Origin: a virus
Strand: one strand, 5' to 3'
DNA length: 34,563 nt
Virus record (IMG/VR): IMGVR_UViG_3300042300_001193
Location: 1-34,563 of that record
Numbering within the stretch: position 1 is the stretch's first letter; each line of letters opens with the position of its first letter. The notes below the pieces were generated by a model. The model ran no database searches. It was not told the DNA's origin and saw only the letters and a list, made by a program, of their open reading frames with translations. Both the position numbers and the translations under genes were made by a program. Below are positions 1-34,563 of the stretch, piece after piece.

Positions 1-720
1 AAACAAATACGATCTGGTTCTATAACCAATACAGAAATTGCGTCTGATGCTAACATTGCTTTAAGTAAGATTGCAGGAGGTACCGAATTAAATAATCGTG
101 TGACCGATCTTGAATCCGATGCGTTTGTGACTAGAGAGGTTCCTAGTGGTTCAGTAAATGGTTCTAATGTTACTTTTACTTTGGCAAACACACCGGTTGC
201 GGGAAGTGAGCAAGTCTATCTCAATGGACTATTACAAGATCCTGGTGCTGGTAATAGTTACACAATAGTCGGATCTACTATTACATTCCTAAGTCCTCCA
301 TTGACGAATGATGAAATTCACGTTTCGTATGCCACAGGCGATTATATGGTTGCTCCTGGTGGAGCTGGTGGTGGTATTAGTCCCTTTCAGTGGTCCAATG
401 CGGAACAAGTTTACCCTTTCGAGTTGGGACCAAATGGAGAAACAGTTTACGCAATTAAAAAAGACATAGCTTCTCTACCCGCAAGTGCAGGTGAGCATTT
501 CTATGGACTGTTTGGAACCGCCGACAACACAAAAGTTATTAGCATTTTTGGAATTGCTCGCCAAAACGGGAACACTAGCTACGATGCTTTTAATATACCC
601 GTAGGAAGCGGCGGTGTTGCTCACATTGTACCGAGAATATATCAAGGACAATTAGGGATTATAGTTGGAACTAATTACAGTGGATATTCAGCAACTATCA
701 AATTGTTGTATATTAAATAG
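1..720 (+). CDS. Phage tail/adhesin-type structural protein, 5' end cut off by window
   Basis: The reading frame is open from the first base to the stop at 718-720, so the gene begins upstream and the GTG at 100 is not its start. The visible 239 residues begin with a low-complexity stretch (ITNTEIASDANIALSKIAGG) followed by a DLESDAF segment. Such repeats are common in marine phage tail fibre and virion-surface proteins. A beta-rich, Gly/Asn/Thr-rich body follows, with a YLNGLLQDPG..YTIVGSTITF unit near residues 70-95 that is also typical of fibre modules, and a glycine-rich linker (GGAGGGI). The C-terminal 120 residues look like a globular receptor-binding or trimerisation domain that I do not recognise. 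The structural role is inferred from composition and repeats; the exact product is unknown. Confidence 0.6.
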   Translation, partial: KQIRSGSITNTEIASDANIALSKIAGGTELNNRVTDLESDAFVTREVPSGSVNGSNVTFTLANTPVAGSEQVYLNGLLQDPGAGNSYTIVGSTITFLSPPLTNDEIHVSYATGDYMVAPGGAGGGISPFQWSNAEQVYPFELGPNGETVYAIKKDIASLPASAGEHFYGLFGTADNTKVISIFGIARQNGNTSYDAFNIPVGSGGVAHIVPRIYQGQLGIIVGTNYSGYSATIKLLYIK

Positions 721-760
721 TTATTATTAAAAATAAAATTGATTTAAGTGTTTAATTTTT

Positions 761-1153
761 ATGACATATTTCGTACTTACAGATAGTAATTTTTTACTCT
801 TTGCATCTAAGAGTTATACTAATCCAGTTTGCTTGAATCTTAAAGAGTTTCATTCAGACCTAAGAAGAATTAGATATATTCATAGATTGATCTGTAAGTA
901 CGAAAAAACCGGAGACATAAAAGAAAGATTGATGTTAAATCATTTAATATCATTCTATAATTACTTTGATGTTGAATCCGCAACCAAAATGCTCTTCTTT
1001 AAGTTGCCAGAAAAATACTGGCCTCAATTAAAAACTTTTCTTTTGTATTTGAATTATATGCCAACGCATATACATAATATTAGAACATCTCCTGTGGATT
1101 CTTCTCGTATTATGATAGATTTTACAATAGTTGAAAAGTTGAGAAGCATATGA
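761..1153 (+). CDS. Conserved T4-like phage protein of unknown function (DUF7207-like)
   Basis: A 130-residue soluble protein. The central segment (KTGDIKERLMLNHLISFYNYF, then KMLFFKLPEKYWPQLKTFLLYLNYMP) is a pattern I associate with a small conserved family in marine T4-like phages (DUF7207, from memory). No catalytic motif is visible. The protein is predicted helical, with Leu/Phe/Tyr-rich helices. The start has no clear Shine-Dalgarno in the 40-base AT-rich gap after the tail gene. The stop overlaps the next ATG (ATGA), so the two genes are probably translationally coupled. In related phages such genes sit among head and tail genes, suggesting a structural or assembly role, but that is inference. 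Confidence 0.6.
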   Translation: MTYFVLTDSNFLLFASKSYTNPVCLNLKEFHSDLRRIRYIHRLICKYEKTGDIKERLMLNHLISFYNYFDVESATKMLFFKLPEKYWPQLKTFLLYLNYMPTHIHNIRTSPVDSSRIMIDFTIVEKLRSI

Positions 1154-1683
1154 AAACTTATAAAGTAATATTGTCTGAGTCTTCATTTGTTTTTAATGTT
1201 GGTTTTTTGTATTTCTTTTTAAAAAAACTAACAACACCGTTCGAGAAAACAAAAGCATACAAACTTGGAATCATAGACGATCAAGGCAAAAACTTAATTC
1301 CAAGAAAAAAGTTCACCACAACAGAACAAGAAAACGCATACACATTATTTGATGTTGTCATTTTTAATATCAAAAAGATGATAGAAAAATTACCATTCGG
1401 CAAGAGTCGTATTGCCACATTTGCTGCTGCATTGTGGTTATTAAAAGAAGAAAAGAATGTCAATTCATATTTGAAAGAAAATGTAGTTGAGTCAAAATTT
1501 TTAAACTTTTTGGATGAAATTGAATCTTGCGATAATGTAGAAGAAATATTAAATTCACTTGAGTCTGAATTGAAGAAAGAAGATGCTCCGGTCAATAGTG
1601 TTGCCGGCGGTGGTGTTCAAATGTATTCACCTCCTCTACAAATGGTCTCAAGAAAGAAAAAAAAGTTTGCAAATTTCAAATAA
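1150..1683 (+). CDS. Conserved hypothetical protein of T4-like marine phages
   Basis: A 177-residue protein starting in an ATGA overlap with the preceding gene. The N-terminal half carries LTTPFEKTKAYKLGIIDDQG, a segment I associate with an uncharacterised family in T4-like marine phages. The middle is helical (FDVVIFNIKKMIEKL). The C-terminus is a Gly-rich linker followed by a basic tail (RKKKKFANFK). Acidic and basic stretches and the lack of cysteines suggest a small assembly or scaffolding-type protein, but no domain is recognisable. A shorter frame on the opposite strand (1281-1595) is a shadow of its codon pattern. Confidence 0.6.
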   Translation: MKTYKVILSESSFVFNVGFLYFFLKKLTTPFEKTKAYKLGIIDDQGKNLIPRKKFTTTEQENAYTLFDVVIFNIKKMIEKLPFGKSRIATFAAALWLLKEEKNVNSYLKENVVESKFLNFLDEIESCDNVEEILNSLESELKKEDAPVNSVAGGGVQMYSPPLQMVSRKKKKFANFK

Positions 1684-1696
1684 ATGTTGCTATAAT
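1667..1696 (+). promoter_or_regulatory. Sigma70-like promoter with extended -10 for the 1741 operon
   Basis: TTGCAA at 1667-1672, an 18-base spacer, and a perfect TATAAT at 1691-1696 preceded by TGC (extended -10). It overlaps the last codons of the upstream gene and would start transcription near 1703, about 38 bases before the ATG at 1741. This is the host-type promoter form expected for early phage genes. Confidence 0.65.
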
Positions 1697-1740
1697 ACAA
1701 TTATTCGGTACATTTATTAATCTGAAACTACAGGAATCTT

Positions 1741-2058
1741 ATGAGTGAAAATGATGATATCGCATTAAAATACGAAGATGTTGCAAATTTAGAAGAAGGA
1801 AAGATATATCCATTCTATGGTGTCATCACCAAAATCTTAGAAGAAGAGAACGAAATAATCACCAAATTCCAATTAAACTTTGAATCAATAGTTTCCGTTG
1901 ATCTGAGAGGTCAAAAAGATTATTCCGATACCATAAAACAAAGAATTTTTGAGCCAGGAATCTTTATGTCAACTTTTCACGGTGTGGAAGGTGGCGTTCC
2001 TAATCTGAGCTGTTCGACAATAATTTTTGGAAAGAGACAGGAAACTCTAGAACAATGA
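1741..2058 (+). CDS. Small hypothetical protein
   Basis: A 105-residue acidic protein with a good ribosome-binding site (AGGAA) seven bases before the ATG and its own sigma70-like promoter upstream. It is predicted to be mainly beta: YPFYGVITKIL, KFQLNFESIVSVDLRG and IFMSTFHGVEGG suggest a small barrel. There are no cysteine pairs, membrane segments or catalytic motifs. The TGA stop overlaps the ATG of the next gene. Early transcription suggests a host-takeover or replication-accessory role, but nothing in the sequence states a function. Confidence 0.55.
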   Translation: MSENDDIALKYEDVANLEEGKIYPFYGVITKILEEENEIITKFQLNFESIVSVDLRGQKDYSDTIKQRIFEPGIFMSTFHGVEGGVPNLSCSTIIFGKRQETLEQ

Positions 2059-2306
2059 ACACAAAAGAAGTAATCTCAATCTTACAAGAAAATATATTAG
2101 AAACTAAAGATAATATTTTTACCAAGTTTGAGCGTGATCGGTATTTAAGCGTGTTGTCTAAGCAAATAGAAATATTAAATGAAGTTAAACAAATGCTGAC
2201 CGAATCTGCGGACAAGCAAGAAATATTTAAAATGGGATTAATAATTATTTCATTATCGTATATGGTGGACGATAATGTTGAAATGCCTTCTACTATGATC
2301 AATTAA
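2055..2306 (+). CDS. Small helical hypothetical protein
   Basis: An 83-residue protein made of amphipathic helices (EVISILQENILETKDNIF, YLSVLSKQIEILNEVKQML) with a more hydrophobic C-terminal helix (FKMGLIIISLSYMV) too short and polar-flanked to call a membrane anchor. The start lies in an ATGA overlap with the preceding gene, implying coupled translation. No family is recognised. Confidence 0.5.
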   Translation: MNTKEVISILQENILETKDNIFTKFERDRYLSVLSKQIEILNEVKQMLTESADKQEIFKMGLIIISLSYMVDDNVEMPSTMIN

Positions 2307-2315
2307 TGCGATTAG

Positions 2316-2323
2316 CATAAATA
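2316..2323 (+). promoter_or_regulatory. Possible T4-type late promoter (CATAAATA)
   Basis: CATAAATA differs from the T4 late consensus TATAAATA at one position and lies in the 48-base gap between two genes, 31 bases before the ATG at 2355. That spacing resembles the exact box at 5390. The following gene lacks a strong ribosome-binding site. AT-rich sequence makes a chance match possible. Confidence 0.35.
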
Positions 2324-2354
2324 ATTATAGTTTGTTTTACTTATTCACTCCACT

Positions 2355-2747
2355 ATGCAGGCCATATTCATATATAACAACTTAAAGGTTGATACTTTTA
2401 ATTTAAGAGATCAACCTTTTCCAGGATTTGAACTATTGACTTGGGAACACGAAAGTTATATTCACGGTACCTTATGGGACATAGGACTAGATGCTGGTTA
2501 TACAGAAATTGGCATAGATAATGTCTACGGTCAAATTTGGCTAACCGATTCCATAGACCCATTGCAAGAATTGTCATATTTTCTGGGATATCCAAATAGA
2601 ACTTATCGGAAGAAAATGAGAGCCATTATTAATGATGATAATAACTTGATCAAAGAACAAATTGATGCTACAGTATACATATTGAAAGAAATAAGACCGG
2701 AATACAAAAGAATTAATGATGGAAAATGGTTCCTGAAAAGAGGATAA
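2355..2747 (+). CDS. Gamma-glutamylcyclotransferase-fold (GGCT/AIG2-like) protein, catalytic Glu apparently missing
   Basis: 130 residues. The order of motifs fits the GGCT/YtfP fold: a first strand and loop AIFIYNNLK (family: FVYGSLR/K), then HGTLWDIGLDAGYTEIGIDNVYGQIWLT (family: G.LYDLG.YP......V.GE.Y), then LQELSYFLGYPNRTYRKK (family: LD..EG.....Y.R), then a final strand ATVYIL. In the family the glutamate of the third motif acts as acid/base; here the equivalent position is leucine, and no acidic residue lies between LQEL and TYRKK. The YGSL glycine is also replaced (YNNL). The phage protein is therefore probably a binding protein or has a changed activity. The ATG is placed after a late-like box; it ends just before the spanin pair. 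Confidence 0.5.
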   Translation: MQAIFIYNNLKVDTFNLRDQPFPGFELLTWEHESYIHGTLWDIGLDAGYTEIGIDNVYGQIWLTDSIDPLQELSYFLGYPNRTYRKKMRAIINDDNNLIKEQIDATVYILKEIRPEYKRINDGKWFLKRG

Positions 2748-2748
2748 T

Positions 2749-3177
2749 ATGGACCCCGCTTTGTTATATGCCGCACTATTTAAGTTTGTTAGAAGTAAAA
2801 TCTTTGCTTACGGCTTAGTTTCACTGTCTCTGTTTGGTTGGTACAAGTATACAGATTGGACTATCAAAAGTTTAAGAGATAAAACCGAACAACAAGCAAT
2901 AGAAATTAGAACCTTGAATGAAGCACTGAATAATGTTCGACAAGATTATGAGAACGTTACAAAAAGTATGAAAAGATTGGAAGTAGAAAGGCAAAGAAGT
3001 GTGTCCAAGTTAGAAGAATTGCGTAAGACTATCTACAGAGAGAATCAAAAGAAAAAGAGTTTAGAAGAACTTGCAAAAAGTAAAACACCTATGGTGGAGA
3101 AGCGAATAAACGAAGCGACCGAAAAGAAATTAAAATGTTTTGAGAAATTAGTTAAAGGTGAATTATGCGAAGATTAA
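2749..3177 (+). CDS. i-spanin-like inner-membrane lysis protein (Rz-like)
   Basis: 142 residues. A single N-terminal transmembrane segment (about residues 14-30, SKIFAYGLVSLSLFGWYKY) is followed by a long charged coiled coil (about 35-110) and a short C-terminal segment with two cysteines (KLKCFEKLVKGELCED). This is the architecture of Rz-type inner-membrane spanins, which join an outer-membrane lipoprotein to disrupt the outer membrane at lysis. A good ribosome-binding site (AGAGGA) precedes the ATG. The next gene starts inside its last codons and encodes a small lipoprotein, the usual Rz/Rz1 pairing. No endolysin or holin gene lies beside it. Confidence 0.65.
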   Translation: MDPALLYAALFKFVRSKIFAYGLVSLSLFGWYKYTDWTIKSLRDKTEQQAIEIRTLNEALNNVRQDYENVTKSMKRLEVERQRSVSKLEELRKTIYRENQKKKSLEELAKSKTPMVEKRINEATEKKLKCFEKLVKGELCED

Positions 3178-3485
3178 TTCTAATTTTAATCATTTTATTT
3201 TGTGGTTGTTCCGCACATTCAAATAAATTGCCACACAATAAACCAAAATTAAATCTAACTTTACCAGATGAGTTAAAACTAGACTCTGTTAAATTTATTG
3301 TTGTACATAAAGACAACGTAGAAGAAGTTTTTCGTCTTATGGAATCCAAAGGAGAAACGCCAGTACTAATAGGATTGACCGGCGATGACTATAAGAATTT
3401 ATCTGTAAACATACAAAAGATAGAAAATGTATTGCGTGAATACAGAAAAACTGTTATTCTGTATAAAGAATATTATGAAAAATAA
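3165..3485 (+). CDS. Candidate o-spanin: small signal-peptide lipoprotein
   Basis: 106 residues. The N-terminus is a classical short signal (MRRLILILIILFCGC) with a lipobox-like LFCGC; Cys-15 would be the lipidated residue. The mature part has a linker with several prolines, then a segment (VKFIVVHKDNVEEVFRLMESKG) and a C-terminal helix rich in charged residues. It overlaps the upstream coiled-coil membrane protein by 13 bases in another frame, as spanin genes often do. It is longer than lambda Rz1 and less proline-rich, so the o-spanin call rests mainly on lipoprotein signal plus position. A periplasmic lipoprotein of other function remains possible. Confidence 0.55.
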   Translation: MRRLILILIILFCGCSAHSNKLPHNKPKLNLTLPDELKLDSVKFIVVHKDNVEEVFRLMESKGETPVLIGLTGDDYKNLSVNIQKIENVLREYRKTVILYKEYYEK

Positions 3486-3493
3486 TAATTATA

Positions 3494-4480
3494 ATGTTTT
3501 ATCTAGATCAAAAGTATTTGATGATTCTATCAACCTCTCTGAGTAGATTCTCGGATAAGGGTAATCACGTATATAATTGTAGATGTCCTCTCTGTGGCGA
3601 TTCTCAAAAAAACAAATTAAAAGCCAGAGGTTACTTTTATGAAGTCGATAAAGGTATAGCATATAAATGTCACAACTGTTCATATAGTGGATTCTTCAGT
3701 CAAGTTTTACAGCAATTAAATCCTACATTGTATTCTCAATACTCACTTGAGCGATTGAATGATTCTCCGATAAAATCGATTCAACCGAAGAAGGAAAAGG
3801 TTGAAACCAAATATAAAGATATAAATTTAAAAACTCTATACGATAGTAAAGATGACGTTACAAGATACGCATTAGCTCGTGGATTAAAACTTACAGCGAT
3901 AAAGAGGGTATATTCTTGTCCTAACTTTAGACGATGGTGCGTTGAACAATTTGGCGAAAAATATTCAAAAGTTTCCGAATCTGCAAAGTTGCTACTACCT
4001 TTCTATGACATAGAAGGTAATCTTGTCGGCGCACAAGGCAGAAGCATAGATCCTAAAGAAAATTTAAGATACGAAACCGTAAAGCATCCAGAAGTAGAGT
4101 CTATGATTTTTGGACTCGATCAATGGAATAGAAATATTACCACAAAAATTGTTGAAGGTCCAATTGATTCTTTGTTCCTGAAGAATGGTTTAGCCGTTGC
4201 ATCTTCCGATTTAAAGAGAGCGAAGAAGATACTACCACAACTTAATATAGAGAATACGGTTTTTTGTTGGGACAATGAACCTAGAAGTCGAGAAATTGTT
4301 AAACTGATCGAAGAAGCAATTGATAATGGTTTTCGTGTTTTTATATGGCCAAATAATATACTAGGTAAAGATTTTAATGATGTTGCAAATACGGGCGTTG
4401 ACATCGAAAGAATGATAGAAGATAATACCTTTTCGGGTGTTAGAGCACGACTAGAATTTACTAGATGGAAAAAAGTTTGA
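3494..4480 (+). CDS. 61: DNA primase, T4 gp61 type
   Basis: 328 residues, close to the T4 gp61 length. An N-terminal zinc finger is visible (CPLCGD at about residues 35-40, then CHNCSYSGFF near 59-68). A TOPRIM domain follows: VEGPIDSLFL carries the conserved Glu and FCWDNEP the first Asp of the metal site. The enzyme makes the pentaribonucleotide primers for lagging-strand synthesis with the gp41 helicase. gp59 and gp32, which load and cover the helicase substrate, are encoded 11 kb downstream on the same strand. The ribosome-binding site is weak. ThyX starts six bases after its stop. Confidence 0.93.
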   Translation: MFYLDQKYLMILSTSLSRFSDKGNHVYNCRCPLCGDSQKNKLKARGYFYEVDKGIAYKCHNCSYSGFFSQVLQQLNPTLYSQYSLERLNDSPIKSIQPKKEKVETKYKDINLKTLYDSKDDVTRYALARGLKLTAIKRVYSCPNFRRWCVEQFGEKYSKVSESAKLLLPFYDIEGNLVGAQGRSIDPKENLRYETVKHPEVESMIFGLDQWNRNITTKIVEGPIDSLFLKNGLAVASSDLKRAKKILPQLNIENTVFCWDNEPRSREIVKLIEEAIDNGFRVFIWPNNILGKDFNDVANTGVDIERMIEDNTFSGVRARLEFTRWKKV

Positions 4481-4486
4481 GGTAAT

Positions 4487-5386
4487 ATGACAGAAATCAA
4501 AGTGCTTGATAAAGGATTTGTCAGATTAGTCGATCATATGGGCGATGATAATACTATCGCAAGATCTGCTAGAGTTTCATATGCTAAGGGTACAAAGAGC
4601 GTACAAGATGATAAAAACTTAATTCGATATCTGTGGAGGAACAAGCACACAAGTCCATTTGAAATGGTAACATTCACCTTCCACGTAAAATTGCCAATTT
4701 TTGTCTCTAATCAGTGGGTTCGCCATAGAACTTGGTCCTTTAATCAGATATCTGGTAGATACTCTGAGATGCCAGACGAATTTTATGTACCGCAAGAAGA
4801 GCATTGCACCTTTCAAAATCCAAACAATAAACAAGGTGGTACGAATGATCAGATAACTACTTTGAACATTAAGAATCCTAATGATTGGTGGGATTGTTTT
4901 ACTCCAGAACAAATGGCAGATTCTTGGTCTTGGAAAGAAGTGTTTGAGAATGAACAAAAAACTATTCGCAATCAGTATGAAAAACTACTCGGTACCGGAA
5001 TGAGAAGAGAACTGGCTAGAATTAATCTGCCATTATCTCAATATACCGAAATGTACGCATCCGTAGATTTACATAATCTTTTGCATTTCTTGAGACTAAG
5101 ATTAGACGATCATGCACAATATGAAATAAGAGTTTATGCTGAAGCATTACTAGAATTAATTAAACCTATAGTTCCTGTTACTGTAGAATCATTTGATGAA
5201 TATACTTTACACTCTATGCAATTACATAAAAAAGATATAGAAGCACTCAAAATTGTATTGCGTGATGTACTGAAACATGATACTCTCTCTTCGGAAAAAA
5301 TAGAAACTTTGACTAAATCATTATTTGAAAATAAAAGAGAATTTTCTGAATTTATTTCAAAAATTAATAAATTAGTTTTAGGTTAG
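4487..5386 (+). CDS. thyX: Flavin-dependent thymidylate synthase ThyX
   Basis: 299 residues. The diagnostic ThyX motif RHRx7S is intact (R79-H80-R81 ... S89 in RHRTWSFNQISGRYSE), preceded by HTSPFEMVTFTFHVK, which also fits the family. ThyX converts dUMP to dTMP using methylene-tetrahydrofolate with FAD and NADPH. The C-terminal part contains YTEMYASVDLHNLLHFLRLRLD, which fits the dUMP-binding region. It is longer than the common bacterial form (about 220-250), mainly through a loop after the motif and a 50-residue C-terminal helical tail. A GAGG ribosome-binding site precedes the ATG. It sits with RNR and dNMP kinase genes in a dNTP supply cluster. Confidence 0.95.
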   Translation: MTEIKVLDKGFVRLVDHMGDDNTIARSARVSYAKGTKSVQDDKNLIRYLWRNKHTSPFEMVTFTFHVKLPIFVSNQWVRHRTWSFNQISGRYSEMPDEFYVPQEEHCTFQNPNNKQGGTNDQITTLNIKNPNDWWDCFTPEQMADSWSWKEVFENEQKTIRNQYEKLLGTGMRRELARINLPLSQYTEMYASVDLHNLLHFLRLRLDDHAQYEIRVYAEALLELIKPIVPVTVESFDEYTLHSMQLHKKDIEALKIVLRDVLKHDTLSSEKIETLTKSLFENKREFSEFISKINKLVLG

Positions 5387-5389
5387 TTC

Positions 5390-5397
5390 TATAAATA
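5390..5397 (+). promoter_or_regulatory. T4-type late promoter, exact TATAAATA
   Basis: An exact match to the T4 late -10 box in the short gap after thyX, 28 bases before the ATG at 5426. No sigma70 -35 element accompanies it. It would give the following small gene a late transcript of its own within an otherwise early/middle block. gp33, part of the late transcription machinery, is encoded in this window. Confidence 0.65.
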
Positions 5398-5425
5398 CAT
5401 CACATTGTTTTTTAGTGTGTTAATT

Positions 5426-5695
5426 ATGAAATCATTTTCCTCATTCATCACAGAAAAGAAATCTATTAGTAAAGAATTCGCAAAGAAAGTTGGCGACGAG
5501 CTAAACGTCAATTGGAATGATATAGATTTAGAGCAATTAAGAAAGGGAATGGAAGTCGAACAAGAACACGACGATAGTTCCGAAACCGATGTTATTCCAG
5601 GTTCACACGATTTTCATAAGATTGCAAAAGTTGCATTAGCACATCTCAAAGAACTTCCTGATTATTATGATCGTCTTGCAAAGATGGAAAAATAA
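5426..5695 (+). CDS. DUF5661 protein with capsid-targeting-like leader (candidate internal head protein)
   Basis: 89 residues from the ATG at 5426; the in-frame TTG at 5405 lies at the predicted late transcript start and is not a credible start. The N-terminus MKSFSSFITE resembles the T4 internal-protein leader MKTYQEFIAE, which targets proteins into the prohead core and is cut by the gp21 protease after an I/L-x-E site; here I-T-E is present at residues 8-10. The remainder (KGMEVEQEHD, GSHDFHKIAKVALAHLKELPDYYDRLAKME) matches the small DUF5661 family, whose function is unknown. An exact late promoter lies just upstream. Packaging into the head and ejection with the DNA is inferred. Confidence 0.6.
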   Translation: MKSFSSFITEKKSISKEFAKKVGDELNVNWNDIDLEQLRKGMEVEQEHDDSSETDVIPGSHDFHKIAKVALAHLKELPDYYDRLAKMEK

Positions 5696-5729
5696 TACAA
5701 TTCTTTTTTTTTTATACTTGGGGGTTATT

Positions 5730-7646
5730 ATGTCGAAGTCTCTTCCTACGGACTACCAGACTTACATTCATTTAAGTCGATATTCAAGGTGGTTACCAGA
5801 TAAGAATCGAAGGGAAACATGGGAAGAAACGGTCAAGAGATATTTCGATTTTTTTGATAAACATCTAAAAGAAAATTTTGCATTTTCATTCTCTTTTGAA
5901 GAAAGGAAGGAATTAGAAGAAGCGGTATTAAATTTGGAAGTGATGCCCTCGATGAGAGCTTTGATGACAGCAGGGCCTGCATTGGAGAGATGTCATGTTG
6001 CCGGATACAATTGCTCCTTTATTGCAATCGATACACCTAGAGCATTTGATGAAATTCTATATGTTCTAATGAATGGAACTGGCGTAGGTTTCTCCGTTGA
6101 AAGACAATTTGTGAGTAAACTACCAGAAGTTCCAGAAGAGTTATACGAAACCGATACTACGATAGTTGTAGCTGATAGCAAGATTGGATGGGCAAAAGCA
6201 TTGAAAGAATTAATTGCAATGCTTTACACAGGACAAATTGCGAGATGGGATGTTTCTAAGGTAAGACCTGCGGGAGCACCATTAAAAACTTTTGGTGGTA
6301 GAGCATCGGGTCCAGAACCATTAGTTGAATTGTTTAAATTTTTAATTAGAATATTCAAGCAAGCTAGAGGTCGCAAACTTCAATCTATAGAATGTCACGA
6401 TATTGTTTGTAAGATTGCCGAAATTGTCGTTGTAGGTGGTGTTAGAAGATCTGCTTTAATATCACTGTCTAATCTATCCGATGACAGGATGAGACACGCC
6501 AAAAACGGACAGTGGTGGATAGAAAATCCACAGAGAGCACTTGCGAATAATTCAGCCGCATATACTGAAATGCCAGATGTAGGCATTTTTATGGATGAAT
6601 GGAAATCTTTGTACGATAGTAAGTCCGGAGAACGTGGAATATTTAATAGAATGTCTGCACAAAAACAAGCAGAAAAGTTTGGACGAAGAGAATCTAATCA
6701 TAATTTTGGAACAAATCCTTGTGGTGAAATATTGTTGAGATCTAATCAATTTTGCAATTTGTCTGAAGTTGTTATTAGATCTACAGACAGTAAAGAAGAC
6801 TTGCAAAGGAAAATAAAAATAGCAACAATACTAGGAACTATTCAATCAACGCTAACCGACTTCAAATATATTTCCAAAAAGTGGAAATTGAATTGTGAAG
6901 AGGAAAGACTACTTGGCGTTTCGTTGACTGGTATATTAGACAATAACTTTACTGCACACGCCACGGAAGATCTAAAAGACTTCTTGAAGGATATGAGAAA
7001 TTATTGCATAGAGATTAATCATAATTTGGCAGAAAAACTTGGTATTAATGCATCCGTTGCCACGACTTGTATCAAACCATCCGGTACAGTTTCCGCTCTG
7101 GTTAATAGTGCATCTGGTATACATCCAAGACACTCTGAATATTACATCAGAACGGTTAGGGCTGACAATAAAGATCCATTGTGTCAAATGATGAAGGATA
7201 TGGGATTTCCACATGAAGCGTGTGTGATGAGACCAGATCACGTTACTGTATTTTCCTTTCCAATTAAATCCCCAGAGAAATGTTTGACAAAGGAAGATTT
7301 AAATGCTATAGATCATCTTAGTCTATGGCAAACATATTATGAAAACTGGTGCGAACATAATCCATCGGTTACTATATCGGTAAAGGAAAATGAATGGATT
7401 GAGGTATCATCTTGGGTTTATAAAAACTTTAGTCAGATATGCGGAATTTCGTTTTTACCTTATAGTGATCACGTGTATAAGCAAGCACCTTTTCAAGAAT
7501 GTACAGTAGAAGAATATGAAGAACTGTCTAAGAAGATGCCTAAAAATGTAAATTGGAGTAGTAAACTTTCTGAATACGAAAAAATTGATACGACAACCTC
7601 TTCACAGGAATTTGCTTGCGTTGGAAATAATTGTGAAATTTCATAG
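5730..7646 (+). CDS. nrdJ: Adenosylcobalamin-dependent ribonucleotide reductase, class II monomeric type
   Basis: 638 residues from the ATG at 5730, which has a GGGGG ribosome-binding site; the frame extends upstream to 5667, but that adds a spurious hydrophobic leader. The active site of the Lactobacillus-type ribonucleoside-triphosphate reductase is complete: C95 (YNCSF) and C342 (CNLSE) form the redox pair, C331 in NPCGE is the thiyl cysteine, and the C-terminal C630-x4-C635 pair (CVGNNC) re-reduces it. KPSGTVSALVNSASGIHPRHS follows the nucleotide pocket. It makes dNTPs from NTPs, needs vitamin B12 and works with or without oxygen. It is shorter than the 739-residue reference enzyme. Marine T4-like phages with this class imply a host that can supply B12. 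Confidence 0.95.
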   Translation: MSKSLPTDYQTYIHLSRYSRWLPDKNRRETWEETVKRYFDFFDKHLKENFAFSFSFEERKELEEAVLNLEVMPSMRALMTAGPALERCHVAGYNCSFIAIDTPRAFDEILYVLMNGTGVGFSVERQFVSKLPEVPEELYETDTTIVVADSKIGWAKALKELIAMLYTGQIARWDVSKVRPAGAPLKTFGGRASGPEPLVELFKFLIRIFKQARGRKLQSIECHDIVCKIAEIVVVGGVRRSALISLSNLSDDRMRHAKNGQWWIENPQRALANNSAAYTEMPDVGIFMDEWKSLYDSKSGERGIFNRMSAQKQAEKFGRRESNHNFGTNPCGEILLRSNQFCNLSEVVIRSTDSKEDLQRKIKIATILGTIQSTLTDFKYISKKWKLNCEEERLLGVSLTGILDNNFTAHATEDLKDFLKDMRNYCIEINHNLAEKLGINASVATTCIKPSGTVSALVNSASGIHPRHSEYYIRTVRADNKDPLCQMMKDMGFPHEACVMRPDHVTVFSFPIKSPEKCLTKEDLNAIDHLSLWQTYYENWCEHNPSVTISVKENEWIEVSSWVYKNFSQICGISFLPYSDHVYKQAPFQECTVEEYEELSKKMPKNVNWSSKLSEYEKIDTTTSSQEFACVGNNCEIS

Positions 7647-7654
7647 GAAATGAT

Positions 7655-8080
7655 ATGATATGTTCGCCTTGTACAAAATCGTGTAGCTTAAAACGTGGAA
7701 TTTGTCTGGGCTGTTATAGAACAATAAATGAAATAACATCTTGGTCACATTCAACTGACGAAGAAAAGTTGAAAATAAATGAAAGAGCTTCTTGGAGAAA
7801 AACGATGAGTTTTCAATCTATGACTGATGAAGAAATTTTACTGAATTCAGTATGTGAATTTTGTCATAGAACTACTTATGAAGTTCAACATTGGAGCAAG
7901 GCGAGCATTGACGATAAGCGGAGGATAAACTATATGGCAAACTGGAGAGCAAGTTTGTCCTCTACTTGTTGTGGTGAGTGTAAAACACAAAAATATCCAA
8001 ATAATGTTTTTAAATATAATAAATCGAATCTGTGTAAGATTTGTGAAAACTTGGTGAAAGAACCTTTGAATGAAGAATAA
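7655..8080 (+). CDS. Tandem DUF1289-type zinc-binding protein
   Basis: 141 residues. The first 50 match DUF1289: CSPCTKSCSLKRGICLGCYR with RTINEITSWSHSTDEEKLKI. A second, N-terminally trimmed copy follows (VCEFCHRTTYEVQHWSKASIDDKRRI), also with a trailing helix ending in NWRASL to mirror SWRKTM. A third cysteine set closes the protein (CCGEC ... CKICEN). Bacterial DUF1289 proteins are usually single-domain and of unknown function. Three presumed zinc sites suggest nucleic-acid or protein binding, which is inference. The ribosome-binding site AGGAA overlaps the RNR stop, so it is probably co-translated with the reductase. Confidence 0.7.
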   Translation: MICSPCTKSCSLKRGICLGCYRTINEITSWSHSTDEEKLKINERASWRKTMSFQSMTDEEILLNSVCEFCHRTTYEVQHWSKASIDDKRRINYMANWRASLSSTCCGECKTQKYPNNVFKYNKSNLCKICENLVKEPLNEE

Positions 8081-8621
8081 GTATGTAACGATTGGCATAG
8101 ATTTATCGATTACATGTCCTGCCATAACTGTACATATAGGCAAAAATTGGAATTGGAAAAATTGTATATTCCACTACTATACTTCAAATAAGAAATCAGT
8201 CTTCGGTGATAAGAACTTTGTAGGAACACACTATGCCGATTGGCAAACTGACATGGAGAGATATGGAAACATATCAAGCTATATTCTCTCTATAATAGAA
8301 AAATATTCACCACAATCAATCAATTTGGAAGGATATTCATTTGGTTCGACTGGTCAAGTGTACAATATTGGAGAAAATGGCGGAATATTAAAATGGAGAT
8401 TGTTTTCTGCTGGATATTCTTGTAATATTGTACCACCCACTGTAGTTAAAAAGTTTGCCACTGGAAAGGGCAATGCAAATAAAAGTTTAATGTACGATCA
8501 CTTTGTTCTTGACACAAATTTGAATTTGTGCGATATTTTGAATTGCAAAACTTCGGATAAGAGTCCATGTTCGGATGTTGTAGATTCATACTTTATTTGT
8601 AAATATGGACTTTTTAATTAG
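8070..8621 (+). CDS. RuvC-like Holliday junction resolvase / RNase H-fold nuclease
   Basis: 183 residues. The RNase H fold motifs are in order: strand 1 with the first acid (TIGIDLSITCPA, D11), a second acid in INLEGYSFG (E87), and a C-terminal helix with SDVVDSYF (D169 and D172). The loop PPTVVKKFATGKGNANK matches RuvC-like phage proteins. This supports metal-dependent cleavage of four-way junctions or other branched DNA during recombination-dependent replication or before packaging. T4 itself uses the unrelated endonuclease VII (gp49). The start overlaps the preceding gene by 11 bases. Confidence 0.8.
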   Translation: MKNKYVTIGIDLSITCPAITVHIGKNWNWKNCIFHYYTSNKKSVFGDKNFVGTHYADWQTDMERYGNISSYILSIIEKYSPQSINLEGYSFGSTGQVYNIGENGGILKWRLFSAGYSCNIVPPTVVKKFATGKGNANKSLMYDHFVLDTNLNLCDILNCKTSDKSPCSDVVDSYFICKYGLFN

Positions 8622-8630
8622 GAATGTCAA

Positions 8631-9005
8631 ATGACAAAAGCATCAAAATATGGATTGGATGTAGATTCTCCTTCCGTAGATAGCAAACTAAGCAATCAAG
8701 AAAATTATCAAAAGATTGCACAAGAACTTGCACAAATAAATTTATTTCAAGAAATCGTTGAGCAATACGTTGCAAAATTATTGACTGATAATGTTGGTAA
8801 TTTTGTTTCAATGTTGTTAAGCGGTTCTTCATTTTCTTCTGTTTTTTCAGGAGGTGGTAATAGCGAATTTAGGAATAGTTTTGCCACTGGCATTTCTAAT
8901 GCAATTAATGATCCTAGTAATATTGAAGTAAAGACTGCACTGGCAGATTATTTAAATGCGTATTTTGGACTTACTCCTACTACACCAATAGAACCAATTG
9001 AGTAA
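8631..9005 (+). CDS. Hypothetical protein with Gly/Ser-rich centre
   Basis: 124 residues with an AGGAA ribosome-binding site. A helical N-terminal half (NQENYQKIAQELAQINLFQEIVEQYVAKLL) leads into a small-residue linker (SMLLSGSSFSSVFSGGG) and a C-terminal helix ending in a Thr/Pro/Glu tail. No cysteine, no membrane anchor and no recognised family. The composition is more like a structural or assembly protein than an enzyme, although it lies between two nuclease genes. Confidence 0.5.
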   Translation: MTKASKYGLDVDSPSVDSKLSNQENYQKIAQELAQINLFQEIVEQYVAKLLTDNVGNFVSMLLSGSSFSSVFSGGGNSEFRNSFATGISNAINDPSNIEVKTALADYLNAYFGLTPTTPIEPIE

Positions 9006-9010
9006 ATTAT

Positions 9011-10270
9011 ATGACCAAAATTGTTTTTGATTTAGAAACTACTGATTTGTTTCCTTGCGGTCAAATTTTAAATTACGCATTTGTTTGTTTGCACGATAAT
9101 GGAAGTCGAGAAGAATTGATTGGTGATATTGAATTGAGTCCTGGACAATTGCCATCAGTAGATGCCATAAACACCACAAAGATTAATATATCAGATCATC
9201 TTCAGGGAAAACTTGACGATGAATTTCAAGCTATGTCTAAAATACATTCGTTTTTGATTAATATAATAGAAAATAGTCAAAAGCAAGTAGTTATGGTCGG
9301 ACATAATATTGCAAAGTTTGATTTGCATTTTCTGAGGACTTCATTAATAAGAAACGGATTTAATCCTTACTTCGGAAGAAACCTATCATTTGCCGATACC
9401 ATACATTTGGCTAAAAAGTATTGTGCTTTACGTCCAGATAAAATTCCTTCAAATTTTAAATTGTCTACCTTAGTAAAAGAATGGCTAAATTGTGATGATC
9501 AATCTTTTCACAATTCTCTTTCTGATGTAGAACACACAATAAATTTATTAAACTTCTTTGAGCAAGATGCTAAACTTACTGTAAATTTTAATACGTATGA
9601 AAATGTCAAGTTTTCTAAAGAAGAATTGCCTGCAACATATATTGCCACGTTTAAGAACGGCAAGTTGATGGAAACACCTGTTGTAAAAATATCCGAAAAT
9701 AAAAGTTACTCTTTGTGGTTGGATCTTTCCGTTGATTACAAATCTTTAGGCAGGAGCGCCGTACATTGGTTCAAAAAAGATTTGTCATCTTTTATTCCAT
9801 TGCGTAGATATACAAATAATAATGAAATTGTTGCAGCCATAAATTTCGTTCATAGTGAAGAGCAATCTTATTATAATGTTGAAACATTTTTTGATAGACA
9901 AGTGTGTGATGTAGAAAATCACATTTATTTGATGCCATATTCTGAAATAGAAATTCTTAGAAAGGCGATACATGAAAATAAACTCCAAGGTTTGGAGATG
10001 TCGAGTGATTATGCCAAAAAACTTTATATGCGTTTTATGATGAGGCGTGGTAATGAATTCATATTAAGCAAATATGTTTCAAATAGATACTTCAATAAAC
10101 AATTTGTGATAGATAAAAATGATGTAAACATTACACATTGGACTTTGCAAGAACAATACAAAAAGGCTTTGGAATTAAGCTCCAAGGAAAGTTCTAATCA
10201 TATTAATAGTTTAATAGAATTGTATGAAAATTTTGCAAAAAAGTTTGATTATGCTTTAGAGTCGTGTTAA
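9011..10270 (+). CDS. DEDDh 3'-5' exonuclease (exonuclease I/DnaQ superfamily)
   Basis: 419 residues. The N-terminal 200 residues hold the DEDDh active site: VFDLETTDLF (Asp and Glu), VGHNIAKFDLHFLR (Asp), and HNSLSDVEHT (His and Asp five residues apart, as in exonuclease I). A C-terminal half of about 220 residues (FIPLRRYTNNNEIVAAINFV onward) also resembles the accessory part of exonuclease I-type enzymes in general layout but cannot be assigned. The expected role is degradation or proofreading of single-stranded DNA, supporting recombination and host DNA breakdown. It is distinct from the T4 DexA gene by length, though DexA is in the same superfamily. Confidence 0.8.
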   Translation: MTKIVFDLETTDLFPCGQILNYAFVCLHDNGSREELIGDIELSPGQLPSVDAINTTKINISDHLQGKLDDEFQAMSKIHSFLINIIENSQKQVVMVGHNIAKFDLHFLRTSLIRNGFNPYFGRNLSFADTIHLAKKYCALRPDKIPSNFKLSTLVKEWLNCDDQSFHNSLSDVEHTINLLNFFEQDAKLTVNFNTYENVKFSKEELPATYIATFKNGKLMETPVVKISENKSYSLWLDLSVDYKSLGRSAVHWFKKDLSSFIPLRRYTNNNEIVAAINFVHSEEQSYYNVETFFDRQVCDVENHIYLMPYSEIEILRKAIHENKLQGLEMSSDYAKKLYMRFMMRRGNEFILSKYVSNRYFNKQFVIDKNDVNITHWTLQEQYKKALELSSKESSNHINSLIELYENFAKKFDYALESC

Positions 10271-10278
10271 TATATAAT
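10250..10278 (+). promoter_or_regulatory. Possible T4 middle-type promoter (MotA-like box plus TATAAT)
   Basis: TATGCTTTA at 10250-10258 fits the T4 MotA box consensus (two A/T, TGCTT, pyrimidine, A), followed after 14 bases by a perfect TATAAT at 10273-10278. No proper sigma70 -35 element lies 17 bases upstream. The usual spacer is slightly shorter, and I cannot see motA or asiA in this window, so a simple chance match inside the exonuclease gene is possible. Confidence 0.35.
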
Positions 10279-10299
10279 AGTATTAAATAGAGTTTTCCT

Positions 10300-10569
10300 A
10301 TGGATTTAAATTTTTGGACAATATCGATAGCCGTTGCATTCGTAGTAGGCTTAATATTAGGTTTTGTAGTGCAAGACTTAATTCACGTCAATCATATCGA
10401 ATCAAAGGTTAAATCCAAGCTAAAGAAAGAGAGAATGCACATTTGGGTATCGGCTTGGAGATATTGTATTTTTCGTGTAACGGATGAGTGGAACGATAAT
10501 GTAGAAGCATTTGCCATTCGTTGCGCCGAAGATACATTTGAGGATTGGCACAAAACATTAGAAAAATAG
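10300..10569 (+). CDS. Small membrane-anchored hypothetical protein
   Basis: 89 residues. One N-terminal transmembrane helix (about residues 6-24, WTISIAVAFVVGLILGFVV) is followed by a basic, helical cytoplasmic part (KVKSKLKKERMHIWVSAWRY) and an acidic, Trp-containing tail. Membrane insertion with the C-terminus inside is likely from the positive charges after the helix. No family is recognised. It is followed directly by the RNase H gene, with the intergenic bases forming a hairpin. Confidence 0.55.
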   Translation: MDLNFWTISIAVAFVVGLILGFVVQDLIHVNHIESKVKSKLKKERMHIWVSAWRYCIFRVTDEWNDNVEAFAIRCAEDTFEDWHKTLEK

Positions 10570-10571
10570 GA

Positions 10572-10590
10572 ATCTCCATAATTCGGAGAT
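10572..10590 (+). promoter_or_regulatory. Hairpin sequestering the Shine-Dalgarno of the RNase H gene
   Basis: ATCTCC (10572-10577) pairs perfectly with GGAGAT (10585-10590) around a 7-base loop. The 3' arm is the ribosome-binding site, four bases before the ATG at 10595. Transcripts read through from upstream would form it. It could lower translation or respond to temperature or ribosome passage; T4 uses comparable hairpins to control genes such as e and 49. Confidence 0.5.
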
Positions 10591-10594
10591 AAAA

Positions 10595-11443
10595 ATGCTA
10601 ATTATAGATTTTAATCAGATCATCATCTCATCGTTGATGGCACAATTAAAGAGTGACAAGACAAAAGAAATAAATGAGAATTTAGTAAGACACATAGTAC
10701 TATCGAACATACTACATCTAAAGAAAAAGTTTCCAGAATACAAAGAAATTGTTTTAGCTGCCGACGATAAAAATTACTGGCGCAAAGATTTTTTTCCATA
10801 CTACAAAGCACAAAGAAAGAAGTGGAGAGATGATTCCGAATTTGATTGGAATTTAATTTTCAATTGTCTAAACAAGATAAGAAACGAAGTCTCGGAAACC
10901 TTTCCGTACAAAGTAATACGTGTCGAAAAGGCCGAAGCTGATGATATTATTGCCACACTCTCAATAGATAAATCTCGTTCTGGCGAAAGTGTGATGATAG
11001 TTTCCGCTGATAAAGATTTTGTGCAATTGCAGAGATTTGATAACATCAGACAATATTCACCATTTATGAATAGGTTCTTGAATCATCCAAATCCTTTGGA
11101 ATTTTTAAAGGAACATATACTACAGGGCGATAGAGGTGATGGTGTACCAAACTTCTTATCAGCCGATGACACATTTGTTTCCGATAAAAGTCAGAAACCA
11201 ATTCGCAAAGAGAAACTTGCAACTTGGCTCAAGTCTGATCCAAAAACATTTTGTGATGATATAATGTTTAGAAACTTTAAAAGAAATGAACAAATAATTG
11301 ATCTTACAAAAATACCAGAAGATATAAAGGATAAGGTTAGACAAAATTATTCGTCATACATAATACCTAGTAGGAATAAATTATTTCCATATTTTGTCGA
11401 GAATCAATTAAATTTGTTATTGGAGGATATCAATGACTTCTAA
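10595..11443 (+). CDS. rnh: RNase H / 5'-3' flap nuclease, T4 Rnh type
   Basis: 282 residues (T4 enzyme 305). FEN/5'-nuclease acidic motifs are visible: MLIIDFNQI at the N-terminus, AADDKNYWRKDFFPYYKAQR (arch region with basic residues), EKAEADDIIATL, VSADKDFVQL and LQGDRGDGVPNFLS, which leads the helix-three-turn DNA-binding region. The enzyme removes RNA primers and adjacent DNA from lagging-strand fragments, acting with gp32. Its ribosome-binding site lies in a hairpin, and its C-terminal codons overlap the next gene by 11 bases. Confidence 0.92.
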   Translation: MLIIDFNQIIISSLMAQLKSDKTKEINENLVRHIVLSNILHLKKKFPEYKEIVLAADDKNYWRKDFFPYYKAQRKKWRDDSEFDWNLIFNCLNKIRNEVSETFPYKVIRVEKAEADDIIATLSIDKSRSGESVMIVSADKDFVQLQRFDNIRQYSPFMNRFLNHPNPLEFLKEHILQGDRGDGVPNFLSADDTFVSDKSQKPIRKEKLATWLKSDPKTFCDDIMFRNFKRNEQIIDLTKIPEDIKDKVRQNYSSYIIPSRNKLFPYFVENQLNLLLEDINDF

Positions 11444-11861
11444 AATAAGAACTGTGGGTGATGTGATAGATGCGGTAAGGAAAGAAATCAAAAAGGCAGA
11501 CAAAAAGAAACTTCTCAAAGAACATGATACACTTGCATTAAGAACATTACTGAGGCTTCAATTTGATGCAAATCCGATTGTTAAGCACGATTTGGCCGAA
11601 GGTGTACCAGAAGGTTCCATAAAGTCGTGGCCACATGAAGAGGCGCCTGCCAATCTTTCGACTATATATAAAGAGTACAAGAATTTTTTGTCTGCTAATA
11701 CTCACATGACCAAAGTTAAAAGAGAAATGAATTTTTTAAAAATTTTGGGCAAATTGAATACTAGAGATGCAACAATATTAGTCAGTGTAAAAGACAAAAA
11801 TCTTGACTTGGGTTTAACGAAAAAGGAATTACAATCAGTTTTTCCTGATACCTTTTTTTAG
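11433..11861 (+). CDS. Conserved T4-like phage protein (DUF6433-like)
   Basis: 142 residues with a strong GGAGG site inside the end of the RNase H gene. Features fitting a family widespread in marine T4-like phages (DUF6433, from memory) include LALRTLLRLQFDANPIVKHDLAEGVPEG, KREMNFLKILGKLNTRDATILVSVKDKNL and a C-terminal TKKELQSVFPDTFF. In those genomes it likewise sits beside rnh or other replication genes. No catalytic motif is visible; an accessory role in replication is suggested only by position. Confidence 0.65.
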   Translation: MTSKIRTVGDVIDAVRKEIKKADKKKLLKEHDTLALRTLLRLQFDANPIVKHDLAEGVPEGSIKSWPHEEAPANLSTIYKEYKNFLSANTHMTKVKREMNFLKILGKLNTRDATILVSVKDKNLDLGLTKKELQSVFPDTFF

Positions 11862-11867
11862 GATTTT

Positions 11868-12533
11868 ATGTCGAAGAAAAATATTCTAAGGTCGGTTTCT
11901 AAATTTGTTTTTCATTTGTCTTTGTTTTTGCTGACCTTTCATTTTACGTTTTACTGCTTTTCACTGTTCATTGATTTAAGCGAACCATTGCCCAATTCTG
12001 GAGTTGCAACAGACGCTATAAAAAGAAATCCTGTCATACACGAAATTTTCAGTAAAACTAGATGGTCGGAAGTTAGACCATGTGCTGAGTACATAAATGA
12101 AATGCAGCAATTTGATAAGGCCAAATCTTGTTCAAATTTAGCATTTGTATCGGAATACAACAAAACATTACCGGATAGTGTTTCAACACCACCTAGATGT
12201 TTTGTGCTTCCACATGGCTCACCTGATGTATTCTTCAGTGAAGAAAATTACATGAATTTTAGTCCGATAAGAATCGGTAATATGGGCTTCTTATCCATAG
12301 TAGGATTATATCATCCTGAAACCGAAACAATATTTCTTGTGGAAAATTATGATATAGCAAAGGTGTATAGACATGAATTGCAACATTATTTTCAACATAA
12401 ACTTGACCCTCAATTATTAAAGCATAATCATAAAGGTTTAGTATGGAATCTTTGCGAACCTAAGTATTATACGACTTCACAAGAACAAATAAATTTATAT
12501 AAACAACAACTACACTTGATTAGAAATCAATAG
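11868..12533 (+). CDS. Membrane-anchored putative zinc metalloprotease (HExxH)
   Basis: 221 residues, ATG preceded by AGGA. Residues 14-35 form a hydrophobic signal-anchor with a basic N-terminus, so the rest is probably periplasmic. H169-E170-L-Q-H173 (YRHELQHYFQHK) is a perfect HExxH zinc-peptidase motif in a helix, preceded by a strand (ETIFLVENY), the usual edge strand before the active-site helix. Four cysteines in the ectodomain (positions near 75, 88, 110 and 194) could form disulfides. The third zinc ligand is not obvious; a His or Glu after residue 180 is possible. It does not match a family I can name. It could trim an envelope protein or cell-wall component. Confidence 0.55.
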   Translation: MSKKNILRSVSKFVFHLSLFLLTFHFTFYCFSLFIDLSEPLPNSGVATDAIKRNPVIHEIFSKTRWSEVRPCAEYINEMQQFDKAKSCSNLAFVSEYNKTLPDSVSTPPRCFVLPHGSPDVFFSEENYMNFSPIRIGNMGFLSIVGLYHPETETIFLVENYDIAKVYRHELQHYFQHKLDPQLLKHNHKGLVWNLCEPKYYTTSQEQINLYKQQLHLIRNQ

Positions 12534-12561
12534 TGTGTTATAGTTAAATTAAGTTTACAAG

Positions 12562-12580
12562 AATAGTATTTAATACTATT
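12562..12580 (+). repeat. AT-only perfect inverted repeat in intergenic gap
   Basis: AATAGTATT and AATACTATT are perfect inverted copies around a single T, within the 105-base gap between the metalloprotease and zinc-ribbon genes. It is followed by an A-run, not a T-run, so it is not a good plus-strand terminator. An operator or weak processing hairpin is possible. A late-like AATAAATA lies further down the gap at 12616-12623. No tRNA or ORF is seen in the gap. Confidence 0.35.
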
Positions 12581-12638
12581 AAGAAAAAAAGTTGAAATGA
12601 AAGTCTCGAATTTTAATAAATAAATGGAGATACATTGT

Positions 12639-12893
12639 ATGCCAACATACGATTATCAATGTCAACAATGCCTACACACTTTCGAGGAGGTTTTAAAAAT
12701 CGATGACCGCAATCTACCTACTTTGTCTCCTTGCCCTCAATGTAACACAGAACAATCAATACTGCTTATCGTGGGTTCGCCACTAATAGCAGATCCAATT
12801 CGTATCGGTGTAAAAAAGCCTCATGGAGCATTTACTGAAAGAATGCAGGAAATGAAGAAGAGGCTAGGTCCAAAGGCAAACATTCAAGTATAA
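12639..12893 (+). CDS. FmdB-type zinc-ribbon protein (copy 1)
   Basis: 84 residues from ATG 12639; the upstream in-frame ATG at 12624 is part of the ribosome-binding site (ATGGAGA). MPTYDYQCQQCLHTFEEVLK followed by CPQC gives the two CxxC pairs of the FmdB/CxxC zinc-ribbon family. The C-terminal 35 residues (KKPHGAFTERMQEMKKRLGP) are basic and helical. Such proteins may bind nucleic acid or a partner; the function is not established. A second, shorter copy is encoded at 30835-31032. The stop is directly followed by the phoH ATG. Confidence 0.75.
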   Translation: MPTYDYQCQQCLHTFEEVLKIDDRNLPTLSPCPQCNTEQSILLIVGSPLIADPIRIGVKKPHGAFTERMQEMKKRLGPKANIQV

Positions 12894-13691
12894 ATGAAAA
12901 ACGATAATAACTACCTAAAGTACAACCTAGAAGATATTGATTTATCTGAATTTGAAAATATTGAAAATGCTGAAATTGAAGATAGATCAATTAAAATAGA
13001 AGATAAGAGAAGACGACAAAAAAAATTATTGAGGCGCATGTACGATTTAAAGTTCATAGAGCCAATAACAGAAAATCAAAAATTAGCATTTGAACATTGG
13101 TCAAATGATAAAAATTTGTTATTATTTGGTGCCGCAGGGTCCGGTAAAACTTTTTTGGCAATTTATTTTGCACTAAAAGAATTAAAAGCTGGAACCGTGA
13201 ACAAAATTTATATCGTCAGAAGTGCCGTTACTACTAGAGATCAGGGATTTCTTCCTGGTTCATTAGCAGAAAAAATGGCTCTGTATGAAATGCCATATAG
13301 AGATATTTTTAAACACATGACACTAAGAGCCGACACCTACGATATACTGAAAACAAAGGGATATTATGAGTTTATGTCAACTTCTTACATAAGAGGTTTA
13401 AACATAGACGATGCAATCATAATATTAGATGAAGCACAAAACTGTACATTTCATGAAATAGATTCTCTGTTGACACGAGTTGGTAAAAACACAAGATTGA
13501 TATTATGTGGTGACACTGCACAAAATGATTTGCAAATGCATAAAAAGATGGAAACTGGTATTAATGAACTGATATCTATTGTACATGATATGGAAGAGTT
13601 TGGTTGTGTAAAATTTACAATAGATGATATCGTAAGATCAGGCTTTGTAAAGAAATATTTACTTGCAAAAATGCGACTAGGTGTATTATAA
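12894..13691 (+). CDS. phoH: PhoH-like ATPase
   Basis: 265 residues. Walker A is intact (LLFGAAGSGKTFLA), Walker B is IIILDEAQNC, and sensor motif LILCGDTAQNDL follows; VRSAVTTRDQGFLPGSLAEKM is the PhoH-specific stretch. The family is an RNA-helicase-like SF1 ATPase, often linked with phosphate stress in hosts and very common in marine phages, where its job is still unclear. An N-terminal 50-residue acidic/basic extension precedes the core. It starts immediately after the zinc-ribbon stop. Confidence 0.93.
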   Translation: MKNDNNYLKYNLEDIDLSEFENIENAEIEDRSIKIEDKRRRQKKLLRRMYDLKFIEPITENQKLAFEHWSNDKNLLLFGAAGSGKTFLAIYFALKELKAGTVNKIYIVRSAVTTRDQGFLPGSLAEKMALYEMPYRDIFKHMTLRADTYDILKTKGYYEFMSTSYIRGLNIDDAIIILDEAQNCTFHEIDSLLTRVGKNTRLILCGDTAQNDLQMHKKMETGINELISIVHDMEEFGCVKFTIDDIVRSGFVKKYLLAKMRLGVL

Positions 13692-13722
13692 TCACCTGTC
13701 ATTTATCATATTGGAGTTTATT

Positions 13723-14295
13723 ATGTTGGTGATTATGTTTGGTCACAGAATGTATCGTGGCAAAGATACTGCTGCATTACATTTGATAGAGAAGCACGGA
13801 TTTAAGAGATTTGCATTTGCCGATGCGCTTAGACACCACGTTGGCAAATTGTACAATATGTCTTGGGAACAGTTGAGCACAGAACTTAAATCCGTGGTTG
13901 ATACAAGATACAATCTTACGCCTAGACAAATATTGCAAGATTTTGGCAGAGAGCAAAGAAATAGAGATCCACATATTTGGGTTAGACAGGTTTGTGAAGA
14001 AGTCAAAAATTCAGGGCTCAATAAAGTTGTAATAACAGATTTTAGATATCCAAACGAATATTATTACACCAAAAAGTCACTTGAAGATTGTAATGCAAGA
14101 ATAGTTACTATAAGAATAGATAGACCAGAACTAGATGATGCGCCGCTACCTGGAGCACAAAATGAATCCGAATTGGCTTTATCCGATTTCGGCGAATGGA
14201 ATCACATTATAAATAATGATTCGAGTGTGGATGATTTACATAAAAAGATTGAATATATATACCACAACATAAATGCTCAATTTATAGGAAGCTAA
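13723..14295 (+). CDS. Deoxynucleoside monophosphate kinase, T4 gp1-like
   Basis: 190 residues from the ATG at 13723, which has a TTGGAG site at the right distance; the frame extends to 13681, but that part overlaps phoH and lacks a ribosome-binding site. A P-loop-like segment near the N-terminus (MFGHRMYRGKDTAA), a FADALR segment, RQILQDFGREQRNRDPHIWVRQV and ITDFRYPNEY match phage dNMP kinases. These phosphorylate dTMP, dGMP and modified dCMP to diphosphates, feeding the RNR/ThyX pathway. The P-loop is unusual: G is displaced by one residue relative to the GxxxxGKD spacing. Confidence 0.82.
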   Translation: MLVIMFGHRMYRGKDTAALHLIEKHGFKRFAFADALRHHVGKLYNMSWEQLSTELKSVVDTRYNLTPRQILQDFGREQRNRDPHIWVRQVCEEVKNSGLNKVVITDFRYPNEYYYTKKSLEDCNARIVTIRIDRPELDDAPLPGAQNESELALSDFGEWNHIINNDSSVDDLHKKIEYIYHNINAQFIGS

Positions 14296-14297
14296 AC

Positions 14298-14456
14298 ATG
14301 TCGAGTAAAGATGCACTAAAAGAATTATTAAAGTCCGTCAAAAATAATGATGCCGTAAAAGCCGAAGAATCTTTCAAGAAGGTTATGGCCGAAAAGATCG
14401 TAGCAAAGATCAAAGAGCATTATAAGACGGTAGCAAAAAATATGTTCAAAAAGTAA
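14298..14456 (+). CDS. Small 52-residue helical protein (possible prohead-core-like)
   Basis: ATG at 14298 with AGGA nine bases upstream; stop TAA at 14454-14456. The product is two Lys/Glu-rich amphipathic helices: KDALKELLKSVKNNDAVKAE, then SFKKVMAEKIVAKIKEHYKT and a short KNMFKK end. The pattern (linker helix, then FKKVMAEKI..) is similar in general style to the small prohead core proteins of T4-like phages (gp67-type and relatives), but the protein is too short for a firm match. Gene is tight between dNMP kinase and gp33 (gap 2 bases upstream). Confidence 0.55.
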   Translation: MSSKDALKELLKSVKNNDAVKAEESFKKVMAEKIVAKIKEHYKTVAKNMFKK

Positions 14457-14484
14457 CATATTTAAAAAATAATGAACATTTTAT

Positions 14485-14516
14485 TTGACTTTTTTCTCGA
14501 TACGGTTTAGTATAAT
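14485..14516 (+). promoter_or_regulatory. Sigma70-like promoter upstream of gene 33
   Basis: TTGACT at 14485-14490 with TAGTAT 17 bases later (14508-14513); a perfect TATAAT overlaps at 14511-14516 with a 20-base spacer. It lies in the 82-base gap upstream of the ATG at 14539, so transcription would start near 14522. It would drive 33-59-32 as an early unit. Confidence 0.65.
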
Positions 14517-14538
14517 ATTTGACTATGGACAAATTCTG

Positions 14539-14814
14539 ATGGCGAGAAAAAAGCAAATGGAGTGTTTAGATACGGCCACAAATCAAGTTAAAATATTAAC
14601 GCCAGAGAAGTTTTCGATGATGGTCGAAGCTAAGGTTCAAACCGGCTTGACATATCTTGAGGCTATTATGGAATTTACCAATGAATATGATGTCGATCAT
14701 ACCGTGATCAAAAAACTAATCACACCAAACATTAGCTTCTCATTAAAACAAGAAGCCATTCAATTAAATCTAATTAGAACCAAAACAAAAAAGAATTCAA
14801 AAAAATTATTCTGA
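14539..14814 (+). CDS. 33: Late promoter transcription accessory protein, gp33-like
   Basis: 91 residues from ATG 14539; the longer frame from 14485 starts at the promoter -35 element and is not real. The core FSMMVEAKVQTGLTYLEAIMEFTNEYD followed by LITPNISFSLKQEAIQLNLI matches gp33 homologues of marine T4-like phages (short helix pair with the LTYLEAI and EA-x-LNLI patterns). gp33 links RNA polymerase to the sliding clamp gp45 and permits activation of late TATAAATA promoters, three of which are seen in the window. The TGA stop overlaps the gp59 ATG, as in T4 where 33 and 59 adjoin. Confidence 0.7.
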   Translation: MARKKQMECLDTATNQVKILTPEKFSMMVEAKVQTGLTYLEAIMEFTNEYDVDHTVIKKLITPNISFSLKQEAIQLNLIRTKTKKNSKKLF

Positions 14815-15425
14815 TGAGCAAAGTTGAAAATTATTATGTAATGTTTAGAGCTTTACAGAAACATTTCACCACGAAGTACGATTATTTTAAATATTCTGGC
14901 AATTGTAAGATCTCTAAGACTTACATGAAAAATAATGAGTTGACCTGTTTTGCATTAATGAAAAGATATGATATAGAATCGTACAAATGGTTATGCATAT
15001 CAAATCTAATAAAAAATCCAAACATATGGCTAAACAATTTACTTGAAAGCGGTAGTGAAGAAAATTATCATAATAAGATAAAAGATCTGTCTGCATTGTC
15101 ATACAACTTTAAGAATGACATGCATAACATAATACAGACTGGCGATTTCAATAGTATGCTATCACCAAACTCGGAAGAATTGCCCGTGGTGTATAGAATG
15201 ACCAGAAAAGGCGAGATTAAATTAGAAACCTTAATAATTCTACACAAACTTTTGAATATTTTTCAAATTTGGTCAAAATACTATGATGATATAGTTTTGT
15301 GTGAATCTTTAAAAATCTGGACAAAGTACGAAAAATTTGTTGACATCAAAAAGCAATCAATGTATAAAGATGTCATCATTAATATGTGTTCTGTGGATAA
15401 GTTTAATAATAATAAAAGGGAATAA
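14814..15425 (+). CDS. 59: Replicative helicase loader gp59
   Basis: 203 residues (T4 217). The N-terminal ALQKHFTTKYDYFKYSGNCKIS is highly typical of gp59, followed by SNLIKNPNIWLNNLLES and FQIWSKYYDDIVLCESLKIW. gp59 binds forked DNA and gp32 and loads the gp41 helicase; it also blocks premature leading-strand synthesis. Position between gp33 and gp32 is as in T4. The start overlaps the gp33 stop (TGATG). Confidence 0.9.
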   Translation: MSKVENYYVMFRALQKHFTTKYDYFKYSGNCKISKTYMKNNELTCFALMKRYDIESYKWLCISNLIKNPNIWLNNLLESGSEENYHNKIKDLSALSYNFKNDMHNIIQTGDFNSMLSPNSEELPVVYRMTRKGEIKLETLIILHKLLNIFQIWSKYYDDIVLCESLKIWTKYEKFVDIKKQSMYKDVIINMCSVDKFNNNKRE

Positions 15426-15429
15426 TAAA

Positions 15430-16362
15430 ATGGCAAAATCAATATCTGATCTCAGATCAAGTCATAAATCTAATTTAGAATCTTTGCAGAAGCAATTAGA
15501 AGATCTTTCTAAAGGCAAAGATAATTCAACTGAAGATAATAAGTATTGGAAGGCAACGCTAGATAAGGCTGGAAATGGTTCAGCGATTATTCGATTTCTG
15601 CCAGCACCAAAGGGTGAAAATGCTCCATTCGTTAAGTATTGGGATCACGCATTTAAAGGTCCAGGCGGCTGGTATATCGAAAGATCTTTAACTACCTTGG
15701 GCGCAAAAGACCCGGTGGCTGAATCAAATGGAAAGTTGTGGAATGCCACTTCTGATGATAATTCTCCAGAAAGACGCACGGTGAGAGAACGCAAGCGAAG
15801 ACTGCATTATGTGTCAAATGTTCTAGTGATAAACGATCCTGCGAAGCCTGAGAACAATGGTCAAGTGTTCTTATTCAAGTACGGCATTAAGATATTCGAG
15901 AAGGTTAGCTCACTAATCTTACCACCACAAACTGGATTAAAGCCAAAAAAGCCAACAGATCCATTTGACTTTTGGAGTGGCAGAAACTTTGTTCTTGACA
16001 TAAGAAAGGTTTCTGGTTATGCTAATTTTGATACTTGTGAATGGGATGAACCTTCGGAAGTTATTGACAATGGTTCAGATTCAGACTATGATGAATTATG
16101 GTCTAGATGTCATAGTTTACAAGCTATCGTTGCTCCAGATCAATTCAAGACCTATGAGGAACTTGAAGCAAGATTCTTGAGAGTGACCGGTTCTGATGGT
16201 AAGAGAGCGCCAGAAAATGCTGTCATACCAAATAAACCTGTAGCGCCTGTCTTTACTGAAGAAGATGAGGATGATTCGCCAAGTCCATTTGCTTCCACGA
16301 CTGATGAAAGTGATGAATTTGAATTTCTAAATCAATTGATGAGTAAAGTTGACGGCGTTTAA
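15430..16362 (+). CDS. 32: Single-stranded DNA-binding protein gp32
   Basis: 310 residues from ATG 15430 (GGGAA site); an in-frame extension to 15337 lies in gp59 and is spurious. The N-terminal basic LAST-like region (residues 1-20), an OB core (KRRLHYVSNVLVINDPAKPENNGQVFLFKYG) and an acidic C-terminal tail (EEDEDD ... DEFEFLNQL) are in the correct order. It coats ssDNA and organises the replisome. The T4 zinc-binding loop (His-x-Cys-...-CxxC between the strands) is not present: only acidic/arginine-rich residues (SPERRTVRERKRR) lie there, as I recall for marine T4-like relatives. A strong hairpin follows the gene. Confidence 0.92.
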   Translation: MAKSISDLRSSHKSNLESLQKQLEDLSKGKDNSTEDNKYWKATLDKAGNGSAIIRFLPAPKGENAPFVKYWDHAFKGPGGWYIERSLTTLGAKDPVAESNGKLWNATSDDNSPERRTVRERKRRLHYVSNVLVINDPAKPENNGQVFLFKYGIKIFEKVSSLILPPQTGLKPKKPTDPFDFWSGRNFVLDIRKVSGYANFDTCEWDEPSEVIDNGSDSDYDELWSRCHSLQAIVAPDQFKTYEELEARFLRVTGSDGKRAPENAVIPNKPVAPVFTEEDEDDSPSPFASTTDESDEFEFLNQLMSKVDGV

Positions 16363-16373
16363 CTATACTGATG

Positions 16374-16396
16374 TGTGGGTGGTGTTACCACCCACA
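16374..16396 (+). terminator. Strong hairpin after gp32, probable terminator
   Basis: TGTGGGTGGT pairs perfectly with ACCACCCACA (10 bp, mostly G-C) around a 3-base GTT loop, eleven bases after the gp32 stop. Only a short TTAATAT follows, not a long T-run, so it may also act as a 3' mRNA stabiliser. Confidence 0.7.
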
Positions 16397-16416
16397 TTAA
16401 TATGATGGAGAAAAAA

Positions 16417-16800
16417 ATGAAAAAAGATCGTTTGTTTTGGTATTTTGTATTTTCGTTTCCTGTCTTTGTTTCAATTGCCTTAACTGTTCTGGTCCTTGTA
16501 ATCTTCTCGTCACCTAAAAAGACTGAACCAAACGATCAAAAGTTGTTTGAGTTTGGTAATCCAGAATTCAAACAAAACTATACATCGCACAGGGTATGGG
16601 GCAAATATGAATCTAGTGAGAAAGGCACCAGAAGGACGAATAGTTCTTTGTCCGTATGCTGTAATTCACAAGTATACTGTAGTAGTGAATTTCTAAAAAA
16701 GATTGATGGACTGAACATGTATAAACTACACATATCAGGAAACTTCAATAACATATCAAAAACGATGAACTGTCTCAGAGATATCGATTCTACGTTTTAG
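16417..16800 (+). CDS. Small single-TM protein with cysteine-rich C-terminal domain
   Basis: 127 residues from ATG 16417, chosen because a GGAG site lies seven bases upstream; an in-frame ATG at 16375 would overlap the gp32 hairpin. A strong transmembrane helix spans about residues 5-30 (FWYFVFSFPVFVSIALTVLV). The rest is a soluble domain with four cysteines (VCCNSQVYC ... MNCLRD), probably periplasmic and disulfide-bonded. No family is recognised. Its stop overlaps by four bases the stop of the convergent tail operon, and no terminator separates them. Confidence 0.55.
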   Translation: MKKDRLFWYFVFSFPVFVSIALTVLVLVIFSSPKKTEPNDQKLFEFGNPEFKQNYTSHRVWGKYESSEKGTRRTNSSLSVCCNSQVYCSSEFLKKIDGLNMYKLHISGNFNNISKTMNCLRDIDSTF

Positions 16801-18962
16801 GAAACGGAACTTAATAATGCCTTTTTCTGCAATTCATAAAAATATGGCTCTTCTGGTCTTGGTTTAATATTACCCCTTGGTGGTGTCGAGGCGCCACCAT
16901 TTCCTCCTCCACTCGACATATTATTCATAATAACTGGTGATGATTGTGTGGTTCTTGCATTCATAGAGGTTTGCAATCCTGCATTCTGAGCAGAATTGCT
17001 TGCAAGTGCTCGTGACATAGAGGGTACCGATGGTTCAACGGACATATTTTGAACAGATGGTGACACACTCATTTGACCAATTTGATATTTTTGCCTATAA
17101 GCCTCGGCGGAAGAACTGCCTGCAACGTTAGATAATCTTTGAAGTGCCTGGGCAGGTGTTGCCACTCCTCTAAAATTGGCAGGATTTAAAGCCATATCTC
17201 TGGTCAATTGCAGAGGTGCATTCGGATTTGCTCCATATTGTCTCAATAATGACTTAGCTCCTCCTGCACCTAGGTTGTGTGCAAGATATGCGGCCGTTGC
17301 TTCGTCCGTAAATCCGCTTTCCTTCATCACACCTTGCATAGATTTCAAATTATCTTTATATAATGCGGCTGCCATTTCCGCATTTTTCACAGGGTCCATT
17401 CTTATTTCATTTAAATCTCCACCGAATCCTAATTTTTCTGCATACTGTCTTCCAGTTCCTTTTGTAAACTGAAACAGTCCCATAGCACCGGTTGGACTGA
17501 CCGCACTAGGGTTAAATCCAGATTCGTGTCCCGCCATTGCAATAAAGGCCGCAGGATCTATTCCGTGTTTTTCGGCAACGCCGGTTAGCATTGCTTGCAT
17601 CTCAGGCTCAAGTTTGCCTTTTGTCTTTGGTGCCGGTATCGGCGCAGGAGGTATCATACCGGCAACACCGCCTGATGTTCTGATACTACTGCGACGATTC
17701 ATTACATTAGATCTTGGCATGGGGGCCGGTTGTGGTGCAGGCATTACGTTTGTAGCAGATTCGGATGATACACTAATACCATCGCCTTCTTGTGATACAT
17801 CCCTTGCCGCCAATGCAAGATCTATTCCTACAGATGCTGCGGTTCCAAGACCAGGTATGGTGCTGGCCGCACCGGATGCTATTTCCATTCCGGCTCCAGT
17901 CCAGTCGCCCTCAAAGGCTCTTTGTATTGCAAACAGTCCGCCGGCTATGGCACCCGCTATTGGTATTTTTTTCAATGCAGATTTACCAACATTTTTACCA
18001 ATAACTTTTGGTGCTATTTTTTCAAACGCAGATTTTGCAGACTTTGATATAATTTTTCCAGCACCAGTTTTTGCTATACCTTTTGTGATAGCACTTGTTG
18101 CAACCTTTGCGACACTACTTACCGATTTAGCGGCCTTTGTGGCCACCTTTGCGATTGATTTTACGACCTTCCCACCAGCCAAACCCCCAACTATTGATGT
18201 TATAGCTGAAATGATTTTTTTAATAGATTTTGGAAATAAAGATAACGCCGCAGTTGCTGAACCTATTCCAAATATAAAATCTTTTATTTTACCAAAAAAC
18301 GATTGACTTTGTTCTTGAATTTTATCGGTTTGATCTTCTTTATTTTTAATTTTTTCTTTAAATGCGGAACCTTCTGGTTTTGTGCCAGCTTCTCTTTGAT
18401 CATATAGAAAATCTAAGTATTCTCTTTGTAAGTTATTTGAAATTTGTAGTTGTTTTACAATTTGTTTACCAGTCTCGGTGTCTGCTTGTGCTCCATATGC
18501 ACCCGCTGCATTAACATCGGCAAATACAGGAGGCTTCATTCTTTGTAGATTTACGTCATTTTGATTTTCTGCCCATTCTCTATATTTTTCTCTTCTTTCG
18601 TTTGAGCCTTGTTTTGCCTCCTTATACACTCCGTAGCCGGCGGCCGCCAATGCCATTAATTTTTGAGTATTTGGTCCAAAAGATGCAAGTCCTAGTGCAA
18701 ATGCAGGCGAAATGGACTTTAGTGCACCTCCCATACCTGCTAAGGTTAATTGACCATACGGATTTTTTTGAGATTTTAAATTATTATTTTTAGCTTGATT
18801 TCTTTCTGACATCAAATGGGGCAATACTGTTGATGTGGAGGTTTCGGCATTCTCCTCTCCTTCTACAGTCCACTTGTTTTTGTCAGATCTCTTTAATTCG
18901 ATGGTTTTGGGTCCATCGTGAGTTTGTGCTTTGTAAATTATCGGTGATAAAGAGCCTTCCAT
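16797..18962 (-). CDS. Tape-measure-like tail protein with C-terminal lytic transglycosylase (SLT) domain
   Basis: 721 residues. The N-terminal half is Ala/Gly/Lys-rich with hydrophobic helical segments (residues about 230-300 and 340-400: IAKVATKAAKSVSSVAKVA, GAGMEIASGAASTIPGLGTA), a composition common to tape-measure or DNA-ejection proteins. A Pro-rich linker leads to an SLT domain at about 465-620: MAGHESGFNPSAVSPTG gives the catalytic Glu (E480), GAMGLFQFTKGTG and AAYLAHNLGAGG complete it. The domain would cleave peptidoglycan during DNA entry. T4 instead uses gp5 lysozyme in the needle. Placement after gp26 and a -1-frame ORF fits a tape-measure gene. An alternative is a baseplate-hub lysozyme. 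Confidence 0.7.
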   Translation of the reverse strand: MEGSLSPIIYKAQTHDGPKTIELKRSDKNKWTVEGEENAETSTSTVLPHLMSERNQAKNNNLKSQKNPYGQLTLAGMGGALKSISPAFALGLASFGPNTQKLMALAAAGYGVYKEAKQGSNERREKYREWAENQNDVNLQRMKPPVFADVNAAGAYGAQADTETGKQIVKQLQISNNLQREYLDFLYDQREAGTKPEGSAFKEKIKNKEDQTDKIQEQSQSFFGKIKDFIFGIGSATAALSLFPKSIKKIISAITSIVGGLAGGKVVKSIAKVATKAAKSVSSVAKVATSAITKGIAKTGAGKIISKSAKSAFEKIAPKVIGKNVGKSALKKIPIAGAIAGGLFAIQRAFEGDWTGAGMEIASGAASTIPGLGTAASVGIDLALAARDVSQEGDGISVSSESATNVMPAPQPAPMPRSNVMNRRSSIRTSGGVAGMIPPAPIPAPKTKGKLEPEMQAMLTGVAEKHGIDPAAFIAMAGHESGFNPSAVSPTGAMGLFQFTKGTGRQYAEKLGFGGDLNEIRMDPVKNAEMAAALYKDNLKSMQGVMKESGFTDEATAAYLAHNLGAGGAKSLLRQYGANPNAPLQLTRDMALNPANFRGVATPAQALQRLSNVAGSSSAEAYRQKYQIGQMSVSPSVQNMSVEPSVPSMSRALASNSAQNAGLQTSMNARTTQSSPVIMNNMSSGGGNGGASTPPRGNIKPRPEEPYFYELQKKALLSSVS

Positions 18963-18971
18963 CTTAGTGCC

Positions 18972-19373
18972 TTACTTATTCTTTGAATTTGAATTCCATT
19001 TTTTCTCAAATGCAGAGAATCCTACGTATCCACCGACCACAGATGCCATAACGAAATAAAACCAAGTTATAACTTCTCCTAAAATTTTCAATCTCGATTC
19101 GGGCACGACAAAAAGTGCCCAATAAGTTACAAGCATAATAGAAAATAAAGAAAAATATGCCATTCTTCTTCTATTTCTCCACGTATCACTAATTTCTACA
19201 GAGCTTTCATCAATTTTTGTATCCGTTTTGTCTTCGATATCTTCCTCGAATCTAGGTGCACCCCCTAATGCCACTATTTCTTTATTGTGTGGTTTATTGG
19301 GTTTAAGTCCTTGTCTTTCTATTGCAGATGCAACCAAACCTTTATTTTTTGTTTTAGTGGCTTTATCTTTCAT
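18972..19373 (-). CDS. Two-TM protein of the tail operon, holin-like architecture
   Basis: 133 residues. A 65-residue charged N-terminal region precedes two membrane helices (about residues 72-90, FSLFSIMLVTYWALFVV, and 101-121, ITWFYFVMASVVGGYVGFS) with a short loop. The second helix pattern resembles the last helix of some phage holins, which suggests a membrane-pore or tail-associated membrane protein; a holin would be expected to be expressed late, and this is a late operon. No firm family match. It lies nine bases before the tape-measure-like gene and seven bases after the small ORF. Confidence 0.55.
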   Translation of the reverse strand: MKDKATKTKNKGLVASAIERQGLKPNKPHNKEIVALGGAPRFEEDIEDKTDTKIDESSVEISDTWRNRRRMAYFSLFSIMLVTYWALFVVPESRLKILGEVITWFYFVMASVVGGYVGFSAFEKKWNSNSKNK

Positions 19374-19379
19374 AGAATT

Positions 19380-19559
19380 TTATTTCATAGCTTTCTTTAT
19401 TCTTTCATTTTCTTGTTCTATCCAATCATTTAATAATGCAATGTAGATTTCTCTTTCTAAGGGAATCATTTCTTCGATTTCTCTTAATGAGTATTTATGA
19501 TGCTGAATCATGGAAAAATTATTTTGGTAATGAGAAAATAGTGACTCATGACCCAGCAT
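19380..19559 (-). CDS. 59-residue ORF in the -1 frame after gp26 (candidate tail chaperone T-like segment)
   Basis: Reads from ATG at 19559 down to TAA at 19380-19382. The product (MLGHESLFSHYQNNFSMIQH..., then SLREIEEMIPLEREIYIALL and a lysine-rich end) is mostly helical, with the HHKYSLREIEEMIPLEREIY pattern I recall in T4-like baseplate-module ORFs. It shares one base with the gp26 stop (TAATG), placing it exactly in the -1 frame. It occupies the position of T4 gene 51 but is far shorter. It may be made as a separate protein by coupling, and/or as the end of a gp26 frameshift fusion. Confidence 0.75.
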   Translation of the reverse strand: MLGHESLFSHYQNNFSMIQHHKYSLREIEEMIPLEREIYIALLNDWIEQENERIKKAMK

Positions 19560-20290
19560 TATTCTAAAAAAGATTCTATACCTCTCATTTCATAGTTTCT
19601 TTTGGTTTGACAGGAAGAACACTCCCAAGATACAACGTGCTCAAGTCTTGGTAAATCTTCAAAGAATTTTTCTATTTTATTAAAATCTTTTATTGGTAAA
19701 GACTCTATGAATTTTAATACTTCTTCTTTTGATACCTCCATTGCTTCTATATCATAGACTGTTTGTTCGTCTGATATAGTTTTTATGCACTCCGAGACAA
19801 AATTAAAAACCGATTCAACATCCGGTGAGTTTAATTCTTTAAACTTTGAAATGGTTTCATAGGTGGGGTCTTTCATGCAAACCGTCAGCCCACAATCTAG
19901 TTTTATTTTTTTATTATAATTTTCCGGTATAAAAACTTTTACTGAGTTTAAATTAACTTCTATCGATTTTGATTTTTTGCACTCATCGCAATCTGGTCTG
20001 TCTGTTGGTGATAGATTTAGGGTCAAAATTTCCGATATTGATGCGGCTCTTATGTTTAATAGAATAAACTCCAGATCGTAGAATGCCATTTTGTCTACAT
20101 CTAATTCTGGATGCACTATACAATTTGATACTATTTGTTTTGTTGCTATAATCATTTGATCGACACTTTCTGTCTCTAGCGCCATCAATAATATTTTGTT
20201 TTCCTTTACCGTAAAGGGTCTGATTCTTACTTTTTGTTTTGTAACTGGCAATTCTATTTCATGTACTGGCAATTGTAATTGTTTAAACAT
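19559..20290 (-). CDS. 26: Baseplate hub/tail-assembly protein gp26-like
   Basis: 243 residues from the ATG at 20290; the ATG at 20302 is part of the SD (ATGGAGA). The order of regions fits gp26 of T4-like phages: an N-terminal LPVHEIELPVTKQKVRIRPFTVKENKILLMA, a CDECKKSK motif near the middle, and a C-terminal CSSCQTKRNYEMRGIESFLE with a second CxxC, suggesting zinc binding. gp26 is needed for baseplate hub assembly in T4. The gene is followed in the -1 frame by a small ORF and then by a tape-measure-like gene, as in the G/GT chaperone arrangement of other tailed phages. gp26 alone or gp26 fused to the next ORF (about 303 residues) may be made. Confidence 0.8.
   Translation of the reverse strand: MFKQLQLPVHEIELPVTKQKVRIRPFTVKENKILLMALETESVDQMIIATKQIVSNCIVHPELDVDKMAFYDLEFILLNIRAASISEILTLNLSPTDRPDCDECKKSKSIEVNLNSVKVFIPENYNKKIKLDCGLTVCMKDPTYETISKFKELNSPDVESVFNFVSECIKTISDEQTVYDIEAMEVSKEEVLKFIESLPIKDFNKIEKFFEDLPRLEHVVSWECSSCQTKRNYEMRGIESFLE
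19565..19571 (-). promoter_or_regulatory. Programmed -1 ribosomal frameshift site (T TTT TTA)
   Basis: Reading minus strand, the codons TCT TTT TTA GAA TAA end gp26; the heptamer T TTT TTA (19571 to 19565) is a canonical X XXY YYZ slip site. Minus-one slippage continues as AGA ATA ATG CTG, entering the 59-residue ORF. An imperfect stem (19553-19545 with 19534-19526: GGTCATGAG and CTCATTACC, one mismatch) begins 11 bases downstream. Confidence 0.75.
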
Positions 20291-20316
20291 TGTATTCTCC
20301 ATTCAAATGATTTTAA

Positions 20317-21123
20317 TTAAATTTGTGACAATTTTTTTCCTGCTAGTAATTGTGTTACTGAATACAGAGATGCAAGCGGATCAAAGACGAAACCTTTTAA
20401 GTGATTAAAGTCCGAAGTTAGTCTTTTATTTAGGGTGTCATTTAAACTCAATATACTACTTCTATCGTTAGGGTCTGTAACGTTTTGTAATAGATAATCT
20501 ATATAAGATTTTGGATCTATTCTTAATTTTGAAAATATATCATCAGCGCCACTAGAATTTGGTTGTAATCCTATACTATCGGAATTGTGCCAATCTTTCA
20601 TAACAAATTCTGCTTCTACCGTTGCTACAGATTGTCCACCATCACTGGTCAATATTACTGGATCAACTCTTCTAGGCCAAAATTCATTTATTCTTACGCA
20701 GTAAGTTGGCAAGCCAGCCGAATCTAAACTTGCGACTGTACATCCTTGTCTTCCATATTCATCGTAATAATTTACATAATAGCTATTTGGGTCTATGACA
20801 AAATTTTGCCATGCATCTAGCATTTTTTTAATCTTCATCTCCTCATCACATAAGAATGTAATTTGTATAGAAGGCCATTTGGCATAAACTGGCATATTTC
20901 TCAATTTGCCTTGATGTTTCCATTCTACCGTTTCTATTTCTCTGCCAGGTAATTCAACCTTTGATGCTAATGCTGGTACTAAATTTGAAACCTCTCTGAG
21001 TGAGCCTTGATCTTTGGTGAGTCCATATGGAAGATCAAATAGTACATAATATCTCCAAGGCCTCTGAAAGCCTTTTCCGACTGAACTTAAAAAATTTGTT
21101 AGACTTGGCGTTCTTAGTGACAT
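20317..21123 (-). CDS. Tail-tube-type protein (gp54/gp19 fold)
   Basis: 268 residues. KVELPGREIETVEWKHQGKLRNMPVYAKW and IQITFLCDEEMKIKKMLDAWQNF, followed by a NYYDEYGRQG strand and LPTYCVRINEFWPRRVDPV, are the tail-tube fold shared by T4 gp19, gp48-adjacent gp54 and related proteins. The extra 80-residue C-terminus and its place beside baseplate genes favour gp54 (the tail-tube initiator on the baseplate) over the major tube gp19, but the sequence does not decide it. An exact late box lies upstream on this strand. Confidence 0.65.
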   Translation of the reverse strand: MSLRTPSLTNFLSSVGKGFQRPWRYYVLFDLPYGLTKDQGSLREVSNLVPALASKVELPGREIETVEWKHQGKLRNMPVYAKWPSIQITFLCDEEMKIKKMLDAWQNFVIDPNSYYVNYYDEYGRQGCTVASLDSAGLPTYCVRINEFWPRRVDPVILTSDGGQSVATVEAEFVMKDWHNSDSIGLQPNSSGADDIFSKLRIDPKSYIDYLLQNVTDPNDRSSILSLNDTLNKRLTSDFNHLKGFVFDPLASLYSVTQLLAGKKLSQI

Positions 21124-21126
21124 TTG

Positions 21127-21729
21127 TTACTCTTGTTTTTTTGAACCTTCTAGCCATACCTTTGTTTTCGCCACATTTATAAATTTTTCAAAAGGTAAAA
21201 ACGGTACAAATGGCCAGTATTGTTTTGGTAATTGTTTAAGACTACCACGAACCCTTTCATATTTATAGTGCTTTATGCAGTGTTTATATGTCCTTAACAT
21301 ATCCCATCTTTTAATTCTTTTCACGGTCGGTGGACTAGTTCTAATGCTTGTTCTATTTTCCATTTCATTTTTTATGAAATTATACAAATAGGACGCTCTT
21401 AGTCTTGGTGCAACATAATGCAAATTTATACCGTGAAATCCTTCTCTATCTTTTGGAAAGATACTTATGACCAATGGTTGTCTGTCATATTCTTGTGTAG
21501 TTTCTGCCATATAGTTGAACATATATAATTCGCCATAAAATACAACTTTTAGGTTGTCATATTTTATTGGTTCATTATACATCTCCTCAAACCAATTCAA
21601 TTCTTTCAGTTTATTTGTTTCATGTCGTTTGGTTTTATTTGAATACATATCCCAAACTTGTTCTAGTTTTTGTAATATGTCACTATAGTCTTCTATAATC
21701 CCAGTTGTTTGATCGTCTTTTCCGTCCAT
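21127..21729 (-). CDS. Conserved tail-module protein of unknown function
   Basis: 200 residues, starting in the last codons of gp4. Motifs VFYGELYMFNYMAETTQEYD, HGINLHYVAPRLRASYLYNF and a Trp/Phe-rich PKQYWPFVPFLPFEKFINVAK near the end recall a conserved family in T4-like marine phages, for which I have no name. Basic throughout, with an aromatic-rich C-terminus. In T4 the neighbours of gp4 are gene 2 (DNA end protector) and 53, so gp2 is a candidate by synteny only. The start may be as late as MYSNKTKRH. Function not assigned. Confidence 0.5.
   Translation of the reverse strand: MDGKDDQTTGIIEDYSDILQKLEQVWDMYSNKTKRHETNKLKELNWFEEMYNEPIKYDNLKVVFYGELYMFNYMAETTQEYDRQPLVISIFPKDREGFHGINLHYVAPRLRASYLYNFIKNEMENRTSIRTSPPTVKRIKRWDMLRTYKHCIKHYKYERVRGSLKQLPKQYWPFVPFLPFEKFINVAKTKVWLEGSKKQE
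21260..21267 (-). promoter_or_regulatory. Candidate late promoter, exact TATAAATA on the minus strand
   Basis: Minus-strand TATAAATA lies within the upstream gene's coding sequence, about 137 bases before the ATG of the tube-like protein at 21123. It would boost the tail genes downstream independently of gp4. Its coding context (TAT AAA TAT GAA) could equally be chance. Confidence 0.4.
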
Positions 21730-22124
21730 ACTGCAAACTCTATATTATTCTTCTTTGCAAACTCTGATGCTTGTTCCCATTTTGCCATATTTCTCGCATA
21801 TTCAATAGTTTCCTTTAAATATCTTTTATCACTTTTTCCTTTTTTTGGAGGTTTTGTAAATCTTTCTGGTTTTATTTCAACCAACATTTTTTCATTATTT
21901 TTAAATTCGATCAATAAATCTACAAAATATCTATGCATGTTATTATCTATTGGACATTTATAGGGTATGACAACTTCTTCTGATGTCCATTTTGTGATGG
22001 AAGAATTTCTATCACACCATATAAATACTCTAAGTTCTAGAGAGGATCTATAATATATGGCATTTACGTTGCCAACGTACTTTTGCTTATTTCTGGGATT
22101 AAATTGTCCTTGATAGTATTTCAT
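21693..22124 (-). CDS. 4: Head completion protein gp4
   Basis: 143 residues from ATG 22124 (an upstream ATG at 22130 would add MF; longer starts are unlikely). The sequence MKYYQGQFNPRNKQKYVGN followed by YYRSSLELRVFIWCDRN, VVIPYKCPIDNNMHRYFVDLLIEF and MLVEIKPERFTKPP is the gp4 signature and has the fold of a small endonuclease-like head-completion protein (restriction-type D/E-x-K core: VD.LI and VEIKP). In T4 gp4 completes the head after DNA packaging. It heads the leftward tail operon and overlaps the next gene by 37 bases. Only 17 bases separate its start from the divergent gp48. Confidence 0.85.
   Translation of the reverse strand: MKYYQGQFNPRNKQKYVGNVNAIYYRSSLELRVFIWCDRNSSITKWTSEEVVIPYKCPIDNNMHRYFVDLLIEFKNNEKMLVEIKPERFTKPPKKGKSDKRYLKETIEYARNMAKWEQASEFAKKNNIEFAVWTEKTIKQLGL
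22020..22027 (+). promoter_or_regulatory. Late promoter for gp48, exact TATAAATA inside gp4
   Basis: An exact T4 late box on the plus strand, within the antisense gp4 reading frame, about 115 bases before the gp48 ATG at 22142. The 17-base gap between the two divergent genes has no room for a promoter, so one must lie inside gp4. It is the only exact match there. Confidence 0.55.
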
Positions 22125-22141
22125 AAACATATTTAGATTAT

Positions 22142-23188
22142 ATGCCAGATAACACACAAAGCACACAACAACAAATTGCGGATCTTGTTGCCAGAGCTAG
22201 AGCAAATGGTTCAGAATCTGCAATGCAGGATGCAGTATTCTCACAAATAAGATCTGTTATACCACAGGCTGAATTTGATAAACTGAACCTCACCAATCTA
22301 GAGTCTGCCTTTACTTGGATAGCATCCAACACAGAATCAGGACTAACTGCATTTAGAGAGATGGTCACCGCCGGCGAAAACCTACTAACAATAGGCTTAG
22401 GTTTTGATATTTTCAAATCATCAAACTTGCCGAGAAAGGGCGATGTACAAAAATTTGTTTTTCCTTTTGATTTATTAGATAATGAAGGTTCTAATGGAAC
22501 AAAAAATTCATCGAGAATTGAAATTGATATAATAGGTAATTCTAATAGACCTGAGCTTACGGATACGATAGCACTTTATATGCCACCGGATATTCAAGCT
22601 AGATATAGTGCAAGGTGGCAAGACGATGCGCTAGGTGGGATGGCAGGTGCGGCTACGGAAATAATGGGAGGACTGGGACAAATTTCATCAAACGCCTCAC
22701 AAGGTGCTTCCAATGTCGCCTCTGGCATAAGAGCAATCGATGCTACCGTATTTGGTAATGTTAGACAAAGGGGTAGTAGATCAATAGTAAATCCACACAA
22801 AGCACTATTATATCAATCGCACGATTTTAGAACAATTTCAATAGAATGGCAACTTTTTGCAAGATCTCCCGAAGAAAGTGGAGCAATACATAATTTAATA
22901 AAACGATTAAAAGAAGCATCACATTCAGGAGTAGGAGGCGAAGGGGTTGCACTAGGAACAACATTTGAATATCCTGACGAAATGATTTTAAGATTTTATA
23001 GCACAGGCAAAAGTAATGCATTTATGTTTAACTTTGGTCCTTGTGTTATAACAAACTTGACCGCAAGATATGGTCCGGGTCAGGCCTCATTTTTTATAGG
23101 AACCGGTGCACCTGTTCAAGTTGACTTGAGCATAGAATTCCAAGAAATTTTCATGCTAACAAAAGACCATATAAGGCAGAATTACTAA
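22142..23188 (+). CDS. 48: Baseplate tail-tube cap gp48
   Basis: 348 residues. LYMPPDIQARYSARWQDD, NPHKALLYQSHDFRTISIEWQL, FEYPDEMILRFYSTGK, and GPCVITNLTARYGPG with FIGTGAPVQVDLSIEFQEIFMLTKDHI are the order of motifs in gp48 of T4-like phages, which caps the baseplate and with gp54 starts tube polymerisation. A Gly/Ala/Ser-rich region near residues 160-195 is a hydrophobic helix. The ribosome-binding site is poor. Its stop overlaps the gp53 ATG (TAATG). Confidence 0.82.
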   Translation: MPDNTQSTQQQIADLVARARANGSESAMQDAVFSQIRSVIPQAEFDKLNLTNLESAFTWIASNTESGLTAFREMVTAGENLLTIGLGFDIFKSSNLPRKGDVQKFVFPFDLLDNEGSNGTKNSSRIEIDIIGNSNRPELTDTIALYMPPDIQARYSARWQDDALGGMAGAATEIMGGLGQISSNASQGASNVASGIRAIDATVFGNVRQRGSRSIVNPHKALLYQSHDFRTISIEWQLFARSPEESGAIHNLIKRLKEASHSGVGGEGVALGTTFEYPDEMILRFYSTGKSNAFMFNFGPCVITNLTARYGPGQASFFIGTGAPVQVDLSIEFQEIFMLTKDHIRQNY

Positions 23189-23994
23189 TGAAACATTTTA
23201 AATATTTTCCGACAATAGAATATGATGGTTTAGTAGTTACGGATATATTTCGTAGGGCCGTTTTGCAAGAAAAGCTGAAACAAAATATTACTGGATATAA
23301 TGATGTTAGAATTCCTGAAAATTCCAGACCTGATATTTTGTCCGATCAATATTATGGCGATTCTGAGAATGAATGGTTATTCTTTTATGCCAATGATATG
23401 ATAGATCCAATACATGATTGGCCAATGAATACTAATGAATTCAATTCATATCTTGAGCAAAAATATAACAGTTCAGATCCTAGTAGAATATTTCAAAAAT
23501 TAGGACTACTTAATAACGTGTGGATAGACACTTCTGTCAGTTCAACAATAGTTAATTACCAGATACAAAAAACTACTCCGATAGAAATAAACCAAACGAT
23601 AAAACATCCATTTAGAGATGAATATCGCAAGATTATTTCTGTTGATTTGGCAAATAAAAGGTTTACAATAGAATCGGCGTTTTCTCAACCTTTTCCGTCA
23701 TCGGCATCTCAATTAGAAAGTGCTGATATTTTGACCGATATACATTCTTATTGGCAAGTATTTGAGGAAGTAGATGTGTATAATGAAAAGACTAATTCAA
23801 TTAGTGTTGAAAAAGTTCCTGCCGTATTTCAAGTTGATTATGCTACCTGGTTAAATCTTTCCGAATCAAACAGAACAAAATACAGCTTTTATGAATGGGA
23901 AATATTACAAAATGATATAAAACGTAGAAGAAGGGTGATCGATAAAACGGAAGCAAACACATTGATAAACGATTTGATTAAAATCTTCAAATAA
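23188..23994 (+). CDS. 53: Baseplate wedge protein gp53
   Basis: 268 residues. The N-terminal YFPTIEYDGLVVTDIFRRA, PENSRPDILSDQYYGDSENEWLFFYANDMIDP and HDWPMNTNEFNSYLEQKY define gp53 of the T4 group (in T4 196 residues; this form is longer at the C-terminus, with EWEILQNDIKRRRRVID before the end). gp53 joins baseplate wedges into the hexagonal ring. It follows gp48 in a stop/start overlap and is followed by the hub gene after three bases. Confidence 0.85.
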   Translation: MKHFKYFPTIEYDGLVVTDIFRRAVLQEKLKQNITGYNDVRIPENSRPDILSDQYYGDSENEWLFFYANDMIDPIHDWPMNTNEFNSYLEQKYNSSDPSRIFQKLGLLNNVWIDTSVSSTIVNYQIQKTTPIEINQTIKHPFRDEYRKIISVDLANKRFTIESAFSQPFPSSASQLESADILTDIHSYWQVFEEVDVYNEKTNSISVEKVPAVFQVDYATWLNLSESNRTKYSFYEWEILQNDIKRRRRVIDKTEANTLINDLIKIFK

Positions 23995-23997
23995 ATT

Positions 23998-25353
23998 ATG
24001 GAAAATAATGTAAACGTAAAAGATTACGTACTAAAAGAAATGCGTCTAATTGCATACAACGGACGAGATTATGATATCTCTGCCTTGCGTGGCAATTTAA
24101 TGATCTATGAGGACATTTTCGGTACACCAATGACAGGAGAATTGAGTGTGACGGATGCTATGGATCTGTGTACTCTTTTTCCATTTATCGGCGAAGAAGT
24201 TTTGCGTGTGATATTTACAAAAAGAAATCCTGAGAAACCATCAGAAGAACTTGATCCTATCATACTAGAATTTGACGTTTACAAAGTCACGGGAAGAACA
24301 ATACTTCAAACTAAAGCACAACAATATACATTTCACTTGCTTTCCAGAGAGAGTTGTAATGCATATAAAAATAAAGTGTTCAAGGGATGGAAGCACGTAA
24401 AATATTCTGATATGGTCAAAGATGTATTTAATAACTACATCACCGATACCACAAAACCAGAGCAATCTAGAAAGAAACTAATAGTAGAAGAAACATCAGG
24501 TGAGCATAACTTTTGTATTGGAAATAAAAGTCCATATGAATTGATAAACCTTTTTGCGGCCAGATCAATACCAAGCGGCTCAACGAATGGCAAAGGTCAT
24601 ATGCCACCTTATCTATTCTTTGAAACTAAAACAGATTTTAGATATGTTAGTTTGGATTCTCTATTATTGCAGGAACATACTGAAACGTATGTCAGAAGAA
24701 TTGCTAATATGAGAAATCCTGAAAACTATAGTAAAGAAGTTGAAAAGGATATTAAACGAATTGAGTTTATAGACTGGGTAGGCTGGTACGACACGATGAG
24801 ATTCCTTGATATGGGATTTTATGGCCAAGAATTGATAACGGTCGATTCGGTTTTAAGAAAATTTAACAAATACGATTTCAAAATAAATCGTGATTGGGAT
24901 AGTTTCAACAAGCTGGAACCAGAAAGGGTTATATCGGAAAATAGCCATCTTGCCGATTCTGTGATGGCACATAGAAAATTAATAAGCACAAATTTGGGAA
25001 TAGAATCCTATAATCCAGAAGAACATTCATTAAATTTGGAATCATATGCGCTGAGTAGAACTGCCAAATTGGCTCAAATGTTTTACACGAGATTCGCTAT
25101 GAGTATACCAGGCGATCCTAGACGAAATGTTGGTGAGGTCATCAAAATAGAGCTTCCTGAAGAGGCCGGAGACGTTGACTCGAACAGACCCGAAAAGTAT
25201 AATAGATATTATTATGGCAATTATTTAATAACATCATTAAAGCACCACATATCATTCACAGCATACACGATAGATCTTGAAGTGGCAAGAGATGGATTCT
25301 GGCAAAAAATTGAACACGAAGATCCATTTGAGCGATACAAGGACACTGTTTAA
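23998..25353 (+). CDS. Baseplate hub protein, gp27-like
   Basis: 451 residues (T4 gp27 391). The N-terminal part (DISALRGNLMIYEDIFGTPMTGELSVTDAMDLCTLFPFIGEEVLRVIFT) is a baseplate hub-type first domain, and NKSPYELINLFAARSIPSG with a following domain of strands fits the second. The last 80 residues (MSIPGDPRRNVGEVIKIELPEEAG..YYYGNYLITSLKHHISFTAY) resemble the tube-like hub ring that ends gp27-type proteins. The gene is placed with gp48 and gp53, supporting hub identity; sequence alone is only moderate evidence. Ends 7 bases before a strong early promoter, marking the module boundary. Confidence 0.65.
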   Translation: MENNVNVKDYVLKEMRLIAYNGRDYDISALRGNLMIYEDIFGTPMTGELSVTDAMDLCTLFPFIGEEVLRVIFTKRNPEKPSEELDPIILEFDVYKVTGRTILQTKAQQYTFHLLSRESCNAYKNKVFKGWKHVKYSDMVKDVFNNYITDTTKPEQSRKKLIVEETSGEHNFCIGNKSPYELINLFAARSIPSGSTNGKGHMPPYLFFETKTDFRYVSLDSLLLQEHTETYVRRIANMRNPENYSKEVEKDIKRIEFIDWVGWYDTMRFLDMGFYGQELITVDSVLRKFNKYDFKINRDWDSFNKLEPERVISENSHLADSVMAHRKLISTNLGIESYNPEEHSLNLESYALSRTAKLAQMFYTRFAMSIPGDPRRNVGEVIKIELPEEAGDVDSNRPEKYNRYYYGNYLITSLKHHISFTAYTIDLEVARDGFWQKIEHEDPFERYKDTV

Positions 25354-25359
25354 TTATAA

Positions 25360-25388
25360 TTGACACGACATTGTGATCGTGTTATATT
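25360..25388 (+). promoter_or_regulatory. Strong sigma70 promoter with inverted repeat in the spacer
   Basis: A perfect TTGACA (25360-25365), a 17-base spacer, and TATATT (25383-25388) with TGT (extended -10). The spacer contains an inverted repeat: ACACGA (25363-25368) and TCGTGT (25377-25382), perfect over six bases around an 8-base centre. The repeat sits where a repressor would block polymerase. It starts the accessory region and drives the DUF1937 gene. Confidence 0.75.
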
Positions 25389-25424
25389 CAACATACGCTC
25401 TACAAAGAAGAGAGGGTTGAATAT

Positions 25425-25814
25425 ATGAATAAAGTCACGTATAAACTGCATTACTTAGCGTGTCCATACACACACGCCGATAAAGCTGTAATGAAAGAAA
25501 GATTCAAAAAAGTTACCGATGTTGCGGTTGAACTTTTAAAGCAAAACGTTTTTGTTTTTTCTCCCATATCATACAATGCACCTTGGGAAGATTATGAACT
25601 ACCGCATATTTTTTCATTTTGGGAACACTTTGATAAAGCATTTGTCGAAAGATCTGATAGTGTGATAGTACTCAAATTAGAAGGTTGGGAAAAATCAGTA
25701 GGCGTAAGAGAAGAAATTAAATATGCACAAGGTCTTGGGTTGCCAATTTATTATGTAGATTGGGAACAGGTGGAAAACGGCGAACTTGCCAATATGCTGA
25801 AAGGAGAACAATAG
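25425..25814 (+). CDS. DUF1937 protein, nucleoside deoxyribosyltransferase-like
   Basis: 129 residues. [20 protein letters not shown] near the N-terminus, [57 protein letters not shown] match DUF1937, which has the fold of nucleoside 2-deoxyribosyltransferases. The family has the Tyr/Asp/Glu-type loops of base-exchange or N-glycosidase enzymes. A role in handling nucleotides or host DNA breakdown products is plausible. The phage nucleotide genes lie elsewhere in the window. Ribosome-binding site GAGAGGG. Start of the early accessory operon. Confidence 0.75.
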
Positions 25815-25815
25815 A

Positions 25816-26355
25816 ATGCCGTACATTAAAATCGAAGAAAGAAGACTTTTAGATACGTATATAGACGAATTAATAGAAAAATTGGTAGATATAGTTCATT
25901 TTGGTGAGACGGGTGATGGATTACTGGCCGGTAGATTAAATTATACTATTACCAAACTCATACTTGGTTATATTGAATTTGCTAAAGAACATGTAGATTT
26001 TTATGGTGTTGGTTATTCCGATTGGAATGAAATAATGGGTGCACTTGAGTGTGCCAAACTAGAGTTATATCGTATGCAAATTGCTCCATATGAAGATATC
26101 AAAATCAAAGAAAACGGCCCTGTTATTCCAAAGATAGAGAAAAAGACACTAAAACAATTAAAGAAGTCGGTCAAAGAGTCCAAGAAATCGTTTGAAGATG
26201 CAATTTCAAGACACAATGAAGATGTTGCACTTGGCAAACTACAGACCAAGCACAAATTTGCTTCACCTGAAGAATTGCATAAGTTTTTGGGCACAAAGAA
26301 GGGTAAGAAAGAGTTTGAAAAGGCCGTAAAAGAAGCGGAAGAAAGTGATGAATAG
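25816..26355 (+). CDS. Hypothetical phage protein (DUF6899-like N-terminal domain)
   Basis: 179 residues. An N-terminal helical domain ([73 protein letters not shown]) resembles a common small phage family (DUF6899, recalled). A lysine-rich, coiled-coil linker follows ([21 protein letters not shown]), then an acidic end. The C-terminal extension (last 70 residues) is not part of that family as far as I can tell. GGAG site; co-transcribed with DUF1937 by the 25360 promoter. Confidence 0.6.
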
Positions 26356-26400
26356 TCTAAAGTATACTTTCTTATATTCTTAAAATGATAAAAATTGATA

Positions 26401-26429
26401 TTGATAAATATATACTACAGTGTCATAGT
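26401..26429 (+). promoter_or_regulatory. Possible promoter in the 26356-26479 gap
   Basis: TTGATA (26401-26406), a 17-base spacer and CATAGT (26424-26429), the -10 overlapping the 13-base inverted repeat ATAGTG-T-CACTAT (26425-26437). A palindrome AAAGTATACTTT lies at 26359-26370. The gap has no ORF or tRNA. The promoter is weaker than its neighbours. Confidence 0.35.
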
Positions 26430-26479
26430 GTCACTATAAAGCTAAGGAATAGTCGAGTCTTCTAAAATTAGGTTGTGAA

Positions 26480-26644
26480 ATGAAATTATCGAGTGATACC
26501 AAAGTTTTTTTGGTCGATGTAGTTGCGGTTTTATTTGTATTAACAGTTATAGTCTTATTTTCTATATTTTCCGAAGATTTAATAAAAAGAGGTGCTTTGA
26601 ATGAAACAACAGTTGTCAGGGGTTTTGAACAACCTAAAAAGTAA
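26480..26644 (+). CDS. 54-residue single-TM peptide overlapping the next gene
   Basis: ATG 26480 to TAA 26642-26644; a GAAATG start with modest SD. The peptide has one strong transmembrane helix at about residues 9-30 (VFLVDVVAVLFVLTVIVLFSI), a short basic patch and a polar C-terminus. The next ORF begins inside it at 26601 in another frame, overlapping 44 bases. Nothing identifies the role; small single-TM early phage proteins often act on host envelope or defence proteins, which is only a general remark. Confidence 0.55.
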   Translation: MKLSSDTKVFLVDVVAVLFVLTVIVLFSIFSEDLIKRGALNETTVVRGFEQPKK

Positions 26645-26912
26645 TTTGCAAGATTTAGAATCTGCAATCTTTGACTGTAAAATTATTTCTGAACTTGAAG
26701 GTCAGAGTGGACTTTCGGAAAGACTTCATCTCTATGAAAATATTGTTCATAATCAAAAGCGATTATTATCCGAGCTAGAAAGTTGGTCGCAAAAGAACGA
26801 TCATGAAAACTTTTTCCGCTGTCTCGATCAAATTAAAAAATCAATAACAGTACTATGCAATGATGCACAGTATGTTTCGGAATCTATGATTCCCGCAGTT
26901 TTAAATGGTTAA
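26601..26912 (+). CDS. Small helical hypothetical protein
   Basis: 103 residues, AGAGG site inside the previous ORF. Mostly helix: QLSGVLNNLKSNLQDLESAIF, LSERLHLYENIVHNQKRLLSELESW, FFRCLDQIKKSITVLCNDAQY, the shape of a small helical bundle or coiled-coil dimer. Two cysteines are not paired in an obvious metal motif. The stop overlaps by four bases the stop of a convergent gene. Confidence 0.55.
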   Translation: MKQQLSGVLNNLKSNLQDLESAIFDCKIISELEGQSGLSERLHLYENIVHNQKRLLSELESWSQKNDHENFFRCLDQIKKSITVLCNDAQYVSESMIPAVLNG

Positions 26913-27250
26913 TCTCTAACCTTAAATGTATTTGGCAATGGCATCAGCCATTCACAAATTATAGCAGCTTCTGGATCGGAACTTTTACCCGTATCCGAGT
27001 TCCAGGAGCCTATTTTTTCTCCAATTTTGTGATTATATAAACAAAAAAATACTTGATCAAATTCCTTTAAATTCGGTTCACTTTTTTGAAAAATTATGAT
27101 AGAATGATATCCATCTTGCTTTCTAGCAAACAATTTCATATTTTCAATATCATTAGATGTGCTTCTATTAAATCCCTTCTCAAAGAGAAGTTTGGACAAT
27201 TTATTTTTATCTTCTGATATTAATTTTAATAGTCTATTTTTTATTGTCAT
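26909..27250 (-). CDS. Minus-strand hypothetical protein in the accessory region
   Basis: 113 residues, the only leftward gene in 25-34.6 kb. The N-terminal half is basic and helical (KNRLLKLISEDKNKLSKLLFEKG), the C-terminal half beta-like (GYHSIIIFQKSEPN, FDQVFFCLYNHKIGEKIGSWNSDTG). It reads as coherent protein with phage-like codon choice, not as a shadow of a plus-strand gene: no plus-strand gene overlaps it beyond its ends. A late-like AATAAATA on the minus strand lies 37 bases upstream (27294 to 27287). It may be a late gene among early ones. No family. Confidence 0.55.
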   Translation of the reverse strand: MTIKNRLLKLISEDKNKLSKLLFEKGFNRSTSNDIENMKLFARKQDGYHSIIIFQKSEPNLKEFDQVFFCLYNHKIGEKIGSWNSDTGKSSDPEAAIICEWLMPLPNTFKVRD

Positions 27251-27272
27251 TTTAATTAGAATGATATATAAT
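27244..27272 (+). promoter_or_regulatory. Sigma70 promoter overlapping the start of the minus-strand gene
   Basis: TTGTCA (27244-27249), a 17-base spacer and perfect TATAAT (27267-27272), giving a start near 27279, about 34 bases before the ATG at 27313. The -35 overlaps the antisense gene's start codon (CAT, 27248-27250), so the two genes could interfere with one another. Confidence 0.7.
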
Positions 27273-27312
27273 GTTTTCTATATGAGTATTTATTGAGAGT
27301 TTTTTAGCATAT

Positions 27313-27837
27313 ATGAGTACTAAAATAACACTTAAACATTATCCAAAGGAGGATGAGTCGGAGAAACATTTAGATTTTCACTTTTACCGAGAATTTTTCG
27401 ACGACAATAATCTTTACTTAGAAACTAACATAGAAAATCTTTTGTCTCTTGATATCGAGACTCAGAAGGTTCGTTTAAAAATACCAGTCCCCGTTTTTCT
27501 AGAAATGTCAAAGGTGTATATCGATGTAGACAGTGATATGTTATACTTTGACGATAGAGAATCATTAGAAGAATGGGTTACGGCTTGCGTTGCAGATCGA
27601 TTGCAGACGACAAGGAAGCAAGAGCAAGATGATGCTAGTGCGAAATTTAAAAGACCTTCGTTCGATCAATTTGGCGGATGGGGTGTTCACATTTATGGAC
27701 CAATAACCGATCCAATAGAAACTCAAATTGCAAACGGAGTTGAATACTGGTCCGCCGAGATCACCAGACAAAAAAGAATATGGAAAGAAATATCAAAGAT
27801 AAGAAATAAAAACACAAAAGCGGAGAATGCGGAATGA
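27313..27837 (+). CDS. Hypothetical protein
   Basis: 174 residues. An acidic N-terminal half with beta-rich segments (QKVRLKIPVPVFLEMSKVYIDVDSDMLYF), then a helical, charged part (SLEEWVTACVADRLQTTRKQEQDDASAKF) and FGGWGVHIYGPITDP before a basic C-terminal tail. No recognised family or motif. It is the first gene of an early unit from the 27244 promoter and overlaps the next ORF by four bases (ATGA). Confidence 0.55.
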   Translation: MSTKITLKHYPKEDESEKHLDFHFYREFFDDNNLYLETNIENLLSLDIETQKVRLKIPVPVFLEMSKVYIDVDSDMLYFDDRESLEEWVTACVADRLQTTRKQEQDDASAKFKRPSFDQFGGWGVHIYGPITDPIETQIANGVEYWSAEITRQKRIWKEISKIRNKNTKAENAE

Positions 27838-28130
27838 GTTTAAGTTTATCCAAATATCTAGCCACAAATAGGGGCGATGTATATTTGATTTTTAGAAAAC
27901 TTAGAGGTTGGAACTTTGATATCAAAGATCATTCCTTGTATATGGAAAAGGATGGACTAATAGTTAGTGTTAGACTTGTTGGTCCGCCTGTGATACACTA
28001 TAGATATAAGAAGAACGAAATAAGCATTTATGTATCACCAGAGATGACGGAGCGTGTAATAAGACAGGATGGTGATGTTCAGTTAATACAAAGACAGGTT
28101 GATAAACTAATCGGAGAGAAAAGTGCATAA
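27834..28130 (+). CDS. Hypothetical protein
   Basis: 98 residues, ATGA overlap with the preceding gene. Mixed alpha/beta: GDVYLIFRKLRGWNFDIKDHSL, LIVSVRLVGPPVIHYRYKKNEISIYV and a C-terminal helix (QLIQRQVDKLIGEK). No cysteines, no membrane segment. Not recognised. Overlaps the next start by eight bases. Confidence 0.5.
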   Translation: MSLSLSKYLATNRGDVYLIFRKLRGWNFDIKDHSLYMEKDGLIVSVRLVGPPVIHYRYKKNEISIYVSPEMTERVIRQDGDVQLIQRQVDKLIGEKSA

Positions 28131-28380
28131 AGACGAAGCTGAGTGTGTTGTGACTTGCAATTCTCTACTTTCTGCATTTAGATATGCACTGGGCAGAAAA
28201 ACTTATATTGTTAGTATCGTCGTTGAAGATATATTAAGAAATTGGAATAATCTCAACGCCAATACTAGAGAATTAATTACGGATGAAATTCGTGAGGCCA
28301 GATTAGAAAATAGATTAGGTATGCGAATGGACGCAGACCAATGGGAAAAAATTTTGAGAAAGCATCTTGAAGAATCTTGA
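28123..28380 (+). CDS. Conserved small phage protein, GTG start
   Basis: 85 residues, GTG start preceded by a GGAGAG site. The core (VTCNSLLSAFRYALGRKTYIVSIVVEDILRNWNNL) matches a family of small phage proteins that I recall from many genomes but which has no known function. A helical C-terminus (DQWEKILRKHLEES) follows. It starts inside the previous ORF, implying coupling. Confidence 0.55.
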   Translation: MHKDEAECVVTCNSLLSAFRYALGRKTYIVSIVVEDILRNWNNLNANTRELITDEIREARLENRLGMRMDADQWEKILRKHLEES

Positions 28381-28436
28381 TCTGATGTTTAGAAAGAGAT
28401 TGTGTATAACATTTGTTTTTTAATAGGAGAAAAACT

Positions 28437-28760
28437 ATGTCAATTCTTTCGGAACTTTTGGGAGGGTCGCCTTTCATCGGACATTCACCAAAAAATTATA
28501 CAGTCAATTTGAATTTAGCAGGACATTCAACCGAAGATGTAAATATAGAATATAATGAATTAAGTAGAATTTTAAGCATTTCTTCGGACAAATCTAATGA
28601 ATTTGTTAGTCCTTTTAAGTATACTTATAAAATATCATCTGTGGTTGAAGCTGAGGTAGAATCGGCTGTACTAAAAGATGGATTGCTTGTAGTAAAATTT
28701 AGAGAAAAGGAGAATTTGGAACATGTGAAGAAAATAGATATAAAAAGTTCGTTTGATTGA
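28437..28760 (+). CDS. Hsp20 / alpha-crystallin-type small heat-shock protein
   Basis: 107 residues from ATG 28437 with a perfect AGGAGA site; the frame extends eight codons upstream without one. NYTVNLNLAGHSTEDVNIEYNE and LSISSDKSN, then SPFKYTYKISSVVEAEVESAVLKDGLLVVKFREKE and KKIDIKSS give the alpha-crystallin beta-sandwich order, with the GLLVVKF strand and the C-terminal extension typical of T4-like phage Hsp20s, which probably protect virion proteins during assembly. Relatives are common in marine T4-like phages. Confidence 0.75.
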   Translation: MSILSELLGGSPFIGHSPKNYTVNLNLAGHSTEDVNIEYNELSRILSISSDKSNEFVSPFKYTYKISSVVEAEVESAVLKDGLLVVKFREKENLEHVKKIDIKSSFD

Positions 28761-28777
28761 TTGTTGTAATTTTTGAG

Positions 28778-28806
28778 TTGACTAGTCGTGAGAAGTATTA
28801 TAGAAT
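28778..28806 (+). promoter_or_regulatory. Sigma70-like promoter after hsp20
   Basis: TTGACT (28778-28783), a 17-base spacer and TAGAAT (28801-28806). An inverted repeat, ATTGTAT-G-ATACAAT (28816-28830), lies at the predicted transcript start and could be an operator. Between -35 and -10 is AGTCGTGAGAA, a motif shared with the 30057 promoter. Confidence 0.6.
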
Positions 28807-28844
28807 GTATATTAGATTGTATGATACAATGTCTGTTTTGGTTT

Positions 28845-28905
28845 ACGGTATCACTAATTTTTCTGAGTCAGTTTGTGATACCGTTTTGTAAGTTTGTCAC
28901 TGACT
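28845..28905 (+). promoter_or_regulatory. Structured leader with two mutually exclusive hairpins
   Basis: The 173-base gap before the ATG at 28934 holds a perfect 10-bp stem (ACGGTATCAC, 28845-28854, with GTGATACCGT, 28875-28884) followed by TTT, a terminator-like form. Its loop arm AGTCAGT (28866-28872) can instead pair with ACTGACT (28899-28905), enclosing and opening the 3' arm. A small CTGA-G-TCAG hairpin is nested. Such alternatives are used by attenuators and riboswitches. Confidence 0.5.
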
Positions 28906-28933
28906 TTTAGTGGTAATGAAAGAGGAGAATAAT

Positions 28934-29203
28934 ATGACAGCTAATTATGAATTGCATTCGTTGTGTGAAAACATCGCACAATTTTTAGTGCAAAGATTTC
29001 CAGAATCGAATATCGCAGTATCTTCCGTAACCAATCCAAAAGCAAAAACAAGCACACCCGATGAATGGAAAATAAAGGTCTATTATCGAAATAAGAATGG
29101 TGTTGATGGAGTTTGTTTCTTTTCGGAAAGCGATAACATCAGAGACGTTTTATATAAATTGGAGTATTTCATAAATGTTGACCAACATAGTAAAGGTGCA
29201 TAG
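28934..29203 (+). CDS. Hypothetical protein behind a structured leader
   Basis: 89 residues from ATG 28934, which has a strong GAGGAG site; the frame extends to GTG 28910 without a proper site. Helical N-terminus (YELHSLCENIAQFLVQRFPES), a Lys/Trp-rich middle (DEWKIKVYYRNKNGVDG), and a FFSESDNIRDVLYKLEYFINV end. The fold may be a small alpha/beta domain; related small proteins appear in marine phages, but I know no function. The leader upstream suggests regulation. The next ORF starts 29 bases before its stop. Confidence 0.55.
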   Translation: MTANYELHSLCENIAQFLVQRFPESNIAVSSVTNPKAKTSTPDEWKIKVYYRNKNGVDGVCFFSESDNIRDVLYKLEYFINVDQHSKGA

Positions 29204-29492
29204 TCATTTTGATTTAACGCAGTGGTGTGCAAAAAATCAGTTGAACGACATGTTTATAATACAGTATAGACATGGACTTCTAACCGTAGAAAAATATGCA
29301 CAAGAAGAGTGCGAGAATCATAGTACTAGTAATTGGAACTTAATATACAGAAAGCGTATAAGTGATGATTATAATGACAATGAAATGTCCACGTATGAAA
29401 TGAAGAAAATACTCATAGAAGATCAATTAATGAATTTTGGTAAGATCAAAAATCTCTGGTATAAATTTGCTTGGAAACTGTTTCATGATTAG
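29175..29492 (+). CDS. Hypothetical protein
   Basis: 105 residues with a GGAG site inside the previous ORF. Sequence is charged and helix-rich: WCAKNQLNDMFIIQYRHG, KYAQEECENHS, YEMKKILIEDQLMNFGKIKNLWYKFAWKLF. No membrane segment or known motif. It overlaps the preceding gene by 29 bases. Confidence 0.5.
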   Translation: MLTNIVKVHSHFDLTQWCAKNQLNDMFIIQYRHGLLTVEKYAQEECENHSTSNWNLIYRKRISDDYNDNEMSTYEMKKILIEDQLMNFGKIKNLWYKFAWKLFHD

Positions 29493-29500
29493 GAACAAAT

Positions 29501-29791
29501 ATGTATTTGATTAGGAAGAAGGAGAACAATCAATATCTAAAAATTAGACCTGGCAAAAACGATTGTATAGAATTAGAAATTGATGAGGACAATCCGGTAT
29601 ACTTTGTTACTGAAAATCATTCCTTAGCAGAAAAAATATGTGATAGAAGTTCTCATTTTCACAGCATAGAAGATCTGGCGGGATATAATATAATTCCGCC
29701 ACTCGATAGAAAATGGCAAAATGAAAATGGTGAAATAAAAATTATCAGAAACATATTTGAAATTGTAGAAATTGTAATAACAATGGATTGA
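29501..29791 (+). CDS. Hypothetical protein
   Basis: 96 residues with a GGAA site. Strand-rich, acidic and compact: YLIRKKENNQYLKIRPGKNDCIELEIDEDN, VYFVTENHSLAEKICDRSSHF, then a hydrophobic C-terminal strand IRNIFEIVEIVITM. Perhaps a small barrel. No known motif. One base separates its stop from the next ATG. Confidence 0.5.
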   Translation: MYLIRKKENNQYLKIRPGKNDCIELEIDEDNPVYFVTENHSLAEKICDRSSHFHSIEDLAGYNIIPPLDRKWQNENGEIKIIRNIFEIVEIVITMD

Positions 29792-29792
29792 T

Positions 29793-30047
29793 ATGGCATC
29801 AAATACCACAATAATAAACAAATCAGAATACTTATACGATCTCAATAGTTTACATGCATTTACGAGTAGTTTAAAATGCAAAGTTAGAATTGGCAACTTT
29901 ACCGAATCTAATACGATAAAGTGGGATGCATTAGTAGAACAAAAAGATGGTTCTGTTCATCAAATAATTTGTAATGACTTGAAATCTCTAGTAAAAGAAA
30001 CTGCCGAATGGCTCAGGACCAAATATTTTGAAAAATTAGAATTTTAG
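29793..30047 (+). CDS. Hypothetical protein
   Basis: 84 residues. SEYLYDLNSLHAFTSSLKCKVRIGNF, then KWDALVEQKDGSVHQIICNDLKSLVKETAEWLRTKYF: helix, strand pair, helix. The overall pattern resembles that of the 28934 product (a Lys/Trp-centred strand pair then a helix), suggesting but not proving a common origin. No function. Followed by a promoter gap of 56 bases. Confidence 0.5.
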   Translation: MASNTTIINKSEYLYDLNSLHAFTSSLKCKVRIGNFTESNTIKWDALVEQKDGSVHQIICNDLKSLVKETAEWLRTKYFEKLEF

Positions 30048-30056
30048 TTGTTTTTG

Positions 30057-30085
30057 TTGATCACTCGTGATACTATAATTATAGT
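30057..30085 (+). promoter_or_regulatory. Sigma70-like promoter of the metallophosphoesterase gene
   Basis: TTGATC (30057-30062), a 17-base spacer and TATAGT (30080-30085). The perfect palindrome CTATAATTATAG spans the -10 (30073-30084), and ATCAC-TC-GTGAT covers the -35 side. The -35 to spacer segment (TTGATCACTCGTGA) resembles the 28778 promoter (TTGACTAGTCGTGA). Confidence 0.55.
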
Positions 30086-30103
30086 TATAGTCGAGGTATT
30101 GAA

Positions 30104-30823
30104 ATGAAAAAGTATACTGAAATAAAAATAGTATGCATAAGTGATACTCACACTAAGCACACACAATTAAAGACAGTGCCAACTGGTGATATTCTTATAC
30201 ATTCTGGCGACATCACCAACGTTGGCGAGATTAATAGTCTTTATTCTTTTTTGTCTTGGTTCGATAAATTTGAACACCAGCATAAAATATTCATAGCAGG
30301 GAATCACGATTGGTGTTTTGAGAAGTTTCATTATAATGCCACTAGTTGTTATCAAATTTTAAAAAAGTTTCCCAATATTACATATCTGCATCATCAATCT
30401 CATTATATTTCATCGTATGACCTGAACGTGTTTGGTTCGCCATACACACCATATTTTTTTGATTGGGCATTTAACATACCAAGAGGTAAACTTTTTGCAT
30501 ATTGGGATCAGATACCAACAAACACCGATGTATTAATTACTCACGGTCCTTGTTTTAACATCTTAGATAAGAATTTAAATGGCGAAGCGTGTGGTGATGT
30601 AGAACTTTTGAATGCAGTTAAAAAGTTAGACAATCTGAAATTGCATGTTTTTGGTCACATACACACTAAACAATATGACTTACAGACTAAGAAAAAATTT
30701 GGTGTAAAGTTTGTAAATGCATCGGTATTAGATGAACACTATGAATTGTTAAATCAGCCCGTTGTTGTGAAGATGAGAAGAGATTTTAATGATGTAAACA
30801 GTAAATGGGTTGTATCAAGATAG
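30104..30823 (+). CDS. Calcineurin-like metallophosphoesterase
   Basis: 239 residues, GAGGT site. All five metal-site blocks are present: VCISDTHTKH (D and H), ILIHSGDIT (D), FIAGNHDWCF (N, H), VLITHGPCF (H) and HVFGHIHTKQY (GHxH). The spacing resembles the MPPED-type family (compact, about 240 residues) rather than long nucleases. It would hydrolyse a phosphodiester or a nucleotide second messenger; in phages this family can act on signalling nucleotides, but the substrate cannot be told from sequence. It has its own promoter, and its stop codon overlaps the ribosome-binding site of the zinc-ribbon gene. Confidence 0.85.
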   Translation: MKKYTEIKIVCISDTHTKHTQLKTVPTGDILIHSGDITNVGEINSLYSFLSWFDKFEHQHKIFIAGNHDWCFEKFHYNATSCYQILKKFPNITYLHHQSHYISSYDLNVFGSPYTPYFFDWAFNIPRGKLFAYWDQIPTNTDVLITHGPCFNILDKNLNGEACGDVELLNAVKKLDNLKLHVFGHIHTKQYDLQTKKKFGVKFVNASVLDEHYELLNQPVVVKMRRDFNDVNSKWVVSR

Positions 30824-30834
30824 GAGAAGAACAT

Positions 30835-31032
30835 ATGCCCATAGTTGAATATAAATGTCAAAGATGCGATCATACATTTGAGAATGTAGAATTTAGTGAG
30901 GAAGATAAACCAACTTATTGTGCCGATTGTATGGCTACGGATACTCTAGTACGAGTTTTTCCATTACCTAGTAAGCCTCAATTTAAGGGTAAAGGCTTTT
31001 ATGAAACGGACTATAAAAAGAAAACTGATTAA
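30835..31032 (+). CDS. FmdB-type zinc-ribbon protein (copy 2)
   Basis: 65 residues from ATG 30835, with an AGGAGAAG site; the frame extends 10 codons upstream into the previous gene. MPIVEYKCQRCDHTFENVEF and YCADCMATDTLVRVF provide two CxxC pairs. It is shorter than copy 1 (12639-12893) but aligns over the whole ribbon (MP..YKCQ.C.HTFE, then CxxC). A C-terminal GKGFYETDYKKK tail is common to many FmdB proteins. Function unknown. Confidence 0.75.
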   Translation: MPIVEYKCQRCDHTFENVEFSEEDKPTYCADCMATDTLVRVFPLPSKPQFKGKGFYETDYKKKTD

Positions 31033-31050
31033 ACTTAACAAAGGATGTAA

Positions 31051-31362
31051 ATGAGTGCTGAAAATGTATTGTTGAACGTTGTGACAAGAGATAAAAATGA
31101 TCCATTATCCATTTCTTGGAGACAAGCTAAGGTAAATGGAATAACTTGCTCGACCAAACCTGGAGATTTTAGATTGACTCTTTATTTTGATGATTCTCCT
31201 AGTGTGACCGTGGGATTTTTCCTTAAAGACTCATCGACTGTAGAAACTATTTTAAATTTATTGACAAAAGATTATGATTTGGCACTGAAACCCGCTTTAC
31301 TAGAAAATGATGGTGTGCTAAAATACCAACTAGGCTCAACATTTGTGGAAATATTTCTGTAA
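31051..31362 (+). CDS. Hypothetical protein
   Basis: 103 residues with an AAAGGA site. Mixed strands and helices (ENVLLNVVTRDKNDPLSISW, DFRLTLYFDDSPSVTVGFFLKDSS, ETILNLLTKDYDLALKPALL). No cysteine pair beyond a single Cys, no known motif. It lies in tandem before the RNA ligase. Confidence 0.5.
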   Translation: MSAENVLLNVVTRDKNDPLSISWRQAKVNGITCSTKPGDFRLTLYFDDSPSVTVGFFLKDSSTVETILNLLTKDYDLALKPALLENDGVLKYQLGSTFVEIFL

Positions 31363-31370
31363 GGCATATA

Positions 31371-32396
31371 ATGAGAAAATTAGCTTCTGTTAGAAAAATA
31401 GCAGACATCAATTCGATTCCTGATGCCGATAATATAGTCGTAGCTAGGGTCGATGGATGGTCGTGTGTAGTTAGAAAAGATCAATTTAATGTTGGTGATA
31501 AAGTTGTTTATTTGGAGATTGATTCTGTCGTTCCAGTTGATCTACTGAAACGTGCAAATTTGTGGGATGAAAAGACATCAAAGGGTAAATTGAGAGGGCC
31601 TGGTGGTGATAGAGTAAAAACGATTACTATTAGAAATCAAATATCACAAGGTTTGGTATTTCCGCTTCAAGGATTTGTGGATGTATCAACGGCAGAAGGT
31701 GCTGATGTCACAGAACAATTAGGAATAACAAAGTACGAACCAGAATTGAAATTCATATATGCGGATATACTTGGCAAGTTTCCGCATTTCATAAGAAAAA
31801 CAGATCAAGAAAGAATACAAAACATGTTTTCTCATCTACAGTCACTACCACACGATTTGAAATTTGAGGTGAGTGAAAAATTAGATGGTAAAAGTGCAAC
31901 GTTCTTTCATCATGAAGGTAGATTTGGCGCTTGTAGTAGAAACTTTGAGCAGAAACTAGGTAAAGAAAGTGCATGGTATTGTGTTGCTGAAGAATTGGAA
32001 CTTAATCACAGATTGAAAGGTACTTCTGTCGCCTTACAGGGAGAATTAATAGGACCAGGAATACAATCGAATTCATATAAATTGAAAAAACCTACTCTCA
32101 AGATATTTGATGTATTTGATATAAGAAACCAGAGATATTTTTCTTCTCAAGAGAGAATGGACTTTTTAAGTTTGATAGGACTCGATGCAAGATTACATCA
32201 TGTACCAACGTTTAGTAATGTAAGTTTGGAGGATTTTGAATCTCTGGATATTTTAATAAACTGGGCAGATGGCAGATCTGAATTGGCAGATGTACCAAGA
32301 GAAGGTCTTGTGTTTAAGTCTTTTGGTGATGCACGTAACTATACCTCTTTTAAGGTGATATCAAATGAATGGCTCAGAGGAAATAAAAATTCGTGA
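31371..32396 (+). CDS. RNA ligase, Rnl5 (DraRnl) type
   Basis: 341 residues, the length of Deinococcus RNA ligase DraRnl (342). The N-terminal 110 residues (MRKLASVRKIADINSIPDADNIVVARVDGWSCVV.. FNVGDKVVYLEIDSVVP) form the OB-like module characteristic of Rnl5 and distinguish it from T4 Rnl1 and Rnl2. The nucleotidyltransferase core follows: motif I EKLDGKS with adenylated Lys at K170, FGACSRNFE (motif Ia/III region), ALQGELIGPGIQ (motif IIIa/III), and the motif IV/V stretch PREGLVFKSFG..TSFKVIS. It seals nicked RNA, probably in RNA repair after host nuclease attack. No polynucleotide kinase gene is seen nearby. Confidence 0.85.
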   Translation: MRKLASVRKIADINSIPDADNIVVARVDGWSCVVRKDQFNVGDKVVYLEIDSVVPVDLLKRANLWDEKTSKGKLRGPGGDRVKTITIRNQISQGLVFPLQGFVDVSTAEGADVTEQLGITKYEPELKFIYADILGKFPHFIRKTDQERIQNMFSHLQSLPHDLKFEVSEKLDGKSATFFHHEGRFGACSRNFEQKLGKESAWYCVAEELELNHRLKGTSVALQGELIGPGIQSNSYKLKKPTLKIFDVFDIRNQRYFSSQERMDFLSLIGLDARLHHVPTFSNVSLEDFESLDILINWADGRSELADVPREGLVFKSFGDARNYTSFKVISNEWLRGNKNS

Positions 32397-32580
32397 TATA
32401 ATTAGATGTAGGGGTGAATTGTACTCAGTTTTGCGTGTTAAATCATCCTTGAAAATGCTAAGGGTGATTAAACCGCACGGCGATCAGCATGGCAAATGGA
32501 TAAAAATGAGCGATTGTGAATTTGTTGGTAGACCTATTTTTGATTTTTTAAAGGGATGGTGTCCGGAGGGTAGAATATGA
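32365..32580 (+). CDS. Small beta-rich hypothetical protein
   Basis: 71 residues starting inside the last codons of the RNA ligase. SEEIKIRDIIRCRGELYSVLRVKSS, LRVIKPHGDQHGKWIKMSDCEFVG suggests an SH3-like or OB-type barrel, often used for nucleic-acid or protein contacts. Possible helper of the ligase by overlap, otherwise unknown. Overlaps next ORF by four bases. Confidence 0.5.
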   Translation: MNGSEEIKIRDIIRCRGELYSVLRVKSSLKMLRVIKPHGDQHGKWIKMSDCEFVGRPIFDFLKGWCPEGRI

Positions 32581-32798
32581 ACGACGACGATGTAGATAGA
32601 ATAATTAAAATCATAGATTTGAATAGAAAGTTCTTATTCTTTTTGATCGGCATAATAGTAGTTTGTTTTCTCTTTAGTGGTTGTGCCGATTTTAAAGAGG
32701 CATTCTTTCCAGAAGAAGATCCTTGCGTTGGACCTAATTGGAGATATCTATCGGAATGTAAAACAGATCCGGACTTCGATGTTGATGAATATTACTAA
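32577..32798 (+). CDS. Small membrane protein with lipobox-like Cys
   Basis: 73 residues. About 19 polar residues precede a hydrophobic helix (FLFFLIGIIVVCFLF, about residues 19-34) followed by SGCAD, a lipobox-like end. The long N-terminal polar segment is atypical for a lipoprotein, so a single-pass membrane protein is equally likely. The C-terminal 38 residues are acidic, with two cysteines (Cys-50, Cys-61). ATGA overlap with the previous gene. Confidence 0.5.
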   Translation: MNDDDVDRIIKIIDLNRKFLFFLIGIIVVCFLFSGCADFKEAFFPEEDPCVGPNWRYLSECKTDPDFDVDEYY

Positions 32799-33414
32799 AA
32801 TTCTTTTTGATTATTATAATTCTGTAAATCGAGCAGAAGTTTCGCCACACAGTGTGGCCACAGATCCCATATTAACCAATTTCAATTCAAGCAGAAGTTT
32901 TACTCGACAGGCCATTGTACTACAAACCGCAAAATCAATATTCGCAAAGGCGATGTCTTATGGCATAGATCATACACAGATATTTCATATAGTAAATTTT
33001 CTTTGGGATATCAAACTTTCTAACTCACAGTGCTATACATTTTTTTTGGAAGAGTTTCCTGATATATCGATTGAGTTTATTATAGGCGAATTGACTTCAT
33101 ATGTTTCTAATTCGAGTGAAATTGCTATAGGATTTTTTGTATTAGAATTTAATAACAGTGACGATAAGACTCCATCTGTAATAGATCCAAATTTTAATAT
33201 TTCTTATGTGTGTGTTCCTAGTTCATCGAATAATAGAATAAGAGGGCCAAACAGATATACGACGAAGCATGGCGAGTTTACATTTGAGCGCAGACATAGT
33301 GATCGTGTATATCGAAACCTTGGTGCTAATTTTAATTCGGTAAAATGTAATGAATGGTTTGAGGGAATCATTAAATATGTGCTGCTTAAAAACGTTAAAT
33401 CTGATTTCAAATAG
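32785..33414 (+). CDS. Hypothetical protein, first of a three-gene set with shared N-terminal motif
   Basis: 209 residues from ATG 32785 (ATG 32779 is an alternative; the frame extends further up inside the previous gene). N-terminus MNITKILFDYYNSVNR resembles the N-termini of the next two genes. A helical body (FTRQAIVLQTAKSIFAKAMS) and the WDIKLSNSQCYTFFLEEFPDIS region lead into a C-terminal part with Arg/Asn-rich strands (SNNRIRGPNRYTTKHGEFTFER). No recognised family or catalytic motif. Overlap with the upstream ORF by 14 bases. Confidence 0.5.
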   Translation: MNITKILFDYYNSVNRAEVSPHSVATDPILTNFNSSRSFTRQAIVLQTAKSIFAKAMSYGIDHTQIFHIVNFLWDIKLSNSQCYTFFLEEFPDISIEFIIGELTSYVSNSSEIAIGFFVLEFNNSDDKTPSVIDPNFNISYVCVPSSSNNRIRGPNRYTTKHGEFTFERRHSDRVYRNLGANFNSVKCNEWFEGIIKYVLLKNVKSDFK

Positions 33415-33460
33415 TTTTTAAGACCTTTTTTTATCGTTTCCCGAAAGGATGTTAATCAAT

Positions 33461-34006
33461 ATGGAAGATAAAAAAACTATAAACATCACCAAAGAGATAC
33501 TTCAGTATCATAATACTTATGGCATCGGTACGCACCTACTTAAACACGATAATCCAATATTAGAAAACTTTATTGTTGATTGTGAGCGAGAATATCATTT
33601 GCCTTATTTGGAATTGATGGAAAAAATCATTCTAAAAAATCAAAGTGTCGTTCCATATTGTCTAAACGTAAATCACAAGTTGTCAATGTGTTACGTATTT
33701 GAAGAAGGCAAATATCAAGTTTTGGCAATAGTTGGAATTTCTCCTGTCGATTTTGAATTAATTGTATTTTACGTGTTGACTAAGAATACAGGAATGAAGT
33801 ACAATTCAATTATATATGTTGAATGTCCACCTTGTGCCGTTGCCGGTAGTAAAAGTGGTCCTTACATAGTATTCGCCGATGACAGAACTACCATTCATAG
33901 AAAGTATGGAGAAAAGCTAGAGATATCTTCTTTTACACAAAAAGATAGAATTAATACTATTGTGAGAATAATATATGGAACAAAAAAAGCTGAATATCAT
34001 AGATGA
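33461..34006 (+). CDS. Hypothetical protein, second of the set
   Basis: 181 residues from ATG 33461 (AAAGG 12 bases upstream; ATG 33449 also possible). After TINITKEILQYHNTYGIG at the N-terminus, it has VDCEREYHLPYLELMEKIIL, and a strand-rich centre (KYQVLAIVGISPVDFELIVFYVL), then YVECPPCAVAGSKSGPYIVF, a PPC-AG loop that could hold a nucleophilic Cys. The C-terminus is a basic helix. Unknown function. Overlaps the next gene by 32 bases. Confidence 0.5.
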   Translation: MEDKKTINITKEILQYHNTYGIGTHLLKHDNPILENFIVDCEREYHLPYLELMEKIILKNQSVVPYCLNVNHKLSMCYVFEEGKYQVLAIVGISPVDFELIVFYVLTKNTGMKYNSIIYVECPPCAVAGSKSGPYIVFADDRTTIHRKYGEKLEISSFTQKDRINTIVRIIYGTKKAEYHR

Positions 34007-34415
34007 GATTAGAAACTGGCACTATTCCGATGGTCATAAAACTATTTGTCCCACGATTAGAAATAATTTCGATGTAGAGTTCATTGATTGTAATCCTTTT
34101 ACCACAACACACAACGCAAAAAAATTACAATTATACTCGGCACACGGATATGACTTTAAAAATAGAATAGATCATTCAATTAGAATCTGGTCAAGGCCTT
34201 TGTACACACAAGTATTTTTGTATGAGAAGCAAACTAATAACATTTTGTTATCACTAAACAAAGACCACGTATACGATCAATACGAATTTACTAGTGCAGG
34301 TCACACTATAAAGTTTGAAAACCTAGAAGAACATAAATCAAAATTACAAAAGCTATTGTTTGTTCTTTTTCTGTCTCAACGCAATGTATCAAATTCTATT
34401 GGGAGCAAGTTATAA
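33975..34415 (+). CDS. Hypothetical protein, third of the set
   Basis: 146 residues starting inside the previous gene. KKLNIIDEIRNWHYSDGHKT echoes the N-terminal motif of the two genes upstream; thereafter ISIRIWSRPLYTQVFLYEKQTN-like strands (HSIRIWSRPLYTQVFLYEKQ) and a C-terminal helix. No recognised domain. The gene ends two bases before the ATG of the last, truncated gene. Confidence 0.5.
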   Translation: MEQKKLNIIDEIRNWHYSDGHKTICPTIRNNFDVEFIDCNPFTTTHNAKKLQLYSAHGYDFKNRIDHSIRIWSRPLYTQVFLYEKQTNNILLSLNKDHVYDQYEFTSAGHTIKFENLEEHKSKLQKLLFVLFLSQRNVSNSIGSKL

Positions 34416-34417
34416 AA

Positions 34418-34563
34418 ATGAGCACAAGTAGAAGTGGATTTTTAAAGGGATTGAATAAACTCGGCTTCAGTGAGAAGTCGGTAAACACACAAATGAATAG
34501 ATATTTTCCCAGAGAGTTTTTTGAAAAGGGTGATCACGTAGTTGCAATGTCAACAAAGAATAA
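34418..34563 (+). CDS. Hypothetical protein, 3' end cut off by window
   Basis: ATG at 34418 with GGGAG upstream; open to the last base (48 codons plus two bases). The visible N-terminus is basic (STSRSGFLKGLNKLGFSEKS, then a REFFEKGDHVVAM segment) and has no recognised motif. It continues the tandem small-gene array. Confidence 0.5.
   Translation, partial: MSTSRSGFLKGLNKLGFSEKSVNTQMNRYFPREFFEKGDHVVAMSTKN

Follow-up and report, generated by a model that had tools for sequence, protein, structure and literature searches.

The question raised by this locus is whether ribosomes that translate gp26 of a T4-related phage all stop at its TAA codon, or whether some of them slip back by one base and produce a longer, fused protein. 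The window, by which we mean the whole stretch of DNA analyzed, is a 34.5-kb viral record that is AT-rich (34% GC) and carries T4-like tail genes. The initial annotation proposed a -1 frameshift fusing gp26 to the 59-residue ORF that follows it, in the manner of the lambda G/GT system, and the comparative evidence supports that proposal. To judge from the sequences compared here, the junction holds a conserved -1 frameshift signal that very probably produces TAC-NC, the fusion of gp26 (TAC-N) with gp51 (TAC-C).

Results

Gene neighborhood and the architecture of the junction

On the minus strand the genes run from a gp4-like head closure gene through a gp2-like DNA end protector gene and a tail tube gene, which by its position upstream of gp26 is gp54-like, to gp26 itself, and then through gp51 and a 133-aa ORF to the gene for a 721-aa SLT-domain protein (Table 1). 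T4-like tail and baseplate genes are found on both strands of the window in a divergent arrangement, and plus-strand genes for gp48-like, gp53-like and tail proteins (22142-25353) adjoin the minus-strand gp26 cluster.

Table 1. Features of the gp26-gp51 region, in window coordinates
Feature	Position	Strand	Description or basis
gp26, short tail assembly chaperone (TAC-N)	19559..20290	minus	243 aa from ATG 20290; PF12322, phrog_150
Internal Shine-Dalgarno-like AGAGG	19581..19585	minus	9 nt 5' of heptamer; anti-SD energy, recoding control
Slippery heptamer T TTT TTA, gp26 frame	19565..19571	minus	sequence and conservation
gp26 stop TAA, one-base overlap with ATG of -1 ORF (TAATG)	19559..19561	minus	sequence
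Predicted RNA stem-loop	19500..19559	minus	starts 5 nt 3' of heptamer; folding energy
-1 segment after the shift (RIML...AMK), gp51 / TAC-C	19380..19565	minus	phrog_634; -1 frame constraint in relatives
gp51 ORF from its own ATG, 59 aa	19380-19559	minus	ATG at 19557-19559
133-aa protein, two hydrophobic segments	18972..19373	minus	between gp51 and the large gene
721-aa SLT-domain protein	16797..18962	minus	PF01464; candidate tape measure / tail lytic protein

The next large gene after gp26 and the 59-residue ORF had been described as resembling a tape measure. The 133-aa ORF, which has weak matches to phrogs of unknown function, intervenes, and profile searches gave no match of the 721-aa protein to a tape-measure family. 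What this protein does contain is an SLT transglycosylase domain (PF01464, E 1.1e-18, residues 463-578) together with glycine-alanine-rich stretches, and its PHROG matches include phrog_3201 tail fiber protein and phrog_2013 lytic tail protein. The protein may be a tape measure or a tail lysozyme.

The minus-strand junction reads ...GAA TCT TTT TTA GAA TAA TG..., which places U UUU UUA in the gp26 frame. The heptamer had been put two codons before the stop; it is indeed in frame and near the end of the gene, but only a single codon (GAA) separates it from TAA. The following ORF was correctly described as lying in the -1 frame with a one-base overlap with the stop, and its frame also stays open upstream through the heptamer. 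For gp26 the longest ORF has 247 aa and starts at 20302, and an alternative ATG at 20290 gives 243 aa. The latter is favored as the start by a GGAG 6 nt ahead of it, a GGAG that the upstream start would place inside its own ORF. With 20290 preferred, the expected products remain a 243-residue gp26 and a 303-residue fusion (307 aa from the upstream ATG).

The heptamer alone is weak evidence because in-frame X XXY YYZ sequences are common in the window: they occupy 84 of 7904 codon positions in the 29 ORFs, and six of them lie within five codons of a stop, in 5 of the 29 ORFs. This abundance, in an AT-rich window, is what speaks for a chance heptamer, or for a sequencing error that split one gene, and the matter has to be decided with relatives.

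Protein families and predicted fold

The family assignments of the two reading frames are clear. gp26 matches PF12322 (T4_baseplate) at E 8.6e-46, with 156.8 bits against a cut-off of 24.5 and residues 14-246 aligned to positions 4-218 of the 219-position profile, and it matches phrog_150 at E 5.4e-51. For the 59-residue -1 ORF the match is to phrog_634 (E 2.3e-23), annotated as baseplate hub assembly catalyst, which identifies this ORF as gp51. It also matches the C-terminal end of phrog_150 (positions 238-277 of 282), which suggests that the phrog_150 family contains fused forms.

An AlphaFold model of gp26 made with 41 sequences has a mean pLDDT of 88.2. The top VIA-align rows for this predicted model are 3fgx (Z 8.8, rmsd 3.6, 86 aligned), the HK97 tail assembly chaperone 2ob9 (Z 8.1, rmsd 5.2, 88 aligned) and YqbN 3klu (Z 6.8, rmsd 5.2, 89 aligned); a Z near 8 is borderline, and all three matches are confined to residues 1-98. 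We take 3fgx and YqbN 3klu to be tail assembly chaperones. Foldseek returned no PDB match for the model at E 0.001 or below, and a sequence search of the PDB with a profile built from 50 gp26 proteins yielded nothing convincing, the best hit being a splicing helicase at E 0.032. The borderline structural matches of the model thus support a tail assembly chaperone fold for gp26 without proving it.

Conservation of the heptamer among relatives

Relatives were collected in two large scans of viral contigs with patterns that lie inside gp26 and are blind to the junction. Each scan contributed the best 80 of about 600 confirmed candidates, giving 160 loci on contigs that are partly shared, and because of this choice the sample leans to cyanophage-like gp26. 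A gp26 HMM run over the scans and the named phages found at least 203 loci; four were dropped as too short at the junction (L018, L044, L063, L187), and the 199 readable ones gave 166 unique junctions. With T4 (L017) set aside as a contrast, 165 were counted. Related phages supply these junctions and the codon pairs compared below, which are not independent. A DNA pattern scan for the window-type junction returned 74 contigs, five of which had a gp26 match in the fetched stretch, all already found, and a scan with gp26 of Vibrio phage nt-1 gave only two loci.

T TTT TTN stands in the gp26 frame at 160 of the 165 unique junctions, in a sample drawn from the best 80 of about 600 candidates per scan and with T4 excluded. 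Its seventh base is C in 139 of the 160, T in 18 and A in 3; the A of the window changes F to L in gp26 and keeps FFRI in the -1 frame. As a control, we looked at how Phe-Phe is encoded elsewhere within the final 100 codons of these genes: T TTT TTY accounts for 2 of 139 such dicodons, and this comparison rules out chance as the source of the heptamer. The same arrangement recurs in many assemblies and in named phages, so that a chance heptamer or a sequencing error splitting one gene can be virtually dismissed. The junctions of Syn1, Mosig, P-HM2, AS-zj and nt-1 have T TTT TTC and that of phiN3 has T TTT TTT; the -1 peptide of the named phages runs FFR[IV]... into gp51, phiN3 reading FFYF. 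The -1 frame stays open for at least 100 nt past the stop at 162 of the 165 junctions and the +1 frame at none of them (T4 left out). Two of the three loci with short -1 frames (L220, L225) still show the conserved -1 peptide, which is absent from the third (L191).

Five junctions have no heptamer. One is L191, a divergent and probably truncated locus. The others (L013-L016) are of the Ackermannviridae type and keep the -1 ORF, which counts against the frameshift reading. That relatives might lack the heptamer while keeping both genes had been named in advance as an observation that would refute it; these four fit that wording and form a group of their own, beside a heptamer at 160 of 165 junctions. 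They are ECML-4, VP-1, K493 and Cygsa01, of which VP-1 and ECML-4 are classed as Ackermannviridae, and their -1 peptides past the gp26 stop are alike (for example HLMFELDL and HLIFEIDL). The ends of their gp26 genes contain no canonical heptamer and no consistently placed Shine-Dalgarno (SD) sequence, and the surroundings of the ECML-4 junction lack ATG, GTG and TTG. It is possible that the Ackermannviridae-type long form arises by a single-codon slip at T TTC or GTT TTT.

Register and selection in the -1 frame

Counting -1 codons from the heptamer, the [HY]HKYS-type motif of the gp51 segment begins at codon 23 in 153 of the 160 junctions, and no other offset was seen. The remaining seven failed the strict motif pattern and were excluded from the codon-conservation test; most of their peptides look like members of the same family, that of AS-zj (L011) being more divergent. 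In 18 of 160 junctions the heptamer and the stop do not have their usual spacing, and the P codon of the heptamer lies at -9 to -33 from the end of the gp26 stop. Since the motif is fixed at codon 23 while the gp26 stop moves, it is the register of the fusion that is kept and not the position of the stop.

The main competitor to frameshifting is translational coupling only, in which ribosomes re-initiate at UAAUG and make a separate 59-aa gp51, with no fusion. Because its ATG overlaps the gp26 stop, the window gp51 could also be made alone, and one-base overlaps with a start codon are also annotated in nt-1, VP-1 and Cygsa01. The relatives argue otherwise: an ATG or GTG overlaps the gp26 stop at 12 of the 160 junctions only, and -1 codons 0-8 from the heptamer contain no ATG, GTG or TTG in 73 of 160 and no ATG in 77. 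The first ten -1 codons of Mosig and P-HM2 are likewise free of ATG. At 37 of 153 loci ATG, GTG and TTG are all missing from -1 codons 0-17 and also from the part of the -1 open stretch that lies upstream of the heptamer. Codons 5-17 of these 37 loci, 35 of which have the common spacing, lie past the gp26 stop, and conservation at their positions 1, 2 and 3 is 0.673, 0.654 and 0.450. Single-base codon differences are synonymous at a rate of 0.569 in the -1 frame versus 0.197 and 0.154 in the other two (37 loci; the pairs are not independent). In the 37 loci this codon pattern shows purifying selection on a -1 segment that precedes any usual start codon, and translation of such a segment is what frameshifting predicts and re-initiation does not. 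The start-codon census leads us to reject re-initiation as the sole explanation.

The GenBank records of several named phages start gp51 at internal codons (Syn1, L007; Mosig, L008; P-HM2, L009), and gp51 is left unannotated in AS-zj (L011) and ACG-2014d (L272). In these five public records TAC-C is consequently understated or missed.

An upstream Shine-Dalgarno-like element

In the sampled junctions, predicted pairing with the anti-SD sequence peaks for 8-mers that start 13-18 nt upstream of the heptamer, the mean at -15 being -6.76 against a background of +0.28 kcal/mol, as calculated with the canonical anti-SD, which may not be that of the host. At the peak 89% of 8-mers reach -4 kcal/mol or lower, compared with 3.3% in the background, and in 144 of 160 junctions a distance of 7-9 nt separates the last paired base from the heptamer. 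The element of the window, AGAGG, is 9 nt upstream, with an energy of -7.1 kcal/mol for the same anti-SD, again not necessarily the host's.

Glu-Gly is conserved at this site in 135 of 160 junctions, and for that reason 30 synonymous recodings of the peptide were generated, drawing on the codon usage of the genes themselves. The actual mean energy is -6.80, compared with -5.23 (sd 0.14) for the recodings, and the GAG:GAA ratio is 96:40 at the site versus 462:1091 elsewhere. Since the actual sequences exceed their recodings, the signal is due partly to conserved residues and partly to codon choice. The mean is -6.13 in the 41 loci without start codons and -7.03 in the 119 with them; its presence in the former indicates that initiating gp51 is not the sole role of the element. 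In the window 21 nt separate AGAGG from the gp51 ATG, a distance too great for initiation, which counts further against coupling. Re-initiation also leaves unexplained both the conserved heptamer and an SD that mostly lies 7-9 nt before it. Our literature search, outside of which most subscription papers lay, found no description of such an element in T4-like phages; we make no claim of novelty for it, and it cannot be called new.

The fixed position of a ribosomal element bears as well on transcriptional slippage, in which a polymerase slipping on the T6 run would give mixed mRNAs, part of them read through in the -1 frame. The T6 run is there, and 18 of the 160 heptamers are T TTT TTT. However, the SD-like element points to the ribosome, the last base of the heptamer is C in 139 of 160, and Atkins et al. 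(2016) describe such slippage in bacteria on runs of nine A or T. The argument from the shortness of the T run leads us to reject slippage of the polymerase, which we regard as very improbable.

RNA structure downstream of the heptamer

A stem with one mismatch had been placed 11 bases downstream. A hairpin is indeed predicted, with its first pair 5 nt after the heptamer, or 12 nt after the first base of the heptamer. It has a folding energy of -18.4 kcal/mol and a z of -2.72, and 1 of 200 shuffled sequences was as stable. Across 159 junctions the 75 nt downstream fold with a mean z of -1.71, compared with -0.23 and -0.10 in two upstream controls, and z falls below -2 in 40% of the downstream stretches versus 7% and 6% of the controls. 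The largest cluster of junctions (82) yielded no consensus RNA structure, and the helices of three smaller ones (14, 7 and 7 junctions) were weak or mixed. As for covariation, the hairpin of the window has one double change, between two sequences, which is no better than shuffles (249/500).

The contrast with T4

In T4, gp26 and gp51 are both full-length PF12322 proteins, gp51 having in addition the C-terminal gp51 tail. T4 encodes the fused form as a single protein, a further point against coupling only. A PF12322 search of 11 records found two genes in T4 (26 and 51) and one in each of the 10 heptamer-bearing records, four of which are IMG/VR records of unknown completeness. These ten include a 156,877-base contig whose gp26 is 98% identical to that of the window, and the window, as a 34.5-kb fragment, has one gp26 match. 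A T4-type full-length gp51 match that covers at least 80% of the query occurs in 1334 phage records. T4 gene 26 (L017:3803-4429) reads AGA GGC CTC AAA GAG TTC TTT GAG, with AGAGG present and the heptamer absent; this AGAGG may be a relic or may only reflect conserved Arg-Gly residues. The -1 frame after T4 gene 26 is also open, but it leads into another protein, there the product of gene 25.

Discussion

We consider it highly probable that a -1 frameshift at U UUU UUA fuses gp26 (TAC-N) to gp51 (TAC-C), giving TAC-NC. This reading is carried by the architecture of the junction, the conservation of that architecture, selection in the -1 frame upstream of the usual start codons, and an SD-like element that goes beyond synonymous recoding. 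From these features we infer that frameshifting takes place, with what efficiency, that the stem-loop acts on it, and that the products serve as chaperones in the window phage. Pairing of AGAGG with the anti-SD, the slippery U UUU UUA 9 nt later and the stem-loop 5 nt further on would together cause a minority of ribosomes to slip back by one base. The slipped ribosomes would bypass UAA and read 61 more codons, those of gp51 / TAC-C, to complete a 303-aa TAC-NC. If the parallel with lambda G/GT holds, the tape measure protein would be coated by many copies of TAC-N and a few of TAC-NC, which would also bring in tail tube subunits. One point against frameshifting is that E. coli ribosomes shift less readily on U_UUU_UUA than on A_AAA_AAG (Atkins et al. 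2016). Re-initiation at UAAUG without any fusion is improbable.

On balance we lean, with less assurance, toward a wider model for the T4-like phages. In those outside the T4 group, a full dnaX-like signal, composed of an SD 7-9 nt upstream, a U6 heptamer and a downstream structure, would set the ratio of TAC-N to TAC-NC. In the T4 lineage a gene duplication would have replaced the signal, AGAGG being left behind while the heptamer decayed, the direction of this change being our reading of the contrast. In the clade of the window, re-initiation at UAAUG could add free TAC-C. The frameshift reading as such extends an established way of fixing the proportion of two tail-chaperone forms to many environmental T4-like phages, and one gene with a frameshift versus two genes without provides a natural contrast for asking why the ratio matters. 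The upstream SD element leads to a specific prediction on the tuning of frameshift efficiency.

Frameshifting is reportedly conserved in several T4-like groups, and T4 is said to use genes 26 and 51. Citing papers state that Vladimirov, Gautam & Davidson 2022 (Virology 566:9-15) identified tail assembly chaperones of T4-like phages: PMC12846349 (2025) cites that work on the poly-T slippery sequences of T4-like TAC-N genes, and PRFect (2024) cites it for T4-like phages that have a short gene and a longer fusion gene. The initial annotation had left open whether such a frameshift was already reported for the T4 group; by way of these citing papers the answer is in essence yes, and because they credit Vladimirov et al. 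2022, the core of the finding is already in print. Atkins et al. 2016, who treat the lambda G-GT system, give an earlier view, in which the G-T frameshift is conserved "except T4".

Comparison with these systems shows what the window shares and where it departs. A long form that is a C-terminal extension of the short one is predicted for the window as it is known for lambda gpG/gpGT and HK97, and the HK97 chaperone is among the closest solved folds to the gp26 model, although gp26 has more than double the length of the HK97 chain and only its residues 1-89 are matched. The slippery sequence of lambda is G GGA AAG, unlike that of the window. With T4 genes 26 and 51 the likeness lies in the proteins, both matching PF12322 along the whole profile and gp51 bearing the gp51 tail, and the difference in there being two genes and no heptamer (GAG TTC TTT GAG), with AGAGG still there. 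The T4-like chaperones of Vladimirov et al. 2022, as citing papers describe them, have in common with the window a short form, a long form (predicted in the window) and a poly-T slippery sequence; the window, an uncultured phage fragment, has U UUU UUA in place of the usual T4-like U UUU UUC. The E. coli dnaX signal is described as having an upstream Shine-Dalgarno sequence, a slippery heptamer and a downstream stem-loop, to which the AGAGG, the heptamer and the predicted stem-loop of the window would correspond; its heptamer is A-rich whereas that of the window is U-rich, and the dnaX shift shortens the protein whereas the shift predicted here lengthens it.
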